A stretch of 64,000 nucleotides of DNA from Marinicauda algicola (GTDB taxonomy: Bacteria; Pseudomonadota; Alphaproteobacteria; Caulobacterales; Maricaulaceae). Made by a program: the position numbers and the translations under genes. Where the stretch lies: contig NZ_CP071057.1 in assembly GCF_017161425.1 (NCBI RefSeq), positions 1,426,001 to 1,490,000 of the forward strand, written 5' to 3'. Positions 1 through 64,000 of this stretch are shown in pieces (the stretch's first letter is position 1; each line of letters starts with the position of its first letter). The notes under the pieces are model-generated. The model did no database searches and was not told the DNA's origin. It saw nothing but the letters and a program-made list of their open reading frames with translations.

Positions 1-713
1 GCGACCATGGCGTTGGGCAGCCAGGGATGGACCGGCATCAGCGCGGCCTTGCCGATCCCGAAGGCGAAGAGCAGCAGCAGGATGCCGCCCGTCGTCACCG
101 AGACGGCGCCGGACAGGATGCCGCCGGCAGCGAAATCGGTCGTTCCGGCGAAGTACCAGACCGCGAAGACGGCGGGCAGGAGCAGGCCGATCGAGGTCGT
201 CAGCAGGATGCCGAGATAGATGCTCGCGCCCTTCCTCGCCTTCGCATCGCCCTTGTGGGCGACGAGAGGATAGGTGGAGAGCGTCAGAGCCTCGTAGAAG
301 AAGAACAGGGTCAGCAGGTTGCCCGCGAGCGCGATGCCCATCGCCGAGGCGATGGCGATCGTGAAGCAGAGATAGAACCGGGTCTGGTCCTTCTCCTTGT
401 TGCCGCGCATGTAGCCGATCGAGAACAGGGAGTTCACGATCCACAGCCCGCTCGCCACCATGGCGAAGACCGCGCCCAGCGGCTCGAGCTTGAAGGCGAG
501 CGACAGGCCCGGCGCGAACTCGATGAGTTCGACCTCCGGCTGGGACGGCGCGATCTCCACGAGCCAGGCGACGATCACGGCGAGCACGACCGCCGAGATC
601 AGCGTGGCGGCCTCGCGCAGGTTCGGCATGTTGCCGAACACCACCACGCCGACCCCGCCGATCAGCGGGACGACGAGGGCGAGCGCCAGCGCGAGTTCGG
701 GGGTCCAGTTCAT
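1..713 (-). CDS. Mrp/Mnh-type antiporter, NuoL/M-like (subunit A/D) protein, 5' part only
   Basis: Only the first 237 codons are in the window; the gene runs off the left edge. The ATG at 713 overlaps the stop of the upstream gene by 4 nt. The product is a polytopic membrane protein of the proton-pumping NADH dehydrogenase/Mrp antiporter family. Visible marks are the membrane glutamate in a FFFYEALTLSTYP segment, the following HKGDA loop, and the IGKAALMPVHPWLP segment with its conserved lysine. It corresponds to the second large subunit (D/A-like) of the minus-strand antiporter operon and is most like the subunit encoded at 15586 of the plus-strand operon. Whether a third large subunit follows, as in the other operon, cannot be seen here. 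Confidence 0.88.
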   Translation of the reverse strand, partial: MNWTPELALALALVVPLIGGVGVVVFGNMPNLREAATLISAVVLAVIVAWLVEIAPSQPEVELIEFAPGLSLAFKLEPLGAVFAMVASGLWIVNSLFSIGYMRGNKEKDQTRFYLCFTIAIASAMGIALAGNLLTLFFFYEALTLSTYPLVAHKGDAKARKGASIYLGILLTTSIGLLLPAVFAVWYFAGTTDFAAGGILSGAVSVTTGGILLLLFAFGIGKAALMPVHPWLPNAMV

Positions 714-2260
714 CGGCCCGCCTCCCCGCCCGGTGCCGCCTCGGCGACGGTGGCGCTACCGTTGATCGCCGCTTCGGCGGCGGCGCTGGAGAGATCGACC
801 ATGAAGCTCGCGTCGATTCCGAAATAGATGTTGGCGAAGACGAGGATCCAGAGCGGGACGAGGATCATGAGCGGCACCGCGCGGATGCGCTCGCGCCCCG
901 CCGGCGCGGGCTGGACCCACATCACGACGAGGATGCGGTAGACGTAGAACACCGCCAGCACCGAGGAGACCACGATGGCGGCGACCGCCCACCACCAGCC
1001 CGAGGCGAGCGCGGCCTGGATGAGGTAGAATTTCGAGATGAAGCCGACGGTGAACGGCACGCCGACCAGGCTCAGCGCCCCGATCGTGAAGGCCGCCGCG
1101 ACGCCGGGCATGGCCTGGCCCAGTCCCCTGAAGTCGGCGATGCGCCGCACGCCGTAGGAATAGGCGAAGGCGCCCAGCGCGATGAAGAGCGCGCCCTTCA
1201 TCAGCGCGTGATTGAGCAGGTGCAGCACACCGGCGCTGACGCCCAGCGCGGTGCCGATGCCGAGGCCCAGCATCATGTAGCCGACTTGGGCGACCGAGGA
1301 ATAGGCGAGCAGCCGGCGCGCATCGACCTGGAAGATGGCCTGCGCGCTCGCCAGGATCATGCCGAGGATGGCCAGGGGGGTGACGACCCAGAGAAGGCTC
1401 ATCTCGACGAAGGCCGAGCCCGGATAGAACACGTCGAACAGGAAGCGGATGATGACGTAGAAGGCGACCTTGGTGGCCGTCGTCGCCAGGAAGACCGTCA
1501 CGAAGTTCGGCGCGAAGGCATAGGCGTTCGGCAGCCACAGATGCAGCGGGAAGAGCGCGGCCTTCAGGCCGATGCCCACGAGGATGAAGGCGAACGCCAC
1601 CTCGATCACGCGGTTGCCGGGCATGTCCACCACGATGCGCGCGATGTCGGCCATGTTCAGCGTGCCGGTCGCCATGTAGAGGAAGCCGACGCCGATGACG
1701 AAGAAGGTCGCCCCGATCGTGCCCATCACGAGATAGTTGAACGAGGCCGTCAGCGCGCGCCGGTCGTTCTGATGTCCCATCGCCACGATGGCGTAGGTGC
1801 CGAGCGAGGAGATCTCCAGGAAGACGAAGAGGTTGAATGCGTCCCCGGTGAGCGCGACCCCGTTCAGGCCGGAGAAGCAGACCAGGAAGGCGGCGTAGAA
1901 CAGGCCGCGCTTGTCGGCAGAGATCTCGTCGGCGACGCTCGGCAGGGCGAACACGGTCGCCAGCACGCCCATCGCGCCGATCAGCAGCACGATCGCGCTG
2001 TTCAGCCGGTCGACGCGGAATTCGATGCCGTAGGGCGGCGCCCAGCCGCCCAGATGATAGCTGACGACCTCGACGAGGCGCGTCTGGGCGACGAGCTCGA
2101 ACGCCATGAACAGGGTGAAGACGGTCGATGCGAGCGCCACCGCCCACGCGAAGCGCCCGTTGGGAATCGCGACGAGGACGGCGGCCATGAACAGCGGCAC
2201 GACCGCGGCGAGGACCGGGGCATGCGTTGCCAGCGCGGCGGGGAGAAAGACAGCCTCCAT
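710..2260 (-). CDS. mnhD: Mrp/Mnh antiporter subunit D (NuoM-like)
   Basis: 516 aa, many membrane helices. This is the NuoL/M/N-type ion-translocating subunit of a multi-subunit Na+(K+)/H+ antiporter in the inner membrane. Key features seen: glutamate 149 in NLFVFLEISSLGTY, corresponding to the essential TM5 Glu of MrpD; lysines in GIGLKAALFPLHLWLP and TATKVAFY; and the RRLLAYSSVAQVGY segment. It follows mnhC with a 6-nt gap and overlaps the next gene by 4 nt, so the operon is tightly packed. Subunit letter and cation specificity are inferred from family resemblance and gene order. Confidence 0.9.
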   Translation of the reverse strand: MEAVFLPAALATHAPVLAAVVPLFMAAVLVAIPNGRFAWAVALASTVFTLFMAFELVAQTRLVEVVSYHLGGWAPPYGIEFRVDRLNSAIVLLIGAMGVLATVFALPSVADEISADKRGLFYAAFLVCFSGLNGVALTGDAFNLFVFLEISSLGTYAIVAMGHQNDRRALTASFNYLVMGTIGATFFVIGVGFLYMATGTLNMADIARIVVDMPGNRVIEVAFAFILVGIGLKAALFPLHLWLPNAYAFAPNFVTVFLATTATKVAFYVIIRFLFDVFYPGSAFVEMSLLWVVTPLAILGMILASAQAIFQVDARRLLAYSSVAQVGYMMLGLGIGTALGVSAGVLHLLNHALMKGALFIALGAFAYSYGVRRIADFRGLGQAMPGVAAAFTIGALSLVGVPFTVGFISKFYLIQAALASGWWWAVAAIVVSSVLAVFYVYRILVVMWVQPAPAGRERIRAVPLMILVPLWILVFANIYFGIDASFMVDLSSAAAEAAINGSATVAEAAPGGEAGR

Positions 2261-2266
2261 GAGCCC

Positions 2267-2680
2267 TTACACGCCTCTCTCGATTTCCTGGGAATAGTCC
2301 GCCTCGGCGATGGCCACGTCCTCGATCGAGCCGTAGGCCTCGCGGATGCGTACCACCAGGGCGAGGCCCATGGCGAGCGTCGCGACGCCGACGACGATGG
2401 CGGTGAGGATCAGCACGTGCGGCAGCGGGTTGGAATAGACCGCGTGCTCGAAGTGCTCGGCCGCGCCGTAACCGTGGGAGACCTCGTAGGGCAGGATCGG
2501 CGGCTCGCCGCCGAACACCTTGCCCATCGTGATGTAGAGCAGGAAGACCGAGGTCTGGAAGATCGACAGGGCGACCATGCGCTTGACCAGGTTGGCCGAC
2601 GCCACGACGGCGTACAGGCCCACCATCATCAGCACCAGGACGACGGCGTAGGTGAAGCGGTCCGCGAGAATCTCGAGCAT
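2267..2680 (-). CDS. mnhC: Mrp/Mnh antiporter subunit C (NuoK-like)
   Basis: 137 aa with three predicted membrane helices. It resembles MnhC/NuoK: an N-terminal hydrophobic segment, a conserved KRMVALSIFQTSVFLLYI stretch, and a C-terminal DPLPHVLILTAIVVGVAT-like region (here NPLPHVLILTAIVVGVA) typical of the family. It carries an insert rich in Gly/Glu/His around residues 58-80 that is longer than in the paralogue at 13806 (103 aa). It lies 4 nt after mnhB and 6 nt before mnhD in the operon. Confidence 0.9.
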   Translation of the reverse strand: MLEILADRFTYAVVLVLMMVGLYAVVASANLVKRMVALSIFQTSVFLLYITMGKVFGGEPPILPYEVSHGYGAAEHFEHAVYSNPLPHVLILTAIVVGVATLAMGLALVVRIREAYGSIEDVAIAEADYSQEIERGV

Positions 2681-2684
2681 CGCC

Positions 2685-3134
2685 CTACCACTCCTCTTCC
2701 GGGATTTCCGGCGGACGGCCGGCGAAGGCGTAGAAGATGGCGATCATCACGCAGGTCACGGTGACCAGCACGCCGACCTCGACGAGGATGATGCCCATGA
2801 CCTGGCCGGTATGGTGCGCCTTGTCCGGGTGCAGCACGTCGTAGTCCAGGAACTCCCCGCCCAGGAGCAGGCTGGCGAAGCCGACACCGGCATAGATGAT
2901 GGCGCCGAGCGCGAAGCCGACGCGCACGACCGCCGTCGGGACGGCCTTGCGGGCGGCCTCCACGCCGAAGATCAGCGCGTAGAGGATCAGCGCGCTCGCC
3001 AGGATCACGCCGGCCTGGAAACCGCCGCCGGGCGAGTACTCGCCGTGGAAATGGACGTAGAAGCCGTAGACCACGATGAACGGGATCAGCAGCTTGGAGA
3101 CGACCTTCAGGACGACATGGGGCGACATGGCCAT
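2685..3134 (-). CDS. mnhB: Mrp/Mnh antiporter subunit B
   Basis: 149 aa with four membrane helices. The family signature HGEYSPGGGFQAGVILAS is present near residue 30, followed by the GAxxYAGVGFASLLLGG-type region. I chose the ATG at 3134 because a GGAGGG ribosome-binding site stands 8 nt upstream; the longer open frame to 3383 has no family resemblance and overlaps the preceding gene. In the second antiporter operon this domain is fused to the DUF4040 domain, whereas here it is a separate gene. MnhB is needed for assembly of the whole antiporter in characterised systems. Confidence 0.88.
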   Translation of the reverse strand: MAMSPHVVLKVVSKLLIPFIVVYGFYVHFHGEYSPGGGFQAGVILASALILYALIFGVEAARKAVPTAVVRVGFALGAIIYAGVGFASLLLGGEFLDYDVLHPDKAHHTGQVMGIILVEVGVLVTVTCVMIAIFYAFAGRPPEIPEEEW

Positions 3135-3138
3135 GGCT

Positions 3139-3705
3139 TCAGCCCTCCCCCTTCGAGCCGGAGCGCGCGCCGACCAGGCCGAGCAGCAGCGCCACGCCGA
3201 GACCGGCGGCGAACACCACGAACACCTCGCCCATGGTATCGAAGCCCCGGTAGCTCGCCAGGATCGCGGTGACGACGTTGGGGATGCCGATATCCTCGAT
3301 CGTGAGCTGCATGTATTCCATGCCGACATAGGAATTGGCCGGCGAGTTGGGGTCGCCATAGACCGGCATGTCGCCGAGCGCATAGAACAGGAGCGCGCCG
3401 GTGACCGCCACGACCGCGAGCGCGGCCCAGTGGCGCTGGCGCGGCACCGGATCGCACTCGCGCGAGGTCAGCAACATGGCGCCCAGCAGCAGCACGGTGG
3501 AAATCCCCGCCCCGACGGCCGCCTCGGTGAAGGCGACATCGACCGCGTCGAGCGAGACGAACCATGCGGCCGAAAGCAGCGAGTAGACGCCGGTGAGCAT
3601 GACCACGGCGAAGAGGTTCTTCAGCCGGACCACCGCGATGCCGACCGCGAGCAGCATCGCCATCAGCGTATAGTCGAGATACTGGGTGAGATCGACGGTG
3701 TGCAT
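3139..3705 (-). CDS. Mrp/Mbh-type DUF4040 (MbhD/MbhE-like) subunit
   Basis: 188 aa membrane protein. The N-terminal part carries the DUF4040/MbhD signature (DAVDVAFTEAAVGAGIST, residues about 53-70). The C-terminal part looks like MbhE (NVVTAILASYRGFDTMGE). In Bacillus-type Mrp systems these domains form the C-terminal part of the giant MrpA; here they are a separate gene, as in archaeal Mbh-type complexes. The membrane glutamate and aspartates of the MbhD segment are intact. It has a 1-nt gap to the upstream mnhG stop and 4 nt to mnhB. Confidence 0.85.
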   Translation of the reverse strand: MHTVDLTQYLDYTLMAMLLAVGIAVVRLKNLFAVVMLTGVYSLLSAAWFVSLDAVDVAFTEAAVGAGISTVLLLGAMLLTSRECDPVPRQRHWAALAVVAVTGALLFYALGDMPVYGDPNSPANSYVGMEYMQLTIEDIGIPNVVTAILASYRGFDTMGEVFVVFAAGLGVALLLGLVGARSGSKGEG

Positions 3706-3706
3706 C

Positions 3707-4069
3707 TCAGGCCTTCCCCCCGTCCTTCTCGGAATCGGGCGCGTAGCGTTTCAGGAGCGGCTTGAGCCCGGCCCGGTAGGCGGCATTGGCCACGGCATGG
3801 GTCGCGGTCGGGCTCGTCAGGAAGATGAACAGGCCGATCAGGGCGAGCTTCAGCGACAGCGCGCTCCAGCCAGCCTGCAGGATCAGGCCCAGCATGATCA
3901 GCTCGGCACCCAGCGTGTCGGTGACGCCGGCCGCGTGCATGCGGGTGTAGAAATCGGGCAGGCGCATCACGCCGATGGCACCGGCGAGGACGAAGACCAC
4001 GCCGGCCACCATGGCGGCGATGGAGAGGATGTCCAGCCCCCGGTCGAGGATGAGCAGGAACTCGCTCAT
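3707..4069 (-). CDS. mnhG: Mrp/Mnh antiporter subunit G
   Basis: 120 aa with three membrane helices. The MnhG signature GVMRLPDFYTRMHAAGVTDTLG is nearly textbook (residues about 33-54). A basic, hydrophilic tail of about 30 residues follows the last helix. The ATG overlaps the mnhF stop by 4 nt (ATGA). Small subunits E, F and G sit at the head of this operon, in the same order as in the plus-strand copy. Confidence 0.92.
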   Translation of the reverse strand: MSEFLLILDRGLDILSIAAMVAGVVFVLAGAIGVMRLPDFYTRMHAAGVTDTLGAELIMLGLILQAGWSALSLKLALIGLFIFLTSPTATHAVANAAYRAGLKPLLKRYAPDSEKDGGKA

Positions 4070-4395
4070 GTCTTCTGCTCCTCCTCGGCCTGCTTCTTGG
4101 CGATCTCGCCGCGTTCCATGCGGGTGAGCGCGACCTCGAGCGAGCGATAGCGGAAGAATTTCAGGATCGCGATCGTCGAGATGAAGTTCAAAAGCGCGTA
4201 GAGGATCGCGATGTCTATGGCGTCCGCCCGGTTCACCATCAGCGCGAAGACCACCAGGAACAGCACCGTCTTGGTGCCGAAGGAGTTCAGCGCCAGAACG
4301 CGGTCATAGAGCGTCGGGCCGATGAACAGCCGCGCGAGCATGATCGCCATGGCGATCGCCAAGGCTCCCGCGACGAAGAAATCCACGATCGGCAT
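4066..4395 (-). CDS. mnhF: Mrp/Mnh antiporter subunit F
   Basis: 109 aa with three membrane helices. The family motif GPTLYDRVLALNSFGTKTV (residues about 26-44) and the RADAIDIAILYALLNFIS stretch identify it. The C-terminus is an extended charged tail (RMERGEIAKKQAEEEQ) not needed for the core fold. I start it at the ATG at 4395; the open frame continues upstream to 4845 without family similarity and through mnhE. It lies 5 nt after the mnhE stop. Confidence 0.9.
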   Translation of the reverse strand: MPIVDFFVAGALAIAMAIMLARLFIGPTLYDRVLALNSFGTKTVLFLVVFALMVNRADAIDIAILYALLNFISTIAILKFFRYRSLEVALTRMERGEIAKKQAEEEQKT

Positions 4396-4400
4396 GAAGG

Positions 4401-4898
4401 TCACGACTGCGCTCCCTCCGCGGCCTTGCGCGAGCGCGCTTCCATGTCGCGAAGCCCTTCCTGTGCGGCGAGCTCCGCCGACAGGCCATGGACCAGGAAG
4501 CCGGTCTCCTCGACCTCCACCGTCACCGTGCCGGGCGTCAGCGTGATCGAGTTGGCGAAGGTCGCACGGGCCAGATCGGTGTGCAGCTTGACGGGCACGC
4601 GGGTGACGACGGGCTGGATGTCGAGCTGGGGGTTCATCACCAGACGCACGACATGGATGTTGGCGCGCACGATCTGGTCGCCGAGCCAGCCCCAGTAGGC
4701 GAGGAATTGCGGCAGCCGCGGAAACGGCACCGCATCCTCGTCGATCAGGCGCATGCGAAACGCCATCGCGACCGCGAACACGATCCCGAACACGCCGAAT
4801 CCGAGGATCAGCGGATTGGTGAGCTTGTCCGAGAGCACGGCCCACAGCGCGGCGAGCGCGAGGGTCAGTAGCACCGTAAACAGGGCTTGGCGCGCCAA
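4401..4898 (-). CDS. mnhE: Mrp/Mnh antiporter subunit E
   Basis: 165 aa. The N-terminal hydrophobic hairpin is followed by a globular part with RANIHVVRLVMNP and the typical TLARATFANSITLTPGT-like motif (here LARATFANSITLTPGTVTV). No ATG fits: the likely start is a TTG at 4898, preceded at about 7 nt by a strong GGGAGGAG ribosome-binding site. It is the first gene of the minus-strand antiporter operon and is separated by 103 nt from the sbtB-like gene, which has the same direction. Confidence 0.87.
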   Translation of the reverse strand: MARQALFTVLLTLALAALWAVLSDKLTNPLILGFGVFGIVFAVAMAFRMRLIDEDAVPFPRLPQFLAYWGWLGDQIVRANIHVVRLVMNPQLDIQPVVTRVPVKLHTDLARATFANSITLTPGTVTVEVEETGFLVHGLSAELAAQEGLRDMEARSRKAAEGAQS

Positions 4899-5001
4899 GA
4901 TGTCTCCTCCCAGAGCACCCGGTGGGTCGAAAGCTGGCGGCGTTTCTAGGAAACCGGTCCAGCCATTTCCAGCAAATTCGACTGCTGTATAGCAGCTTTC
5001 A

Positions 5002-5310
5002 TCAGAAGCGCTCGCCGCGCACCACCTCGACATCGTGACCGTAGATGATGCCGGGGAAGCGCTTGAAGAACGGCTCGGCCGCGGCGAACACGCGCTCGGC
5101 GGTCTCGGCATTGGTGATGACGTGCACCAGCTTCTTCTCGGTGGCGTCCGCGAAGTCGCCGCGATGCCAGTCCCCCTCCAGGCCCCGGCCCTCGCGGGCA
5201 TCGACCACGGTGAAACCGGTCACCCCGCACTCGGCGAGCAGGTCCAGCAGGCGTCGCAGGTGAACCGTCTCCACGATGGCGATCAGCTTCTTGCGGACAG
5301 GACGGGTCAT
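5002..5310 (-). CDS. sbtB: PII-like SbtB-type regulatory protein
   Basis: 102 aa. It has the PII ferredoxin-like fold pattern: an N-terminal strand-helix (KKLIAIVETVHLRRLLDLL), a long T-loop-like region (residues about 38-60, rich in charged residues), and a C-terminal strand ending in GHDVEVVRGERF. It starts 4 nt after the sbtA stop, with GGAGG 8 nt upstream, so the two are cotranscribed. SbtB proteins bind adenine nucleotides and gate the bicarbonate transporter SbtA in cyanobacteria; the role here is inferred from that pairing. The C-terminal redox CGPxGC motif of some cyanobacterial SbtB proteins is absent. Confidence 0.75.
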   Translation of the reverse strand: MTRPVRKKLIAIVETVHLRRLLDLLAECGVTGFTVVDAREGRGLEGDWHRGDFADATEKKLVHVITNAETAERVFAAAEPFFKRFPGIIYGHDVEVVRGERF

Positions 5311-5314
5311 GGTT

Positions 5315-6292
5315 TCAGCCTCCGATCGCGAGCCGGGCCACCGCGGCGTAGAGCGGAATGCCCAGGGTCAGGTTGAACGGGAAGGTAATCGCGAGCGAGA
5401 GGGTGAGATAGACCGACGGATCGGCCTGGGGCAGCGCGATGCGCATCGCGGCGGGTACCGCGATATAGCTCGCCGAACCGGCGAGGATCATCAACGCCGC
5501 CGCGTCGGCCGCGCTCATGCCGATGAGCCAGGCGGTGGCCAGCGCCAGGCTCGCCCCGATCGGGGGCATGATCAGGCCGAAGGCGATGCCGCCGGCCCCG
5601 AGCTTCTTCGCGCCGGACAGCCGGCGCGCGGCGACGAGGCCCATGTCCAGGAGGAAGAGCGCCAGCACGCCCTGGAAGAGATCGACGACGAAGGGCTCCA
5701 GCTTGGCCATCCCCGACTGGCCGGAGAGCATGCCGATCAGGAAGCTGCCCAGCAGCAGCACGACCGAGCCGTTCAGCGCCACCTCGCGTACCAGTTCGGA
5801 GCGCGTGCGCTGGTCGCTGCCTGCGGCGCGCCCGGCGAGGATAAGGCCGGTCAGGATGGCCGGCGTCTCCATCAGCGCCAGCACCGCCACCATGTAGCCC
5901 GAGCTGACCATGCCCGACATCTGCAGGAACTCGGCACCGGCGACGAAGGTCACGACCGAGATCGAGCCGTAATGGGCCGCCGAGGCCGCGGCGGTGACCG
6001 GGTCGAGCTTCGTCATCGCCCGCAGCAGGCCATAGGCGATGAGCGGCATGGCGAAGCTCAGCACGATGCCGGCGAGCGCGGCGAGCGCGAGCGCGGCGGT
6101 GAAGCCCTGCTCGCTCACAGCGACGCCGCCCTTGAAGCCGATGGCGAGCATCAGATAGAGGGCGAGCCCCTTGGCCACCGCCTCGGGCACGTTGAGATCG
6201 GACTTCGCGACCCCGGCAAAGATTCCGAGGGCGAAGAACAGCACGGCCGGGGAGGTCAGGTTGGCCAGGGCGAGCGAAATCACCTCGATCAT
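5315..6292 (-). CDS. sbtA: SbtA-type sodium-dependent bicarbonate transporter
   Basis: 325 aa with about ten membrane helices. Family marks are an N-terminal NLTSPAVLFFALGIFAG segment, LYLMLAIGFKGGV, and the repeated half with GSLPxxx-like cores (SVVTFVAGAEFLQ, MLAGSASYIAVPAAMRIALP). Length and order of segments match the SbtA/DUF897 family. In cyanobacteria SbtA imports bicarbonate with Na+ for carbon concentration; no carboxysome or RuBisCO genes appear in this window, so the purpose here is open (for example anaplerotic carboxylation or pH control). The start is the ATG at 6292 with a GGAAAGGA stretch 11 nt upstream. Confidence 0.82.
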   Translation of the reverse strand: MIEVISLALANLTSPAVLFFALGIFAGVAKSDLNVPEAVAKGLALYLMLAIGFKGGVAVSEQGFTAALALAALAGIVLSFAMPLIAYGLLRAMTKLDPVTAAASAAHYGSISVVTFVAGAEFLQMSGMVSSGYMVAVLALMETPAILTGLILAGRAAGSDQRTRSELVREVALNGSVVLLLGSFLIGMLSGQSGMAKLEPFVVDLFQGVLALFLLDMGLVAARRLSGAKKLGAGGIAFGLIMPPIGASLALATAWLIGMSAADAAALMILAGSASYIAVPAAMRIALPQADPSVYLTLSLAITFPFNLTLGIPLYAAVARLAIGG

Positions 6293-6388
6293 CGGCGCGC
6301 CGGTCCTTTCCGTGTCGATTTTCTGACAGCAGCGGGGGACCGCTTAGCGGCTCGGCGGTGGGCTGGCAAGCAGGCGGACCGGCCGGGT

Positions 6389-7486
6389 TCAGCCGGCCTG
6401 ACCGCTGCGGCGCAGGCTCCAGTCCCAGTAACGCAGCACGGTCTGGGCCTTGTTCACCGAGAGGATATCGAAGACCAGCTCGGCCTGGCGCGCCGCCGGC
6501 GAGCCGTCGGCATGGCCCGCGCCGAGCCGCAGATAATTGAGATGGCGCCGCGACAGCCCGGTCGCCTTGGCGAACACGCCCAGCGCCTCGCCGCCCATGT
6601 CCTCGATGATCCGCTCGAAGACGGAAAGCTGGACGTTCGAAAGCCGTGCGGCCTCGGCCACGAGGTCGGGCCCGAAGCCCTTCACCGCCTGCTCCATCAC
6701 CCCTTCCAGACCGCCATAGGCGGAGGCGTCGTTGGCCTCGCGGTCGCGCTGGCGCCGGTCGATATAGGCGAGCGTGCGCATGACGAGGGCATCGGCTTCC
6801 GCCTCGCGCGCGGCGGCGGGAAAGACGTCCTCGGCCGCTTCCTGGAGAATGGCGCGATCGACCGCGAAGCGCTCGAGGATCATGCGCCGCTGGTGATGAT
6901 CGACCTCCCAGAACAGGCTCAGCGCCTGGGCGGGGCGCAATTCGCTGCGCCGGATGACGAGGCGCGAAAGCGAGGCGTGCTCGCCGGCGAGCCGGACGAG
7001 ATGGTCCATCGTCTGGGGCGCAATGCGCGCACCCTCGTTCCTGAGCAGGATCTCCACCACGGCCGGATCGCCGGATGCGGCCAGTGCCGCGGTGACCGTT
7101 TCGGACACATGCTCGCGGCGAGCGAGCGCGATGCGGTGCTTGAGTTCCCCCTTGCGCGCGATCTCCATCATGTCGAAGTCGGTCAGCGCCCGCGAGCGCT
7201 CGACGATGGGAGCGGCGATGTCGAAGCTGTCGAGCGCGAGCCGGCGCAGCAGGCCCGGCGGCGCCTCGCCCTGCTCGGCCAGCCGGACGGCGACGCGGGC
7301 GCGCAGCGCGGGCTCGGCCGTGCGCAGCATCTCCTCCAGGACGTCGGCCACGATCCAGCGCTCCTGCGGGGTGACGCGGCTCGACGGCAGGCAGACGATG
7401 TCGGCCAGGCGCCGCGTGAGAAGCGCGCGCGACGAGCGCGGCCGGGCCCCGCCGGTTTCGTGTCCCGCTGCGAAATCTTCGGCCAT
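6389..7486 (-). CDS. DUF2336 domain protein
   Basis: 365 aa, soluble, mostly alpha-helical. It contains helical repeat-like segments (PAVVEILLRNEGARI, LVRLAGEHASLSRLVI) characteristic of DUF2336, a family of unknown function almost confined to Alphaproteobacteria. The N-terminal half predicts HEAT-like repeats; the C-terminal half ends in a basic region. No catalytic motif was found. It stands alone, with 96 nt to sbtA and a divergent msrB on the other side. Confidence 0.8.
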   Translation of the reverse strand: MAEDFAAGHETGGARPRSSRALLTRRLADIVCLPSSRVTPQERWIVADVLEEMLRTAEPALRARVAVRLAEQGEAPPGLLRRLALDSFDIAAPIVERSRALTDFDMMEIARKGELKHRIALARREHVSETVTAALAASGDPAVVEILLRNEGARIAPQTMDHLVRLAGEHASLSRLVIRRSELRPAQALSLFWEVDHHQRRMILERFAVDRAILQEAAEDVFPAAAREAEADALVMRTLAYIDRRQRDREANDASAYGGLEGVMEQAVKGFGPDLVAEAARLSNVQLSVFERIIEDMGGEALGVFAKATGLSRRHLNYLRLGAGHADGSPAARQAELVFDILSVNKAQTVLRYWDWSLRRSGQAG

Positions 7487-7654
7487 TGATCGGTCCCGGA
7501 TCGAAAATCCGCGTCCGAGCCTGCCGCCAACGCGTTAAGGAAGCGTGGCTTTCCTTGTCCGGGCGCGCAGCGCGCGATCTACTGAAGCCGAGGCGCGCCG
7601 CGCCGGAAAGCCGAGCTATAGTCATCGCGAAGACGAGCCGCTCTGGAGACCGAC

Positions 7655-8062
7655 ATGCCCAAACTCGATCGCGACGCCGTGGAGCGCCTGCGCAAGGAGC
7701 TGACGCCGGAACAGGACAAGGTTGCCTTCCACGAAGGCACCGAGCGGCCCGGATCGAGCGCGCTCAACGAGGAGAAGCGCGAAGGCGTGTTCGCGTGCGC
7801 GGTTTGCGGCAACCCGCTCTTCTCCTCCGAGCACAAGTACGAGTCCGGATCGGGCTGGCCGAGCTTCTACGACGTGTACGGGCCGGAGAGCCTGGAAACC
7901 AAGCGCGATTTCAAGCTCCTGATCCCGCGCACCGAATTCCACTGCGCCAATTGCGGCGCCCATGTCGGCCATGTCTTCAACGATGGCCCCCAGCCCACCG
8001 GCAAGCGCTACTGCGCCAACGGCATCGTGCTGGACTTCGAACCCGCGGACGGGGAAGACTAG
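7655..8062 (+). CDS. msrB: Peptide-methionine (R)-S-oxide reductase MsrB
   Basis: 135 aa cytoplasmic enzyme that reduces the R-sulfoxide of methionine in proteins. Two CxxC pairs that bind structural zinc are seen (Cys48/Cys51 and Cys97/Cys100). The catalytic cysteine is Cys120 in RYCANG. The usual resolving position in the GxGWPSF motif is Ser (GSGWPSF), so recycling must use another thiol or external reductant. The start has a GGAGA site 6 nt upstream. It is followed on the same strand by the oligopeptidase after 63 nt. Confidence 0.95.
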   Translation: MPKLDRDAVERLRKELTPEQDKVAFHEGTERPGSSALNEEKREGVFACAVCGNPLFSSEHKYESGSGWPSFYDVYGPESLETKRDFKLLIPRTEFHCANCGAHVGHVFNDGPQPTGKRYCANGIVLDFEPADGED

Positions 8063-8125
8063 GCGCTCGTCCGACTCCCGGCGGCGTGCCGGCCGGAGTT
8101 CCCCCCATGCCGGAGAGCGCTTGAT

Positions 8126-10432
8126 ATGCCGCCATCGACTGACCTATTGCTTCGCCGCGCCGCGGCCGGGCCCCTCCTCGGGCTCGCCGCCCTCGTCCTC
8201 GCCGCCTGCGGCGGCCCCGGGGATGGAGAAACCGCAGCGACCGACGAGAGTTCTCCCGAAATGCATCAAGCCACCCACAATGCCCTGATCGACCGTGCGC
8301 TGGAGATCGAGCCGCCCACGACCGAGCAGCGCCCTGTCGAGATCGAGCAGCTCGGATTCATGCGGACCGACCCCTATGCCTGGCTGCGCGACGACAACTG
8401 GCAGGAGGTGATGCGCGATCCGAGCCTGCTGCGCGAGGACATCCGCGCCCACCTGGAAGCGGAGAACGCCTACTACAACCAGGTCATGGCCCCGACCGAG
8501 GCCCTGCAGGCGCGGCTCTACGAGGAGATGCGCGGGCGCATCAAGGAGGACGACAGCTCGGTGCCGATGCGCGACGGGCCGTGGTTCTACTACACGCGCT
8601 ATCGCGAGGGCGGGCAGTATCCGGTCTTCGCGCGCCGCCCGGCCGACGAGAACGGCGAGATGTCCGGCGAGGAACAGATCATCCTCGACGGGGACGCCAT
8701 GGCCGAGGGCTTCGAGTATTTCGAGATCGAGACCGTCGACCACTCCCCCGACCATCGCTATCTCGCCTACGCCGTCGACACGACGGGCTCGGAGTTCTAC
8801 GCCCTGAAGATCCGCGATCTCGAGACCGGAGAGGACATCGCGACGCTCACCGAGGAGGCCTATGGCTCGCTCGTCTGGGCGAACGATTCGCGCACGCTCT
8901 ACTGGGTCTGGCGCGATGGAAACAACCGCCCGAAGCGGCTCTACCGCCAGGCGATCGACGCCGCGGAGCCCGAGCTGGTCTACGAGGAGGCCGATGACGG
9001 CTTCTTCCTCGGGGTCGGCAAGACCGACGGCGACCGCTGGATCGTGGTGTCGGCGAACGACCACACGACCTCGGAGATGCGCGTCATCGACGCGAACGAC
9101 CCCGGCGCGCAGCCGATCCTCGTCGCCGAGCGCCGCACCGGCGTGGAGTACGACCTCACCGAGGCGGGCGGAGAGATCTGGGTGCGCACCAATCTGGACG
9201 ACGCGGTCGACTTCAAGATCATGAAGGCTCCCCTCGACGATCCGCGCCACGAGAACTGGACCGACGTGATCGCCCACCGCCCCGGCACGCTGGTGCTGGG
9301 CATGGAAGGCTATGCCGACTGGCTGGTGCGCATGGAGCGCTCCAATGCCCTGCCGCGCATCGTCGTGCGCCACCTCGAGACCGGAGAGGAACACGAGATC
9401 GCCTTCGAGGAGGAGGCCTACGCCCTCGGCATGGACGGCAGCTACGAGTATGATTCCAGCACGCTGCGCTTCTCCTACGAGAGCCCGTCGACGCCGGAGG
9501 AGACCTTCGACTACGACCTCGCCTCGCGCGAGCGCGAGCTCCTGAAGGTGCAGGAAATCCCCTCCGGCCACGATCCCGATGCGTATGTGGTCCGCCGCAT
9601 CCAGGCCGAGGCCCGCGACGGGGCTCTGGTGCCGGTGACGATCCTCTACCGCGAAGGCACGCCGCTCGACGGCACGGCGCCGCTCCTGCTCTACGGCTAC
9701 GGCTCCTACGGCATCACCATTCCGGCCGGCTTCTCCACCACGCGCCTGTCGCTCGTGGACCGCGGCATGATCTTCGCCATCGCCCATATCCGCGGCTCGA
9801 TGGCCAAGGGCTATGAGTGGTACACCGACGGCAAGCTCGACAGGAAGGCCAATACCTTCAACGACTACGTGGATTCCGCCCGTGCGCTGATCGACGAGGG
9901 CTACACGAGCGAGGGCCGGCTCGTGGCCTATGGCGGCTCGGCCGGCGGCCTGCTGGTCGGCGCGGCGATCAACCAGGCGCCCGAGCTCTTCGCCGGCGCG
10001 ATCGGCGCGGTGCCCTTCGTCGACGTGCTCAACACGATGAGCGACGCGGAACTCCCTCTCACCCCGCCGGAATGGCCCGAATGGGGCAACCCCCTGACCG
10101 ACGTGGCGGCCTACGAGTACATCCAGTCCTATTCCCCCTACGACCAGGTCCGCGCGCAGGCCTACCCCCACGTGCTCGCCACCGCCGGCCTCACCGATCC
10201 GCGGGTGACCTACTGGGAGCCGGCGAAATGGATCGCAAGGCTGCGCGAGTTGCGCACCGACGAGGGCCTCACCCTGCTACGCACCAATATGGGCGCCGGC
10301 CATGGCGGGGCCTCGGGGCGCTTCGACTCGCTCAAGGAACGCGCGGAGGAGTATGCGTTCGCGCTGATGGTGACCGGGCTTGCCGACGCGGAGGCAGGCA
10401 TGCCCGCCCGCCAGACGGAGACGGCGAACTAG
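8126..10432 (+). CDS. ptrB: Oligopeptidase B-like serine peptidase (S9A), predicted lipoprotein
   Basis: 768 aa. A beta-propeller-like N-terminal domain (residues about 60-480) precedes an alpha/beta-hydrolase domain. The catalytic triad can be read as Ser605 (GGSAGG), Asp691 (LTDPRV) and His726 (GHGGASGR). The first 28 residues form a lipoprotein signal ending in the lipobox LAAC with Cys28, so this copy is predicted to be exported and membrane-anchored, unlike the cytosolic E. coli enzyme. An internal Met near residue 46 could give a cytosolic form but has a poorer start context. The end overlaps the convergent gene by 4 nt. Confidence 0.9.
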   Translation: MPPSTDLLLRRAAAGPLLGLAALVLAACGGPGDGETAATDESSPEMHQATHNALIDRALEIEPPTTEQRPVEIEQLGFMRTDPYAWLRDDNWQEVMRDPSLLREDIRAHLEAENAYYNQVMAPTEALQARLYEEMRGRIKEDDSSVPMRDGPWFYYTRYREGGQYPVFARRPADENGEMSGEEQIILDGDAMAEGFEYFEIETVDHSPDHRYLAYAVDTTGSEFYALKIRDLETGEDIATLTEEAYGSLVWANDSRTLYWVWRDGNNRPKRLYRQAIDAAEPELVYEEADDGFFLGVGKTDGDRWIVVSANDHTTSEMRVIDANDPGAQPILVAERRTGVEYDLTEAGGEIWVRTNLDDAVDFKIMKAPLDDPRHENWTDVIAHRPGTLVLGMEGYADWLVRMERSNALPRIVVRHLETGEEHEIAFEEEAYALGMDGSYEYDSSTLRFSYESPSTPEETFDYDLASRERELLKVQEIPSGHDPDAYVVRRIQAEARDGALVPVTILYREGTPLDGTAPLLLYGYGSYGITIPAGFSTTRLSLVDRGMIFAIAHIRGSMAKGYEWYTDGKLDRKANTFNDYVDSARALIDEGYTSEGRLVAYGGSAGGLLVGAAINQAPELFAGAIGAVPFVDVLNTMSDAELPLTPPEWPEWGNPLTDVAAYEYIQSYSPYDQVRAQAYPHVLATAGLTDPRVTYWEPAKWIARLRELRTDEGLTLLRTNMGAGHGGASGRFDSLKERAEEYAFALMVTGLADAEAGMPARQTETAN

Positions 10433-10914
10433 CCGGCTTCCTCCGCCTCGATCTCGAAGCGCGCCGTGAGCTCGACGAGCCGCGGCGCGTCTTCGTTCAT
10501 GTCCTCGCCCTCGAGCCCGGCCTCGACGAGCGCGCGCACGCGGGCGAATTCGGCCGGCGAGCACGCCACGGGTTCGATCCCGACCCCCGCCTCGCCGGAC
10601 TTCAGCCGGACGGTGCAGCTCACCAGGAGCACCGGCGCCAGTCCCGGCGCGGCGCTGACCAGGATGTCGCTGCGGCTCACGGCCGGCGGCGGCGCGGCCT
10701 CCTCCCCGCCGAGCCCCCAGACCGGGACCGGGTAGACATGACGGACCGGAATCTCCGGCCGCTCGGGCGGACCGGCGGCGAGCCCGGTGCCCGCCTCGGC
10801 CGGAGCCGGGCCGGCATCGGGCAACGCGCCCTGCCCGAGCACCCAGCCGAGGACGAAGGCGAGCGTGAGGGTCACGAGAAGCGCCCCGGAAAGCGCGAAG
10901 AGCCAGCGGGTCAC
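10429..10914 (-). CDS. Hypothetical single-pass membrane protein
   Basis: 161 aa. One N-terminal membrane helix (residues about 5-28, with Arg before it) is followed by a Pro/Ala-rich linker and a small globular C-terminal domain that contains two cysteines (SCTVRLK and VACSPAEF), which may pair in the periplasm. I do not recognise the family. It lies 64 nt downstream of the orphan tonB on the same strand, so the two are probably cotranscribed and it may act with that TonB. The stop overlaps the end of the convergent oligopeptidase gene. Confidence 0.6.
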   Translation of the reverse strand: MTRWLFALSGALLVTLTLAFVLGWVLGQGALPDAGPAPAEAGTGLAAGPPERPEIPVRHVYPVPVWGLGGEEAAPPPAVSRSDILVSAAPGLAPVLLVSCTVRLKSGEAGVGIEPVACSPAEFARVRALVEAGLEGEDMNEDAPRLVELTARFEIEAEEAG

Positions 10915-10978
10915 GGCAGATGTCCTTTGCGGCGGGAAGCGGCCGCCGGGGCCTCCCGTTCCCCGGCGGCCCTCTTGC

Positions 10979-11599
10979 TCACTGATCCAGGCGGTATTCG
11001 AGCTGCGTCGTCAGACCGCGCAGCGCGACCTCGCCGGGCCCGACCCGGTCGGTCGCGTTGTAGCGCCAGCGCTCGACCGCGGCGATGCTGGCGCGCTCGA
11101 ACCCCGCGTCGCACGCGAGAACCCGGACATTCGCCAGAGCCCCCGATCCGAGCACGTCGAAACGCACCAGGCAGTCGCCCTCCTCGCCCGCCGCCAGGCG
11201 TTGCGGCGGATAGCTGGGCGAGACGCGCACGATCGGGCCGGGATCGTGGACGAAAGCGATATCCCGGACGTCGAAGCCCTCGCCCGTCGGCGTGTCGATC
11301 ACGACCGGACCCAGCGGGACCGGCTCGACCTGGCTGTCGGGATCGGCCCGGTCGGCATCGAGTTCGGGAATTTCCGGCGGCGAAACCGGATCGTCGATCT
11401 CGTCGGGATGGGGTCTGACGGGATTGTAAGGGACCACGTATTCCGCGATCACGAAGTGCGGCCGGTCCTCGCGCGGTGCGATCGGGACCAGCTCGGTTCG
11501 TATGAGCGCCTGCATCAGCATGAACAGCGCGACCGTCACCACCGCGGCGACGGGAATGATGAAGCTCAGGCGCGAAGCGCCTGCGAGCGTGCCTGCCAT
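10979..11599 (-). CDS. TonB-like energy transducer (orphan copy)
   Basis: 206 aa: an N-terminal membrane helix (residues about 13-33), a Pro/Asp-rich periplasmic linker, and a C-terminal TonB-like domain with VSPSYPPQRLAAG and the closing AVERWRYNAT pattern. The start at 11599 is preferred because GGGAGGA stands 6 nt before it; five further upstream codons have no such site. The architecture matches the operon-borne TonB at 20468 (same length, similar helix and C-terminus), so it is probably a paralogue lacking its own ExbB/ExbD partners. It is divergent from the plus-strand antiporter operon. Confidence 0.8.
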   Translation of the reverse strand: MAGTLAGASRLSFIIPVAAVVTVALFMLMQALIRTELVPIAPREDRPHFVIAEYVVPYNPVRPHPDEIDDPVSPPEIPELDADRADPDSQVEPVPLGPVVIDTPTGEGFDVRDIAFVHDPGPIVRVSPSYPPQRLAAGEEGDCLVRFDVLGSGALANVRVLACDAGFERASIAAVERWRYNATDRVGPGEVALRGLTTQLEYRLDQ

Positions 11600-11808
11600 A
11601 GGTCTTCCTCCCACTCCGGCCCGTATTCGGGTCCGGGGTCAGCGCCCGCCCAGCACATGAACTTTCCGTAACAAATGGGGCGACACTCGGGCCCCGGCCC
11701 GGCCTTCTCGCGGCAAGCGGACGGGAACTTCCCGTGCCCCGACCGGCTTGGAAGCGCGGGGGACCGCTCGCAAGGCGGAGCAACGGGTCTTGCATGGAGG
11801 GATTGCGG

Positions 11809-12318
11809 ATGAGCCGAGGGGCGCACCTCGCGACCGGCCTTCGCCGCACGGGCGTGCTGGCAGCCGTCTGGCTCGCCCTGACCGGAGCGGCGCCGGACGC
11901 GCTCGCCGCCGGCGCCCTCGCGCTCGCCCTCGCCGTCCCGCTCAGCCTCGTCCTGCTCGCCCCCGCCCCGCACCCGGTCAGGCTCGCACGCTTCGCCGCG
12001 CTGGCGCCCGGCTTCCTCGCGCGCTCCTTCCAGGGCGGCATCGACGTCGCCTGGCGCGCGCTTCATCCCGACCTGCCCATCCGCCCCGGCTGGATCGAAT
12101 TTCCCACCCGCATCGAGGACGGTCCGGCCCGGCTGATCTTCGGGTCGGAAATCAGCCTCCTGCCCGGCACGCTCTCGGCCGGCTCCGAGGACGGCGCACT
12201 CTACGTCCACGCCCTGGACGCGAGCGGCGAGGTCGAGGGGAGCCTGCGTCCGCGGGAGGACGCGATGGCGCGCGCCTTCTCCCAACCCCGCGCCGGCGGG
12301 CGGGAGGAGGGATCATGA
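11809..12318 (+). CDS. mnhE: Mrp/Mnh antiporter subunit E (second operon)
   Basis: 169 aa. Two hydrophobic segments at the N-terminus (residues about 12-48) precede a globular part with IDVAWRALHPDLPIRPG, typical of MnhE. The ATG at 11809 is chosen over the one at 11794 because GGAGGGA lies 6-8 nt upstream. It is the first gene of the plus-strand antiporter operon, whose eight genes are almost all joined by 4-nt overlaps. It is clearly shorter in the globular part than expected and diverged from the copy at 4401. Confidence 0.85.
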   Translation: MSRGAHLATGLRRTGVLAAVWLALTGAAPDALAAGALALALAVPLSLVLLAPAPHPVRLARFAALAPGFLARSFQGGIDVAWRALHPDLPIRPGWIEFPTRIEDGPARLIFGSEISLLPGTLSAGSEDGALYVHALDASGEVEGSLRPREDAMARAFSQPRAGGREEGS

Positions 12319-12596
12319 CCACGATCTTCTGGCTCGCCGCGAGCGCCATTCTGCTCACCGTCGCCGCCGCGCTGCTGCGGGGCCTGCGCGGCCCGGAACG
12401 CCCGGACCGCGTGATGGCCGTCCAGCTCGTGGGCACGGGCGGGCTCGCGGTCGCCATCCTCATCGGCGCGGCGCGCGAGGAGGCGGCCTATCTCGATGTC
12501 GCGCTCGTCTTCGCCGTGCTCGCCGCATTCGTGGTCGTCGCCTTCGTGCGCGGCGCGCAGGGCGAGGACCCCGAAAAGGAGACGCCGCAGCTGTGA
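12315..12596 (+). CDS. mnhF: Mrp/Mnh antiporter subunit F (second operon)
   Basis: 93 aa with three membrane helices. The family core RGPERPDRVMAVQLVGTGG (residues about 25-43) and the EAAYLDVALVFAVLAA stretch match MnhF. It begins at an ATG that overlaps the mnhE stop by 4 nt and ends overlapping the GTG start of mnhG. The motif is more diverged from consensus than in the minus-strand copy (GPTLYDRVLALN there). Confidence 0.86.
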   Translation: MTTIFWLAASAILLTVAAALLRGLRGPERPDRVMAVQLVGTGGLAVAILIGAAREEAAYLDVALVFAVLAAFVVVAFVRGAQGEDPEKETPQL

Positions 12597-12883
12597 CCGT
12601 CGCCAACGCCCTCTGTGCCCTGTTCCTGGCCGCCGGCGTCTTCTTCTACATCGCCGGCACGATCGGCCTGCTGCGCTTTCCCGACATCCCCTCGCGCCTG
12701 CACGCCCTGACCAAGGCCGACAATCTCGGCCTCGGCTTCATCGCCTTGTCGGCCGCCATCCACTGGGGGTCCCCGGCGGCCGCGGCCAAGCTCTTCCTGA
12801 TCTGGCTGATCGCCCTGTTCAGCGCCGGCGCCGCCGCCCAGCTGATCGCGCGCGAAGCCCTCGACCGGGAGCGCGGCCGATGA
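12593..12883 (+). CDS. mnhG: Mrp/Mnh antiporter subunit G (second operon)
   Basis: 96 aa with three membrane helices. The signature GTIGLLRFPDIPSRLHALTKADNLG (partly conserved LRFPDxxxRLHALTKAD) identifies MnhG. It starts with GTG at 12593, inside the mnhF stop, and ends overlapping the next ATG by 4 nt. It is about 24 residues shorter than the copy at 3707 because the basic C-terminal tail is missing. Confidence 0.88.
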   Translation: MTVANALCALFLAAGVFFYIAGTIGLLRFPDIPSRLHALTKADNLGLGFIALSAAIHWGSPAAAAKLFLIWLIALFSAGAAAQLIAREALDRERGR

Positions 12884-13809
12884 CCCTTGCCTTCGATCTC
12901 GTTCTCTGCTCGCTCCTGATCGCCTGCGCGGTTGCCGCGGTCTCGGGACGCGACCTGTTCGCCTCGATCGCCTTCTTCATCGTCTACGGCTTCCTTGCCG
13001 CGATTGCCTGGATCAGCCTGGGGGCGATCGACGTGGCGCTGGCGGAAGCCGCGATCGGGACCGGGATCACCGGCGTCCTGCTCATCGGCGCCTGGCGGGC
13101 CCTGCGCGATGCGGGCGATCCGGAGGGGGACGATCACCTGCCCCTGGCGACTCGTCTCACGGCCGGCCTCGCCTGCCTTGTCCTCGCGGCCGGGCTGGGC
13201 GCCGCCGTGCTCGCCCTGCCCGACAGCGCGGGCCTGTTCCAGGAAGCCGAACGCAATCGCGAGGCCCTCGGGCTCGGCAATCCCGTCACCGCCGTGCTGC
13301 TCGGCTTTCGCGGCTACGACACGCTGCTAGAGACGATGGTGCTCACCCTCGCCCTTGTCGCCGTCTGGTCGCTGACGCGGGAGGACGTCTGGGGCGGACG
13401 CCCGCGCGAAGCCGCGCCGGTCCGCCATGGCGGGGTGATGGAGAATTTCGGCCGGTTGCTGCCCGCCATCGGCGTCCTGGCCGGGGTGTATCTGGTCTGG
13501 GCGGGAGCCGACGCGCCGGGCGGTGCCTTCCAGGCCGGCACGGTACTCGCCGCGATGTGGATCCTCATCGTCCTGGCCGGCCGGCGCGACGAGCCGCGCA
13601 TCGCCAGCCCGGCCGCGCGTGTCCCCGTCGCGGCGGGGCCGGTGGTGTTCGTCGCCATTGCGTTGGCCGGGGCGGCGCTGGGCGCGCCGCTCTCCTATCC
13701 GGAAGACTGGGCGAAGCCGGCGATCGTGCTCGTGGAATACACCCTCACCCTCTCAATCGCCGCGATCCTCGCCCTGCTCGTCGCGGGCCCCGCGAGGCGC
13801 GCGGCATGA
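12880..13809 (+). CDS. Fused DUF4040 (MbhD/E-like) and MnhB subunit
   Basis: 309 aa. Residues about 1-170 form the DUF4040/MbhE part (GAIDVALAEAAIGTGITGV and NPVTAVLLGFRGYDTLLE); residues about 187-309 form MnhB, with DAPGGAFQAGTVLAAM. In the minus-strand operon these are two genes (3139 and 2685). Domain order equals gene order there, so this is a plain gene fusion with loss of the intervening stop. It is joined by 4-nt overlaps to both neighbours. Confidence 0.87.
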   Translation: MTLAFDLVLCSLLIACAVAAVSGRDLFASIAFFIVYGFLAAIAWISLGAIDVALAEAAIGTGITGVLLIGAWRALRDAGDPEGDDHLPLATRLTAGLACLVLAAGLGAAVLALPDSAGLFQEAERNREALGLGNPVTAVLLGFRGYDTLLETMVLTLALVAVWSLTREDVWGGRPREAAPVRHGGVMENFGRLLPAIGVLAGVYLVWAGADAPGGAFQAGTVLAAMWILIVLAGRRDEPRIASPAARVPVAAGPVVFVAIALAGAALGAPLSYPEDWAKPAIVLVEYTLTLSIAAILALLVAGPARRAA

Positions 13810-14117
13810 ACGCGCTCGCCGACTCCGCGACCCTGTTCGCGTTGACGGGGGTCCTCCTCGTCGCGCTGGGCTTCTACGGCTTCGTCGCCGGCGCGCAGCC
13901 GATCCGCAAGGTGATCGCCTTCAACATCGTGGCGAGCGGGGTCTTCCTCCTGTTCGGCGCGACCGGGCGGACGGAGGGCACGGTCGATCCGGTCGCCCAG
14001 GCCCTGATCATCACCGGCCTCGTCGTCGGGGTCGCGATCACGACCTTCGCCCTCGCCCTGATCGTGCGCCGGGCCGAGGACGAGCGATCGAAGTCCGGGG
14101 AGGAGGCGCGCGAGTGA
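13806..14117 (+). CDS. mnhC: Mrp/Mnh antiporter subunit C (second operon)
   Basis: 103 aa with three membrane helices; NuoK-like. Family marks are GAQPIRKVIAFNIVASGVFLLF and DPVAQALIITGLVVGVAITT (residues about 60-80). It lacks the Gly/His-rich insert of the copy at 2267. The ATG overlaps the preceding stop, and its own stop overlaps the GTG start of the next gene. Confidence 0.9.
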   Translation: MNALADSATLFALTGVLLVALGFYGFVAGAQPIRKVIAFNIVASGVFLLFGATGRTEGTVDPVAQALIITGLVVGVAITTFALALIVRRAEDERSKSGEEARE

Positions 14118-15589
14118 GCCTTCTGTCCCTGTTCGTCCTCGTCCCGCTGGCCTTCATGCTCGCCGCGATCCTTGCCGGCCGGCGCGGGGCGTGGCTGGTG
14201 TTCGCCGCAGTCCCGGTGATGCTCGTGCTCTCGGTCCGCCTCGTCCTCGCGATGGGCGGCGAGGCGCCGGGCGGCGCGCTCGGCGGCTGGCCGGCTCCGC
14301 TCGGAATACGGCTTCAGGCGAGCGGCTTCTCCGCCGCCCTGCTGGTCGCGGCGAACCTCACGGCCGGGCTCGCCGGGCTCCATGCCTTCGGCGAGATGCG
14401 GATGACCGGCCACGGCGCAGGCGTGCGCGCAAGCACGTTCTGGCCGCTCTATTTCGGCCTCTGGGCGGCGGCCGGCGCGATCCTGGTCAGCAACGACGTG
14501 TTCAACCTCTATGTCGCGCTCGAACTTCTGACGGTCGCGGCCGTGGCGCTGGCGGCCTACGGATCGCGCGAGGCGGCGCTGCGCTATTTCCTGATCGCCA
14601 TGCCGGCCTCGCTCGCCTTCCTGCTCGGCGTGGTCCTGCTCTATGCGCGCTACGGGGCGCTCGATCTGGACCTGATCGCCGGACGCGCCGTCGCCGACCT
14701 ACCCACCCTGCTCGCCGCCGCGCTGATGAGCGCGGGGCTCCTGGCCAAGGGCGCCGTCTTCCCGCTGCATGCCTGGCTGCCGCCGGCCCACGCCGCCGCC
14801 CCCGCCCCGGCGAGCGCGCTCCTGTCGGGGCTGGTCGTGAAGGCAGCCGTCTTCATCCTCGTCCGGCTCTGGTTCGACGCGCTTCCGGGCCTTGCCGTGC
14901 CGGCGCTCCTGCACGCCTTCGGCGCGCTTGGCGCAATGGCGGTGATCTACGGTTCCGTGCTCGCCCTCCTCCAGGAGCGGCTGAAGCGGCTGGTGGCGTA
15001 TTCGACCGTCGCCCAGCTCGGCTATCTCCTTCTGGTCTTCCCGCTCGCCGGCGGGGCGCAGGGCGCCGCGCCGTGGGCCGCCGGAGCCTGGGGCGCGATG
15101 GCGCTGCACGCGCTCTCCCACATGCTGTCGAAGGCGGGCATGTTCCTGGCGGCCGGGCTCATCGTTCACTGTGCGGGCGAGGACCGGATCGCGCGCCTGG
15201 ACGGCATCGCGCGGGCGATGCCCGTGACGGTGCTCGGCTTCGCGGTGTGCGCCGTGTCGCTGATGGGTCTGCCGCCGAGCGGCGGGTTCATGGCCAAATA
15301 CCTCTTCCTGGTCTCCGCCCTCGCCGCCGAGCTGTGGATCTACGCCCTCGTGATCGTGGCCGGGGGCCTGCTCGCCGCGGCCTATCTCTTCCGCCCGCTC
15401 ACCCACTTCATGGACGGCCATCACGTGCCGGAAGTCAGCACCTGCCCGAGTCGGCTCCTGCCGGCCCTCCCGCTCGTGCTCGGACTGGCCGCTGTCGGGC
15501 TCGGAATCGCCTCCTCCGCGCCGTACAGCTTCGTACAGATCGGGGCTCTTGCCGGCGGGACCTCCCAGGCCAGCGGGGACCTGCCATGA
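14114..15589 (+). CDS. mnhD: Mrp/Mnh antiporter subunit D (second operon)
   Basis: 491 aa NuoM-like ion-translocating membrane subunit. The essential TM5 glutamate is Glu137 in NLYVALELLT, the same number as in characterised MrpD. The TM7 and TM8 lysines occur in LLAKGAVFPLHAWLP and LVVKAAVFIL. The KRLVAYSTVAQLGYLL and SHMLSKAGMFLAAG segments are also intact. It starts with GTG at 14114, overlapping the mnhC stop. It is predicted functional and is the closest counterpart of the gene at 710. Confidence 0.9.
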   Translation: MSLLSLFVLVPLAFMLAAILAGRRGAWLVFAAVPVMLVLSVRLVLAMGGEAPGGALGGWPAPLGIRLQASGFSAALLVAANLTAGLAGLHAFGEMRMTGHGAGVRASTFWPLYFGLWAAAGAILVSNDVFNLYVALELLTVAAVALAAYGSREAALRYFLIAMPASLAFLLGVVLLYARYGALDLDLIAGRAVADLPTLLAAALMSAGLLAKGAVFPLHAWLPPAHAAAPAPASALLSGLVVKAAVFILVRLWFDALPGLAVPALLHAFGALGAMAVIYGSVLALLQERLKRLVAYSTVAQLGYLLLVFPLAGGAQGAAPWAAGAWGAMALHALSHMLSKAGMFLAAGLIVHCAGEDRIARLDGIARAMPVTVLGFAVCAVSLMGLPPSGGFMAKYLFLVSALAAELWIYALVIVAGGLLAAAYLFRPLTHFMDGHHVPEVSTCPSRLLPALPLVLGLAAVGLGIASSAPYSFVQIGALAGGTSQASGDLP

Positions 15590-17079
15590 CCGAGACCGCT
15601 ATCGTCCTCGGCCTCCTGCTCTTCCTGCCGCTGCTGCCGGTCGTGTTCAGTGCGGCCGGCCCGCACCTGCCCGGCGCGCATTTTCCCTGGCGCAGCGGCG
15701 CAAACATCGCGTGCGCGCTGCTCAAGCTCGCCGTCGTGGTTTACGCGCTCGTGCGCGTGGCCGCGGGCGAAGTCTTCGAATGGCGAGGCGAATTCGTGCC
15801 GGGGCTCGCCCTGATCGTGCGCCTCGACGCGCTGGCCCTGCTCTTCGTGACGCTGTCCACCTTCCTGTGGACGGTCACGACCTTCTACGCCATCGCATAC
15901 ATGCGCGGCGGCAAGGGCCAGCCGCGCTTCTTCGGCTTCTTCAACCTGTGCATCCTTGCCACGACCGGAATCGCCATTTCCGGCTCGATGATCACCTTCT
16001 TCGTGTTCTACGAACTGCTCACCCTCGCGACCTGGCCGCTGGTCGTGCACAAGGGCGACGAGGGATCGCTCGCGGCGGGGCGGACCTATCTTGCCTACAC
16101 GGTCACGGGCAGCGCCGCGCTGCTGTTCGGGATCGTGTGGCTGGAAAGCGGGGCGGGGCCGGTCGCTTTCGTGTCGCCGGGCGATCTCTCCGCCCATTCG
16201 CCCGCGGCGCTGACGGCGATCTTCGCCCTCATGGTGGGCGGGCTCGGCGTGAAGGCCGCGCTGTTTTCGCTGAATGCCTGGCTGCCCGCCGCCATGGTCG
16301 CGCCGGCGCCGGTGAGTGCGCTGTTGCACGCCGTCGCGGTCGTCAAGGCAGGCGCCTTCGGCATCATGAGGGTGATCTTCGACGTGTTCGGGCTGGAACG
16401 GGTCACCGCGCTCGGACTTGGACTGCCCCTCGCCGTCCTCGCCAGTGTCACCATCGTCTACGGCTCGCTGCAGGCCCTGCGCCAGAGCGAGATCAAGCCG
16501 CGCCTGGCCTACTCCACGGTGAGCCAGATCAGCTACATCATTCTCGGCGCGAGCCTCGCCGGCCCGGTGGCGGCGATCGGCGGGCTCGTCCATCTCGTCC
16601 ACCAGGGCCTGATGAAGATCACCCTGTTCTTCGCCGCCGGGGTGCTTGCAAGGCGCGCAGGCATCCACCGGCTCGACGCGCTCGGCGGGACGGGACGGCG
16701 CCTGCCGCTGACGATGGGGGCCTTCACGATCGGCGCGCTCGGCATGATCGGCATACCCCCGGTGGCCGGCTTCGTCTCGAAATGGTTCCTCGCGCTCGGC
16801 GGGCTGGAGGTCGACGCGCCCTGGGTCGTCGCCGTGCTGATCGCATCCGCCCTGCTCAACGCGGCCTATTTTCTTCCGCCGCTCTACCGCGCCTGGCTCG
16901 GGCCCGCCGATGGAGACCTGCCCGCCCCGGAGGTGCTCGCAAGGGACCGGCCCTGGATGCTGATCCTTCCCGCGGCGGTCACCGCGGCGGCCGCGCTCGG
17001 CGCGGGCCTCTTCGCCGGCTTCGCCTTCAGCCCGCTCGGCTGGGCGAGCCTCATCGTCGAGCGGGTCTACACGCCGTGA
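15586..17079 (+). CDS. Second NuoL/M-like antiporter subunit (A/D-like)
   Basis: 497 aa membrane protein. It keeps the TM5 glutamate (Glu143 in FYELLTLATWP), the HKGDEGSLAAGRTYL loop, the GLGVKAALFSLNAWLP lysine and the AVVKAGAFGI lysine. The loop after the glutamate matches that of the partial gene at 1-713, so these two are the equivalent subunits of the two operons. This lineage of Mrp complexes appears to use separate NuoL/M-like proteins instead of one giant MrpA. Confidence 0.88.
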   Translation: MTETAIVLGLLLFLPLLPVVFSAAGPHLPGAHFPWRSGANIACALLKLAVVVYALVRVAAGEVFEWRGEFVPGLALIVRLDALALLFVTLSTFLWTVTTFYAIAYMRGGKGQPRFFGFFNLCILATTGIAISGSMITFFVFYELLTLATWPLVVHKGDEGSLAAGRTYLAYTVTGSAALLFGIVWLESGAGPVAFVSPGDLSAHSPAALTAIFALMVGGLGVKAALFSLNAWLPAAMVAPAPVSALLHAVAVVKAGAFGIMRVIFDVFGLERVTALGLGLPLAVLASVTIVYGSLQALRQSEIKPRLAYSTVSQISYIILGASLAGPVAAIGGLVHLVHQGLMKITLFFAAGVLARRAGIHRLDALGGTGRRLPLTMGAFTIGALGMIGIPPVAGFVSKWFLALGGLEVDAPWVVAVLIASALLNAAYFLPPLYRAWLGPADGDLPAPEVLARDRPWMLILPAAVTAAAALGAGLFAGFAFSPLGWASLIVERVYTP

Positions 17080-18761
17080 GCGCCCTCGCCCTCGTCCCCG
17101 CCGCGATCGGCGTGCCGCTGATCCTCGCTGCGCTCGGCGTGCTGCCGCGCCTGCGCGCCCGGGCCATGACGCTGTCGCTCGCCGCCCCCCTCGCCGGGCT
17201 TGCCGCAGCCCTGCTTGCGCCGCAGGGCGAGACGGTCCGGCTCCCCGGACTCCTTCTCGACACCCGGCTCGTTCTGACCCCGTCCGGGGCGATCTTCCTC
17301 GGCGGGGCCTGCCTCCTGTGGCTGCTCGCCGGCATCCATGCGCGCCGGGCGATGGCCGGGCTAGACGCGACGGGCGTCTTCGCCCTGTCCTGGAACCTCT
17401 CGCTCGCCGGCCTCGTCGCGGTGTTCCTCGCCGGCGACGCGGTGACCTTCTATGCCGGCTACGCGCTCGCCTCCTTCGCGGCATGGCCGCTCATCGTCCA
17501 CCGCGGGACGCCCGAGGCGCGCCACGCCGGGGTGGTCTATATCGCGCTCGCCGTGGCCGGGGAGATGGCGGTCCTGTCCGGCCTGCTCGTCGCCGCCGCG
17601 AAGACGGAAGGCGGGCTGGCCATCGCGGACATTCGCCAAGCCGCAGCCGGGGCGGGTCCGCTCGTCCCCATCCTCCTGATCGCCGGTTTCGCGATCAAGG
17701 CCGGGCTGGTGCCCGTCCATGTCTGGAAACCGCTCTCCTACACCGCCGCGCCCGCACCGGCGGCGGCGGTGCTGAGCGGGGCCGTCGCCAAGGCCGGGCT
17801 GTTCGGCGCGGCCCTGTTCCTGTCTCCGGCAGCAGGGGGAGGCGCACCGGTGCTGCTGATGACGGCGCTGGGCCTGTTCGGCGCGTTCTACGCCGCGCTC
17901 GTCGGCCTGACGCAGGTCCGTGCCAAGAGCGTGCTCGCCTATTCCTCGGTCAGCCAGCTGAGCCTTGCGCTCGGCGCACTGGGGGCGGGGCTTGCCGCCG
18001 GGGCCGAGCACGCGACGCTGGCGACCGCGGCCGCCGTCTTCGCCCTGCATCACGGGCTCGCCAAGAGCGCGCTCTTCCTCGGCGCCGGCGCCGCGCGCGC
18101 GGCCGGGACCACACCATCGGGCCTGCGCATCGCGCTCGCCCTCGCCGCGCTGTCGATCGCCGGCCTTCCGCTGAGCGGGGGCGGACTCGCCAAGCTCGCG
18201 ATCAAGCACGAGTTCGCCGGCCTGCCCGAGGCTCTGGTGATCGGCTCGGCAGTGACGACCGCGCTCGTGCTGATCCGCTTCCTCGCCGTGCTTCCGGCCG
18301 GGCCGCATCGCGGCGGGCCCGTGCCTGCGAGCCTCTCGGTCCCGGTCTACCTGCTCGCCGGCGGTGCGCTGCTGCTGCCCTGGGGGCTCGTCGACGCCGC
18401 CGGGATCGGCCTCGGCTATCCGCTACAGCCCGCCAACCTGATCCACGCCGCATGGCCGCTGCTGGCGGCGGGCGTGATCTGGCGGGTCTTCCGCCGGATG
18501 CGCGGACCCTCGATACCGGCCGGCGACCTGCTCGTCGCGGTGGAGGCCTGCTTGCAGGGCGCCGTCAAAGCATCGCGTGGGCTCGGCATGAGCCTCTCCC
18601 GTGGACGGCCCTGGCAGCCCCGGCGCGCAATGGCCAGGCTGCGGCGGACGGGGGCCCGGCTCGAGGCGCTGGAAGCCGGGCTGGCCCGCCGGCTTCCAGC
18701 AGTCCTGCTCGCCGCCCTCCTCGCCCTCGCCGCGACCGCGCTTTTCTCCGCAAGCGGTTGA
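17076..18761 (+). CDS. Third, divergent NuoL/M-like antiporter subunit
   Basis: 561 aa membrane protein starting with GTG at 17076 inside the preceding stop. It aligns with the gene just upstream (TFYAGYALASFAAWPLIVHRG), but the position of the essential TM5 glutamate is Ala130. The TM7 lysine (GFAIKAGLVPVHVWKP), TM8 lysine (VAKAGLFG) and TM12 region (HHGLAKSALFLGAG) remain. A C-terminal extension of about 90 residues, basic then hydrophobic (from about residue 470), is unusual and ends in a final membrane helix. It is the last gene of the operon. It may be a structural or modified ion-channel subunit. Confidence 0.82.
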   Translation: MSALALVPAAIGVPLILAALGVLPRLRARAMTLSLAAPLAGLAAALLAPQGETVRLPGLLLDTRLVLTPSGAIFLGGACLLWLLAGIHARRAMAGLDATGVFALSWNLSLAGLVAVFLAGDAVTFYAGYALASFAAWPLIVHRGTPEARHAGVVYIALAVAGEMAVLSGLLVAAAKTEGGLAIADIRQAAAGAGPLVPILLIAGFAIKAGLVPVHVWKPLSYTAAPAPAAAVLSGAVAKAGLFGAALFLSPAAGGGAPVLLMTALGLFGAFYAALVGLTQVRAKSVLAYSSVSQLSLALGALGAGLAAGAEHATLATAAAVFALHHGLAKSALFLGAGAARAAGTTPSGLRIALALAALSIAGLPLSGGGLAKLAIKHEFAGLPEALVIGSAVTTALVLIRFLAVLPAGPHRGGPVPASLSVPVYLLAGGALLLPWGLVDAAGIGLGYPLQPANLIHAAWPLLAAGVIWRVFRRMRGPSIPAGDLLVAVEACLQGAVKASRGLGMSLSRGRPWQPRRAMARLRRTGARLEALEAGLARRLPAVLLAALLALAATALFSASG

Positions 18762-18764
18762 GGC

Positions 18765-18797
18765 AAAGAAAAACCCCGGCGGCAGGAACCACCGGGG
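18765..18797 (-). terminator. Intrinsic terminator of the TonB/TtpC operon
   Basis: A 9-bp GC-rich stem with one mismatch (CCCCGGTGG against CCGCCGGGG on the minus strand), a 6-nt loop, then a U-rich run TTTTTCTTT on the minus strand. It sits between the stop of the TPR gene and the convergent antiporter operon and may also slow transcripts from the plus strand. Confidence 0.8.
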
Positions 18798-18825
18798 CCT
18801 TTCCCTCTTCGATCGGCAGCAGGCG

Positions 18826-20397
18826 TCAGCCGGCGCGCTGCTGGGCCTGCTGGGCGAGTTCGCGGGCCGTCCGGATCTGCTCTTCGGCGAACGCCGCCGC
18901 TTCCTCGTCCGTCATGTTGGGACGGCGGATCTGCACGGCGTTCTCGTTGAACCAGCGCTCGCAGCGCTCGGGGACGTCGACGATCGGCTGGCCGTACTCG
19001 TTGAAGTCCTCAGGCTGGCCGAGCAGGGTGATCAGGTCGACCTCCTGCTCCAGTGTCAGGCGGCATTCGTCGATGCGGACCTGCTGCAGGCGCGTGGCGC
19101 GGTTGATCTCGGCCTGGATCTGCGTGCGCACGAAGCGGGCCCAGTCCTGTGCCGCCCGGCGCGAGCCGGGATATTGCGTGCCGCGTTCGAACGCGTCGAG
19201 CGCGCCCTGGCGGTTGCCGCGCTCGAACCGCACGGTCCCGAGGAGCACCCAGGCATCGCCGGTCTCGTCCAGACCGCCACGATTGAGCGCCGTCTCGAAC
19301 CAGCGCTCGGCCGCTTCGAAATTGTTCAGCTGGTAGTGCGCTTCGGCGAGCTTCAGCGCATTCTCGCCATCGCCGGTGATTTCCGCGATGCGCTCCAGCA
19401 CCGGGATGGCCCGGTCGAACTCCGCCGCCTGACGCCACATATTGGCGAGGGTTTCCAGGTTGCGGACGCTTTCCTCGACGCAGCCCGCATTGATGAAGCG
19501 CTCGAGCAGCGTCGCACCGCGATACGGGTTGTTGTAGTAGCTGTAATACTGGGCGAGGTTGAGCAGCCGGCTGCCGTCCTCACAGCGCAGCAAGCCGTTG
19601 AGATACATCAGCTTGTTGGCTTCGAACGCGTCTTCCTCGCGCCCGGTCCGAGCGAACAGGGCGATCAGGTTCTGCCAGGCCGTCCGGTTGTCCGGATAGT
19701 AGGTCAGCATCTGGCGGATCACCCGCAGCTCGTCGTCGGGCCGCTCGAGCGACTGGTAGTAGGCCTGCACGAGCGAGAAGTCGGAAAAGCTCATGCTCTC
19801 CGCGGGCGTATTGTTGTAATAGTGCTCGGCATAGCGCAGGCCTTCGCGCCAGCGCTCTTCCTGGGCATAGGCCTGGGCGAGAAGCTTGCCGATCTGGTTG
19901 GTCAGCGTCGCACCGTTCTGGAGCGCGAGTTCGATCTGGCGAATGCCCTCGGTCACGTTGTCCTGGACCATGTAGAGCTGGCCGATATTGATGCGCAGCG
20001 AGTTCGCCTCGTCGGGAACGAGCGCACGGGTATCGATGGCGGCCAGGAAGTCCTGGATGGCGCCGGAGTAGTTGTCCTGCTGGAACCGGACCTGTCCGCG
20101 CATCCGCAAAGCGATGGAACGCTCGTACGGCGTCAGTTCCATGCCCAGCACGCTGTTGAGGATCTGAATGATCTGATCCAGCGGGGGCGGTTCCTGGTCG
20201 AGCAGTTCCTGGACCTCGAGAATCCGTCCACCGACGGCAGCCGACAGCGTGCGCTGGATCTCCTCCTCTTCCTCGTTGTTGTTGCGGCGCTGCGCGCTCG
20301 CGTCCGTTGCGACCGACATCGCAATCAGGCCGGCCATCAGCAGCGCACTTGCTGCCTTGATCCAGTTGAATGGATCACTTGTCCTGGAGCGGATCAT
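18826..20397 (-). CDS. Secreted TPR protein of the TonB/TtpC system
   Basis: 523 aa. An N-terminal signal peptide (about residues 15-36, ending ATDASA before QRRNNN) sends it to the periplasm. The rest is built of tetratricopeptide-like helical repeats, for example LKLAEAHYQLNNFEAAERWFETAL and the RFQQDNYSGAIQDFLAAID unit, with an acidic stretch after the signal. The ATG at 20397 has GGGAG 6 nt upstream; the open frame upstream is not coding. It is the last gene of the TonB operon, as the TPR partner is in TonB2/TtpC-type clusters. Confidence 0.87.
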   Translation of the reverse strand: MIRSRTSDPFNWIKAASALLMAGLIAMSVATDASAQRRNNNEEEEEIQRTLSAAVGGRILEVQELLDQEPPPLDQIIQILNSVLGMELTPYERSIALRMRGQVRFQQDNYSGAIQDFLAAIDTRALVPDEANSLRINIGQLYMVQDNVTEGIRQIELALQNGATLTNQIGKLLAQAYAQEERWREGLRYAEHYYNNTPAESMSFSDFSLVQAYYQSLERPDDELRVIRQMLTYYPDNRTAWQNLIALFARTGREEDAFEANKLMYLNGLLRCEDGSRLLNLAQYYSYYNNPYRGATLLERFINAGCVEESVRNLETLANMWRQAAEFDRAIPVLERIAEITGDGENALKLAEAHYQLNNFEAAERWFETALNRGGLDETGDAWVLLGTVRFERGNRQGALDAFERGTQYPGSRRAAQDWARFVRTQIQAEINRATRLQQVRIDECRLTLEQEVDLITLLGQPEDFNEYGQPIVDVPERCERWFNENAVQIRRPNMTDEEAAAFAEEQIRTARELAQQAQQRAG

Positions 20398-20467
20398 CCG
20401 AGTCTCCCAATCGCTAGTTCGAGCGAAGCGCGGGGCGGTGCCCTGACGGACCCGCCCCGCCTCGCGA

Positions 20468-21088
20468 CTAGCCTTCCTCAAGCTGATAGTCGATGCGCGT
20501 CTGGACGCCGCGGCGCCAGACCGCGTTGCCTTCCTGGATCTTCGGCTCGTAGCGCCAGCGCTCGATGGCGCGGACGGACGTGCGTTCGAAGATCGAGCTG
20601 GTGCAGTTGACCGCCGAAATGTTCGTCGGGGTGCCATCCGGGGTCACGTCGAAGCGCATGTCGCAGTGCCCTGACAGACCGCGTTCGGCGGCCCGCGGCG
20701 GATATTGCGGCGGGATGCGCACGAGCGGCTGGGCATCGCGGTCGGAGACGTCGAAGCTGACCTGGTCGCCGGCGAGATCAGGCGCCTCGAACTCGGGCAG
20801 GTCGCCGACGACGGTCTCCATGCTCTCGTTGGGCTGATCCGCCCGCTCCCGCTCGATCTGCGGCGGCGGGGGCGGGGGGATCACCTCCTCCACCTCGTCG
20901 ATCTGCGTTTCGCGGCGGCGGGCCTCGACCTCCTCGACTTCCTCGGAGATCGAGATGCGAAGATCCTCACCCTCCTCCTCGGGGGTGAAGTCGCCCCCGG
21001 AGATGAGGATGTCCATGAGCACGAACAGGAGGAAGGTCACAATCCCAGCGATCGGTATCCCGACGATGAGACGAATGATTGAAGCCAT
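20468..21088 (-). CDS. tonB: TonB energy transducer (TonB2 type)
   Basis: 206 aa: an N-terminal membrane anchor (residues about 4-31), an acidic linker with a PPPPPP tract, and a C-terminal TonB domain with IPPQYPPRAAERGLSG, a CDMRFDV strand and the closing AIERWRYEPK motif. It links the proton-driven ExbB/ExbD motor in the inner membrane with TonB-dependent receptors in the outer membrane. It follows exbD with a 14-nt gap and precedes the TPR gene by 70 nt. The short length is typical of TonB2-type proteins. Confidence 0.92.
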   Translation of the reverse strand: MASIIRLIVGIPIAGIVTFLLFVLMDILISGGDFTPEEEGEDLRISISEEVEEVEARRRETQIDEVEEVIPPPPPPQIERERADQPNESMETVVGDLPEFEAPDLAGDQVSFDVSDRDAQPLVRIPPQYPPRAAERGLSGHCDMRFDVTPDGTPTNISAVNCTSSIFERTSVRAIERWRYEPKIQEGNAVWRRGVQTRIDYQLEEG

Positions 21089-21102
21089 CTTTCGTACTCC
21101 TC

Positions 21103-21513
21103 CTACGATCTTTCAGTCGAGATCATGACGGTTTCGACCTCGAGATCCTCAAGCAGCATTTCCTGAAGATCGAGCACGATCCCGACCGGAGCCCCCTGGT
21201 CGCCCTGGATCATCGCCTCGGCGCGCGGATTCTCCTCGAGCAGCTGCTCGAGCGCATTGCGCACGTTGGCCATGTCGTAGACCCGGCGGTTGACCCAGAT
21301 CTCACCCTGTGCGGTGACCGCGATGAGCAGGGTCGGCTTCTCCTCCTCGACGATCTCGGTCTCGGGCCGGGCGACTTCGACACCGGGCTCCTTCACGAAG
21401 ACCGAAGTCACGATGAAGAAGATCAGCAGGATGAAGACCACATCCAGCATCGGAGTAAGATCGAGTTCGGCCTCGGTCTCCTCCGTCATCACGCGGCTTT
21501 TTCGGCGCGCCAT
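21103..21513 (-). CDS. exbD: ExbD/TolR biopolymer transport protein (second copy)
   Basis: 136 aa with a single membrane helix near residues 18-42 and a periplasmic domain. The proton-carrying aspartate lies in DLTPMLDVVFILLIFFIVT. It follows the other exbD directly (11-nt gap), and the two share the helix almost exactly but differ in the periplasmic domain. Two ExbD paralogues side by side are a known feature of TtpC-type TonB systems. Confidence 0.93.
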   Translation of the reverse strand: MARRKSRVMTEETEAELDLTPMLDVVFILLIFFIVTSVFVKEPGVEVARPETEIVEEEKPTLLIAVTAQGEIWVNRRVYDMANVRNALEQLLEENPRAEAMIQGDQGAPVGIVLDLQEMLLEDLEVETVMISTERS

Positions 21514-21524
21514 AACAGTTCTCC

Positions 21525-21932
21525 CTAAGCCTCGTCTTCACGCTGGATGGATACCGGAACCCCGTTCACCTTCATCTGGTCCCAGATGCCGACGGTGATC
21601 CCGTGATGGGATTCATCATCGGGCTGGATCAGAACCGCCGAGCCCGGCTGCTCCGCCCGAATCCGGGACACCGCGGCGAACACCCGGTCGACCCCGGTCC
21701 TGTCCTGGTTGACGAAGACGTTATTGTTCTCGTCGATCTGTACCAGGATAACCGGGTTTTCCGACTGCGGCTGGTCCTCCGGCGGAGGCGGGGGCGGCCG
21801 CATGTCGATCCCTTCCTCCTGGAGGAAGGTCGCGGTCACGATGAAGAAAATCAGCAGGATGAAGACGATATCCAGCATCGGAGTCATGTTGACTTCGGCC
21901 TTGTCGTCTCCTCCTCGATTACGCCTGCGCAT
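21525..21932 (-). CDS. exbD: ExbD/TolR biopolymer transport protein (first copy)
   Basis: 135 aa. After a basic N-terminus, the membrane helix holds the key aspartate in NMTPMLDIVFILLIFFIVT. The periplasmic part starts with a proline run (PPPPPPE) and keeps the VRAVIQ-like strand as SAVLIQPDDESHHGITV. It is 3 nt after exbB and 11 nt before the second exbD. Confidence 0.93.
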   Translation of the reverse strand: MRRRNRGGDDKAEVNMTPMLDIVFILLIFFIVTATFLQEEGIDMRPPPPPPEDQPQSENPVILVQIDENNNVFVNQDRTGVDRVFAAVSRIRAEQPGSAVLIQPDDESHHGITVGIWDQMKVNGVPVSIQREDEA

Positions 21933-21935
21933 GGG

Positions 21936-22457
21936 TTACTCCACTTCGAGTTCGTCGGCGAGCTCGTGCACGCGCTGCTTCGCCATACGCTCGATCTGGT
22001 TCGAGAACAGGAGCCCTGAGAGCGCGGATACCATGCCGGCCATGGTCGGGATGGTCGCCCGCGCGACGCCCGAGGACATCGCACGCGCATCCGACGAGCC
22101 GGAAATGGCCATCACGTCGAACACCGCGACCATGCCGGTCACCGTGCCGAGCAGGCCGAACAGGGGAGCGACCGCGACCAGGGTCTTGATCAGCTCCACG
22201 TTCTGCTCCGCCTTCAGCTTCACCTCCGAGACCAGCTGGTCCCGGATGGCGTGAGCGTACCAGGAGTGGTGGTCGCTGCGCGCCGCCCACTCCTTCTTGG
22301 TACGTGCCGCCACACCACTGTGGGCAAAGGCGAAATAGGCCAGGCGCTCGAGGATGAAGGCCCACATCACGAAGGTGAGAGCCATGATCCACAGGAGCAC
22401 CGGGCCCCCGCGCTCGAGGAACTCCTGCAGGCCGATGATGATGCCTTGGAGATTCAT
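21936..22457 (-). CDS. exbB: ExbB/TolQ/MotA-family proton channel
   Basis: 173 aa with three membrane helices: residues about 18-38, then a cytoplasmic loop, then the conserved pair APLFGLLGTVTGMVAVF and MAGMVSALSGLLFSN. It forms the proton channel pentamer around ExbD. The length is typical of TonB2-type ExbB proteins. It follows the TtpC-like gene by 12 nt. Confidence 0.93.
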   Translation of the reverse strand: MNLQGIIIGLQEFLERGGPVLLWIMALTFVMWAFILERLAYFAFAHSGVAARTKKEWAARSDHHSWYAHAIRDQLVSEVKLKAEQNVELIKTLVAVAPLFGLLGTVTGMVAVFDVMAISGSSDARAMSSGVARATIPTMAGMVSALSGLLFSNQIERMAKQRVHELADELEVE

Positions 22458-22469
22458 CGATGCGCTCCC

Positions 22470-23867
22470 TTAAGCCTGGCCGCGCTCTTCAGCGTGACGG
22501 GCAACGATACCGGCGGCCTGTTCTTCCAGGGTCTGCTGCGCGCCGCGCGCGAAGCTCGCCGCGAAGGAGTGGATGAACAGGAGCGGGATCGCCGCGATAA
22601 GACCGGACACCGTGGTCACCAGGGCCTCGGAGATACCGCCGGCCATGATACGCGGGTCGCCCGTACCGAACAGGGTGATCTGGGTGAAGGTCCGGATCAT
22701 GCCGGTCACCGTACCCAGAAGACCCAGCAGCGGGGCCACGCCGGCCGCGAGCTTGAGGAAGTTCAGGCCAAGCTCGAGCTTCGGCGTCTCGCGCAGGATC
22801 TGCTCGTCGAGCTTGAGTTCGATCGTCTCGATCGGACGGTCCTTCACGCTCTCGTAGGCGAGCATGACGCGGCCGAGCGGGTTGCCCTTCGACGCGGTCG
22901 ACTTGCGCTTCTGCGCGTTGATCGCGTTATTGGTCATGAAGAGCGAGAGCAGACGCCACAGACCGAAGAGGGCCGAGAAGATGAACAGGCCCGCGATGAT
23001 CTTGGCGACGATACCGCCCTGCTGGAAGCGCTCGGAGAGGCTCGGCACGTCCTTGAAGATGGCGAGCAGCGCGCCGCGCGAGGGATCGAAGGGCCCCTCG
23101 ACGATCTCGTTCGCGTCCGCATTGGCCAGGCTGGACGCGGCGCTGAGCAGACGGCCCGGCGGCTGGGCCGGCAGCACGGACAGGACATAACCGGTCGTGC
23201 GGTCATCCTCGTTGGTGGACCACTGGAGGAATTTCGGTCCGCCCGACATGGCGAAGATGTCGAAGGTGCCGACGCGCGTGACGGGAACCGGATTGCCGTC
23301 GTTGAGGCCGACGACCTGGCGGTCGAAGGTGACGACTTCCGCCTGGGCGTTCATCTCGTCGATCATGACGGTGTAGATGCGCTGCAGGTCGTTGGCGTCC
23401 GGCAGCGTGCGGCTTTCGGCCAGGTTCTCCAGCGGAACGTGACGGTTCGGGAACTGCGCCGACACGATCGAGGCCTGGATCAGCGAGGCGAACTCGCCGG
23501 CGGTCTGGCGGGCGACGCCGAACAGTTCGCCGAACGCGCCCTGCTCTTCACGCAGCTGCGCGTCGAGCCGGGAGATCGTCTCCTGGTTTTCCGCGAACTG
23601 TTCGCGGTTGGCGTCGGCCTCGGCCTGCAGCGCGTTGAGGCGCGAGCGGGCCTGGGTGACGAGCTGCTGCTGCTGGGCCCGCTGGCTGCGGAATTCCTGC
23701 AGGCGCTGCTGGTTTTCCGCCTGGGCTTCCTGGGCGTCCTGACGCACGCGCTGGAGCAGTTCGGAAATGGAGGACACCGGTTGGCGGTCGACCTGGGCGG
23801 CCGCGGTACCGGCGAGGAGCGTAGCGCCGAGAGAGACGGCGGTCGCCAGCTTGATGATCGTTTTCAT
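22470..23867 (-). CDS. ttpC: TtpC-like MotA/TolQ/ExbB protein with periplasmic coiled coil
   Basis: 465 aa. A signal sequence (residues 1-24) is followed by a long Gln/Glu/Arg-rich coiled coil (residues about 33-130). A globular periplasmic region and then three membrane helices end in the MotA/TolQ/ExbB core APLLGLLGTVTGMIRTFTQI and a partner helix AIPLLFIHSF. TtpC-type proteins are needed for TonB2-dependent iron uptake in vibrios; the identification here rests on domain order and on neighbours (DUF3450 upstream, ExbB downstream). Confidence 0.88.
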   Translation of the reverse strand: MKTIIKLATAVSLGATLLAGTAAAQVDRQPVSSISELLQRVRQDAQEAQAENQQRLQEFRSQRAQQQQLVTQARSRLNALQAEADANREQFAENQETISRLDAQLREEQGAFGELFGVARQTAGEFASLIQASIVSAQFPNRHVPLENLAESRTLPDANDLQRIYTVMIDEMNAQAEVVTFDRQVVGLNDGNPVPVTRVGTFDIFAMSGGPKFLQWSTNEDDRTTGYVLSVLPAQPPGRLLSAASSLANADANEIVEGPFDPSRGALLAIFKDVPSLSERFQQGGIVAKIIAGLFIFSALFGLWRLLSLFMTNNAINAQKRKSTASKGNPLGRVMLAYESVKDRPIETIELKLDEQILRETPKLELGLNFLKLAAGVAPLLGLLGTVTGMIRTFTQITLFGTGDPRIMAGGISEALVTTVSGLIAAIPLLFIHSFAASFARGAQQTLEEQAAGIVARHAEERGQA

Positions 23868-23891
23868 CTGTTTCTTTCTCCGTCTCTACCG

Positions 23892-24680
23892 TTACTGAGC
23901 GCGTTCCGGCCCGGGCAGCGGCGCGATGAAGACCTCAGGCGTGGTGACTTCCTCGCCGATGCGGATCGCGCGCTGTACGTTCTGCGCGAAGCTCCCCGGC
24001 AGGGCGCGCCATTCCTGATTGTCCTTGGTCATGATCTCCATCTCGCCCGCGCGATCTCCGCTCTGGAAGACGCGGATCAGCGCGACGCGGCCGAGCTGGA
24101 GGAATTTGACGTCCTGGGGAACGCCGTCGAGTTCGACGACGTCGGAGTAGACGCGCAGCGACCGGCCGTAGGAGGACTCGATCTCGTAGGCGTTCAGGAT
24201 GACCCGGTAGGTCTCGGCCACCGACACGGTCGCATCGCCGAGCAGGTTACGGATATTGTCCAGGCGCGACTGGCGCAGCTGCATCTGGAAGGGCAGGTCC
24301 TGCGCGATGAAGTCTTCCAGCGCGACCGTCATCTCCAGCAGCATCGGAGTGACCTCGGCCTCGAGCGTGTCGACGCGCTCCAGCTGGCGCTGAAGCTCGG
24401 AAATCTCGACCTGCTGGGACTGCAGGAAGACTTCCTGCTGCTGCACGAAGACCTCCTGGTCCTCGATCTGCTGGCGCAGAGCGAGATACTGGCGCTCGAG
24501 GTCGTCGGCCTGGTCGGCGACCTCGTCGATCTGTTCCTGAGCCTGAGCCCCCTGCTGGGTCGACGAACGCGCCACCTGCAGCGCCTGGTCGAGCGGGCTC
24601 TGGGCGAACGCTGCCGACCCGGCCGCCGCGGCGACCCCGGCCAGCAGCGATGTGCGGATCCACTTCATGGTGTTGGACAT
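23892..24680 (-). CDS. DUF3450 secreted coiled-coil protein
   Basis: 262 aa. A signal peptide ends around residue 24 (GSAAFA before QSPLDQ), followed by a long coiled coil with repeated Gln/Glu (residues about 45-115) and a C-terminal globular domain. DUF3450 proteins stand first in TonB2/TtpC operons in many proteobacteria and act in the periplasm; their exact job is unknown. The ATG at 24680 is chosen, with GAGG 7 nt upstream; ATGs four codons either side are less well placed. Confidence 0.85.
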   Translation of the reverse strand: MSNTMKWIRTSLLAGVAAAAGSAAFAQSPLDQALQVARSSTQQGAQAQEQIDEVADQADDLERQYLALRQQIEDQEVFVQQQEVFLQSQQVEISELQRQLERVDTLEAEVTPMLLEMTVALEDFIAQDLPFQMQLRQSRLDNIRNLLGDATVSVAETYRVILNAYEIESSYGRSLRVYSDVVELDGVPQDVKFLQLGRVALIRVFQSGDRAGEMEIMTKDNQEWRALPGSFAQNVQRAIRIGEEVTTPEVFIAPLPGPERAQ

Positions 24681-25184
24681 GCCTTGCCTCACAGTAGCTG
24701 ACGCGGATTTCAGTTGCCGCGCGCTTAGCTTACCCTCAATTCGACGTCAGCCAGCGTCCCGCGCCAGCCTCGGCCCCCTACACAAAATCGGGACGCCGCA
24801 AACAGCGTCCCGGCAACCTTGCGGTCGCCGCTGTTAGTCGACGGGAATAAACAACTCGTAACATCCCCATCTCACGCGGCGTTGCCCGCCGTCTTGAGTG
24901 TTTTGAACGCCTCTCGGCGCCTGGCGAGGGACGCTAGCACCGCGCTCATGCGGCAATCAACCTCGCTAACACCGTTCATGCGGTACGAAACGCAGGTCGG
25001 CGTCCCTCAGTTTCCTGGCGCTTGCAAAAAGGCGGAATTGAGGCGCGCGCCGCCGCCGCCGCGCCGAACCCGGTTCGCGTGAGGGATTCCCGTTGCAGGC
25101 AAGGCGAATGCCCCGCAGGCGAACCAACGCCGGGGCGCGGCGTGATCCGGCCGGGTGGAGAAGATGCAACAGTGTAACGAAAAA
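24681..25184. other. Intergenic region upstream of the TonB/TtpC operon
   Basis: About 500 nt without a credible gene. It must hold the promoter of the minus-strand TonB/TtpC operon. It contains a GC-rich hairpin at 24789-24812 (8-bp stem, 8-nt loop) and a pair of imperfect direct repeats at 24932-24953 and 24964-24983. I could not identify a clear -35/-10 pair or a Fur box by eye. Confidence 0.5.
24932..24983. repeat. Imperfect direct repeat upstream of the TonB operon
   Basis: Two copies of the pattern cgctaRcaccg..ctcatgcgg-like sequence (cgctagcaccg..tcatgcgg and cgctaacaccg..tcatgcgg), with starts 32 nt apart, close to three helical turns. The second copy lacks two bases in the middle. 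The geometry would suit a regulator binding the same face of the DNA, but this is an inference. Confidence 0.45.
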
Positions 25185-25259
<75 letters not shown>

Positions 25260-25449
25260 ACGCGTCCGCCGCTCTCCGCGGCGAGGCCGGGTAGATAGCC
25301 CCTCCCCGCGCCATATGCAACGGGCGAGCTTCAGCAGCTCGCGGCCCCTTGCAGTTCGGCGCTCGCCGCGCGCACGGGCGGTCTGCAGCGGGGGTGCCAT
25401 CGGCGTATTGCGCCTGTCCGGTGACTTGGATATAAGCCGCGCTCCGGTT

Positions 25450-25526
25450 CGGAGTATAGCTCAGCCTGGTAGAGCACTGTCTTCGGGAGGCAGGGGTCGC
25501 AGGTTCAAATCCTGCTACTCCGACCA
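25450..25526 (+). tRNA. tRNA-Pro (anticodon CGG)
   Basis: 77 nt including an encoded CCA. Acceptor CGGAGTA/TACTCCG, anticodon stem CTGTC/GGCAG (one G-T pair) with loop TTCGGGA giving anticodon CGG, T arm with GGTTCAAATCC. It lies 160 nt upstream of sppA on the same strand. Confidence 0.96.
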
Positions 25527-25686
25527 ACCTTTCCCGCGCGATCCCGACGCGCGCTGACGCATTTCTGCATCAGCTGTCCGCGACGCCGGCCCGCCCCTAC
25601 AGTTGGGGCTCGATTCGGCTATGTCTTCTCCCTACAGTCGCACCCGATGCCGGCCTGCGGGGGGCAGGCGCACACGCGAGGGGAAT

Positions 25687-27477
25687 ATGAAACAGTTCTG
25701 GATCACCTTCTTCGGCTCGATCGTCGGGGTCATCATCGGCTCGGTGCTGACCGTAATCCTGGCCGTGTTCCTGATCGCGGGCCTGATCGGTTCGGCCATC
25801 CAGTCGGCAGACGCACCCGCGCCGCTGCCGTCCGGCGACATCGTGCTCGAGCTGGACCTGCGCGAGACGCGGCTCGACCAGCCCACGCGCTCCCCGTTCG
25901 CCTTCACGAACCCGCTCTCCACGACCGAGATCATCGCGGCGCTCGAGCGCGCCGAGAGCGACGAGCGGGTGAAGGGCATCTTCGTGCGCGCCAACGAGTT
26001 CGGCATGCCCGGCGCCCAGGCCGAGGAACTGCGCCGCGCCTTCGAATCGCTCGAGGCGGCCGGCAAGTTCGTGATCGCCCACGCGCAGGGCTTCGAGGGC
26101 ACGGGCGTGGTGAACTATTTCGCCGTCGCCGGCGCGAGCGAACTCTGGCTGCAGGACACGGCAGGCTTCGCCGCCACCGGGCTTTCGACCGCGACGCCGT
26201 TCCTCGGAGGGTTTTTCGAGCAGTTCGGCATCGAGCCGGAATTCGTCCAGTTCTACGAGTACAAGAACGCCGCCAACGTCTATACCGAGACCGACTACAC
26301 CGAGGCCCATCGCGAGGCGACGCTCTCCTATCTCGGCTCCATCTTCGATACCGCGATCGAATCGGCGGCGAGCGACCGCGGCATGGAGATCGCGGCGATG
26401 GAAGCGGTCATCACCTCGGGCCCCTACTCGGCCGAGGAGGCCCAGCAGGCCGGTCTGGTCGACCGCCTCGGCCATGTCGTCACCGCCCGCGAGGCCGCGC
26501 TCGAGCGCGCCGGCGGCGTGGAGGCCACCCTCGCCATCGAGGACTATTTCCACGCCGCTCCGCCCGCCACGGGCAACCGCGCACCGGCGCTGATCGCGCT
26601 GGTCTCCGGCCAGGGCGCCATCGTGACCGGCGAGGGCGAGGCCGGCTTCGGCGGCGACGAGCTGATCGGCAGCGACCGGCTCGCGCGCGCCATAGACGCG
26701 GCGGTCGAGGACGAGGACGTGCGTGCCATCGTGCTGCGGGTCGACAGCCCCGGCGGCTCCGCCATCGCGTCGGACCAGATCTGGCATTCCGTTGTGCGTG
26801 CGCGCGAAGCGGGCAAGCCGGTCGTGGTCTCGATGGGCACGCTCGCGGCCTCTGGCGGCTATTACATCTCCGCGCCGGCGAATCTGATCTACGCCAACGC
26901 CACCACGATCACCGGATCGATCGGCATGCTCTCGGGCAAGCTCGTCATCGACGACGCGCTCGGCCGGATCGGGCTCAATGTCGAGCCGCTGCATGTCGGG
27001 GGCGATTACACCCTCGCCTATTCCAGTCAGACGCAGTGGACCGAGTACCAGCGCGAGGCCTTCTACCGCCTCGCCGAGGACGTGTACGAGGACTTCACCG
27101 AGAAGGTGGCCGAGGGCCGCGACCTGCCGCTGTCGCGCGTGCAGGAAGTCGCCCGCGGCCGCGTCTGGACCGGCGCGCAGGCGCTCGAGCTGGGCCTCGT
27201 CGACCGCATCGGCGGGCTGCGCGACGCCATCGCGGCCGCGCGCGAGCTCGCCAATATCGGCGAGGACGAGGCCTATGAGGTCCGACACTTCCCGTCCAAG
27301 CCGACCCCGCTCGACGCCTTCCGCGAACTGTTCGGCATCACCGCCGAAGGCGCTGAAGCGGCCGCGCGGGTCAACGCGCTGATGGACCTGCCCGAGGTGC
27401 GGGCCCTGATCGAAGCGCGCGAGCAGAGCCGTTCGCAGAGCCTGCGCTTCGTCACGCCGGAACGCTCGCCGCAATAG
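25687..27477 (+). CDS. sppA: Signal peptide peptidase SppA, 67-kDa type
   Basis: 596 aa, membrane-anchored by an N-terminal helix (residues about 6-36), with two tandem ClpP-like domains facing the periplasm. It degrades signal peptides left after secretion. The catalytic pair of the 67-kDa type is visible: Lys193 (EYKNAANVY) in the N-terminal domain and Ser389 (LAASGGYY) in the C-terminal one. The ATG at 25687 is preceded by GAGGGG; an upstream in-frame start at 25603 lacks support. A strong terminator follows the stop. Confidence 0.94.
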   Translation: MKQFWITFFGSIVGVIIGSVLTVILAVFLIAGLIGSAIQSADAPAPLPSGDIVLELDLRETRLDQPTRSPFAFTNPLSTTEIIAALERAESDERVKGIFVRANEFGMPGAQAEELRRAFESLEAAGKFVIAHAQGFEGTGVVNYFAVAGASELWLQDTAGFAATGLSTATPFLGGFFEQFGIEPEFVQFYEYKNAANVYTETDYTEAHREATLSYLGSIFDTAIESAASDRGMEIAAMEAVITSGPYSAEEAQQAGLVDRLGHVVTAREAALERAGGVEATLAIEDYFHAAPPATGNRAPALIALVSGQGAIVTGEGEAGFGGDELIGSDRLARAIDAAVEDEDVRAIVLRVDSPGGSAIASDQIWHSVVRAREAGKPVVVSMGTLAASGGYYISAPANLIYANATTITGSIGMLSGKLVIDDALGRIGLNVEPLHVGGDYTLAYSSQTQWTEYQREAFYRLAEDVYEDFTEKVAEGRDLPLSRVQEVARGRVWTGAQALELGLVDRIGGLRDAIAAARELANIGEDEAYEVRHFPSKPTPLDAFRELFGITAEGAEAAARVNALMDLPEVRALIEAREQSRSQSLRFVTPERSPQ

Positions 27478-27504
27478 TGCCGCGACCGATTCGCCGCGAA
27501 CCAA

Positions 27505-27535
27505 CCGGCCCGCCGATCGGCGGGCCGGTTTTTTT
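27505..27535 (+). terminator. Intrinsic terminator after sppA
   Basis: A perfect 24-nt palindrome (CCGGCCCGCCGA and its complement, 27505-27528), able to form a tight GC-rich hairpin, followed by seven Ts at 27529-27535. It directly follows sppA; the DUF3667 gene converges on it from the other side. Confidence 0.92.
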
Positions 27536-27539
27536 GGGG

Positions 27540-28619
27540 CTACACGGAGAAGAAGCCGAGGATCACCACCCCGACGAGGGCAATCGCCATCACCAGCAGA
27601 TAGGCGAGGTCAAGCGCCAGCGTGCGCAGCACGGAGGTGATGCGCGAGCGCGCGTAGACCACCCGGTGCATGCGGTAGAGATAGACGTTGGAATAGACGA
27701 GAAGCGCCAGAAGCACCCAGCCCGCGCCGATCAGCGGCGCGGCGAGCACGCCGAGCGCCATGGCCAGAAACAGGGCCGAATGCAGGTGCAGCGACACGAT
27801 CAGGTGATCGTAATAGAAATACCCGCGCCGCCAGACGAAGCTCAGCGCGAGCAGGCCGGCATAGATCGGCACCAGCACGAACATGATGCGCGGCACCCAG
27901 GCCATCGTCTCGTCCGCCCAGCGTTCGGGGTCGGCGGCGATGCGCCTCAGCTTCTCCTCGATGGAAGCATGCAGTGCGCCCGCCGGCGCGCCGGGTGCCT
28001 GCGCGCCGGTCGCCCCGCCGGCTGCGCCCTCCGCGGCTGAACGCGCCGCTTCCGCGCGCAGCGGTGCGGCGGCGCGATCGATCATGTCGAGCGCGGTGAT
28101 GGCCTGGGCCGCCTCCTCGGCGGTCATCTCGCCGCTTTCGCGGGCCGCCGCCACCTCCTCGCGCGCGCTGTCCAGGCTCGCGGCCTGCTCTGCCGGCAGC
28201 TCGAGCTTCGGCCCGTCCGCCATCAGTCCGAGCAGCAGGAAGAAGGCGAGCGACGCGATCAGATAGAGCCGGAAGGGCGGGATGAAGCGCGCCCGCTGGC
28301 CCTTGAGGTAGCGCCGGGTGACTTCCCCCGGCCGGATCATCAGGTCGGGCAGGGTCCGGGCCACACGCCCGTCGAGATAGACGAGGCCCTCAACGATCTG
28401 TGCGACCAGCGAGCCGATCGGACGGTGATACCCGTCATCGACCTGTCCGCAGACGTGGCAGACCGGGCCCTTCAGTCCGGTCCGGCAGTTGGCGCATTCA
28501 CCGTCTCCCGCATCGGACTCCAGCGCTGCCGGGCGCGAGGGACGCACCCGCACGCCGAGGCCGGCGGCCGCGACATGCTCGGCGACCGTCCCGGCCGCCT
28601 CGTCGATTTCCTCGCTCAT
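27540..28619 (-). CDS. DUF3667 domain membrane protein with zinc-ribbon
   Basis: 359 aa. The N-terminal part has a zinc-ribbon-like CxxC-x8-CxxC (CANC and CHVC, residues about 42-57), then the DUF3667 signature region GLVYLDGRVARTLPDLMIRPGEVTRRYLKG (conserved LIRPGxVxRxYLxGxR). Four or five membrane helices follow, interrupted by a long Ala/Glu-rich loop (residues about 150-230). Function is unknown. It lies 31 nt downstream of the oppA-like gene on the same strand and could share its transcript. Confidence 0.85.
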   Translation of the reverse strand: MSEEIDEAAGTVAEHVAAAGLGVRVRPSRPAALESDAGDGECANCRTGLKGPVCHVCGQVDDGYHRPIGSLVAQIVEGLVYLDGRVARTLPDLMIRPGEVTRRYLKGQRARFIPPFRLYLIASLAFFLLLGLMADGPKLELPAEQAASLDSAREEVAAARESGEMTAEEAAQAITALDMIDRAAAPLRAEAARSAAEGAAGGATGAQAPGAPAGALHASIEEKLRRIAADPERWADETMAWVPRIMFVLVPIYAGLLALSFVWRRGYFYYDHLIVSLHLHSALFLAMALGVLAAPLIGAGWVLLALLVYSNVYLYRMHRVVYARSRITSVLRTLALDLAYLLVMAIALVGVVILGFFSV

Positions 28620-28650
28620 CGCCCGCCTCCCGCCGGGACGAACCGGTCTG

Positions 28651-30291
28651 CTATTGCAGCTCGGCCTCGGGCGCGTTCTCGCCTTCGATGTCGGCGAAGC
28701 AGAGATAGCGGGTGCGGTGGATATGGACGATATTGTCCTCCCAGCCCGTCACCGCCGGGTTCACCAGCGCCTTGTTGACGTAGAAGGTAACCGGCCCGTA
28801 GGCGGATTCGGCCAGCATCAACTGCTCCGCCTCGCTCAGGAGCGCGGCGCGTTCCGCGGGATCGAGCGTGCGGTTGGCCTGCTCGACCAGAGCGTCGTAC
28901 TGCGGGTTCGACCAGCGCGAATAGTTCATCGGCACCGAATCGGTTTCGGCGAGGAAGAGGAAGTTGTAGGCGTCGTTGTAATCGCCGATCCAGGCCCCGT
29001 CGCCGATCTCGTAATCGCCCGCGCGCAGGTTGGAATAGTGGATCTGCGTCTCGACCTGGCCGATATCGATGCGGACCCAGTCGGCGATCTCGGCCCAGTC
29101 GCGCTGCAGCACCGGGGCGATGCGGGGATTGTCGCCCGTCGCGCGGAAGGTGTAGTTCAGCTCGAGCGGATTGTCCGGTCCGAAGCCGGCCTCCTCGAGC
29201 AGGCGGCGTGCCTCGGCGCGGCGCTCCTCGATCGGCACCTCGCACCAGGGCGTCTCGGCGGTGCCGGGATAGTCGTTGACCCCCGGCGGCACGAAGGCGC
29301 AGGCCGGCAGCGAGCCGTCGCGCAGGATTTCCTCGGCGATGAAGGCGGTATCGATCGCCATGGAGAGCGCATTCCTCACGCGCACGTCGTTCAGCGGCTC
29401 GACCGTCGTGTTGAAGGAGAGATAGCGCGTGCCGAGAAAGGGATGGACGCGGACATAGTCCGGCACCTGCTCGCGCAGGAATTCGAGATTCTGTCCGGCG
29501 AAGTCGGTGATCAGGTGAAGCTCGCCATTGCGCACCCGGCGCTCGGCGGCCTGCACGTCGACGGTGGGATAGTAGAAGACCTCGTCGATGCAGACATTCT
29601 CGTTGTCGTAGAACTGCTCGTTGCGCGAGACATGGACGAAGTTGCCGGCGCGCCATTGCTCGAGCTTGTAGGGGCCGTTGGTCTCGATATTGGCCGGCTG
29701 GATCCAGGCGTCACCGTGCTCTTCGACCACGTGCATCGGCACGGGGAAGGTGGTGTAGTGGGTCAGGAGGCCCGGCAGGTAGGGCGCGGGGAATTCGAGC
29801 TCGATGACCAGCGTGTCGGCGTCGACGGCCGTGACGCCGAGTTCCTCCGGCGGCAGGCCGCGAAGGTTCACCGCCTCGGCATTCTTGATCGGATAGAGCA
29901 GCGAGGCGTAATTCGCCAGAGTCGCCGGGTCCATGATCCGGCGGAAGGCATACTGGAAGTCGAAGGCGGTTACCGGCTCGCCGTCCGACCAGTAGGCCTC
30001 GCGCAGCTCGAACGTCCAGGTGAGGCCGTCCTCCGAGGTCGTCCAGCTCTCCGCCATGCCCGGGACCGGCTCGGCCTCGGCGTTCTCGGTGAACAGGCCG
30101 ATGAACATGTCGCCGATGATGTTGTTCTCCCAGGTCCCGCTCGCCTTGTGCGGATCGAGGGAGAAGGGTTCGGCCATGTTGCCCCGGTGCAGGACGACCG
30201 CGTCGTTGTCGGTCTCGCCGTTCCCCCCGCAAGCCGAGAGGGCGAGCGCCGAAGCGCCGAGAGCGAGCCACTGGGTAAGTCGGCGGGTCAT
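28651..30291 (-). CDS. oppA: Peptide ABC transporter substrate-binding lipoprotein (OppA-like)
   Basis: 546 aa. A lipoprotein signal ends in LSAC with Cys21. The SBP family 5 pattern is clear: SLDPHKASGTWENNIIGDMF near residue 45, the FTENAEAEPVPGMAESW segment and the DGLTWTFELREAYWSDGEPV motif. It would bind oligopeptides in the periplasm and pass them to OppB/OppC. The ATG at 30291 follows GGGGAG by 8 nt; the longer reading to 30348 adds no signal. It is separated from oppBC by an oppositely oriented gene. Confidence 0.92.
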   Translation of the reverse strand: MTRRLTQWLALGASALALSACGGNGETDNDAVVLHRGNMAEPFSLDPHKASGTWENNIIGDMFIGLFTENAEAEPVPGMAESWTTSEDGLTWTFELREAYWSDGEPVTAFDFQYAFRRIMDPATLANYASLLYPIKNAEAVNLRGLPPEELGVTAVDADTLVIELEFPAPYLPGLLTHYTTFPVPMHVVEEHGDAWIQPANIETNGPYKLEQWRAGNFVHVSRNEQFYDNENVCIDEVFYYPTVDVQAAERRVRNGELHLITDFAGQNLEFLREQVPDYVRVHPFLGTRYLSFNTTVEPLNDVRVRNALSMAIDTAFIAEEILRDGSLPACAFVPPGVNDYPGTAETPWCEVPIEERRAEARRLLEEAGFGPDNPLELNYTFRATGDNPRIAPVLQRDWAEIADWVRIDIGQVETQIHYSNLRAGDYEIGDGAWIGDYNDAYNFLFLAETDSVPMNYSRWSNPQYDALVEQANRTLDPAERAALLSEAEQLMLAESAYGPVTFYVNKALVNPAVTGWEDNIVHIHRTRYLCFADIEGENAPEAELQ

Positions 30292-30491
30292 CACGATATC
30301 TCCCCTGGAATTTGCGTATAGCAGCAGAGGCCCCGCGCCAGCCGGCACGCGCCCCCTGCCTTAACCTTGTTGTCGCCAAGAGTATGCGAGGGAAAAACTG
30401 ACGCAAGAGTGAACAGCCTGCCTGCATCGACAGAGCCGGCATCCTCGGCGATAGTCGGGCCTCGATCACCGGTCGAGAAGGGGAGATATTC

Positions 30492-31118
30492 GTGGCGGCA
30501 AGACGCATTCAGGCTCTGATGGGCGCAGTGGTCGCCGGTGCGGCGAGCCTGGCTCCGTCCATGGCGCAGGCCCAGGAGGGCGGAACCGATTCGGCAACGG
30601 TGCAAGCTCTGCTTGCTTGCCGCGAGATCGCGGAGCCGCAGGCGCGCACCGCTTGCCTGGACGCGCGCGTGGCCGATTTCGCAACGGCGCTCGACGAGGG
30701 CCGGCTCGTGGTCGTGGAACGCTCGCGCATCCGCGCGGTCGAGCGCGAGAGCTTCGGTATTGCCCTGCCGAGCATGGCCGCGCTGTCGAACGTGTTCGGC
30801 GGGGGAGAGGCCGAAGAAGCCGTGCCGGAAACCGAGACGCTGGACGATGGCACCACGGTCGTCTACCGCGCCGGCGGCGGGGTGGAGGAGCTGCGTGGCG
30901 CACCGGTCGCCTCGGTCGATACCGATCCCTACGGCAAGTTCATCGTGACCCTGGAAAACGGGCAGGTCTGGCGTCAGAGCGATTCGACACGCGTACGCAG
31001 CGTGCGCGCCCGCCACATGGATGGCCTGACCGCTGACATTTCAACCGGCCTGTTCGGCTCCATGTCCATGCGGCTCAGCCATTCCGGCCCGTCCTTCAAG
31101 GTGGAGCGCCTGCGCTAG
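30492..31118 (+). CDS. Secreted hypothetical protein
   Basis: 208 aa starting with GTG, with GGGAGA 6 nt upstream. A signal peptide ends near residue 28 (SMAQAQ). Two cysteines (ACREI and ACLDAR) stand near the N-terminus of the mature protein in a pattern seen in small periplasmic proteins. The C-terminal half (DPYGKFIVTLENGQVWRQ) is a predicted beta-rich domain, ending in SHSGPSFKVERLR. I recognise this as a recurring alphaproteobacterial protein of unknown function. It sits between oppA and oppC, both on the other strand. Confidence 0.75.
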   Translation: MAARRIQALMGAVVAGAASLAPSMAQAQEGGTDSATVQALLACREIAEPQARTACLDARVADFATALDEGRLVVVERSRIRAVERESFGIALPSMAALSNVFGGGEAEEAVPETETLDDGTTVVYRAGGGVEELRGAPVASVDTDPYGKFIVTLENGQVWRQSDSTRVRSVRARHMDGLTADISTGLFGSMSMRLSHSGPSFKVERLR

Positions 31119-31142
31119 CGGCGACGCCCGGACGACACAAAG

Positions 31143-31171
31143 GCCCGCCGGCTCGCGCCGGCGGGCTTTTT
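31143..31171 (+). terminator. Intrinsic terminator, probably bidirectional
   Basis: A 10-bp stem GCCCGCCGGC/GCCGGCGGGC with a TCGC loop, followed by TTTTT on the plus strand; on the minus strand the hairpin is followed by CCTTTGT. It lies just after the hypothetical gene and downstream of oppC on the opposite strand, so it can end both transcripts. Confidence 0.85.
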
Positions 31172-31205
31172 CATGAGGCCTCTCGCCCGGTCCGCGCCTG
31201 CCGCA

Positions 31206-31286
31206 CGCTATCGATCCTTCGGATCGATCGCGTCGCGGTCATTGCATCATGCGCGCTATCGATCCTTCGGATCGATCGCGTCGCGG
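31206..31286. repeat. 33-bp direct duplication covering the 3' end of oppC
   Basis: Two identical 33-bp copies (31206-31238 and 31254-31286) start 48 nt apart. The second contains the last codons and stop of oppC; the first lies outside the gene. Each has an internal hairpin (ATCGATCC, three-base loop, GGATCGAT). Only two copies were found, so this is a local duplication and not a dispersed repeat as far as this window shows. Confidence 0.85.
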
Positions 31287-32161
31287 AGGCCGTCACCGAG
31301 GAAGTTGAAGCAGAACAGGGTCAGCATCATCGTCGCGGCCGGGGCGATCAGCGTCCAGGGCGCGATCTCCATGTCGCGCGCGCCGTTGGAGATGAGATTG
31401 CCGAGCGAGGTCAGCGGCTCCTGCACGCCGAGGCCGAGGAAGGACAGGAAGCTCTCCGCCAGGATCACGACGGGAATGGTCAGCGTGACGTAAACCACCA
31501 CCGGACCGAGCACGTTGGGCACGATGTGGCGCCGGATGATGGAGAACTGGGAGACGCCGGCGGCCTGAGCGGCCTCGACGAATTCCATGCCCTTGAGCGC
31601 AATCGTCTGCCCGCGCACGATGCGCGCCATGGTCAGCCACTCCACCGCCCCGATGGCGACGAAGATGAGGATGATGTTCCGCCCGAACACCACCATCAGG
31701 ATGATCACGAAGAAGATGAAGGGCAGCGAGTAGAGCACGTCGACGATCCGCATCATGATCTGGTCGACCCGCCCGCCGAGGAAACCGGCCGTGGCGCCCC
31801 AGACCACGCCGATGGCGAGCGAGACCATGGTGGCGACCACCCCGACCATCAGCGACATGCGCAGCCCGACGAGCACGCGCGCGAACAGGTCGCGGCCCTG
31901 CGCATCCGTGCCGAAGAGGTGAAGGTTCTCCAAAGTCGGCGCCATCTGCACGCGGTCGCGATAGATCACGTCGCTCTCGTGCACCCACAGAAGCGGGCCG
32001 ATGAAGGCGAGGAAGACCAGCACGGCGAGGATCACCAACCCCGTCACGGCCGCCTTGTTGCGCATCAGCCGGGCGCGCGCATCGTCCCAGAGCGAGCGGC
32101 CCTGGACCGCCGCCTGCTCGATGAACTGCGCCTTCTCGCGCGGGGTCGAGGTGAGCACCAT
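31256..32161 (-). CDS. oppC: Peptide ABC transporter permease OppC-like
   Basis: 301 aa. A cytoplasmic N-terminal region is followed by a membrane helix (residues about 38-58), then five more in the binding-protein-dependent permease domain. The EAA loop (EAAQAAGVSQFSIIRRHIVPN) contacts the ATPase. The OppC family GTDAQGRDLFARVLVGLRMSL is present. Its ATG overlaps the oppB stop by one base. The last codons lie in a 33-bp sequence that is duplicated just downstream. Confidence 0.93.
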   Translation of the reverse strand: MVLTSTPREKAQFIEQAAVQGRSLWDDARARLMRNKAAVTGLVILAVLVFLAFIGPLLWVHESDVIYRDRVQMAPTLENLHLFGTDAQGRDLFARVLVGLRMSLMVGVVATMVSLAIGVVWGATAGFLGGRVDQIMMRIVDVLYSLPFIFFVIILMVVFGRNIILIFVAIGAVEWLTMARIVRGQTIALKGMEFVEAAQAAGVSQFSIIRRHIVPNVLGPVVVYVTLTIPVVILAESFLSFLGLGVQEPLTSLGNLISNGARDMEIAPWTLIAPAATMMLTLFCFNFLGDGLRDAIDPKDR

Positions 32162-33093
32162 CAGTCGTATTTCACCTTCGGATTGAGGGCCGCGTAGAGG
32201 ATGTCGGCGATCAGGTTCAAGATCACGATCAGCGAGGCGTAGAGGATCACCACGCCCATCACCACGGTGTAGTCGCGCTGCAGTGCGGCCTGCACGAACT
32301 GGCGCCCGATGCCGGGCAGCTGGAAAACCTGCTCGATGACGATGGACCCGGTCAGCAGCGCCGCGGTCGCGGGGCCCAGATAGCTGACGATGGGCAGAAT
32401 CGCGCTGCGGAAGGCGTGCCGCGAGATCACCGCCGGTGCCGACAGCCCCTTGGCCCGCGCGGTGCGGATATAGTTGGAGCGGATCACCTCGATCATCGAG
32501 GCGCGCATCAGCCGGGTGATGATCGCGATCTGCGGCAGGGCGAGCGTGACCACCGGCAGCAGCAGCCGGTCCGGGGTCATGCCGCGCATGGGATCGAGCC
32601 CGCCGCTGGGCAGTAGGCCCAGATAGAGGCCGAAGACCAGGGCCAGGATCGGGCCCATCACGAAAGGCGGAATGACGATCCCCACCGTGGCGAACGCCAT
32701 GAAGCCGTAATCGGCCGGCTTGTTCTGCCGCAGCGCCGCGGCCGAGCCGAAGATCGTGCCGAGGATCAGGGCGAGCGTGATCGCCAGGACGCCGATCGTC
32801 GCGGAGACGGGGAAGCCCTCCCCGATTATGTCGGCAACGGTCTTGTCGCGGAACTTCATCGAGGGCCCGAGATCGAACTGGGCGAGATTCCACAGATAGT
32901 CGAGATATTGCTTCCAGACCGGCTGGTCCATGCCGAAGGCCGCCAGCATGTTCTGACGGATCTCCTCCGGCATCGGGCGTTCGAGATCGAACGGCCCGCC
33001 AGGCGCCAGGCGCATCATGAAGAACGCCACGGTGATGATCACGAGAATGGTCGGGATCGCGATCAGGATGCGGCGGAGAATGTAACCGTACAT
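32161..33093 (-). CDS. oppB: Peptide ABC transporter permease OppB-like
   Basis: 310 aa with six membrane helices. The N-terminal RRILIAIPTILVIITVAFFMMRLAPGGPF and the EAA loop (RTARAKGLSAPAVISRHAFRSA) are typical of OppB/DppB permeases. It is the first gene of the minus-strand oppBC pair. No OppD or OppF ATPase gene lies anywhere in the window, so the transporter must borrow ATPases encoded elsewhere. Confidence 0.93.
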   Translation of the reverse strand: MYGYILRRILIAIPTILVIITVAFFMMRLAPGGPFDLERPMPEEIRQNMLAAFGMDQPVWKQYLDYLWNLAQFDLGPSMKFRDKTVADIIGEGFPVSATIGVLAITLALILGTIFGSAAALRQNKPADYGFMAFATVGIVIPPFVMGPILALVFGLYLGLLPSGGLDPMRGMTPDRLLLPVVTLALPQIAIITRLMRASMIEVIRSNYIRTARAKGLSAPAVISRHAFRSAILPIVSYLGPATAALLTGSIVIEQVFQLPGIGRQFVQAALQRDYTVVMGVVILYASLIVILNLIADILYAALNPKVKYD

Positions 33094-33267
33094 GAAATTC
33101 CGGGGCTGATTGGCAGGCGGTCTTTGTCAGGTTTGCGACACACCGGATCAAGGCGCAGGCGCAGTGGGACCGGCTTTTGGGACGTGTTCAAGCACTTAGG
33201 GGTTGAACGGCGGATGAACCGGGAAAGGCGCGCGAGGGTGAGGCGAACGCGCCACACGACCGGGGGT

Positions 33268-33423
33268 TTAGTCGGACAGGCTGACGCGCGCCGTCCCCGG
33301 ACCCGCCGGAGCAGGCTCGGGTGCGAGTGCGGCGGCGGCCACCTTCAGGCCCAGCACCAGCACGGCGGTCGCCGCGACGAGGCGCAGCCGGCGGCTCAGA
33401 AATCTCCAGAGTTCAGGCGTCAC
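33268..33423 (-). CDS. Possible small membrane protein (51 aa)
   Basis: A 51-codon frame starting with GTG at 33423. It reads as a basic N-terminus (RRLRL), one hydrophobic helix (about residues 15-34) and a Pro/Ala tail. An in-frame stop 14 codons upstream and no ATG limit the start choices; the ribosome-binding site is weak (AGGG). The otherwise empty region of about 470 nt between oppB and the ATP-grasp gene holds no other candidate. Confidence 0.38.
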   Translation of the reverse strand: MTPELWRFLSRRLRLVAATAVLVLGLKVAAAALAPEPAPAGPGTARVSLSD

Positions 33424-33565
33424 GAATCCGGCCCTGTCTCGTTGCGGTGCAGCGGAAACCGATCACGCAAATGCGGGGCCGGGGCGCGGTCATGTGAATT
33501 GTCACCCGCCTGCGCGCCTGTACACTTCCCGCGCACGAGGCTTCACCCGTGGAGACGATTCGCCG

Positions 33566-34501
33566 ATGCCGAGCACGGCCTGGTGGCAGGACTTCCGATA
33601 CGCCGACGGCGTGGTCCATGTGAAGAAGACCGGCATCGACGTGCCGGTGGAGCCCGGCGTCGTGTCCGAGACGCTGACCTGGCTCGCCTACTATGCCCGC
33701 ATCGAGGCCGCACGCCTGTCGGTCCGCGCCGACGGCCCGCGCGTGTGGTTCGCGCCGGATCGGCCGAGACCCTGGTATCTCGTCTGGCCGGTGCTCCAGC
33801 TCGCAGGCCTGAGGGTTGCGCGTTCGCCCGAGGAGGCCGATCTCGCCTTCGCGTTCGAGGACCGCACCAAGACCGCAGCCCTCGCCCTGCCCGTCGACCT
33901 GGCGGTGATCAACGGAGCCTGCCTGGACGTGTCGAAGTCGGCGGTGGCGGCCGTGTTCGAAGCCGTGTTCGGCCGTGCCCTCGCCGTCGATCCGCAGAGC
34001 TGGAACGGCGCGATGGTGAGGAAGTCGGAGGCCAACGGCGTCCACGATGGCCACCTCGTCGAGGGTCCGCTGCGGGGAGAACCGGGCTTCTGCTATCAGC
34101 GCCTGATCGACACGCTGGCGCCGGACGGCTGCGTCGAGGATCTGCGCTGCCCGACCGTCGGCGGCGAGATCCCGGTCGTCTTCGTCAAGCGCCGCGAGGC
34201 CAGCCGCCGTTTCGCCAACGCCAATGCCGAGGTGCACATGGCAACGCCGCAGGATGTGCTATCCCCCGAGGAGCGCGCGGCGATCGCCCGCTTCTGCGCC
34301 GCTATGGGACTCGAGTGGGGCGGTCTCGACGTGCTGCGCGACCGGGCGAGCGGGGAGATCTACATCGTCGACGTTAACAAGACCGACATGGGCCCGCCCA
34401 TCGCCCTGCCCCTGAGCGACAAGATGCGGGCCACGCGCGCGCTCGCCGGGGCGCTGCGGGCCTATGCCGAAACCGTCGCAGCCACGCGCGAGGCCGCATG
34501 A
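33566..34501 (+). CDS. ATP-grasp-fold protein of unknown substrate
   Basis: 311 aa, soluble. The C-terminal part carries an ATP-grasp-like end, GLEWGGLDVLRDRASGEIYI then VDVNKTDMGPP, with Asp and Asn residues in the place of the Mg-binding DxN pair. The N-terminal part has no recognisable family match. The ATG at 33566 is preceded by GGAGA at about 11 nt. It overlaps the MBL-fold gene by 4 nt, so the two form an operon. ATP-grasp enzymes join a carboxylate to an amine or thiol; the substrate cannot be read. Confidence 0.62.
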   Translation: MPSTAWWQDFRYADGVVHVKKTGIDVPVEPGVVSETLTWLAYYARIEAARLSVRADGPRVWFAPDRPRPWYLVWPVLQLAGLRVARSPEEADLAFAFEDRTKTAALALPVDLAVINGACLDVSKSAVAAVFEAVFGRALAVDPQSWNGAMVRKSEANGVHDGHLVEGPLRGEPGFCYQRLIDTLAPDGCVEDLRCPTVGGEIPVVFVKRREASRRFANANAEVHMATPQDVLSPEERAAIARFCAAMGLEWGGLDVLRDRASGEIYIVDVNKTDMGPPIALPLSDKMRATRALAGALRAYAETVAATREAA

Positions 34502-35406
34502 CCGCCATCCCCTTCAAGCGCGACTTCGCGTTCGAATACGGCCGCTGCGATACGCTCTCCCCGCTGATCCGCCGCGTGATCGCCTCCAACGCGGGTCCGT
34601 TCACCTTCACCGGGACGGGAGTGTATATCGTCGGACGCGGCACGGTCGCGGTGATCGATCCCGGCCCCGTCCTGCCCGAGCATGAGGCCGCGCTCGACGC
34701 CGCCTTGCAGGGAGAATGCGTGAGCCACGTGCTCGTCACGCACCACCACATGGATCACTCCCCCCTGGCCGCTCGCCTCGCGGCGAAGCACGGGGCGAAG
34801 ACCTACGGGCGCCGCCCGAAGCCGACCGAGCCCTCCGGCGGGGAAGTGCGCATGGAGGCCGGCGACGATCTCGGCTTCAGGCCCGATGTCGAGATCGCCG
34901 ATGGCGACGTGTTCACCGGCCCCGGCTGGACGATCGAGGCGTTGCACACGCCCGGGCACACCTCCAATCATGTCTGCTACGCGCTGAAGGAGGAGAACGT
35001 CCTGTTTTCCGGCGACCATGTCATGGCCTGGTCGACCTCGGTCGTGAGCCCGCCCGACGGCCATATGGGCGACTATGTCCGCCAGCTCGAGCGCATCCGG
35101 GAGCGGGGCTTTGCCCGGCTGTGGCCGACCCATGGCCCGGCGGTCGAGGAACCCGATACCTTCCTTGACGCCTATATCGCGCACCGTCGCGGGCGCGAGC
35201 GCCAGATCCTCGCGGAACTGGCGAAGGGCAACACGAAGATCCGCGACATGGTCGCCTCGATCTATGCCGACGTGGACAAGCGCCTGCATCCGGCCGCGGC
35301 CCATTCGGTGCTCGCCCATATCATCCATCTGGTGGAGAGGGGCGAGGTCACGACATCGGGCACGCCCGGCCTGGAGAGCGAATACCGGCTGGCCCGGGCC
35401 GCCTGA
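34498..35406 (+). CDS. MBL-fold metallo-hydrolase (LACTB2-like)
   Basis: 302 aa. The metal-binding motif THHHMDHS (residues about 81-88) is clear, followed by a PGHTSNHVCY motif (His), a FSGDHVMAW (Asp) and THGPAV (His) of the beta-lactamase fold. A C-terminal winged-helix-like extension (residues about 235-300) is shared with the LACTB2/YmaE type. It is the second gene of the ATP-grasp/MBL operon. Substrate unknown. Confidence 0.88.
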   Translation: MTAIPFKRDFAFEYGRCDTLSPLIRRVIASNAGPFTFTGTGVYIVGRGTVAVIDPGPVLPEHEAALDAALQGECVSHVLVTHHHMDHSPLAARLAAKHGAKTYGRRPKPTEPSGGEVRMEAGDDLGFRPDVEIADGDVFTGPGWTIEALHTPGHTSNHVCYALKEENVLFSGDHVMAWSTSVVSPPDGHMGDYVRQLERIRERGFARLWPTHGPAVEEPDTFLDAYIAHRRGRERQILAELAKGNTKIRDMVASIYADVDKRLHPAAAHSVLAHIIHLVERGEVTTSGTPGLESEYRLARAA

Positions 35407-35409
35407 GGC

Positions 35410-36264
35410 TCAGGCGGCGGGCTCCGGCGCGCCGAGCGAGCGGCGCAGACGTTCCTCGAATTGCTCGATCCGCGCGGCATTGGCGCCGAGATCGGATACG
35501 CCGACCCGGCTGACCGAGCGGATGTCGACGACGCTGCCGCCTTCCTCGCCTGGCCTGACCCGCACCACGACATCGTCCTCGAAGCCGAACCAGAATGTCT
35601 CCGCCGTCCCCTCGAACATCAGCGACTCACGCGACGCCGAGGTCACGCGCCAGCCCATGTTGCGCGCGACGTCCAGCGCGGCGGCGAACACGCTGTCCGG
35701 CGCGGCTTCGAGCACGATGGACCCGATGTCGGGATAGGCCTCTGCCTGCACCTCCGTCACCGGGCGCCCGCCCCATTGCCCGGTCCAGTCGGCATCGGGC
35801 ACGGTCTTGGCGAGCAGATCGGTCGAATTGCTCGCCCCGCTCTGCGTGCGCCGCTCGATCAGGGCCTGGGAAAACTGCGGCGGATCCTGCAGATCGGTCG
35901 AGATGTCGTGGATCGGAGGCACCTCGCGAGCCGAAGCCGTGACCGACTGGGCGTAGAGAATGCCGCCCCCGCCCACGATGATGGCCGCGATGCCGGCGAG
36001 GTAGCCGCCCGCGCCCGGCGAGTTCTTCGCTCCGAAGACGAGACGATAGACGACGGCTGCGACCAGGGCGGCAATTCCCAGGCCCAGCGTCGAGGCCAGC
36101 ATCATGCCCGCATGGCTGCGCACGTGGCGGAAGCCCTCGATCGGCGCCCAGAGGTCGAACTTGCCGCCGAGCGCGGCGACGAGGAACCAGACCGGCGTGA
36201 CGATCGCCGCCAGCGCCGCCAGTGCCACCACGATGTGCCGGATGAGTGTGAATACGCCCGTCAT
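35410..36264 (-). CDS. DUF1499 membrane protein
   Basis: 284 aa. Three N-terminal membrane helices (residues about 10-34, 52-74 and 86-106) are followed by a DUF1499 domain in the periplasm or cytoplasm, with the PPIHDISTDLQDPPQF motif near residue 116. DUF1499 proteins have no known function. Its stop is 4 nt from the end of the convergent MBL gene. Confidence 0.85.
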   Translation of the reverse strand: MTGVFTLIRHIVVALAALAAIVTPVWFLVAALGGKFDLWAPIEGFRHVRSHAGMMLASTLGLGIAALVAAVVYRLVFGAKNSPGAGGYLAGIAAIIVGGGGILYAQSVTASAREVPPIHDISTDLQDPPQFSQALIERRTQSGASNSTDLLAKTVPDADWTGQWGGRPVTEVQAEAYPDIGSIVLEAAPDSVFAAALDVARNMGWRVTSASRESLMFEGTAETFWFGFEDDVVVRVRPGEEGGSVVDIRSVSRVGVSDLGANAARIEQFEERLRRSLGAPEPAA

Positions 36265-36320
36265 GATCAGCCCCCGCTGGAGTGTGCGCCCTGCGGCGCC
36301 CCGGTCTTTTTACCATGTTA

Positions 36321-36989
36321 TCATGGATAGAGCCGCGTGACCTCCCAGTTTCGGTCCTGCTCTCCCCGCAGGAAGACCAGCCGGTCGTGCAGGCGAAAGG
36401 GCCGGTCGCGCCAGAACTCGATGCGGACCGGCCTGAGCCGGTACCCGCTCCAGTAGGGCGGGCGCGGGATGGCGGCGATGTTGAATTTCGCCGCGTATTT
36501 CGCGACTTCCTTTTCCAGTGCGAAGCGGCTTTCCAGGGGACGCGACTGCTTGCTGGCCCAGGCGCCGATGCGGCTGTCGCGCGCACGGGACTGGAAATAC
36601 GCGTCCGCCTCCTGGGCGCTGACCGGCTCGACCGAGCCTCTCACCCGCACCTGGCGGCGCAGGGACTTCCAGTGGAAGCACAGCGCAGCCTGCGGATTCT
36701 CTTCCAGCTGCCGGCCCTTGGCGCTCTCCAGATTGGTGTAGAACACGAAGCCGGCCTCGTCGAAGTCCTTCAGGAGGACCATGCGCACGTCCGGCATGCC
36801 GTCGGTGCCCGCGGTGGCAAGCGCCATCGCATTGGGATCGTTAGGCTCGCTCCGGCGAGCGGCCTCCATCCAGTCGCCGAACAGGGCGAAGGGGTCCTCG
36901 CGCTCGAAGATGTCCTCGTCCCCGGCATTGCCGGCCTCGCGATAATCGGCCTCGCTCGGCGTCGGGGGAATGACCTGCCTGCTGCCCAT
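36321..36989 (-). CDS. pdxH: Pyridoxine/pyridoxamine 5'-phosphate oxidase
   Basis: 222 aa FMN enzyme, last step of pyridoxal phosphate synthesis. Family motifs seen: [52 protein letters not shown], and a C-terminal [18 protein letters not shown] with the FMN-binding basic residues. The start at 36989 has AGAGGA 8 nt upstream; the frame continues to 37076 without similarity. It is divergent from the J-domain gene, with 92 nt between. Confidence 0.95.
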
Positions 36990-37081
36990 GTCAACATCCT
37001 CTTTACGACGACTGACAAGACCTACGCCGAACCCGGCCAGCGTCAACCATTCGCTAAGGTGAGCCATGGAATACACGTATT

Positions 37082-37660
37082 ATGGCCCAGAAACACGATG
37101 CCATTCTTGCTGCATACCGTGTGTTCGGACTGGAGGGGGACGAGGACTTCGACACAGTCCGGTCCGCCTTCCGCCGGCTGGTGAAGGCCGTGCATCCCGA
37201 CACCGCCACCGATTCCAGCAAGGAGACGCTCGCCCGGCTCCAGCGCATGCTGAAGGCCTACGAGGTGCTGCGCGTCTACGCGCCGCGCTTCCATGAACTG
37301 GTGATCACGCCGGAAGAAGCGCGCGCGGGCGGGCTGCGTACGGTGACGGTCGGCGATCGCAGCACGATGGTGCGCGTGCCCCCCTATGCCAAGACCGGCG
37401 CGGTCGTCGTGCCCGTCGGGGATTCCAACTGGCGCGTCCGCATCGTGGTGCGCGACATCACCGTGGATGGCGGGCTGGAGGTCGGCAAGGCGGAGCGCGA
37501 GGCGCGCGAGCGCAAGCGCCGCGAGCTCGAGGAAATGAAGGCGCGTGAGGCCGCCGACGAGAGCGCGGGCCTGCTCAAGGCCTTCTGCGACATGTTCGTG
37601 AAATCCTCTCCGGCGAGCCGGCTCGCCAACTGGGTGAGGAAGGGCAGGAACGCGGCGTGA
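37082..37660 (+). CDS. Divergent J-domain (DnaJ-like) protein
   Basis: 192 aa. An N-terminal J domain (residues about 8-66) has the HPD motif (AVHPDTATD). A short beta-rich part resembling the DnaJ C-terminal substrate domain follows (ITPEEARAGGLRTVTVGD ... VRVPPYAKTGAVV). A basic coiled region ends the protein. No zinc-finger is present. It is likely a specialised cochaperone; partner unknown. It reads in the same direction as aroC, 58 nt away, so they may be cotranscribed. Confidence 0.78.
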   Translation: MAQKHDAILAAYRVFGLEGDEDFDTVRSAFRRLVKAVHPDTATDSSKETLARLQRMLKAYEVLRVYAPRFHELVITPEEARAGGLRTVTVGDRSTMVRVPPYAKTGAVVVPVGDSNWRVRIVVRDITVDGGLEVGKAEREARERKRRELEEMKAREAADESAGLLKAFCDMFVKSSPASRLANWVRKGRNAA

Positions 37661-37718
37661 CCTGAGGCCCGGGCCGCTCTAGGTTCGGGGGCAAGTCCAC
37701 GAGAACGGTCGCCGCCCC

Positions 37719-38828
37719 ATGTCCTACAACAGTTTCGGTCACCTGTTTCGAATCACGACCTGGGGCGAGAGCCACGGCCCGGCGCTCGGCGTTGTGATCG
37801 ACGGCTGTCCGCCCGGCATCGCCCTGAGCGAAGCCGACATCCGGCCTTTCCTCGACAAGCGCCGCCCGGGCACCTCGCGTCACGTCACCCAGCGCCGCGA
37901 GGAGGATCGCGTGCGCATTCTCTCGGGCACGTTCCAGGACGATCGGACGGGGTTCCCCGTGACCACCGGCGCACCGATCAGTCTGATGATCGAGAACACC
38001 GATCAGCGCTCGAAGGACTACTCGGACATCCGCGACACCTGGCGGCCCGGCCATGCCGACTTCACCTACGACGCCAAGTACGGCGTGCGCGACTATCGCG
38101 GCGGCGGGCGCTCCAGCGCGCGCGAGACCGCAGCGCGCGTCGCCGCCGGGGCGGTGGCGAGGAAGGTGCTGGGCGAGGACATCGTCATCCGCGCCGCGCT
38201 CGTGCAGATGGGTCCGCGCGCGATCGACCGCTCGCGTTGGGACTGGGGGTCGGTCGAAGGCAACGACTTCTTCTGCCCCGACGCGCAGACGGCCGCGCTC
38301 TGGGCCGAGGATCTCGACCTCGCCCGCAAGGCCGGGTCCTCGCTCGGCGCGATCGTGGAGTGCCACGTCGCCGGCGTGCCGGCCGGCTGGGGCGCCCCGG
38401 TCTATGCCAAGCTCGATTCAGAGCTTGCCGGCGCGATGATGGGCATCAATGCGGCCAAGGGCGTGGAGATCGGTGCCGGCATGGAGGCGGGCGCCATGCG
38501 CGGCGAGGACGCAGCCGACGAGATGCGCCTGGGACAGGACGGGCGGCCGGTCTTCACCTCGAACCACAATGGCGGCGTGCTCGGCGGCATCTCGACGGGA
38601 CAGGACCTGGTCGTGCGCGTCGCGATCAAGCCGACGAGCTCGATCCGCATCGAGCGCAGCACGCTGAACCGCGACCTGCAGGAAACGACCGTCTCGACGA
38701 AGGGCCGCCACGATCCGTGCGTCGGCATCCGCGCGGTCCCGGTCGCCGAAGCCATGGCCGCCCTGGTGCTGGCCGACCAGAAACTGCTGCATCGCGCGCA
38801 GACAGGGCGCGAGGGCCCGGCTCTCTAG
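37719..38828 (+). CDS. aroC: Chorismate synthase
   Basis: 369 aa, seventh step of the shikimate pathway, FMN-dependent. Family motifs: [18 protein letters not shown] at the N-terminus, [18 protein letters not shown], the [20 protein letters not shown] motif, and the C-terminal [19 protein letters not shown]. Full length. The stop overlaps the end of the convergent flippase gene by 4 nt. Confidence 0.97.
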
Positions 38829-40270
38829 CCGGGAACGCGTTTCGCCGCGAGCAGGCCAAGCCCGTCGCGACAACCGGCGAGGTTGAGCGCGAGGGCAAGG
38901 GCGGCATAGACGCTCGCGCCCGCCCCGGCCTTCATCAGGAGATCGGCAAGGGCGGGCTGCAGATCGGGCAGCAGCCAGACGAAGCCGGCCATCGCCGCCG
39001 TGGCGAAGCCCGCCTTGGCCCATTCCAGCCAGGGCAAGGGCAGCGGGAATATGCTCCGAGACACGAGCGCGCACGACAGCAGGGCGGCTGCGTACGCGAT
39101 CACGGTCGCCGCGGCGGCGCCGTAAATGCCGAAGCGCGGGATCAGCACGAGATTGAGCAGGAGATTGAGCAGGGCCGCGGCCGCCATCAGCGCGGCCATC
39201 AGGCCGGGCCTGCGCTTCAGCGTGAACGCCTCGTGGAAATAATAGGTCATCATTCCGCGCAGCAGCGCCGCGCCCGCGATCCAGGGCAGGATCAGCGCGG
39301 CTTCGGCCCGCATAGCCCCACCGATCATCAGCGTGGTCAGCGGCTCTGCGACGAGGATGAGCCCTACCGCCGCCGGCAGGGTCACGGCGGCCATGATCGC
39401 GGCCGCCCGGCGGGCGACCTCGCGCGCGGCCGCCTCGCCCTCGCGCTCCAGCGCGCGGATCGTCATCGGCCAGATCGCGACCGAGAGCCAGACGAAGAGG
39501 ATGTCGATGAGCCGGTCGCCGAGCCCGTAACCGGCCGCATACACGCCGACCGCCCCGGCGCCCAGGAAGGCGGCGATGAGGAAGCGGTCGCCCACCGAGA
39601 GCAGGTGCTCGAAGATCACCGAGGCCGAAACCCCCGCGCCGTAGCCGGCATAGAGCCGGGTGCGCCGCGGCTTGCCCCGTCCGCCGCGTGCGCGCGAGAG
39701 CATGGCGGGCAGATCCGCGAGCGTGACGACCAGCAACGCGGCCGCCATGCCGGCGAACACGCCCGCCGCGCCGAGCTCGGTGACGAGCACCAGGACGGCG
39801 CCGAGCCCGAATCCGCCCAGCAGGGCGGCGATCTCGTTGATCGAGTAGCGCCGCACCTCCCCGCCCGCGCGATAGGTCTCGAGCCCGATCTGCAGAGCGC
39901 CGCGCGCCAGCATATGCACGAGCGCGAAGCCGGCGGCTGCCTTGTAGTTGGCATCGAGCGGAGACAGCGCGATGACCCCTGCCCCGAGCCCGCCGGCCAG
40001 GACCGCCGCGACGGCGTAGAGCCGGTAGGCGGTCTTCAGGTGATGGGGGATCGACCCGAAGCGTTCGGCCCGGGCGTGAAAGCGCGCCACCGCCGCGTCG
40101 AGCCAGAGGAAGGTGACGATGTTTAGCAGCGCCATCGCGGCGAGAATCAGCGCGTAGCGCCCGTACTCCTCCGGCGTGAGCAGGCGCGAGAACACCGCGA
40201 TCGCGCCGAAACCGACGATCGCCTGGACCGCCTGCACGGGGATGTATTTCACGATGGTGCGCTCGAGCAC
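38825..40270 (-). CDS. Polysaccharide/oligosaccharide flippase (Wzx/MATE-like)
   Basis: 481 aa, about 12-14 membrane helices, of the polysaccharide transport (PST/Wzx) family. The N-terminal [18 protein letters not shown] motif is typical. The KAAAGFALV and [17 protein letters not shown] segments fit lipid-linked sugar flippases. No glycosyltransferase genes sit next to it in this window, so its polymer is unknown. Confidence 0.82.
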
Positions 40271-40374
40271 GCGCGGCTCCTCGCCTTGGACCGGTCTTGA
40301 GACTAGCCGGGCCGGCTCAAGGCGACGTTAAGGCCGCCCGGCCATACTGCCCCGGGTCTTCTGGAGGATCGCGC

Positions 40375-41388
40375 ATGCAAGCTCTGCGCCGCACCGGCCT
40401 CGCCCTCGCGTGCGTCCTGCTCTGCGCCTGCTCGGACACCGGAGAGCGCGCCGTGGCCGAGGCCTTCGCCCCGCCCGCGGACGCCGTCGGCTTCACCCGG
40501 TGCCTCAATCTCGGCGGCGCGCTTGAAGCCGGTTACGAGGGCGAGTGGGGCTACACCATCGAGGACGCCCACCTCGCCGCCATCGCCCAGGCCGGTTTCG
40601 AGGCGGTGCGCCTGCCGGTGAACTGGGCGGGCCATGCCGGGCCGGCACCGCGATACCGGATCGATCCCGCCTTCCTCGCGCGCGTCGACCATGTCATCGA
40701 GACCGCGCTCGGCGAGGGGCTGCAGGTCGTGCTCGACGTGCATCATTTCGAGGCGCTGATGGACGATCCGGAGGGAGAATCCGCACGTCTGCGCGCCATC
40801 TGGGCACAGCTCTCGGGCCATTATGCCGGCTGGCCGGACGGGCTCGTCTTCGAACTCCTGAACGAGCCGAACGGCGCGATGGACGCCGCGCGCGTGAACG
40901 CGATGAATGGCGAGCTGCTCGCGCTGATCCGCGAGGACAACCCGGAGCGCCGCGTCGTGCTCGCCACGCCGCGCTGGGCCAATATCGAGGGGCTGTTCGA
41001 GCTGGAGCCGCCGGACGATCCCCATATCGTCCTGAGCTTCCACTATTATTCGCCCTTCGACTTCACCCACCAGGGCGCACCCTGGACCGACCGGGAGCGC
41101 ACCGGACTCTCGTGGGGCAGCCCGCGCGAGCGGGCCGAGATCACTGCGGATTTCCGGGCCGTCGACGCCTTCGCGCAGGCCCGGGGCCTGCCCGTCCTGC
41201 TCGGCGAGTTCGGCGTCTATGGCGAGGTTCCGCTGCCCGCGCGCGCGCAATGGACGCGGGCCGTCCGAGAGGCCGCCGAGGCCCGCGGCTTTGCCTGGTG
41301 CCACTGGGACTTCGCCAGCTCCTTCCCGGTCTACCAGACCGGCGAGGCGCGCTGGATCGAGGACATGCGCGCCGCGCTGCTTGACTAG
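40375..41388 (+). CDS. Glycoside hydrolase family 5 lipoprotein
   Basis: 337 aa. A lipoprotein signal (LLCAC, Cys19) is followed by a family-5 (cellulase-type) barrel. The acid/base glutamate is Glu164 in LLNEPNGAMD, and the nucleophile Glu278 in LLGEFGVYGE; the loop with VHHFEALMD carries a further conserved His. The start at 40375 follows GGAGG. It would act on beta-glucans at the cell surface or in the periplasm; exact substrate unknown. Confidence 0.9.
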   Translation: MQALRRTGLALACVLLCACSDTGERAVAEAFAPPADAVGFTRCLNLGGALEAGYEGEWGYTIEDAHLAAIAQAGFEAVRLPVNWAGHAGPAPRYRIDPAFLARVDHVIETALGEGLQVVLDVHHFEALMDDPEGESARLRAIWAQLSGHYAGWPDGLVFELLNEPNGAMDAARVNAMNGELLALIREDNPERRVVLATPRWANIEGLFELEPPDDPHIVLSFHYYSPFDFTHQGAPWTDRERTGLSWGSPRERAEITADFRAVDAFAQARGLPVLLGEFGVYGEVPLPARAQWTRAVREAAEARGFAWCHWDFASSFPVYQTGEARWIEDMRAALLD

Positions 41389-41425
41389 GGCCCCACGCCC
41401 AGTCCCCCGCACGATCGCTCTTCGA

Positions 41426-42682
41426 TCACCGGCGCCGGAACGCCGCGATGGTTTCCACGTGGCCGGTCCAGGCGAACTGGTCGACCGGCGTGACGGTGTC
41501 CATCTCGTAGCCGCCCTCGATGAGAATGGCGGCATCGCGCGCGAACGTGGCCGGGTTGCAGGAGATGGAGACCACGACGGGGACCCGGGAATCCGCCAGG
41601 CGCTCGGCCTGCGTCTTCGCCCCGGTGCGCGGGGGATCCATGATCACCGCGTCGAAGGGCTCCAGCTCCTTCACGCTCATCGGCTCGAGCGCGAGATCGC
41701 GGTGCCGGGTCTCGACCGGCTTCAGGCCCTGGGTGTGATCGGCGCCATGGCGCAGGGCGGCGAGCGGAGCCGGATCGCCCTCCACGGCGAGCACGGGTGC
41801 GAATTCGGCCGCACGCAGCGCGAAGGCGCCGCAGCCTGCATAGAGGTCGGCGATACGCTTCGCGCCGCGCACCGCCTTCATCGCCCGCTCGGCGAGCGCC
41901 TCCTCGCCCGCCTTCGTGGCCTGCAGGAAGCCGCCGGGCGGGGGAACGACCCTCGCCCTGCCGAACTGCACGTAGGGCCTCGTGCGCTCGGCCGCCGGCT
42001 CGGCCTTCAGGGAAATGCGCGCCCAGCCTTCCTTGGCGGCGAGCTCGGCGGCGGTCAGCCGGTGGTCGAGCGTGATCTCTCCAGGCCAGGCACAGGACAC
42101 GTCGAGACCGCCATCGGTCGCAGTGACGGCGATGTCGAGCTGGCCGCGGTCCGGGGTCAGCCGATCGGCGAGATTCCTGAGGGCGGGAAAGCTCTTGCGG
42201 ATCAGGCCATGGGCGACGGGACAGTCCTTCGCGTCGACGATCGCGTGCCCGGCCCGCATCGTGTAGCCGAAGACGAGATCGGACCCGGACCGCTTCGCGT
42301 GCAGGGTTGCGCGCCGCCTGCCCTGCCCGTGGGCGTGCAGCAGCGGGGCCACGTGGCCGGACACGCCCTCGCGCCGGAGGGCCGTCACCACGAGCTCGCG
42401 CTTCCAGGTGCGGTAGGCATCGGCCGCCCAGTGCTGCAGCGAGCAGCCCCCGCAGCGCTCGTGGATCGGGCAGAAGGGCCGCACGCGCTCGGGGCTTTCG
42501 GAGAGGATCTCCTTGACCCGGCCGCGCTCGCCGCGCACCTCGACGATCGCCCGCTCGCCGGGCAGGAGACCCGGTACGTAGACCGGCCCCTGCGCGATCG
42601 CGTCGCCGCGCGCGCCGACGCTCTCGGCTTCAAGCTCGACCTCGGCGGCGGGCGGGGATTTCTTCGCATGGCGTCGGTTCAT
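41426..42682 (-). CDS. Class I SAM-dependent rRNA methyltransferase (TrmA/RlmD family)
   Basis: 418 aa. An N-terminal TRAM-like domain precedes a 4Fe-4S cysteine motif (CPIHERCGGCSLQHW, with a fourth Cys at CPVAH). The C-terminal methyltransferase has DLYAGCGAFALRA (SAM site), MDPPRTGA, and the catalytic nucleophile in SISCNPATFARD. It makes m5U in rRNA or tRNA. The ATG at 42682 seems the best start (another 20 codons upstream has no ribosome-binding site), though this remains uncertain. Confidence 0.9.
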   Translation of the reverse strand: MNRRHAKKSPPAAEVELEAESVGARGDAIAQGPVYVPGLLPGERAIVEVRGERGRVKEILSESPERVRPFCPIHERCGGCSLQHWAADAYRTWKRELVVTALRREGVSGHVAPLLHAHGQGRRRATLHAKRSGSDLVFGYTMRAGHAIVDAKDCPVAHGLIRKSFPALRNLADRLTPDRGQLDIAVTATDGGLDVSCAWPGEITLDHRLTAAELAAKEGWARISLKAEPAAERTRPYVQFGRARVVPPPGGFLQATKAGEEALAERAMKAVRGAKRIADLYAGCGAFALRAAEFAPVLAVEGDPAPLAALRHGADHTQGLKPVETRHRDLALEPMSVKELEPFDAVIMDPPRTGAKTQAERLADSRVPVVVSISCNPATFARDAAILIEGGYEMDTVTPVDQFAWTGHVETIAAFRRR

Positions 42683-42818
42683 GGCGCTCTCAAACGCGAT
42701 CTCGACGGTCCGGTCAACGGCAAACCTGACAGGCCCGTTCATCCTGGCGACAGGTAGCCGGTGTTAACCTTTCCCAAACCGTCGGACCGAGTCCGTCTCG
42801 AGACGAGGAGACACGCGC

Positions 42819-43790
42819 ATGACGCCGCGATTCCTGAGCCTTGCCGCCCTGCTTTCGGCCGCACTCTCACTCACACTGTTCGCGGCGCCCGCGGCCGTGT
42901 CCCAGTCCGGCGAGGAGCGGCGCGAGCGGGCGCGCGAGCTGCTCGGCCGCGAGGACTTCGCCGTCCCGCCGGGGCGCGAGCACCGTCGGGAATATCGCGC
43001 CGAGCACCGGCAGGACTATGCGCGGCCCGATGACGGCCGCTTCGAGCGCGGCGACGGTCGCCGCGACGACTATGACCCTCGCGGGCACTACGACCGCGAG
43101 GATCGCGCAGACGACCGCTGGGAGCGCCGGCACGAGCGTCACGAGGACCGATACGATCGCCGGCACGACCGGCGCGACTATCGCGCCGCGCGCCATGACG
43201 ACCGCTGGGACCATGACCGGCGGTACGGTCATTACGACAGCTATGACCGCTACGATCGCCACGACCGGTACCGCGACTACGCCCGCTACGACCGGTATAG
43301 CCACCGCCGCTATGTCGGGCCGCGCCATCACCGGCAGGACTGGCGCTACCATCGGCGCTACTACGACCGCTATTCGACCACCGACTTCCACTATTATGAC
43401 GGTTTCTGCCGCAGTTCGGGCGATGAGCTGATCATCGGTGCGCTGATCGGCGCCCTGATCGGCGGGGCGGCCTCGGACGGTGATGGCGGAGCGATCCTGG
43501 CCGGCGGGCTGATCGGGGGCGGCATCGGCGCATCCCTCAACGGCTGCGACCGCAGCCAGTACCACTATGCGACGCACTACGCCTTCACCCACGACCGGCC
43601 GGCCTACTGGCACAATCCGTATAGCGGGGTGTACGGCGTCATCTACGCCCGCGACTATCACAGCTACGGCCAGCGCCGCTGCCGCTGGGGCGATGCGGAG
43701 ATCTACATGCCGAACGGCGAGATCGTCTACGACCGGGTGCGCATGTGCCTCAACCGCTACGGCTACTGGGAAGTCGCCAGAGACCAGTAG
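42819..43790 (+). CDS. Secreted Asp/Arg/Tyr-rich protein with glycine zipper
   Basis: 323 aa. A signal peptide ends around residue 27 (APAAVSQ). A charged low-complexity region (residues about 50-190) is built of DRYDR/HDRR-like units, followed by a glycine-zipper two-helix segment (LIIGALIGALIGGAAS and AILAGGLIGGGIGASLNG, residues about 205-240) and a C-terminal domain with four Cys. It resembles the rickettsial 17-kDa surface antigen type of zipper. It is the neighbour and likely paralogue of the gene at 43952. Confidence 0.7.
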   Translation: MTPRFLSLAALLSAALSLTLFAAPAAVSQSGEERRERARELLGREDFAVPPGREHRREYRAEHRQDYARPDDGRFERGDGRRDDYDPRGHYDREDRADDRWERRHERHEDRYDRRHDRRDYRAARHDDRWDHDRRYGHYDSYDRYDRHDRYRDYARYDRYSHRRYVGPRHHRQDWRYHRRYYDRYSTTDFHYYDGFCRSSGDELIIGALIGALIGGAASDGDGGAILAGGLIGGGIGASLNGCDRSQYHYATHYAFTHDRPAYWHNPYSGVYGVIYARDYHSYGQRRCRWGDAEIYMPNGEIVYDRVRMCLNRYGYWEVARDQ

Positions 43791-43818
43791 GAGAAAACCG
43801 GCCCGCCGGAGCCGGACG

Positions 43819-43849
43819 AGCGCCCGTGCCCTGCGAAGGGACGGGCGCT
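43819..43849 (+). terminator. Hairpin after the first glycine-zipper gene
   Basis: A stem of AGCGCCCGT with ACGGGCGCT, extended by CCCT/AGGG around a GCGA loop. The downstream bases are TTCGTTC, not a full T-run, so efficiency is uncertain. It lies between the two glycine-zipper genes. Confidence 0.5.
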
Positions 43850-43878
43850 TCGTTCATCCCGCGCTCATCGCGCCCCTG

Positions 43879-43893
43879 TTAAGCTTGGCTTAA
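43879..43893. promoter_or_regulatory. CtrA-type binding site
   Basis: TTAA, seven bases, TTAA: the full consensus of the alphaproteobacterial cell-cycle regulator CtrA. It lies 58 nt upstream of the ATG of the second glycine-zipper gene, in a good position for control of its promoter. A degenerate version (TTAA-N7-CAAA) is found at 42764-42778 upstream of the first glycine-zipper gene. Confidence 0.55.
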
Positions 43894-43951
43894 AGTTTGA
43901 AAGGGGTGCGCGCGTGACGCCTGCCCCGTCGCAAAGGGAGACCACAGTCCC

Positions 43952-44710
43952 ATGAAGACACTGATGATGGCCGCCACCGCGCTCTTCGGCGCCGGGCTGA
44001 TCGCCCCCGCCCTGTCCGCTCCCGCCGCGGCCCAGACCTACCGGACCGCCCCGGCCTCGGCCTACGAGCAATGCATCGCCGAGCAGCGCCAGCGCCAGGT
44101 CGCCGGCGCGGTGATCGGCGGCATTCTCGGCGCGGTCGTCGGCGCCGAGCTGCACGACGAGAGCCAGGACCGCGACCGCGAGCGCCGCTACCGCCACTAC
44201 GACCGCTATGACCGCTACGGCGATTACGATCGCTACGACCGCCGCCATCACCGGCGCCACCGCGAGGACGGCAATGACGGCGCCGTGGTCGCCGGAACGG
44301 CCGTGGGCGCGCTCGCCGGCGCAGCGATCGCCAGCGGGGATTGCGAGCGCCTGCGTCATCGCGGCTACGGCTACGGCCAGACCGGCTACGGCCACGATCC
44401 CTATGCCGACCCGTATTACGGTGCCGGCGGCGACGGATACGGCTATCAGGACCCCTATTACGACGATCCCTACTATGGCGACCGGCACCGCGAGGACAGC
44501 CGGCGCTGGTCGACGGACGAGGAACTGCTCGGCGGCCAGGGATACGGCGGGCAGACGGGCTACGACGCGCGGCGCTATTCGACCGGCCCGGCCATCACCG
44601 CTTCGAGCCCCTACGGCGCGGACTGCCGCTACATGAGCTCCGCCGGCCGCTCGACGCTGATGTGCCAGGGCGCGGACGGCATCTGGCGTCCCGCGGACAG
44701 CTACCGCTAA
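43952..44710 (+). CDS. Secreted glycine-zipper protein with Asp/Arg/Tyr repeats
   Basis: 252 aa. A signal peptide ends near residue 28 (AAAQTYR). A first zipper (VAGAVIGGILGAVVGAEL, residues about 50-67) is followed by an RYDRYDRY-type stretch, then a second zipper (VVAGTAVGALAGAAIASG), then a long Gly/Tyr/Asp-rich tail (GYGYGQTGYGHD...). The C-terminal region has Cys and a SSAGRSTLMCQGADG end. The order of charge-rich and zipper parts differs from its neighbour at 42819, so they may be shuffled paralogues. Confidence 0.7.
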   Translation: MKTLMMAATALFGAGLIAPALSAPAAAQTYRTAPASAYEQCIAEQRQRQVAGAVIGGILGAVVGAELHDESQDRDRERRYRHYDRYDRYGDYDRYDRRHHRRHREDGNDGAVVAGTAVGALAGAAIASGDCERLRHRGYGYGQTGYGHDPYADPYYGAGGDGYGYQDPYYDDPYYGDRHREDSRRWSTDEELLGGQGYGGQTGYDARRYSTGPAITASSPYGADCRYMSSAGRSTLMCQGADGIWRPADSYR

Positions 44711-44714
44711 GTCC

Positions 44715-45440
44715 TCACCCGGCGCGGCGGGCGAGGAAGAGGTATTCCACATTCCCGTCCCCGCCAGCGACCGGGCTCTCCATCTCGGCTTCGACCGGCC
44801 AGCCTGCCCGCGCGAGAAACGCGCGGGCTTTTTCTTTCGCGGCGCTCACCGCCGCGGCGTCCTTCACGATCCCGCCCTTGCCGACATGGTCCCGCCCGAC
44901 CTCGAACTGCGGCTTGAACAGGGCGACGAGCACCGCGCCCTCAGCCGCAAGCGAGAGCGGGACGGGCAGAATCTTTTCCAGCGCAATGAAGCTCGCATCG
45001 CAGACCACGAGCGCGGGCGGCTCGTCGATATCGGCGCACGTGAGGGTGCGCGCGTCGGTGGCTTCGAGATTGACGAGGCGCGGCTCGGCGAGGAGGGAGG
45101 CGTGCAGCTGCCCGCGCCCGACATCGACGGCATAGACCTTCGCCGCCCCGCGCTGCAGCAGGACCTGGCTGAACCCGCCGGTCGAGGCGCCGACATCGAG
45201 GCAGGCCCTACCCGCGGGATCGATCGCGAACGCGTCGAGCGCGGCCTCGAGCTTCAGCGCGGCACGGCTCACGAAGGGGTGGGCGGGCTCGGCCTCCACC
45301 ACGGCGCCGGGCGGGATCTTCTGCGAGGGCTTGGCGAGCGCTGTGCCGTCGACGCGCACCCGGCCCGCCGCGATCGCCGCCTGCGCGCGCGCGCGTGTAT
45401 CGAAGAAGCCGTGCTCGACGAGATAGAGATCGGCGCGCAT
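44715..45440 (-). CDS. tlyA: TlyA-family rRNA methyltransferase
   Basis: 241 aa. An N-terminal S4 RNA-binding domain (residues about 3-60: RADLYLVEHGFFDTRARAQAAI ... GRVRVDG) precedes an FtsJ-like methyltransferase. SAM motif: CLDVGASTGGFSQVLLQ. K-D-K-type residues appear in SRAALKLEAAL and ALFKPQFEVG. It 2'-O-methylates rRNA. In many alphaproteobacteria tlyA follows dxs directly; here two cold-shock genes on the other strand lie in between. Confidence 0.93.
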   Translation of the reverse strand: MRADLYLVEHGFFDTRARAQAAIAAGRVRVDGTALAKPSQKIPPGAVVEAEPAHPFVSRAALKLEAALDAFAIDPAGRACLDVGASTGGFSQVLLQRGAAKVYAVDVGRGQLHASLLAEPRLVNLEATDARTLTCADIDEPPALVVCDASFIALEKILPVPLSLAAEGAVLVALFKPQFEVGRDHVGKGGIVKDAAAVSAAKEKARAFLARAGWPVEAEMESPVAGGDGNVEYLFLARRAG

Positions 45441-45529
45441 CGCCTCTCCTCGGTTTTTGCTGGCGGGAACCTTTCCCGGCGGGCATGCTTTGATCCGGTG
45501 AACTGCCGCAACACAAGGACGAAAGACCT

Positions 45530-45739
45530 ATGGCGACGGGTACGGTCAAGTGGTTCAACGCCACGAAGGGCTATGGTTTCATCGAGCCCGATGACGGCTC
45601 CAAGGACGTGTTCGTGCACATCAGCGCGGTGAAGAATGCCGGCATGGACGATCTCGTCGAGGGTCAGCGCGTCTCCTTCGAGCTGGAGAAGGATTCCAAG
45701 ACCGGCAAGACCAGCGCGACCGAGCTGCAGCCCGCCTGA
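45530..45739 (+). CDS. cspA: Cold-shock protein (first copy)
   Basis: 69 aa single cold-shock domain that binds single-stranded nucleic acid. RNP1 (KGYGFIEP) and RNP2 (DVFVHISAV) are intact. The leader has an AAGGA site. It lies 208 nt upstream of a second near-identical copy in the same direction. It is divergent from tlyA. Confidence 0.96.
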
Positions 45740-45771
45740 GCGGGCCGTCCTGGCGCGAATGCTGGAAATAA

Positions 45772-45799
45772 TTTCGCCGGGGCGCTTGCGCCGGCGAAA
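45772..45799. promoter_or_regulatory. Hairpin in the leader between the two cold-shock genes
   Basis: A 9-bp perfect stem TTTCGCCGG/CCGGCGAAA with a 10-nt loop lies in the 208-nt gap before the second cold-shock gene. It is followed by As, so it is not an intrinsic terminator on the plus strand. Cold-shock genes often have long structured 5' leaders, so a thermosensing role is possible. Confidence 0.4.
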
Positions 45800-45947
45800 A
45801 AAACCTCTACATGTGCTTCATCGATTTTTGGCCGGTCTATTGGTCACGCGCGTTCCCCGCGCCCACCCTCTACCCCTTCCTTTCTTCGATACCACCAAGG
45901 CCTTCATGTGAAGGCTCGTATTACTCTGTCTACAAGGACTATCTCCC

Positions 45948-46157
45948 ATGGCTACGGGAACTGTTAAGTGGTTCAACGCCACCAAAGGCTACGGCTTCAT
46001 CCAACCTGACGACGGCTCGAAAGACGTGTTCGTGCACGCCACGGCGGTCGAGCGCGCGGGCATGAGCTCTCTCTCCGAGGGTCAGCGGGTCTCCTTCGAG
46101 GAAACGCGCGACGCGAAGAGCGGCAAGTACTCCGCGACGGACCTGCAGTCGGCCTAA
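45948..46157 (+). CDS. cspA: Cold-shock protein (second copy)
   Basis: 69 aa. RNP1 (KGYGFIQP) and RNP2 (DVFVHATAV) are intact. The first 40 residues match the copy at 45530 almost exactly, whereas the C-terminus differs (SATDLQSA against SATELQPA), so it is an older duplication. An AAGGA site precedes the ATG. A strong terminator follows after 47 nt. Confidence 0.96.
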
Positions 46158-46204
46158 GCCGAAACCAGATCCAGCCGCGCGTTCACCCGCGCGGCAACGG
46201 AAAA

Positions 46205-46232
46205 CCCCGGACCGAAAGGTCCGGGGTTTTTT
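46205..46232 (+). terminator. Intrinsic terminator after the cold-shock genes
   Basis: A perfect 9-bp stem CCCCGGACC/GGTCCGGGG closed by a GAAA tetraloop, with six Ts after it. Because AAAA precedes the stem, it can also end the convergent dxs transcript on the minus strand. Confidence 0.93.
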
Positions 46233-46257
46233 CGTGTCCGCAAAGCAGAACGGGCGA

Positions 46258-48159
46258 TCACGCCAGCGCCTTTGCCGCATCCTCCTCGCGCCCGAGCGTC
46301 TCGAGCACCTTCGCCACGATGTGCTTGGCGTTGAGGCCGGCAGCCTCGTACATCTTCGAGGGGCTGTCCTGGTCCTGGAACGTGTCCGGCAGCGTCATCG
46401 TGCGGATCTTCACCCCGGAATCGAGCTGTCCGGTCTCGGCAAGGAAGTGCAGCACGAAGGCGCCGAAGCCGCCCCTCGCCCCCTCCTCGATCGTGATCAG
46501 CACCTCGTGCTCGCGCACCAGGCGGGTGATGAGGTCCTCGTCCAGCGGCTTGGCGAAGCGGGCATCGGCGACCGTCGCCGACAGGCCGTAGGCGGCGAGT
46601 TCGTCGGCGGCCTTCAGGCTCTCCTGCAAACGCCCGCCGAGCGAGAGGATCGCGACGGCACTGCCTTCGCGCAGGATGCGGCCCTTGCCGATCTCCAGCG
46701 GCTCGGTATCGTGCGGAATCTCCACGCCCGTGCCCTCCCCGCGCGGATAGCGGAAGGCGCTCGGCCCGTCCTCGATCAGGGTGGCGGTCTTGACCATGCG
46801 GGCAAGCTCGGCCTCGTCGCTGGCGGCCATCACCACCATCCCCGGCAGCATGCCGAGATAGCCGACATCGAACGAGCCGGCATGGGTCTGGCCGTCCGCG
46901 CCGACCAGGCCCGCCCGGTCGATCGCAAAGCGCACCGGCAGGGACTGGATCGCCACGTCGTGGACGACCTGGTCGTAGCCGCGCTGCAGGAAGGTGGAAT
47001 AGATCGCCGCAAAGGGCTTCATCCCCGCCGCCGCGAGCCCGGCCGCGAAGGTGACGGCGTGCTGCTCGGCGATGCCGACATCGAAGGCGCGGTCGGGAAA
47101 CCTCGCCGCGAACTTGTCGACACCCGTCCCGCCCGGCATGGCCGCGGTGATGGCGACGATGCTCTCGTCCCTCTCCGCCTCGCGGATCAGCGACTCGGCG
47201 AACACATTCGTGTAGCTCGGCGCGCCCTTGGCGGCCTTGGCCTGCTCGCCGGTGACGACGTTGAACTTCGAGACGCCGTGATACTTGTCGGCAGCCGCCT
47301 CGGCGGGCGCGTAGCCCTTGCCCTTCTGCGTGACGCAGTGGATCAGCACGGGCCCGTCGGCCTCGCGCACATTCCTGAGCACCGGCACGAGCGCGTTCAT
47401 GTCATGGCCGTCGACCGGGCCGATATAGCGGAAGCCCATCTCCTCGAAGAGCGTGCCGCCGGTGACCATGCCGCGCAGATATTCCTCGGCGCGGCGCGCC
47501 GCGCCCTCCACGCCCAGCGCCTTGGCGACGCCCTTGCCGAGCTTCCTGATGTCGCGATAGCTCTTGGACGAGACCTGGCGGGCGAAGTAGTGGCTCATCG
47601 CGCCGACCGGCGGGGCGATCGACATGTCGTTGTCATTGAGGATGACGACGAGATTCTTCTTCAGGTCGCCGGCATTGTTCATCGCCTCGTAGGCCATGCC
47701 CGCGCTCATCGAGCCGTCCCCGATCACCGCGACGACCTTGTAGTCCTCGCCCTTCAGGTCGCGCGCCACGGCAAAGCCGAGCGCGGCGGAAATCGAGGTG
47801 GAGGCATGCGCGGCGCCGAACGGGTCGTAGATGCTCTCGCTGCGCTTGGTGAAGCCGGACAGCCCCCCGCCCTGGCGCAGCGTGCGGATGCGGTCGCGCC
47901 GGCCGGTGAGGATCTTGTGGGGATAGCACTGGTGGCCGACATCCCAGATCAGGATGTCCTTCGGCGTCTCGAACACGTGGTGCAGCGCCACGGTCAGCTC
48001 GACCACGCCGAGCCCGGCGCCGAGATGGCCCCCGGTCACCGAGACCGCGTCGATCGTCTCGGCGCGCAGCTCGTCGGCGACCGCCTTCAGCGTCTCGATG
48101 TCGAGACCCTTGAGGTCGGCCGGCTCGTTGACACGATCGAGATGGGGGGTATCCACCAT
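46258..48159 (-). CDS. dxs: 1-deoxy-D-xylulose-5-phosphate synthase
   Basis: 633 aa, first enzyme of the MEP isoprenoid pathway. It uses thiamine diphosphate: motifs [18 protein letters not shown] and the [15 protein letters not shown] segment, and the catalytic His in [12 protein letters not shown]. The transketolase pyrimidine domain carries [13 protein letters not shown]. It follows ispA by 35 nt in a typical xseB-ispA-dxs arrangement. Confidence 0.97.
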
Positions 48160-48194
48160 GGGGGCTCCTGAAGCGGGTTCCGGTAACGCAGCGC

Positions 48195-49085
48195 TCAGGC
48201 GCGGCGTTGCAGCACGTAGTCGACTGCCGTCTCTAGCATATGGGCCTCCCTGCCGAACATGGCGAGATGCTCCTTGGCCTGTGCGGCGAGACGGCGCGCC
48301 CGGTCGCGCGCGCCCTCGATGCCCAGAATGGAGACGAATGTGGCCTTTCCCTGACGCTCGTCCTTGCCGGCGGTCTTGCCCAGTTCCTCGGTCGAGCCCT
48401 CGGCATCGAGAATGTCGTCGACGATCTGGTAGATGAGCCCGAGATCGTGGGCGAAGCCCTCCAGCGCGGTGCGTGCCTCCTTGCCCGCCTCGGTCAGGAT
48501 CACCGGAGCGGACACCGAGAAGGCGATGAGGGCGCCGGTCTTCATGCGTTGGGTCCGGGTGATGAGGCCGATATCGGCACTGCCTTCCTCGGTGAGGTAC
48601 ATGTCGAGCGCCTGGCCGCCGACCATGCCGCGCGCGCCGGCCGCCCGGGCGAGCTCGCCGACGAGCAGGGAGCGGACATAGCCGTTGGGATGGGTATCCG
48701 GCTCGGCGAGGATCTCGAAGGCGACCGCCTGCAGGGCGTCGCCGGCGAGCACAGCGGTCGCCTCGTCATAGGCGATGTGCACGGTCGGCCGGCCGCGGCG
48801 CAGATCGTCGTCGTCCATGCACGGCAGGTCGTCATGGATCAGCGAGTAGGAGTGGATGCATTCGATGGCGCACGAGATGCGCAGCAGCGCGCGCTCCTCC
48901 GCCCCGATCAGCCGGCCGGCCTGCAGGGCGAGGAAGGGGCGCACCCGCTTGCCCGGCCCGAGCGCGGCGTAGCGCATGGCCGAAGCCAGGCGCGCCTCCG
49001 GGCCGTCGGCGCGCGGCAGCAGCGCATCGAGCGCCACGGTCACCCGGTCGGCGGCTTCTTCCAGCTCTGTGAGAAACTGCTTCAT
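48195..49085 (-). CDS. ispA: Farnesyl/geranyl diphosphate synthase
   Basis: 296 aa. Makes farnesyl diphosphate from IPP. Both Asp-rich motifs are present: [14 protein letters not shown] (first) and DDILD (second); the [13 protein letters not shown] motif starts the fold. The ATG at 49085 has GGAAG 8 nt upstream; a TTG five codons earlier directly abuts a GGGAG and is an unlikely start. It precedes dxs by 35 nt. Confidence 0.95.
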
Positions 49086-49121
49086 CGGGCGCGCTTCCAA
49101 CTCCCTTTCGCGGTCTCGCGT

Positions 49122-49481
49122 CTAGCAGACACGGGCACCGTCCGGCGCCTCGCCGTCCGCACCCAGCAGGCGTACAGCCCCGCTCGCGTCGTGAACACCG
49201 AGCACCAGCACCTCGGACATGAACGGTCCGATCTGGCGCGGCGGAAAGTTCACCACGGCGAGCACCCGCCGGCCGGGCAGCTCCTCGAGCGCGTAGGCCT
49301 CGGTGATCTGCGCCGAGCTCTTCTTGCGGCCGACGCCCGGCCCGAAATCGATCACCAGCTTGTAGGCGGGCTTGCGCGCCTCGGGGAAGGCCTCGGCACT
49401 GAGGATCGTGCCGAGACGGATGTCGGCGCGGAAGAAGACCTCCGGATCGATCTCCGGCGCGGGCGGGTCGTGCGGGCTCAT
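49122..49481 (-). CDS. csaA: tRNA-binding-domain protein (CsaA-like)
   Basis: 119 aa OB-fold protein of the CsaA/TRBD type. Motifs: [40 protein letters not shown] and [23 protein letters not shown]. CsaA has chaperone or tRNA-binding activity in other bacteria. The ATG at 49481 overlaps the xseB stop by 4 nt, and it ends 36 nt before ispA, so it is cotranscribed with both. Confidence 0.9.
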
Positions 49482-49735
49482 CCCTGACGGTCGAGATCGG
49501 CCGGCTCGGTTCCCGGCTTGCCGTCGGGGCCGAACACGATCTTCTCCACCTTCAGCTCGGCATCCTTCAGGCGTGCCTCGCAATGGGCGCGCAGCGCGGC
49601 GCCGCGCTCGTAGATCGCGATCGACTGCTCGAGTTCGACCTCGCCGCTCTCCAGCTGCTGCACGATGCGCTCGAGCTCGGCCAGCGCCTTCTCGAAGCTC
49701 ATCTGACTGATGTCGTCGTGCGTCGTCGCGCTCAT
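49478..49735 (-). CDS. xseB: Exodeoxyribonuclease VII small subunit
   Basis: 85 aa. The compact helical pair [28 protein letters not shown] is characteristic, followed by the [13 protein letters not shown] segment. It binds the large subunit XseA to cut single-stranded DNA. It heads the xseB-csaA-ispA-dxs operon. Confidence 0.94.
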
Positions 49736-49798
49736 CGCTCTTCCTTTCGCCGCCCCGGCGCCGGGTGCAGCACAGACAAGCCCCGATCGCGTCCGCGA

Positions 49799-50410
49799 TC
49801 AACCGCGCGTCGCGTCCGAACCCGGATTTTTCACTTCGTAGCGGCGCCAGGACCAGTAGTAGTCGCCCCCGTCGCGCACGCAGCGCCAGCCCCGACGCTT
49901 CAGCGCCGGGCGCAGCATGCGGTTGAACCAGCCGTGGGCGAACAGCACGACCGGGCCGGACTGGGCTGCCTCGATCAGGATGTCGGCGGCCTGTTCGGCG
50001 CGGCGCTCCGCCTGGGAGCGGCTCTCCTTGCCGCGGGCGAAGCCGAGCCACCAGGAGCAGCGCGCCAGCACGCCCCAGTTTCGCGCCGGCAGCCGGCCGG
50101 GAAAGCGCGGCGGAGGCAGCGGGGCCTCCACGAAGACCGAACTCGTGTCGAACTCGCGGCCCCGGCAGGCGGCCTCGGCGGTCTCGATCGCACGCCGCAG
50201 GGTCGAGGCGTAGAGCACGCGCGCACCCTCCACCTCGCGAATCAGGGATTCCGGCGCGGCCTGGCCCGGCTTCAGCCCGGCAAGGTCGTAATCGGCCCAC
50301 CAGCGCTCATAGCCGCGCCAGTCCACCCGCTCGGCGCGGTTGGCATCGGGTTCCCCATGCCGGGCGATCGTGATGTAGCCCGGCCCGTTTTGACGGTTCG
50401 TCTCTGACAT
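49799..50410 (-). CDS. Histidine phosphatase family protein
   Basis: 203 aa. The ARHGEPDAN motif (phosphohistidine His18) and a later FAHGWFNRMLRP (second catalytic His) mark the phosphoglycerate-mutase-like fold. The TLRRAIETAEA segment carries the conserved Arg. Substrate unknown. Confidence 0.9.
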   Translation of the reverse strand: MSETNRQNGPGYITIARHGEPDANRAERVDWRGYERWWADYDLAGLKPGQAAPESLIREVEGARVLYASTLRRAIETAEAACRGREFDTSSVFVEAPLPPPRFPGRLPARNWGVLARCSWWLGFARGKESRSQAERRAEQAADILIEAAQSGPVVLFAHGWFNRMLRPALKRRGWRCVRDGGDYYWSWRRYEVKNPGSDATRG

Positions 50411-50472
50411 GTCCGGCTTGGGGGACGCGGGAAAAGCAGTCGGGCTTCACGACCGCCACGCCCCCTGTCCCG

Positions 50473-51390
50473 TCAGGCCGCGGCGATCGCGCGCAGGAAG
50501 CCGGTGAGCGACTTCTCAAGCGCGTCGATGTCGTATCCGCCCTCGAGCGTGCAGACAAGCCGGGCGTGCGCATGCTCTTTCGCGAGCGCGCCGAGACGCT
50601 CCCCGGCCCAGGCATAGTCCTCCTCGGTCAGGTCCAGCCCTGCCAGCGGGTCGTCGCGATGGCCGTCGAAGCCCGCCGAGACGAGCAGAAGGTCGGCGCG
50701 CAGGTCGGGAATGCGCGAGAAAATCTTCTCCTCCAGCGCCTCGCGCCAGGCCTTCGAGCCGGTCGCTCGCTCGACGGCGACGTTGACGATATTGTCCGCC
50801 TGATCGGCGTTCGAGCCGGTTCCGGGATAGATCCAGCCCTGGTGGATGGAGGCGAAGAACAGCCGGTCCTCGCGCTCGGCATAGGCCTGCGTCCCGTTGC
50901 CGTGATGCACGTCGAAATCGACGAGCGCGATGCGCGTCATCCCGTGCCCGGCGAAGCCGTGCGCGGCGGCGACCGCGATCTGGTTGAACAGGCAGAAGCC
51001 CATCGCGCGTTCCGGCTCGGCATGGTGGCCCGGCGGGCGGCAGGCCACGAACACGGCCTCCGCCTCGCCCGCGACCACCTTGTCCACGCCCTCCACGGCC
51101 GCCCCGCAGGCCGCGAGCGCGGCCTCGAGCGAACCCGGGCTCATCCAGGTGTCCGCATCGATGGAGGCGAGCCCGTCGGACGGGCCGGTCTCGAAGATCG
51201 ATTCGATATGGCGGCGCGTGTGGACGCGCGCGAGTTCCTCGCGCGTGGCCTGGCGGGGCTCGGCGGTCGCGAGGCCGTCGACGGACCGGATGGCGCGTTC
51301 GACCGCGCCGAGGCGCTCGGGGCGTTCGGGATGGCCTTCGGGCGGCTTGTGGCCGGCGGAGGCAGGGGATGTGTAGACGAGTGTTTTCAT
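50473..51390 (-). CDS. Histone-deacetylase-family amidohydrolase
   Basis: 305 aa, class II HDAC/acetylpolyamine amidohydrolase fold. Active-site motifs are all intact: GHPERPERL, RPPGHHAEPERAMGFCLFN (catalytic His pair), VDFDVHHGNGTQ (Zn Asp/His), SAGFDGHRDDPLAGL (Zn Asp) and LEGGYD. It removes acyl groups from lysine side chains or polyamines. Two SET-domain genes lie directly upstream on the same strand, 73 nt away. Confidence 0.95.
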   Translation of the reverse strand: MKTLVYTSPASAGHKPPEGHPERPERLGAVERAIRSVDGLATAEPRQATREELARVHTRRHIESIFETGPSDGLASIDADTWMSPGSLEAALAACGAAVEGVDKVVAGEAEAVFVACRPPGHHAEPERAMGFCLFNQIAVAAAHGFAGHGMTRIALVDFDVHHGNGTQAYAEREDRLFFASIHQGWIYPGTGSNADQADNIVNVAVERATGSKAWREALEEKIFSRIPDLRADLLLVSAGFDGHRDDPLAGLDLTEEDYAWAGERLGALAKEHAHARLVCTLEGGYDIDALEKSLTGFLRAIAAA

Positions 51391-51463
51391 GCCCGACTAA
51401 CTAGAGCGGAGCGCAAACGGATGCGAGCGCGTTCGTGCTCGCCTGCAGTACGCCAGCCGTGCG

Positions 51464-51892
51464 TCAGCGCCCTGCCCCGTTCGGGCTCGCACCCCGCGAT
51501 TGCCCGGCCTGCGCGATCGGAGGCAGGATCTCGAACTCCGGCTCGAACTCGGCATAGTTGCAGGTGATCTCCTCGCCCGGCTCGATATCGGCGATGGCGT
51601 AGCCGAGCTTGAGATCGCGGAAGTCGGTGTTCGGCGCCTCGCTGTGATTCATGTGCCGGCCATTGTCGGCATCCAGCACCAGGAAGGCCGCGTCGGTCGG
51701 GTGGCGATAGGTATAGCGCTCGACGAACCTGCGCGTGCTCTCGGGCAGGCCGGCGAGCTCGGCCTTCGCGATCAGCCGGTCGAATTCCGGGGCGAAGCGG
51801 TAGATGAGCTGACCCTTGGCGATCTTCTGGGCAGCGAACACGCCGACCCCCTCGATCGCGCTCGGCCCGATATAGGTGTCCACCAGGAGCAT
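51464..51892 (-). CDS. SET-domain protein lysine methyltransferase-like (copy A)
   Basis: 142 aa, a nearly bare SET domain. SAM-binding GxG is in IEGVGVFAAQKI, the pseudoknot pair NHSEAPN and the GEEITCNY motif are complete. It starts at the ATG at 51892. It follows the other SET gene by 11 nt and precedes the HDAC-like gene, all in one direction. Confidence 0.88.
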   Translation of the reverse strand: MLLVDTYIGPSAIEGVGVFAAQKIAKGQLIYRFAPEFDRLIAKAELAGLPESTRRFVERYTYRHPTDAAFLVLDADNGRHMNHSEAPNTDFRDLKLGYAIADIEPGEEITCNYAEFEPEFEILPPIAQAGQSRGASPNGAGR

Positions 51893-51903
51893 CGCCGCGG
51901 GCC

Positions 51904-52350
51904 CTACGCGCCCGCCGCGCTCTGCGAGGCGGACGCGTCCGCCTCGGCCGTGTCGCGGTCCTGGTGGGCGCCGCGGAAATGGCGCGCCAGGGACACCTCG
52001 TCCATGAAGTCGTGATAGTCGCAGGTCAGCTCCTCGCCTGCGGCGACGTCGCGCAACATGTAGCCGGTGCCGCCCACGCGGAACTCGATCGCGGGGGTGT
52101 CGGAATGGTTCATGAAGCGGCAGTGATCGCCGTCGAGCAGATAGGCCTGCAGGATCGAGTCGAAATAGGCGTAGCGGTCGAGAAACTGGCGGGTGGTCTC
52201 CGGCAGGGCCTCGCGCTCGGCCGGGGTGATGACCCGGTCGAAGCCCGGATCGAGCCGCCAGACGAGCGTGCCCTTGGCGAGCGGCCGGCCGGCGAACACG
52301 CCGAGCCCCTCGATCGCGCTGGGGCCGACATAGGTGTCCACGAGAAGCAT
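51904..52350 (-). CDS. SET-domain protein lysine methyltransferase-like (copy B)
   Basis: 148 aa. Strongly similar to copy A in its first 20 residues (MLLVDTY-GPSAIEG-GVFA) and overall layout. The GEELTCDY motif is intact, but in the NHSxxPN motif the last Asn is Ala (NHSDTPA). A short Ala/Asp-rich tail replaces the Pro-rich tail of copy A. It is the first gene of the SET-SET-HDAC array. Confidence 0.86.
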   Translation of the reverse strand: MLLVDTYVGPSAIEGLGVFAGRPLAKGTLVWRLDPGFDRVITPAEREALPETTRQFLDRYAYFDSILQAYLLDGDHCRFMNHSDTPAIEFRVGGTGYMLRDVAAGEELTCDYHDFMDEVSLARHFRGAHQDRDTAEADASASQSAAGA

Positions 52351-52492
52351 GGATGAAGAACGCCTTCGAACGATCCCGCGTCGACGGGACCGGACCAGGG
52401 AGGCGGGAGAACCCGCAGAGTACGACGCTCCGATCGCCTATGATGCTCAATCTGCGGGAATTGCAAGCGGCAATTTCGCGGTGGCAGACTCG

Positions 52493-52520
52493 ACGGGCTC
52501 CGGATCGCTCCGGAGCCCGT
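52493..52520. terminator. Perfect hairpin after the secreted hypothetical gene
   Basis: A 12-bp stem ACGGGCTCCGGA/TCCGGAGCCCGT around a 4-nt loop, 27 nt beyond the minus-strand stop at 52547. No T-run follows on either strand, so it may protect the mRNA end or terminate weakly. Confidence 0.55.
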
Positions 52521-52546
52521 GCGTCTGGCCCGGACGGGTGGACGGC

Positions 52547-53152
52547 CTAGTGCAGGCCGGCCATGCCGGCGAACTCGGCGCGGGTCATGGCGAGCACGAC
52601 GGCGTTGGCCTCCGAGTTGAAGGCCGCGTCGCTCGCGCTGATCGCCCTCACCCGCGCATCGCCGTGCGCGTCGAGATCGCTGTGGACATAGATGCGGCCG
52701 CGGGCGCTCTCGTCCACATGCCCGACGCGGTAGCCGTCGCGGGTGTAGACATAGACGCGGGCATGGTCGTCGCCGCGATAGCTGCGCATGCGCGTGCTGG
52801 CGTAGGTGCGGGTGCGCACGCTCGGACTCTGCGCACGGGCGTGCACGCGGGTGCGCGAATAGGCCCGGGCGTTGCTCTCGAGCGCCGCGCGCAGTTCGGC
52901 ATTCGCATCGGCCATGGTGTGGGAGCTGAGCGAGCCGTCGAGATCGGAAACCAGGTCCGCGTCGAGCGCGAGGCCGGTGCGGCTGTCCACGACCGCGCCC
53001 GCCGTGCTGTCGAGCGTGGAATCAAGGCGTGTGGTGGAATTCAGCGACCCGTCGACCTGACCGGTCACTTCGCCGGTGATGTCGCCGACCTGCGCCGAAG
53101 CAGCGCCGCCGGCAAGCGCAAGCGGAAGAATCGTCGTCGCAAAGAGTCTCAT
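52547..53152 (-). CDS. Secreted hypothetical protein
   Basis: 201 aa. A signal peptide ends near residue 20 (GGAASA before QVGD). Ser/Thr/Asp-rich repeats follow (STLDSTAGAVVDS, DLVSDLDGSLS), then an Arg/Tyr-rich region (TRTYASTRMRSYRGDDHARVYVYTRDGYRVGHV). No family recognised. The start lies below an AT-rich upstream region with an operator-like palindrome. Confidence 0.6.
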   Translation of the reverse strand: MRLFATTILPLALAGGAASAQVGDITGEVTGQVDGSLNSTTRLDSTLDSTAGAVVDSRTGLALDADLVSDLDGSLSSHTMADANAELRAALESNARAYSRTRVHARAQSPSVRTRTYASTRMRSYRGDDHARVYVYTRDGYRVGHVDESARGRIYVHSDLDAHGDARVRAISASDAAFNSEANAVVLAMTRAEFAGMAGLH

Positions 53153-53307
53153 CGTTACCTCCTGTTGGCGATGTCGAACTCGTAAAGTGCGTGGACCGGC
53201 GATACCGTTGCGGCCAAATGTGCAGATGACGTGGCAATGCCGGGATCATTTCGAGGCATAGAGTTGCGACTCTTACTCGATTTGTCCGATATTATCATTG
53301 ATCGCAT

Positions 53308-53322
53308 CACATTCGAAATGTG
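53308..53322. promoter_or_regulatory. Operator-like palindrome in AT-rich region
   Basis: CACATT-CGA-AATGTG, a 15-nt palindrome in a locally AT-rich stretch (about 53265-53345) upstream of the secreted hypothetical gene that starts at 53152. The AT content stands out from the rest of the window. A dimeric regulator could bind here; its identity is unknown. Confidence 0.4.
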
Positions 53323-53406
53323 CACAATCTTTATTTATGAACCAGGTTCGCGCCCGGCGCGAACATTGTTCGTCCGAGTCGGCCGCTCGGCGGCCTCCGG
53401 CGAGAC

Positions 53407-54114
53407 CTAGCTGACAATGAGGATCGCGCCGTATCCGGCCGCGCCCAGGGCGAAGGCCCAGAAGCGGCTCGCGCGTTCGGCCGGAAGCTCTTCCTTGATG
53501 ACGTTGAGCACGATGGCGCCGGCAAGCAGGGCGAACAGAAGCGCCGTCCAGAATTCGGGGATCGCGACCAGGAGCGATAGCGCCCAGCCCGCCGGCGCGG
53601 ACGCGGCCAGCACCCAGCGCCCCCGATCGAGCCAGGCCTGGCCGTGATGGGCGAAGAGCGCGCGGTCGTTGACCGTGAAGTGCAGTCCCATGGCGAGGCC
53701 GTAGAGGGCGAGACCGGCCGGCCCCGCCGCCGCCTCGGCCTCGATCAGATAGCCGATCAGGAAATTGTAGAGCGCGAAGGCGGCCAGATGCAGCCGAAAG
53801 GGCGCGCGCGCGCCTTCATGGCGGGCGGCGCGTTCCCGCGCGAGCCGCTCGAGCCCGTAGAACACCAAGAGCCCGGCGAGCGCAACCGTGAACAACCCCT
53901 CCTCGTGGGCGAGCGCGCTGCCCTCCAGCGCCGCCCCTTCCAGGGCGAGTTCGGGCAGAAGGTGGACGAAGACATAGGCGACCGAGACCCCGCCCGCGAG
54001 CGAGAGCCAGACGCTGCGCGGGGTGCGGTCGAGAACGGCCAGATACGGGCTGAGGACGTGAACCGTGCCGAGCAGCACGGCAAGGAGGCCGGCGAGGAGG
54101 ACCTCGCCGCTCAT
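53407..54114 (-). CDS. ZIP-like integral membrane protein
   Basis: 235 aa with seven or eight membrane helices. Motifs SVAYVFVHLLPELALEG (HxxPE), a GLHFTVNDRALF segment (His) and NVIKEELPAERAS fit the ZIP metal transporter layout, but the full HxxxE signature of helix 4/5 is incomplete, so metal transport is uncertain. The ATG at 54114 overlaps the SDR stop by 4 nt. Confidence 0.62.
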   Translation of the reverse strand: MSGEVLLAGLLAVLLGTVHVLSPYLAVLDRTPRSVWLSLAGGVSVAYVFVHLLPELALEGAALEGSALAHEEGLFTVALAGLLVFYGLERLARERAARHEGARAPFRLHLAAFALYNFLIGYLIEAEAAAGPAGLALYGLAMGLHFTVNDRALFAHHGQAWLDRGRWVLAASAPAGWALSLLVAIPEFWTALLFALLAGAIVLNVIKEELPAERASRFWAFALGAAGYGAILIVS

Positions 54115-54983
54115 TGCCCCAGCTGCACGTCCAGGATCTCCACGCCCTCGGGCTTCTCCGCATCGTCCGGCACGAAGAAGTCCGGCAGGAGCGGCTCGCC
54201 CGGGCTCATGTGGTACCGGTCGAAATCGGTGACGCCCTCGCTCATCAGGAAGGTGTCGTCGATGAGGAAGTTGCCGGTGAACTCGGATGCCTTCTTGTTG
54301 AACACCCGCCAGGCCACGTCGGCCAGGATGTCGGGCTTGCGGCAATTCCTGAACGCCTCCTCGCCGGCGAGCACGTTGGCGATGGCGGCGGTGGCGATCG
54401 CGGTGCGCGGCCATATGGCGTTGGCCGCGATCTTCCCCTTGAACTCGCCCGCCCAGCCCAGGATGCACAGGCTCATGCCGAACTTCGCGCTGGTATAGGC
54501 GACGTGCGGCGCGAACCATTTCTGCTTCATGTCGAGCGGGGGCGAAAGCGCGAGGATGTGCGGGTTCTCCGCCTGCTTCAGGTACGGCAGGCATTTCTGG
54601 GTGACGAGAAAGGTGCCGCGCGCATTGACCTGGTGCATCAGGTCCCAGCGCTTGATCGGCGTCTCCTCGGTGCCCCGCGGGAAGATGGCCGAGGCATTGT
54701 TCACCACGATGTCGATGCCGCCGAAATGGGAGGCCGCGGTCTTCACCGCGTGCTCGACATTCTCCTCCTCGCGGATGTCGCAGACGATCGGCAGCGCCTT
54801 GCCGCCGGCCTTCTCCACCGCCTCGGCGGCGGTGTGGATGGTGCCGGGAAGCTTGGGGTGCGGCTCCTCGGTCTTGGCGGCGATGACGATGTTCGCCCCG
54901 TCCCTCGCGCAGCGCTCGGCGATGGCCAGGCCGATGCCCCGGCTCGCCCCGGTGATGAAGATGGTCTTGCCTTCAAGGCTCAT
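54111..54983 (-). CDS. Short-chain dehydrogenase/reductase, HSDL2-like
   Basis: 290 aa. NAD(P)-binding TGASRGIG, the NNAS motif, Ser in LALSPPL and the catalytic YxxxK (YTSAK) are present. The ISAKTEEPHPKLPGTI-type insert after the second strand and the C-terminal ESTG-like part resemble HSDL2 proteins, without the SCP2 domain. Substrate unknown; fatty or steroid substrates are possible. It forms a two-gene unit with the ZIP-like gene. Confidence 0.88.
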   Translation of the reverse strand: MSLEGKTIFITGASRGIGLAIAERCARDGANIVIAAKTEEPHPKLPGTIHTAAEAVEKAGGKALPIVCDIREEENVEHAVKTAASHFGGIDIVVNNASAIFPRGTEETPIKRWDLMHQVNARGTFLVTQKCLPYLKQAENPHILALSPPLDMKQKWFAPHVAYTSAKFGMSLCILGWAGEFKGKIAANAIWPRTAIATAAIANVLAGEEAFRNCRKPDILADVAWRVFNKKASEFTGNFLIDDTFLMSEGVTDFDRYHMSPGEPLLPDFFVPDDAEKPEGVEILDVQLGQ

Positions 54984-55025
54984 GATCGGTCCTCCCGCAG
55001 GTTTGCGCGAGAGACTAGAGCGCGA

Positions 55026-55817
55026 TCACAGCCCGCGCCAGACCCGCCAGGGCGGGCAGTAGAGCCCTTCCTCGTTGCGGCAGCGCGCGAAGGTGAAGAG
55101 CACCGTCTCGGCGCGCCCGACGATCTGGTCGGTGTGCACGTAGCCGATGCCGTAGGGCGCGCGGCTGTCTTCGGACCGGTCGCGATTGTCGCCCATCAGG
55201 AAGACGTGGTCGGCGGGCACGCGGAACGGGCCCATATTGTCGTAGCGCTGGTCGTCGCCGCGCTCGTAGATGGTGTGGGTGCGGTCGTTCGGCAGGGTCT
55301 CGATGTACTCGCTGACCTGCACGATGGAGCCGTCGCGGTCGCGGTAGCGCAGCGGGTCGAGCCCCTCGCGCACCAGGCGTTCGCGCCCGACGAGTTCGCC
55401 GTTGATGTAGAGCCGCCCGGCGCGCACCTCGATCGTGTCACCGGGAAGTCCGACGACGCGCTTGATCAGGTTGATGCCCTGGTTCGGGTCGCGGATCACG
55501 ACGACGTCGCCGCGCTCGGGCACCGATCCGAGAATTCGGCCCGACCAGCTGTCGGGAAGGAGATAGCCGATCCCCAGCGGCAGGGAGTGGCGCGAATAGC
55601 CGTAGGCCCACTTGCTGACCAGCACCCGGTCGCCGACCTGCAGGGCCGGCTGCATGCTTTCGGACGGGATGTGGAAGGCGGCGAAGCCGAACGTGACCAG
55701 CACGAACCACACCGCGGCGACTCCCGCGAAGAAGCGGACCGTCTCGCCGAGTTCGGAGATCGCCTTGCGGCCGAAACCGCTCACCGTCTCCTTCAGGGAT
55801 GCATTGTGGTCGCTCAT
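55026..55817 (-). CDS. lepB: Signal peptidase I
   Basis: 263 aa. One membrane anchor (residues about 28-48) and a periplasmic catalytic domain. Catalytic Ser54 in IPSESMQPAL and Lys119 in NLIKRVVGLPGD form the Ser/Lys dyad; the GDNRDRSEDSR box is intact. It overlaps the YbjQ-family stop by 4 nt. The frequent rnc neighbour is absent here. Confidence 0.96.
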   Translation of the reverse strand: MSDHNASLKETVSGFGRKAISELGETVRFFAGVAAVWFVLVTFGFAAFHIPSESMQPALQVGDRVLVSKWAYGYSRHSLPLGIGYLLPDSWSGRILGSVPERGDVVVIRDPNQGINLIKRVVGLPGDTIEVRAGRLYINGELVGRERLVREGLDPLRYRDRDGSIVQVSEYIETLPNDRTHTIYERGDDQRYDNMGPFRVPADHVFLMGDNRDRSEDSRAPYGIGYVHTDQIVGRAETVLFTFARCRNEEGLYCPPWRVWRGL

Positions 55818-56167
55818 TTCAGTCTCACTGCCGTTCCGTAGGCGAGGATTTCCGCCGACCCCTCCATCACCGTGGAGGTGGAGAAGCGAAAGGTGACCAC
55901 CGCGTCCGCGCCGAGCTGTTCGGCATGGCGCACGAGGCGGCCGAGGGCCTGCTCGCGCGCATCGGCGAGCAGCTTGGTGTATTCGGTGACCTCTCCGCCG
56001 ACCAGGTTGCGCAGGCCCGCGATGAAGTCCCGGCCGAAGAAGCGCGCGCGCACCACGCTGCCGCGCGCGATGCCGAGCACTTCGACGATCTCGCGCTCGG
56101 GAACGGTGTCCGCCATGGTCACCAGGACGCTGGATCGCATAGCCGGATTGTCACGCACGTCCGTCAT
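55814..56167 (-). CDS. YbjQ-family (DUF74) protein
   Basis: 117 aa. The family core, DTVPEREIVEVLGIARGSVVRARFFGRDF and the EYTKLLADAREQALGRLV motif, followed by ADAVVTFRF, is clear. YbjQ is a small pentameric domain suggested to bind metals; function unknown. The first ten residues are extra and the true start could be the Met at residue 10. It is part of the tight unit with lepB and the next gene. Confidence 0.87.
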   Translation of the reverse strand: MTDVRDNPAMRSSVLVTMADTVPEREIVEVLGIARGSVVRARFFGRDFIAGLRNLVGGEVTEYTKLLADAREQALGRLVRHAEQLGADAVVTFRFSTSTVMEGSAEILAYGTAVRLK

Positions 56168-56379
56168 TGCCGCTCGTCCTCTTCCACATGGTCACGCCCG
56201 GCCCCGCTGTAAAGCAGGGCAAGGCCGAGCGCAGGCAGCATCACCAGCCCCCAGACCGCGAGGCTCCAGGGAAAGTGGATACGCCAGCCGACGAGATTAA
56301 GTCCCGCAAAAAGGGCGACGAGAAGGCCGAGCCCCAGAGCAATGAGGCCATATGACAGAGCAGTGTTGCCCGGACGCAT
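56164..56379 (-). CDS. Small two-helix membrane protein
   Basis: 71 aa with two membrane helices (about residues 8-28 and 36-58) and an acidic tail (HVEEDERQ). The start at 56379 has AGGGA 10 nt upstream; the frame extends much further but without protein character. It overlaps the YbjQ gene by 4 nt and heads the three-gene unit with lepB. Confidence 0.72.
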   Translation of the reverse strand: MRPGNTALSYGLIALGLGLLVALFAGLNLVGWRIHFPWSLAVWGLVMLPALGLALLYSGAGRDHVEEDERQ

Positions 56380-56530
56380 CGCCGAGTGTCCCTGAAATTC
56401 TACAACCATGGGCGAATAAACCCGAACCGGGCGCGAATCGCCAGCCGCAATCCCAGCGCCCCAAGCTCGTCGGTTGACTAAACCGCGGCCTGCGCGGAGC
56501 CTGCACGACGCCATCGCAGGGAGCGGGACG

Positions 56531-58099
56531 ATGAGGCCAGGGATCATGCTCGCCGCAGCCGCGGCTCTTTTCGTTCTCCAGCCGGGCGCCGGCGCGCAGA
56601 CGGACGAGTCCGGCGCCGTCGCCGGCGAGGCGCGCGCCTGGCGGGAGGGGCACGAGGTCGCGATCCTGCGCGAGCTGCGCGCCTTCCTGGCCCTGCCCAA
56701 TCACGCCTCGGACGCGCCCGCCATCCGCGCCAATGCGGAGCATATCGTCACGCTGCTGCAGGCGCGCGGCGCGACGGCCCGCATTCTCGAGGCGGGCGGG
56801 TCCGCGCCGGCGGTCTATGGCGAGATCGACACGCCCGGCACCGACCTGACGCTGATGGTCTATGCCCATTACGACGGCCAGCCGGTCGAGCGCGCCCTGT
56901 GGCGCACCGATCCGTTCGACCCCGTGCTCCTGAGCGCGACCCACGAGGCGGGCGGGGTGCCGCTCGACTGGGACAGCCTCGCCGCTCCGGTCGACCCGGA
57001 CGCGCGCCTCTATGCCCGCTCGGCGAGCGACGACAAGAGCCCGCTCATCGCCGTTCTGGCTGCCATCGATGCGCTGGAGGCCGCCGGCCGGCCCCTCGCG
57101 GTCGACGTGAAATTCTTCCTCGAAGGCGAGGAGGAGGCCGGCTCGCCGCACCTCACACAGATGCTGACCGCCCACCGCGATCTGCTGGACGCCGATATCT
57201 GGCTGCTCGCCGACGGGCCGGTCGATCCGCGCGGAGACCCCCGCGTCATGCTCGGCGTGCGCGGCGTGACGCGCGCCGAGCTGACCGTGTTCGGGCCGGC
57301 GCGCGTGCTGCACAGCGGGCATTTCGGCAATGTCGCGCCCAATCCGGGCGCGCGCCTGGCCCATCTCGTCGCCTCGATGCGCGACGAGAACGGGCGCATC
57401 CTGATCGACGGGCTCGACAGCCCCGCGCAGATGAGCGAGGCCGCCCTCGCCTTCCTGGAGGACGGCGCGTTCGACGACGCGGCCATGTTCGCCCAGGCCG
57501 GCATCGCCCGGCCCGAATGGGGCGAGGACGCCCGCTACGGCGAGGCGATCGCCCATCCCGCGCTCAACGTGCTCGCCCTGTCGATGGGCGCGCAGGACGG
57601 CCCGGCGACCAATGCGATCCAGACCGAGGCGCGCGCCACGCTCGGCTTCCGCCTGACGCCGGGGCTCCCGGTGGAGACGGTGCGCGAGGCGCTCGCCGCC
57701 CATGTCCGGGCGCAGGGCTATCATCTCGTCGAGGGCGAGCCGACGCCGCAAGACCGGCTCGTGCACGACCGGCTCGCCCGGCTCGAGTTTTCCGAGTTCG
57801 GCTACGCGGCCGCCTATACCGATCCGGCCCACCCGCTCGCCGCGCGCCTGATCGCGCTCGCCGACGCAGCGAGCCCCGAACCGCTGCGCGTCGTGCCGCT
57901 GCTCGGCGGCAGCCTGCCGCTCGCCCCGATCCAGGACGTGCTCGGCGTGCCCTTCGTGATCGTGCCCATGGTCAATGCCGACAACAATCAGCATGCGCCG
58001 AACGAGAACTTGCGCATCGGGAATCTATGGTATGGGATCGAACTCTATGCCGTGATCCTCGCCGGGCTCGGAGGGGAGGACGGCGCGCCAAGCCGCTGA
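56531..58099 (+). CDS. Secreted M20-family metallopeptidase
   Basis: 522 aa. A signal peptide ends near residue 22 (GAGAQTDE). The M20 metal site is readable: VYAHYDGQPV (His, Asp), the SASDDKSP Asp, catalytic LEGEEEAGS, and a C-terminal NNQHAPNENLR (His). Length and order fit an aminoacyl-dipeptidase or carboxypeptidase with a dimerisation domain. Predicted periplasmic. Confidence 0.9.
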   Translation: MRPGIMLAAAAALFVLQPGAGAQTDESGAVAGEARAWREGHEVAILRELRAFLALPNHASDAPAIRANAEHIVTLLQARGATARILEAGGSAPAVYGEIDTPGTDLTLMVYAHYDGQPVERALWRTDPFDPVLLSATHEAGGVPLDWDSLAAPVDPDARLYARSASDDKSPLIAVLAAIDALEAAGRPLAVDVKFFLEGEEEAGSPHLTQMLTAHRDLLDADIWLLADGPVDPRGDPRVMLGVRGVTRAELTVFGPARVLHSGHFGNVAPNPGARLAHLVASMRDENGRILIDGLDSPAQMSEAALAFLEDGAFDDAAMFAQAGIARPEWGEDARYGEAIAHPALNVLALSMGAQDGPATNAIQTEARATLGFRLTPGLPVETVREALAAHVRAQGYHLVEGEPTPQDRLVHDRLARLEFSEFGYAAAYTDPAHPLAARLIALADAASPEPLRVVPLLGGSLPLAPIQDVLGVPFVIVPMVNADNNQHAPNENLRIGNLWYGIELYAVILAGLGGEDGAPSR

Positions 58100-58113
58100 C
58101 AGGAGCCTCCCCC

Positions 58114-58485
58114 ATGGCCGAGACCGAACCGAAGAACATCACCCCGTCCACAGACGGCGACCGCGTGCTCGGCGTCGTCAACTACGTGCTGATCCTGCTG
58201 GGCGTGCCCACGAGCGGCATACTGATGCTCGTCGCCCTGATCTTCGCCTATATCCGGCTCGACCAGTCCACGGGCTGGGTCCGGACCCATTTCATCTACC
58301 AGATCCGCACCGTGTGGGGCGGGCTCGCCTTCGCGATCGCGGGCTGGCTGACGATCTGGATCTTCGGGCTCGGCGCCCTGATCTGGCTCGTCGGCGCGGT
58401 CTGGGTGATCGTGCGCGGCGCGGTCGGCCTCATCCGCCTCGTCGACGGGCGCGGCCACCACGATCCGCGAGCCTTCCTGTTCTAG
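58114..58485 (+). CDS. DUF4870-like small membrane protein
   Basis: 123 aa with three or four membrane helices. The motif VRTHFIYQIRTVWGG and the GALIWLVGAVWVIVRGAVG segment resemble the DUF4870 family. Function unknown. It follows the M20 peptidase by 14 nt and is probably cotranscribed with it. Confidence 0.75.
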   Translation: MAETEPKNITPSTDGDRVLGVVNYVLILLGVPTSGILMLVALIFAYIRLDQSTGWVRTHFIYQIRTVWGGLAFAIAGWLTIWIFGLGALIWLVGAVWVIVRGAVGLIRLVDGRGHHDPRAFLF

Positions 58486-58495
58486 TCGGCGCGCC

Positions 58496-60283
58496 TCACG
58501 CGCTCTCCAGCATCGCTATCGCGGCCGGATCGAACAGGGCGTCGGCGCCCAGGCGCACCTGGCCGAGAAGACCGGGGACGGCGCGCAGCACGCTGTCGGC
58601 ATAGACCCGGGTCAGCGCGATCCGCCCGCGCGCATGCTCCTGGTCGCCCTCGCCGTGCTTCAGGCGGCGCTGGGCGGCGAGTGCGCCGAGGCAGAGGAGC
58701 CAGCCGCCGGTGACGTCGCCGGCGAGCTTGAGATAGGCCGTCGCACCGGCCAGGCGGTCCTCGGCCTTCGCCTTCAGCATCCAGCCCGTCGCCGCGTCCA
58801 TCGCCTCGACTGCCGGGCCGAACGTGTCGGCGAGCGCGTTGAGATCGGGGTTGGACGACGTGGCAAGGTCCTCGATCGTCTCCTGGAAGTCCTCGATCAG
58901 CTCGGCGACCGGCTTGCCGCCCTGCATGGGCAGCTTGCGCCCGACGAGGTCGATCGCCTGGATGCCGTTCGTGCCCTCGTAGATCGGCGCAATGCGCGCG
59001 TCGCGGTAATGCTGGGCCGCGCCGGTCTCCTCGACATAGCCCATGCCGCCATGAACCTGGACCCCGAGCGAGGCGACCTCGACGCCGACATCGGTCGACC
59101 AGGCCTTGGCGATCGGGATCAGCAGGTCCTCGCGCCGCTTCGACCAGGCGCGCTCCTCCGCGTCCTCGTGATGGACGGCGTAATCGGCCTCCACCGCGGC
59201 ATGGAAGCAGATCGCGCGGGCAGCCTCGGTCTTGGCCTTCATGATCGCCAGCATGCGGCGCACGTCGGGATGCTCGATGATGGCGTGCGGGGGCTCGCCG
59301 GGCGTCATCGGGGCACGGCCCTGCTTTCTTTCCTTCGCGAATTCCAATGCCTGCTGATAGGCGCGCTCGGCGATGGCGACGCCCTGCACGCCGACATTCA
59401 GGCGGGCCGAGTTCATCATCGTGAACATGCAGGCCATGCCCTTGGTCTCCTCCCCGACGAGCCAGCCCTTCGCCCGGTCGTACTCCATCGTGCAGGTCGG
59501 CGAGCCGTGGATGCCCATCTTGTGCTCGAGCCCGATGGCCCTCACGCCGTTGCGCTCGCCCGGCTCGCCCTCCTCGTCGGGTATGAATTTCGGGACCAGG
59601 AAGAGCGAGATGCCCTTGGTGCCGGCCGGGCTGCCGGGGGTGCGCGCCAGGACGAGATGGACGATGTTGTCCGCGCAGTCGTGCTCGCCCCAGGTGATGT
59701 AGATCTTCTGGCCCGAGATCGCCCAGCTGCCGTCCCCGTTCGGCTCGGCCCTGGTCGTGAGCGCGCCGACATCGCTGCCGGCCTGCGGCTCGGTGAGGTT
59801 CATGGTCGCCGACCACTCCCCCGTCATCACGCGCGGCAGGTAGAGTTCGCGCAGCTGTCTCGAGCCGTGGGCGATCAGCGCCTCGATCGCGCCGAAGGTC
59901 AGCATCGGACCGAGCCCGAAGCTCATGTTCGCGCTCTGCAGCATCTCCATCAGCGCACAGCCCATCGCCTTGGGGAGACCCATTCCGCCATGCTCGGTGG
60001 AGAACTGCAGGCCCTGCCAGCCGCCCTCGACATATTTCGTATAGGCACGGGGAAAGCCCTCGGGGGTCGTCACGGCGCCGTCCTCGAGCCTGCAGCCCTG
60101 CACGTCGCCGGTGCGGTTCAGGGGCGCAAGCACGTCGTTGGCGAGCTTTCCCGCCTCGTCGAGCACCTGCTGGGTCAATTCGCCGGACAGTTCGGGGAAG
60201 GCGCCGGTCGCCTTCAGCCCGTCCATGGCCGCGATTTCCTCCAGCGCGAAGCGGATGTCCCGGACCGGGGCGCGGTAATGCAT
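58496..60283 (-). CDS. Acyl-CoA dehydrogenase
   Basis: 595 aa FAD enzyme of the long bacterial type (about 590 residues, DmdC/fatty acid type). Motifs: MNLTEPQAGSDVGALTTRA, the QKIYITWGEHD segment, and the catalytic Glu in PIYEGTNGIQAIDLVGRKL. The ATG at 60283 has GGGAGG 8 nt upstream. It converges with the DUF4870-like gene (11 nt between ends). Substrate chain length cannot be told. Confidence 0.94.
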   Translation of the reverse strand: MHYRAPVRDIRFALEEIAAMDGLKATGAFPELSGELTQQVLDEAGKLANDVLAPLNRTGDVQGCRLEDGAVTTPEGFPRAYTKYVEGGWQGLQFSTEHGGMGLPKAMGCALMEMLQSANMSFGLGPMLTFGAIEALIAHGSRQLRELYLPRVMTGEWSATMNLTEPQAGSDVGALTTRAEPNGDGSWAISGQKIYITWGEHDCADNIVHLVLARTPGSPAGTKGISLFLVPKFIPDEEGEPGERNGVRAIGLEHKMGIHGSPTCTMEYDRAKGWLVGEETKGMACMFTMMNSARLNVGVQGVAIAERAYQQALEFAKERKQGRAPMTPGEPPHAIIEHPDVRRMLAIMKAKTEAARAICFHAAVEADYAVHHEDAEERAWSKRREDLLIPIAKAWSTDVGVEVASLGVQVHGGMGYVEETGAAQHYRDARIAPIYEGTNGIQAIDLVGRKLPMQGGKPVAELIEDFQETIEDLATSSNPDLNALADTFGPAVEAMDAATGWMLKAKAEDRLAGATAYLKLAGDVTGGWLLCLGALAAQRRLKHGEGDQEHARGRIALTRVYADSVLRAVPGLLGQVRLGADALFDPAAIAMLESA

Positions 60284-60439
60284 CTCTTCAGCCTCCCATT
60301 CGTTGGCAGGAAGATAGCGCGTGCGGCGCGCGGCGCGAGTCCGCAGCGCGATTCGATCACATCTTCGCGCATCCGGCTCGCAACCCGGTCGCGGCGCGTT
60401 AGGTTGCCGATAGAGCCGCCATCTAAGGACGCTTGCCCC

Positions 60440-61054
60440 ATGGCCTGCCTGCGACCGCTCGTTCTGCTGCCCCTGCTTCTGGCCGCCTGCGCGACGCCGG
60501 CCACGACCGACCCGGCCGAACTGCCCGCGGGCGAATGGAGTCTCGACGAGGCCCATACCAGCGTCGTCTGGCAGGTCCGGCACATGGGCCTGTCCTGGTA
60601 CACGGCCCGCTTCGACGAGGCGCAGGCGAGCCTCGACTTCGACCCGGAAAATCCCGAGGCCGCGCAGCTCACCGCGATCGTGAAGGCCGCCTCGGTCTCC
60701 ACCGGCGATCCCGATTTCGACGAGCAATTGCGCGGGGGTGCCTGGCTCGATGCGACAAATCATCCCGAGATCGTGTTTCGCTCCAACTCGGTCGAGGTGA
60801 CCGGCGAGAATACGGGGCGGGTGCACGGCGATCTGACCGTGAAGGGCCAAACCCGTGATGCGGTTATGGAAATTCAGTTCTACGGCGGCACGCACAATCC
60901 GCTCGAAGGCACCGAGGCGATTGGTTTTCAAGGCGAAATCGAAACCGAGTTCGGCCCGTTCGGGGTCGGAGCCTTCCCGGCGACCAATTTCATCGGCGAG
61001 ACGGTTCGGGTAAGAATCGAGGCGGAGTTTCTCAAGAGCGGGGACGAAGAATGA
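60440..61054 (+). CDS. YceI-family lipoprotein
   Basis: 204 aa. A lipoprotein signal (LLAAC, Cys17) is followed by a YceI lipocalin-like barrel: GEWSLDEAHTSVVWQVRHMG, the LRGGAWLDATNHPEIVFRS motif and GDLTVKGQTRDAVMEIQF. These proteins bind isoprenoid-type lipids. It overlaps the cytochrome b561 gene by 4 nt. Confidence 0.92.
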   Translation: MACLRPLVLLPLLLAACATPATTDPAELPAGEWSLDEAHTSVVWQVRHMGLSWYTARFDEAQASLDFDPENPEAAQLTAIVKAASVSTGDPDFDEQLRGGAWLDATNHPEIVFRSNSVEVTGENTGRVHGDLTVKGQTRDAVMEIQFYGGTHNPLEGTEAIGFQGEIETEFGPFGVGAFPATNFIGETVRVRIEAEFLKSGDEE

Positions 61055-61665
61055 GCGATACCGCAAAGCCCACGGCATCGGACCGCTACGGTGCGGTCTC
61101 GATCTTCTTTCACTGGACGATCGCGGCCCTCATGGTGGGCATGGTTTTCTACGGCTGGTGGATGGAGGGCGTGCGCGAGGCCGCCTTCGCGGGCGAAGCG
61201 AGCTTCTCGGCCGCGAGCTCGGCCTACAACTGGCACAAGACGATCGGCATCGCGGTCCTCGCCCTCTCCCTCGCCCGGCTCGGCTGGCGCCTCGGCCATC
61301 CCGTCCCGCCGCTGCCCGCGCACATGGCCGCCTGGGAGAAGGGGCTCGCCCGCTTCACCCATGTCGCGTTCTACGTGCTGATGATCGGCATGCCGATCGG
61401 GGGCTATGTCGCCGCCTCGTCCTTCACCGGGAATTTCCCGATCCTGCTGTTCGACGCGGTCGAGCTGCCCAAGCTGCCGGTCCCCCAGACCAGCGACTTC
61501 CAGGAGCTTTCCGGGTCGCTCCATGGCGCGGGGGGCTGGGTCATCCTGGGCGTGCTCGCCCTGCATGTCGCCGGGGCGCTGAAGCATCACATCGTCGACC
61601 GCGACGGGGTGCTGACCCGGATGATCCCGGGCCTGGACGTGCCCGAACAGAAGAACCGGCCGTAA
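61051..61665 (+). CDS. Cytochrome b561-family membrane protein
   Basis: 204 aa with four membrane helices. Likely haem ligands are the histidines in FFHWTIAA, YNWHKTIG, ARFTHVAFYV and LALHVAGALKHH. Bacterial b561 proteins move electrons across the inner membrane, and can use quinones. It is flanked by two yceI-type genes in one operon. Confidence 0.9.
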   Translation: MSDTAKPTASDRYGAVSIFFHWTIAALMVGMVFYGWWMEGVREAAFAGEASFSAASSAYNWHKTIGIAVLALSLARLGWRLGHPVPPLPAHMAAWEKGLARFTHVAFYVLMIGMPIGGYVAASSFTGNFPILLFDAVELPKLPVPQTSDFQELSGSLHGAGGWVILGVLALHVAGALKHHIVDRDGVLTRMIPGLDVPEQKNRP

Positions 61666-61685
61666 CGAGAAGAGGATTCCTGCCC

Positions 61686-62231
61686 ATGCGCATCTTCGCC
61701 GCCGCCGCCTTTGCCGGCGCCGTCCTCGGCTTCCCCGCCGCCGCCCAGGACTGGCAGCTCGACGCGAACACGTCCTCGGTGAGGTTCGAGGCGACCGCCT
61801 TCGGCAATGTCGTGTCCGGCGCGTTCGAGGATTTCGAGGCCGAGATCACGCTCGATCCGGACGACCTTTCGGGGGCCTCGATCGAGGCGCGCGTGCGCAC
61901 CGCGTCCCTGGACGGACTCTCGAGTTCGGACATTCGCCAGAACCTTCGCGGGGAGAGCGGGCTCGATGTCGACGGCCACCCGCAGGCCCGCTTCGTCTCG
62001 CACGAGATCACGCGCACCGAGGCGGGCTATGAGGCCGCGGGCGAGCTGACGATCAAGGGGCATACGAGCGAGATCACCTTGCCCTTCACCCTGGAAATCT
62101 CCGACGGGCGTGCGGTCGCCGACGGGCGTTTCACCATCGACCGCACGACCTTCGATGTCGGCTCCGGCTGGGGGGAGGTCGACGAGCAGGTCACGGTGAT
62201 CGTGCACATCGAGGCCGACGCGGCCGGCTAG
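61686..62231 (+). CDS. YceI-family secreted protein
   Basis: 181 aa. A normal signal peptide ends near residue 20 (AAAQDW). The YceI barrel shows WQLDANTSSVRFEATAFG, LRGESGLDVDGHPQARFVS and GELTIKGHTSEITLPF. It follows the b561 gene by 20 nt. It differs from the lipoprotein at 60440 by being free in the periplasm. Confidence 0.92.
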   Translation: MRIFAAAAFAGAVLGFPAAAQDWQLDANTSSVRFEATAFGNVVSGAFEDFEAEITLDPDDLSGASIEARVRTASLDGLSSSDIRQNLRGESGLDVDGHPQARFVSHEITRTEAGYEAAGELTIKGHTSEITLPFTLEISDGRAVADGRFTIDRTTFDVGSGWGEVDEQVTVIVHIEADAAG

Positions 62232-62272
62232 GACGCGTTGCCTCCCTCGCTCCTGCCGCGTAGAGAGCGGCC

Positions 62273-63226
62273 ATGACCGCAGATGTCCTCGACGCCGCCG
62301 ATCCCGCCGCGCTCGACCGCGCCGCAGACCTGCTGCGCGCCGGAGATCTCGTCGCCGTGCCGACCGAGACGGTCTACGGCCTCGCCGCCGATGCTACCGA
62401 CAGCGCGGCCGTCGCGCGCATCTACGAGGCCAAGGGCCGGCCGCGCTTCAACCCGCTCATCGCCCACGTGGACGGGCTGGAGCGCGCCGAGCGGCTCGTC
62501 GAGCTCTCGCCGCTCGCCCGCCGCCTCGCGCAGGCGTTCTGGCCCGGCCCGCTGACGATCGTCGCGCCGGTGAAGCCCGACGCCGGCATCAGCGATCTCG
62601 TCACCGCCGGGCTCGACACGCTCGCGGTGCGCTGGCCCGACGCTCCGGCCATGACGGGCCTCGTCGCGCGCCTCGACCGACCGCTCGCGGCGCCGAGCGC
62701 GAATCGCTCCGGCGAGGTCAGCCCCACCACGGCCGCCCATGTCGCCGAGGGCCTCGGGCAGGCAGTGGCCCTGATCCTGGATGCCGGCCCGTGCCGGGTC
62801 GGGCTGGAAAGCACGATCGTCGCGGTGGAGGGCGAGCGCGCGGCGCTGCTGCGTCCCGGCGGCATCGCCCGGGCCGATATCGAGGCGATCGCGGGCAGGC
62901 TCGAGGCCCCGGCCTCGATCCCCGGCGCGCCGCGTTCGCCCGGCCAGCTCGCCAGCCATTACGCCCCGAAGGCGAAACTGCGCCTGAATGCGCTGCGTCC
63001 CGAGCCCGGCGAGGGCTATCTCGCGTTCGGCCCCGATGCGCCCGATCACGAAACCGTGATCAATCTCTCCCCGAGCGGCGATCTCGCGGAGGCGGCGGCG
63101 CGACTCTTCGCCGCCTTGCGCGCGCTCGATGCAAGGGTGGACCGCATCGCCGCAGCCCCGATCCCCGATACCGGCCTCGGAGAGGCAATAAATGACAGGT
63201 TGCGTCGCGCCGCAGCTGGCAAGTAA
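62273..63226 (+). CDS. L-threonylcarbamoyladenylate synthase (Sua5/TsaC)
   Basis: 317 aa, two-domain Sua5 type. It makes the threonylcarbamoyl-AMP intermediate of t6A tRNA modification. Core motifs: VAVPTETVYGLAADATD, RIYEAKGRPRFNPLIAHV, and APSANRSGEVSPTTAAHV. The C-terminal Sua5 domain has SPGQLASHYAPKAKLRLNA. It starts at the ATG at 62273. Confidence 0.94.
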   Translation: MTADVLDAADPAALDRAADLLRAGDLVAVPTETVYGLAADATDSAAVARIYEAKGRPRFNPLIAHVDGLERAERLVELSPLARRLAQAFWPGPLTIVAPVKPDAGISDLVTAGLDTLAVRWPDAPAMTGLVARLDRPLAAPSANRSGEVSPTTAAHVAEGLGQAVALILDAGPCRVGLESTIVAVEGERAALLRPGGIARADIEAIAGRLEAPASIPGAPRSPGQLASHYAPKAKLRLNALRPEPGEGYLAFGPDAPDHETVINLSPSGDLAEAAARLFAALRALDARVDRIAAAPIPDTGLGEAINDRLRRAAAGK

Positions 63227-63295
63227 TGGAAATATTACATTTCCGGCCTATATCTCGTTTCATGAGAGATTGATCACTACCTGAGGTAAAATCCC

Positions 63296-63619
63296 ATGAA
63301 GGACGGTCTCTACATCGCGCATTTCCGGACCCCGCTCGACGAGGGGGCCGGCGTGATCGTGATCTCGGCCGGGCGCGTGCTCGGCGGGGATAGCGGGATG
63401 TATTACTCCGGCCATGTCTCGGGCGAGGACGACCGCATCGCGGTGGAAATGACCGTGCGCAAGCACAACGAGACCGCCCAGTCGGTATTCGGCGATTTCG
63501 AGACGTTCAAGCTCACCCTCACGGGCCGGGAACGGGCGGGCATCTACGAGTTCCAGGGCCGGGCCGACGCCGCCCCGTCGATGAAGTTCACCGCGACGCT
63601 GGAGCCGGCCGAACTCTGA
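63296..63619 (+). CDS. GrlR-family protein
   Basis: 107 aa beta-barrel-like protein. The N-terminus MKDGLYIAHFRTPLDEGAGV, the GGDSGMYYSGHV core, and the later HNETAQSVFGDFETF match the GrlR family, best known as a repressor of type III secretion genes in enteric pathogens. No type III genes are present here, so it probably has another role. The upstream region (63227-63295) is AT-richer than usual. Confidence 0.82.
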   Translation: MKDGLYIAHFRTPLDEGAGVIVISAGRVLGGDSGMYYSGHVSGEDDRIAVEMTVRKHNETAQSVFGDFETFKLTLTGRERAGIYEFQGRADAAPSMKFTATLEPAEL

Positions 63620-63658
63620 CCCCTGTTCATCGGCGCCGGGCGCGCTAAGACTGAGGCC

Positions 63659-64000
63659 ATGACCCAGGCCATCGATCTACTCGCCCCGCTCACCCATACG
63701 CTCGACGCGAAGGCCTTCTCGACCGATCCCGGCGAGATCGGCCCGCATGCCCGCGACTGGCGCGGCCAGATCGCCGGCTCGGCACCGGTGCTGTTCAAGC
63801 CCTCCACGCTGGAGGAGGTCAAGCGCATCGTCACCTATTGCAACGAGCGCTCCATCGCGCTGCTGCCTCAGGGCGGCAATACGGGGCTGGTGGGCGGTTC
63901 CACCCCGCAGGGCGAGGCCCTGATCTCGCTGAAGCGCATGAACCGGATCACGAAGCTCGACCCGGAGAACGATTCCATCACGGTGGAGGCGGGCACCATC
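63659..64000 (+). CDS. FAD-binding oxidoreductase (FAD_binding_4, D-2-hydroxyacid type), 5' part
   Basis: The first 114 codons; the gene runs past the right edge. The FAD-binding core reads PVLFKPSTLEEVKRIVTYCNER, LPQGGNTGLVGGSTPQG, and the start of SLKRMNRITKLD. The RDWRGQIAG motif is typical of D-lactate/2-hydroxyglutarate dehydrogenases. The ATG has GAGG just upstream. Confidence 0.88.
   Translation, partial: MTQAIDLLAPLTHTLDAKAFSTDPGEIGPHARDWRGQIAGSAPVLFKPSTLEEVKRIVTYCNERSIALLPQGGNTGLVGGSTPQGEALISLKRMNRITKLDPENDSITVEAGTI

Follow-up and report, generated by a model that had tools for sequence, protein, structure and literature searches.

SET genes beside an HDAC-family gene in Maricaulaceae, a lineage-specific addition to an old alphaproteobacterial gene block

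In Marinicauda algicola, two genes for stand-alone SET-domain proteins are found in front of a gene for an HDAC-fold enzyme, a pairing by which an old gene block has been extended specifically in the family Maricaulaceae and which is not an established system. The HDAC gene, together with xseB, ispA and dxs, is part of an old alphaproteobacterial block, and the SET gene is the lineage-specific occupant, in Maricaulaceae, of the front slot of this block. This slot lies between a short-chain dehydrogenase gene and HDAC, and the SET gene is doubled in M. algicola. Positions refer to the window, i.e., the whole stretch of 64,000 nucleotides that was analysed.

The three-gene array and its predicted products

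The three genes are encoded on the minus strand in the order SETB (51904..52350), SETA (51464..51892) and HDAC (50473..51390), the first two specifying stand-alone SET-domain proteins of 148 and 142 aa, respectively, and the third a predicted HDAC-fold deacylase of 305 aa. The gaps are of 11 nt between SETB and SETA and of 73 nt between SETA and HDAC, in agreement with the same-strand row and the spacing claimed in an earlier note on this DNA. The SETA-HDAC gap (51391..51463) is without a match to a sigma-70-like promoter or a terminator. The consensus scan gave no sigma-70-like sites, which is of little weight for alphaproteobacterial promoters, and the terminator-like sites that it found are all outside the SET-HDAC gaps. 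Downstream, the array extends on this strand to a gene of the histidine phosphatase superfamily (49799..50410; PF00300, 2.2e-11), found at the same place in relatives, followed by xseB for the exodeoxyribonuclease VII small subunit (49478..49735; NF002139, TIGR01280), a gene for a CsaA/tRNA-binding protein (49122..49481; NF007495 and TIGR02222, above cut-off), ispA for farnesyl diphosphate synthase (48195..49085; NF045485, above cut-off) and, at the end of the block, dxs for 1-deoxy-D-xylulose-5-phosphate synthase (46258..48159; TIGR00204, 1.4e-242). On the other side, the short-chain dehydrogenase gene (54111..54983, minus strand; PF00106) is in relatives located directly before SET, or directly before HDAC where SET is absent. 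Two further genes separate it from the SET genes in M. algicola: one at 52547-53152 (minus strand), upstream of SETB, whose 201-aa product belongs to no family in Pfam or NCBIfam, and one at 53407-54114, without Pfam match.

Both SET proteins match the Pfam profile PF00856 with 43.9 bits each for a cut-off of 22.4 (3.5e-11 for SETA, 3.4e-11 for SETB). They share 50% identity across 133 residues and are the only PF00856 matches in the whole 3.42-Mb genome. The motifs E-G-x-G, N-H and C-x-Y are present in both and invariant among the aligned relatives, and the columns E14, G15, G17, N82, H83 and Y113 are invariant in alignments of 16 rows (two of which are the same window protein) and of 25 rows. 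We take G-x-G, NH and the C-terminal Tyr to be the cofactor and catalytic motifs. The predicted model of SETA (mean pLDDT 86.3) has a SET fold and superposes on solved SET domains, EZH2 and MLL1 among them, with Z values of 10-11.8 over approximately 110 residues. SETA and SETB are thus, by their sequences, members of the SET family with intact motifs and predicted methyltransferases.

The HDAC protein matches PF00850 with 269.7 bits for a cut-off of 27.9 (4.3e-80). Its nearest solved relatives are 5ji5 and HDAC6 (E ~1e-71), and it aligns over its full length with 5ji5, deposited as BuphA.10154.a.B1. In the alignment to HDAC6, the motifs GHH, DxHHGNG, GFDxHxDDP and EGGY are found, which presumably provide the zinc ligands and the catalytic Tyr, and the 'DPL' stretch of HDAC6 is retained; we assume that the Leu of this stretch marks lysine enzymes, whereas polyamine deacetylases have Glu there. 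Another gene of the HDAC family is located elsewhere in the M. algicola genome (G000:C1:1845377). With two PF00856 proteins and one PF00850 protein, all with their motifs whole, the enzyme families named in the earlier note are confirmed. Pairwise comparisons among relatives gave median dN/dS values of approximately 0.14 for SETA, 0.05-0.19 for SETB and 0.16-0.19 for HDAC, and these low values indicate purifying selection on all three.

The SET-HDAC junction in Maricaulaceae and in the wider class

Among the 137 Maricaulaceae genomes, SET (counted at E < 1e-40) was found in 39, HDAC in 72 and both in 36. When named genomes were searched with the SET alignment, the nearest relatives were those of Glycocaulis, Oceanicaulis and Alkalicaulis. 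SET and HDAC are joined in 33 of the 36 genomes that carry both, from six genera, SET being located 35-92 nt upstream of HDAC on the same strand (measured between match ends), and this recurrence indicates that the array is not due to chance. The co-occurrence analysis advised in the earlier note is favorable within this family, HDAC being present in 36/39 SET genomes compared with 72/137 overall (hypergeometric 8e-10, kinship ignored). An insertion splits the pair in two of the 36: in G107, SET and HDAC are separated over 904 nt by an opposite-strand gene, DJ-1/PfpI-like by eye, and in G126 (L192:3547-7484) a 3955-nt opposite-strand insertion lies between SETA and HDAC. Flotillin-like, NfeD-like and PspA-like genes were recognized by eye in the G126 insertion. 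In G017, counted among the 36, the two genes are on separate short contigs, making their placement impossible.

Each gene is also found alone. Half of the Maricaulaceae genomes that carry HDAC (36/72) are without a SET of this family, among them that of the sister species (G001), where the dehydrogenase gene is followed directly by HDAC with no SET between. SET without HDAC is limited to 3/39 genomes (G120, G082 and G091), and only in G120 (L191:4673-6007) is this SET in the slot, HDAC having been lost while SETA and the histidine phosphatase gene are still in place, so that G120 represents a natural SET-only genome. The count of 39 takes in G082 and G091, outside the slot, and G017, unplaced. 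Since SET and HDAC have each been lost without the other, they do not form an obligate two-enzyme machine. Upstream of SET, the dehydrogenase gene is found at 900 nt or less in 13 of 26 joined loci (window included), and in 13 of the 26 it was not found within the flank of approximately 1-1.5 kb. The SET-HDAC junction has survived rearrangement on the other side of SET in 13/26 loci.

Most Maricaulaceae genomes with SET have one such gene in the slot, of either the A-type or the B-type, and a tandem pair is found in M. algicola, G073 and G075, the second SET of G075 (= L090_6414) being a long branch. Before the trees were computed, identical proteins were removed (133 to 109 rows) and the Mesorhizobium rows were thinned to one in eight. 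A quick tree of 77 rows suggested separate arrivals of SETA and SETB; the careful tree, built from the same rows minus five (four long-branch and one mostly gaps), places both types, A and B, on the same side of a branch whose support, 56/78, is weak. In this 72-row tree, the B-type SETs form a clade (support 98/91) and SETB groups with the pre-HDAC SETs of other Maricaulaceae. The simplest reading would be a single SET arrival, then a tandem duplication and, in most lineages, the disappearance of one of the two copies, the tree demonstrating neither one nor two origins.

The gene order in Maricaulaceae is YbjQ-like (by eye), signal peptidase, short-chain dehydrogenase, SET where present, HDAC, histidine phosphatase, xseB, CsaA-like, ispA and dxs. 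Across the Alphaproteobacteria, HDAC was found in 228 of 385 genomes. Among 20 alphaproteobacterial HDAC loci sampled from the matches listed, many of them from single-contig genomes, xseB is beside HDAC in 17, generally accompanied by ispA and dxs, and SET is beside HDAC in none, from which we conclude that HDAC is a member of an old housekeeping block. For the class-wide adjacency test, SET matches with E up to 1e-25 and HDAC matches with E up to 1e-40 were considered, the M. algicola genome being excluded. Sixteen other genomes of the class have a strong SET match and 14 of these also have HDAC. What the earlier note gave as refuting its proposal, SET genes distant from HDAC in related genomes, is found outside Maricaulaceae, adjacency being observed in 0 of the 11 genomes with an HDAC position among the matches listed, a count taken without G452, G517 and G259 and with one of the two HDAC genes each for G322 and G495. 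HDAC is also missing from the flank examined in 70 of 80 named SET loci. Named loci and numbered genomes overlap, apparently as the same records, for L062/G015, L066/G029, L071/G033, L085/G091, L087/G082, L090/G075 and L135/G045, and their counts are therefore not independent.

Related SET genes were also observed in other positions. In Rhodomicrobium R_RK_3 (L081:6001-6426) and in the metagenome-assembled Hyphomicrobiaceae UBA7697 (L089:6001-6426), a related SET is located past the dxs of an HDAC-xseB-dxs block, in convergent orientation, which may be a coincidence. A-type SETs with 68-72% identity to SETA are present on contigs of metagenome-assembled genomes labelled Planctomycetes (L064:3195-3716, L065:5644-6426 and L067:5959-6471), with HDAC not nearby, owing to either horizontal transfer or mis-binning.

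A different neighbourhood, at L198:4996-9668 (minus strand), L199 and L209, comprises a pair of ATP-grasp genes, the gene for a GNAT-HDAC-GNAT fusion of 756 aa (with its N-terminal GNAT part assigned by eye) and a short SET gene. SET is directly downstream of the fusion in these three of the nine loci examined. It was not found beside the fusion in L208, L210 and L211, and L212, L213 and L214 have a shorter fusion match with no SET within the flank examined. Like the array of the window, this one is alphaproteobacterial and has an HDAC-fold gene directly adjoining a SET gene. It differs by an HDAC part approximately 32% identical to that of the window and fused to acetyltransferase domains, by a different SET located downstream of HDAC and by the presence of ATP-grasp ligases. 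It is a second, unrelated HDAC-SET pair, and no paper on this combination was found in the literature searched.

A putative acyl-to-methyl switch and competing explanations

The earlier note had proposed a protein-lysine modification module. The family motifs, the closeness and common direction of the genes and the junction recurring in six genera speak for it, as does the existence of the second HDAC-SET pair, whereas a fixed unit is not supported: xseB and not SET is the general neighbour of HDAC in the class, 36 of the 72 HDAC genomes are without SET and G120 is without HDAC. The best reading, to which we give a tentative preference, would be a facultative switch from acyl to methyl lysine on a cytoplasmic protein. 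Methylation of a lysine is blocked by an acyl group, which allows a deacylase to act ahead of a SET enzyme, and, the SET gene being located directly before the HDAC gene, the two enzymes may act in turn on the same proteins. The SET and HDAC genes would usually be co-transcribed, and both enzymes would be cytoplasmic and would modify lysines of endogenous proteins. HDAC would strip acetyl or other acyl groups from lysine and SETA or SETB would then methylate the freed lysines, thereby replacing acylation by a stable methyl mark, SETA and SETB possibly differing in the site or in the degree. Such a switch would be facultative, HDAC keeping its older job where SET is absent. No acetyltransferase gene is present in the HDAC block. 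The substrate considered possible in the earlier note was a DNA-binding or ribosomal protein. A histone substrate was considered and rejected: the M. algicola genome has 0 matches to the histone-fold profile PF00808 and to Hc1 (PF07432), and chromatin substrates of those kinds are therefore unlikely.

A close rival, which we hold to be almost as plausible as this switch, is that SET and HDAC are neighbours without a common substrate, SET having landed once before a well-expressed block in the ancestor of Maricaulaceae and having stayed there by descent. Gene order common to one family can indeed last through descent alone, and a single SET origin within Maricaulaceae fits the tree. This explanation also accounts for HDAC travelling class-wide with xseB (17/20 sampled), ispA and dxs without SET, for the loss of either gene singly and for the occurrence of SET relatives in other contexts (70/80 named loci without HDAC in the flank examined). 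It is weakened by the survival of the SET-HDAC junction despite rearrangement on the far side of SET (13/26 loci), by the rarity with which SET is kept without HDAC (3/39, in the slot only in G120) and by the existence of the unrelated HDAC-SET pair.

Another explanation, which we regard as improbable, places HDAC and the SETs on separate tasks within a metabolic block, HDAC acting on a small molecule (an amide such as an acetylated polyamine) and the SETs on, e.g., a translation protein. The isoprenoid genes ispA and dxs of the block are in agreement with it, as are the small-molecule amidohydrolases described among the cluster 1 bacterial deacylases in the available part of PMC11532494, but HDAC6 is among the closest solved relatives and its 'DPL' stretch is kept. 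Finally, secreted effectors directed at the chromatin of eukaryotic partners such as algae or protists, in the manner of LphD and RomA, are highly improbable, for although bacterial SET proteins in the literature are, according to the accessible portion of PMC10117894, mostly presented as acting on a host, HDAC is spread class-wide (228/385 genomes), mostly in a place beside xseB, and no signal peptide is evident by eye at the start of either SET.

Comparison with known systems

Stand-alone bacterial SET proteins are common, and Maricaulaceae represent a natural system for comparison, the SET-HDAC adjacency offering a way to test how SETs function in free-living bacteria. Close relatives with both genes, with HDAC alone and with SET alone (G120) could be compared for their methyl- and acyl-lysine marks. 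If the targets are shared, bacteria would erase and write lysine marks in a coupled manner on their own proteins. Such a home-grown deacetylate-then-methylate switch, similar to that of chromatin but acting on the own proteins of free-living bacteria, with a similar pairing arisen separately in the ATP-grasp array, seems to us rather unlikely. In the open-licence literature, no paper was found that describes SET and HDAC genes paired on the chromosome of a free-living bacterium.

By sequence, the HDAC of the window is closest to class II/HDAC6-like enzymes, and it has PF00850 in common with the bacterial classical Zn-dependent deacylases (HdaH, AcuC and ApaH; clusters 1-5) presented in the available part of PMC11532494, a text in which the terms 'SET domain', 'gene neighbo' and 'xseB' are, to that extent, all absent. 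The SETA model resembles the viral vSET (3kma; Z 10.9, 98 residues, rmsd 2.5), both being compact SET domains. According to the part of PMC10117894 that was accessible, the described stand-alone bacterial SETs are single genes, mostly acting on host histones or on chlamydial Hc1, whereas the SETs of the window are located beside HDAC and are doubled.

The closest functional parallel by description is found in Legionella pneumophila, where the HDAC LphD and the SET protein RomA provide a synergy of a bacterial deacetylase and a SET methyltransferase on one lysine. LphD removes the acetyl group of H3K14 and the full activity of RomA depends on LphD (PMC10104843, as far as its text was available), an action on H3K14 repeated in the accessible part of PMC11532494. 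Both kinds of enzymes and a conserved association (33/36 adjacent) are also observed within Maricaulaceae, and a mutual dependence of the LphD-RomA type is not, 36 genomes having HDAC alone and G120 having SET alone. LphD and RomA are, from the same partial sources, secreted para-effectors directed at H3K14 of the host histone, whereas the pair of the window, likened to them by description only, consists of genes that adjoin each other within a housekeeping block and belong to free-living bacteria.
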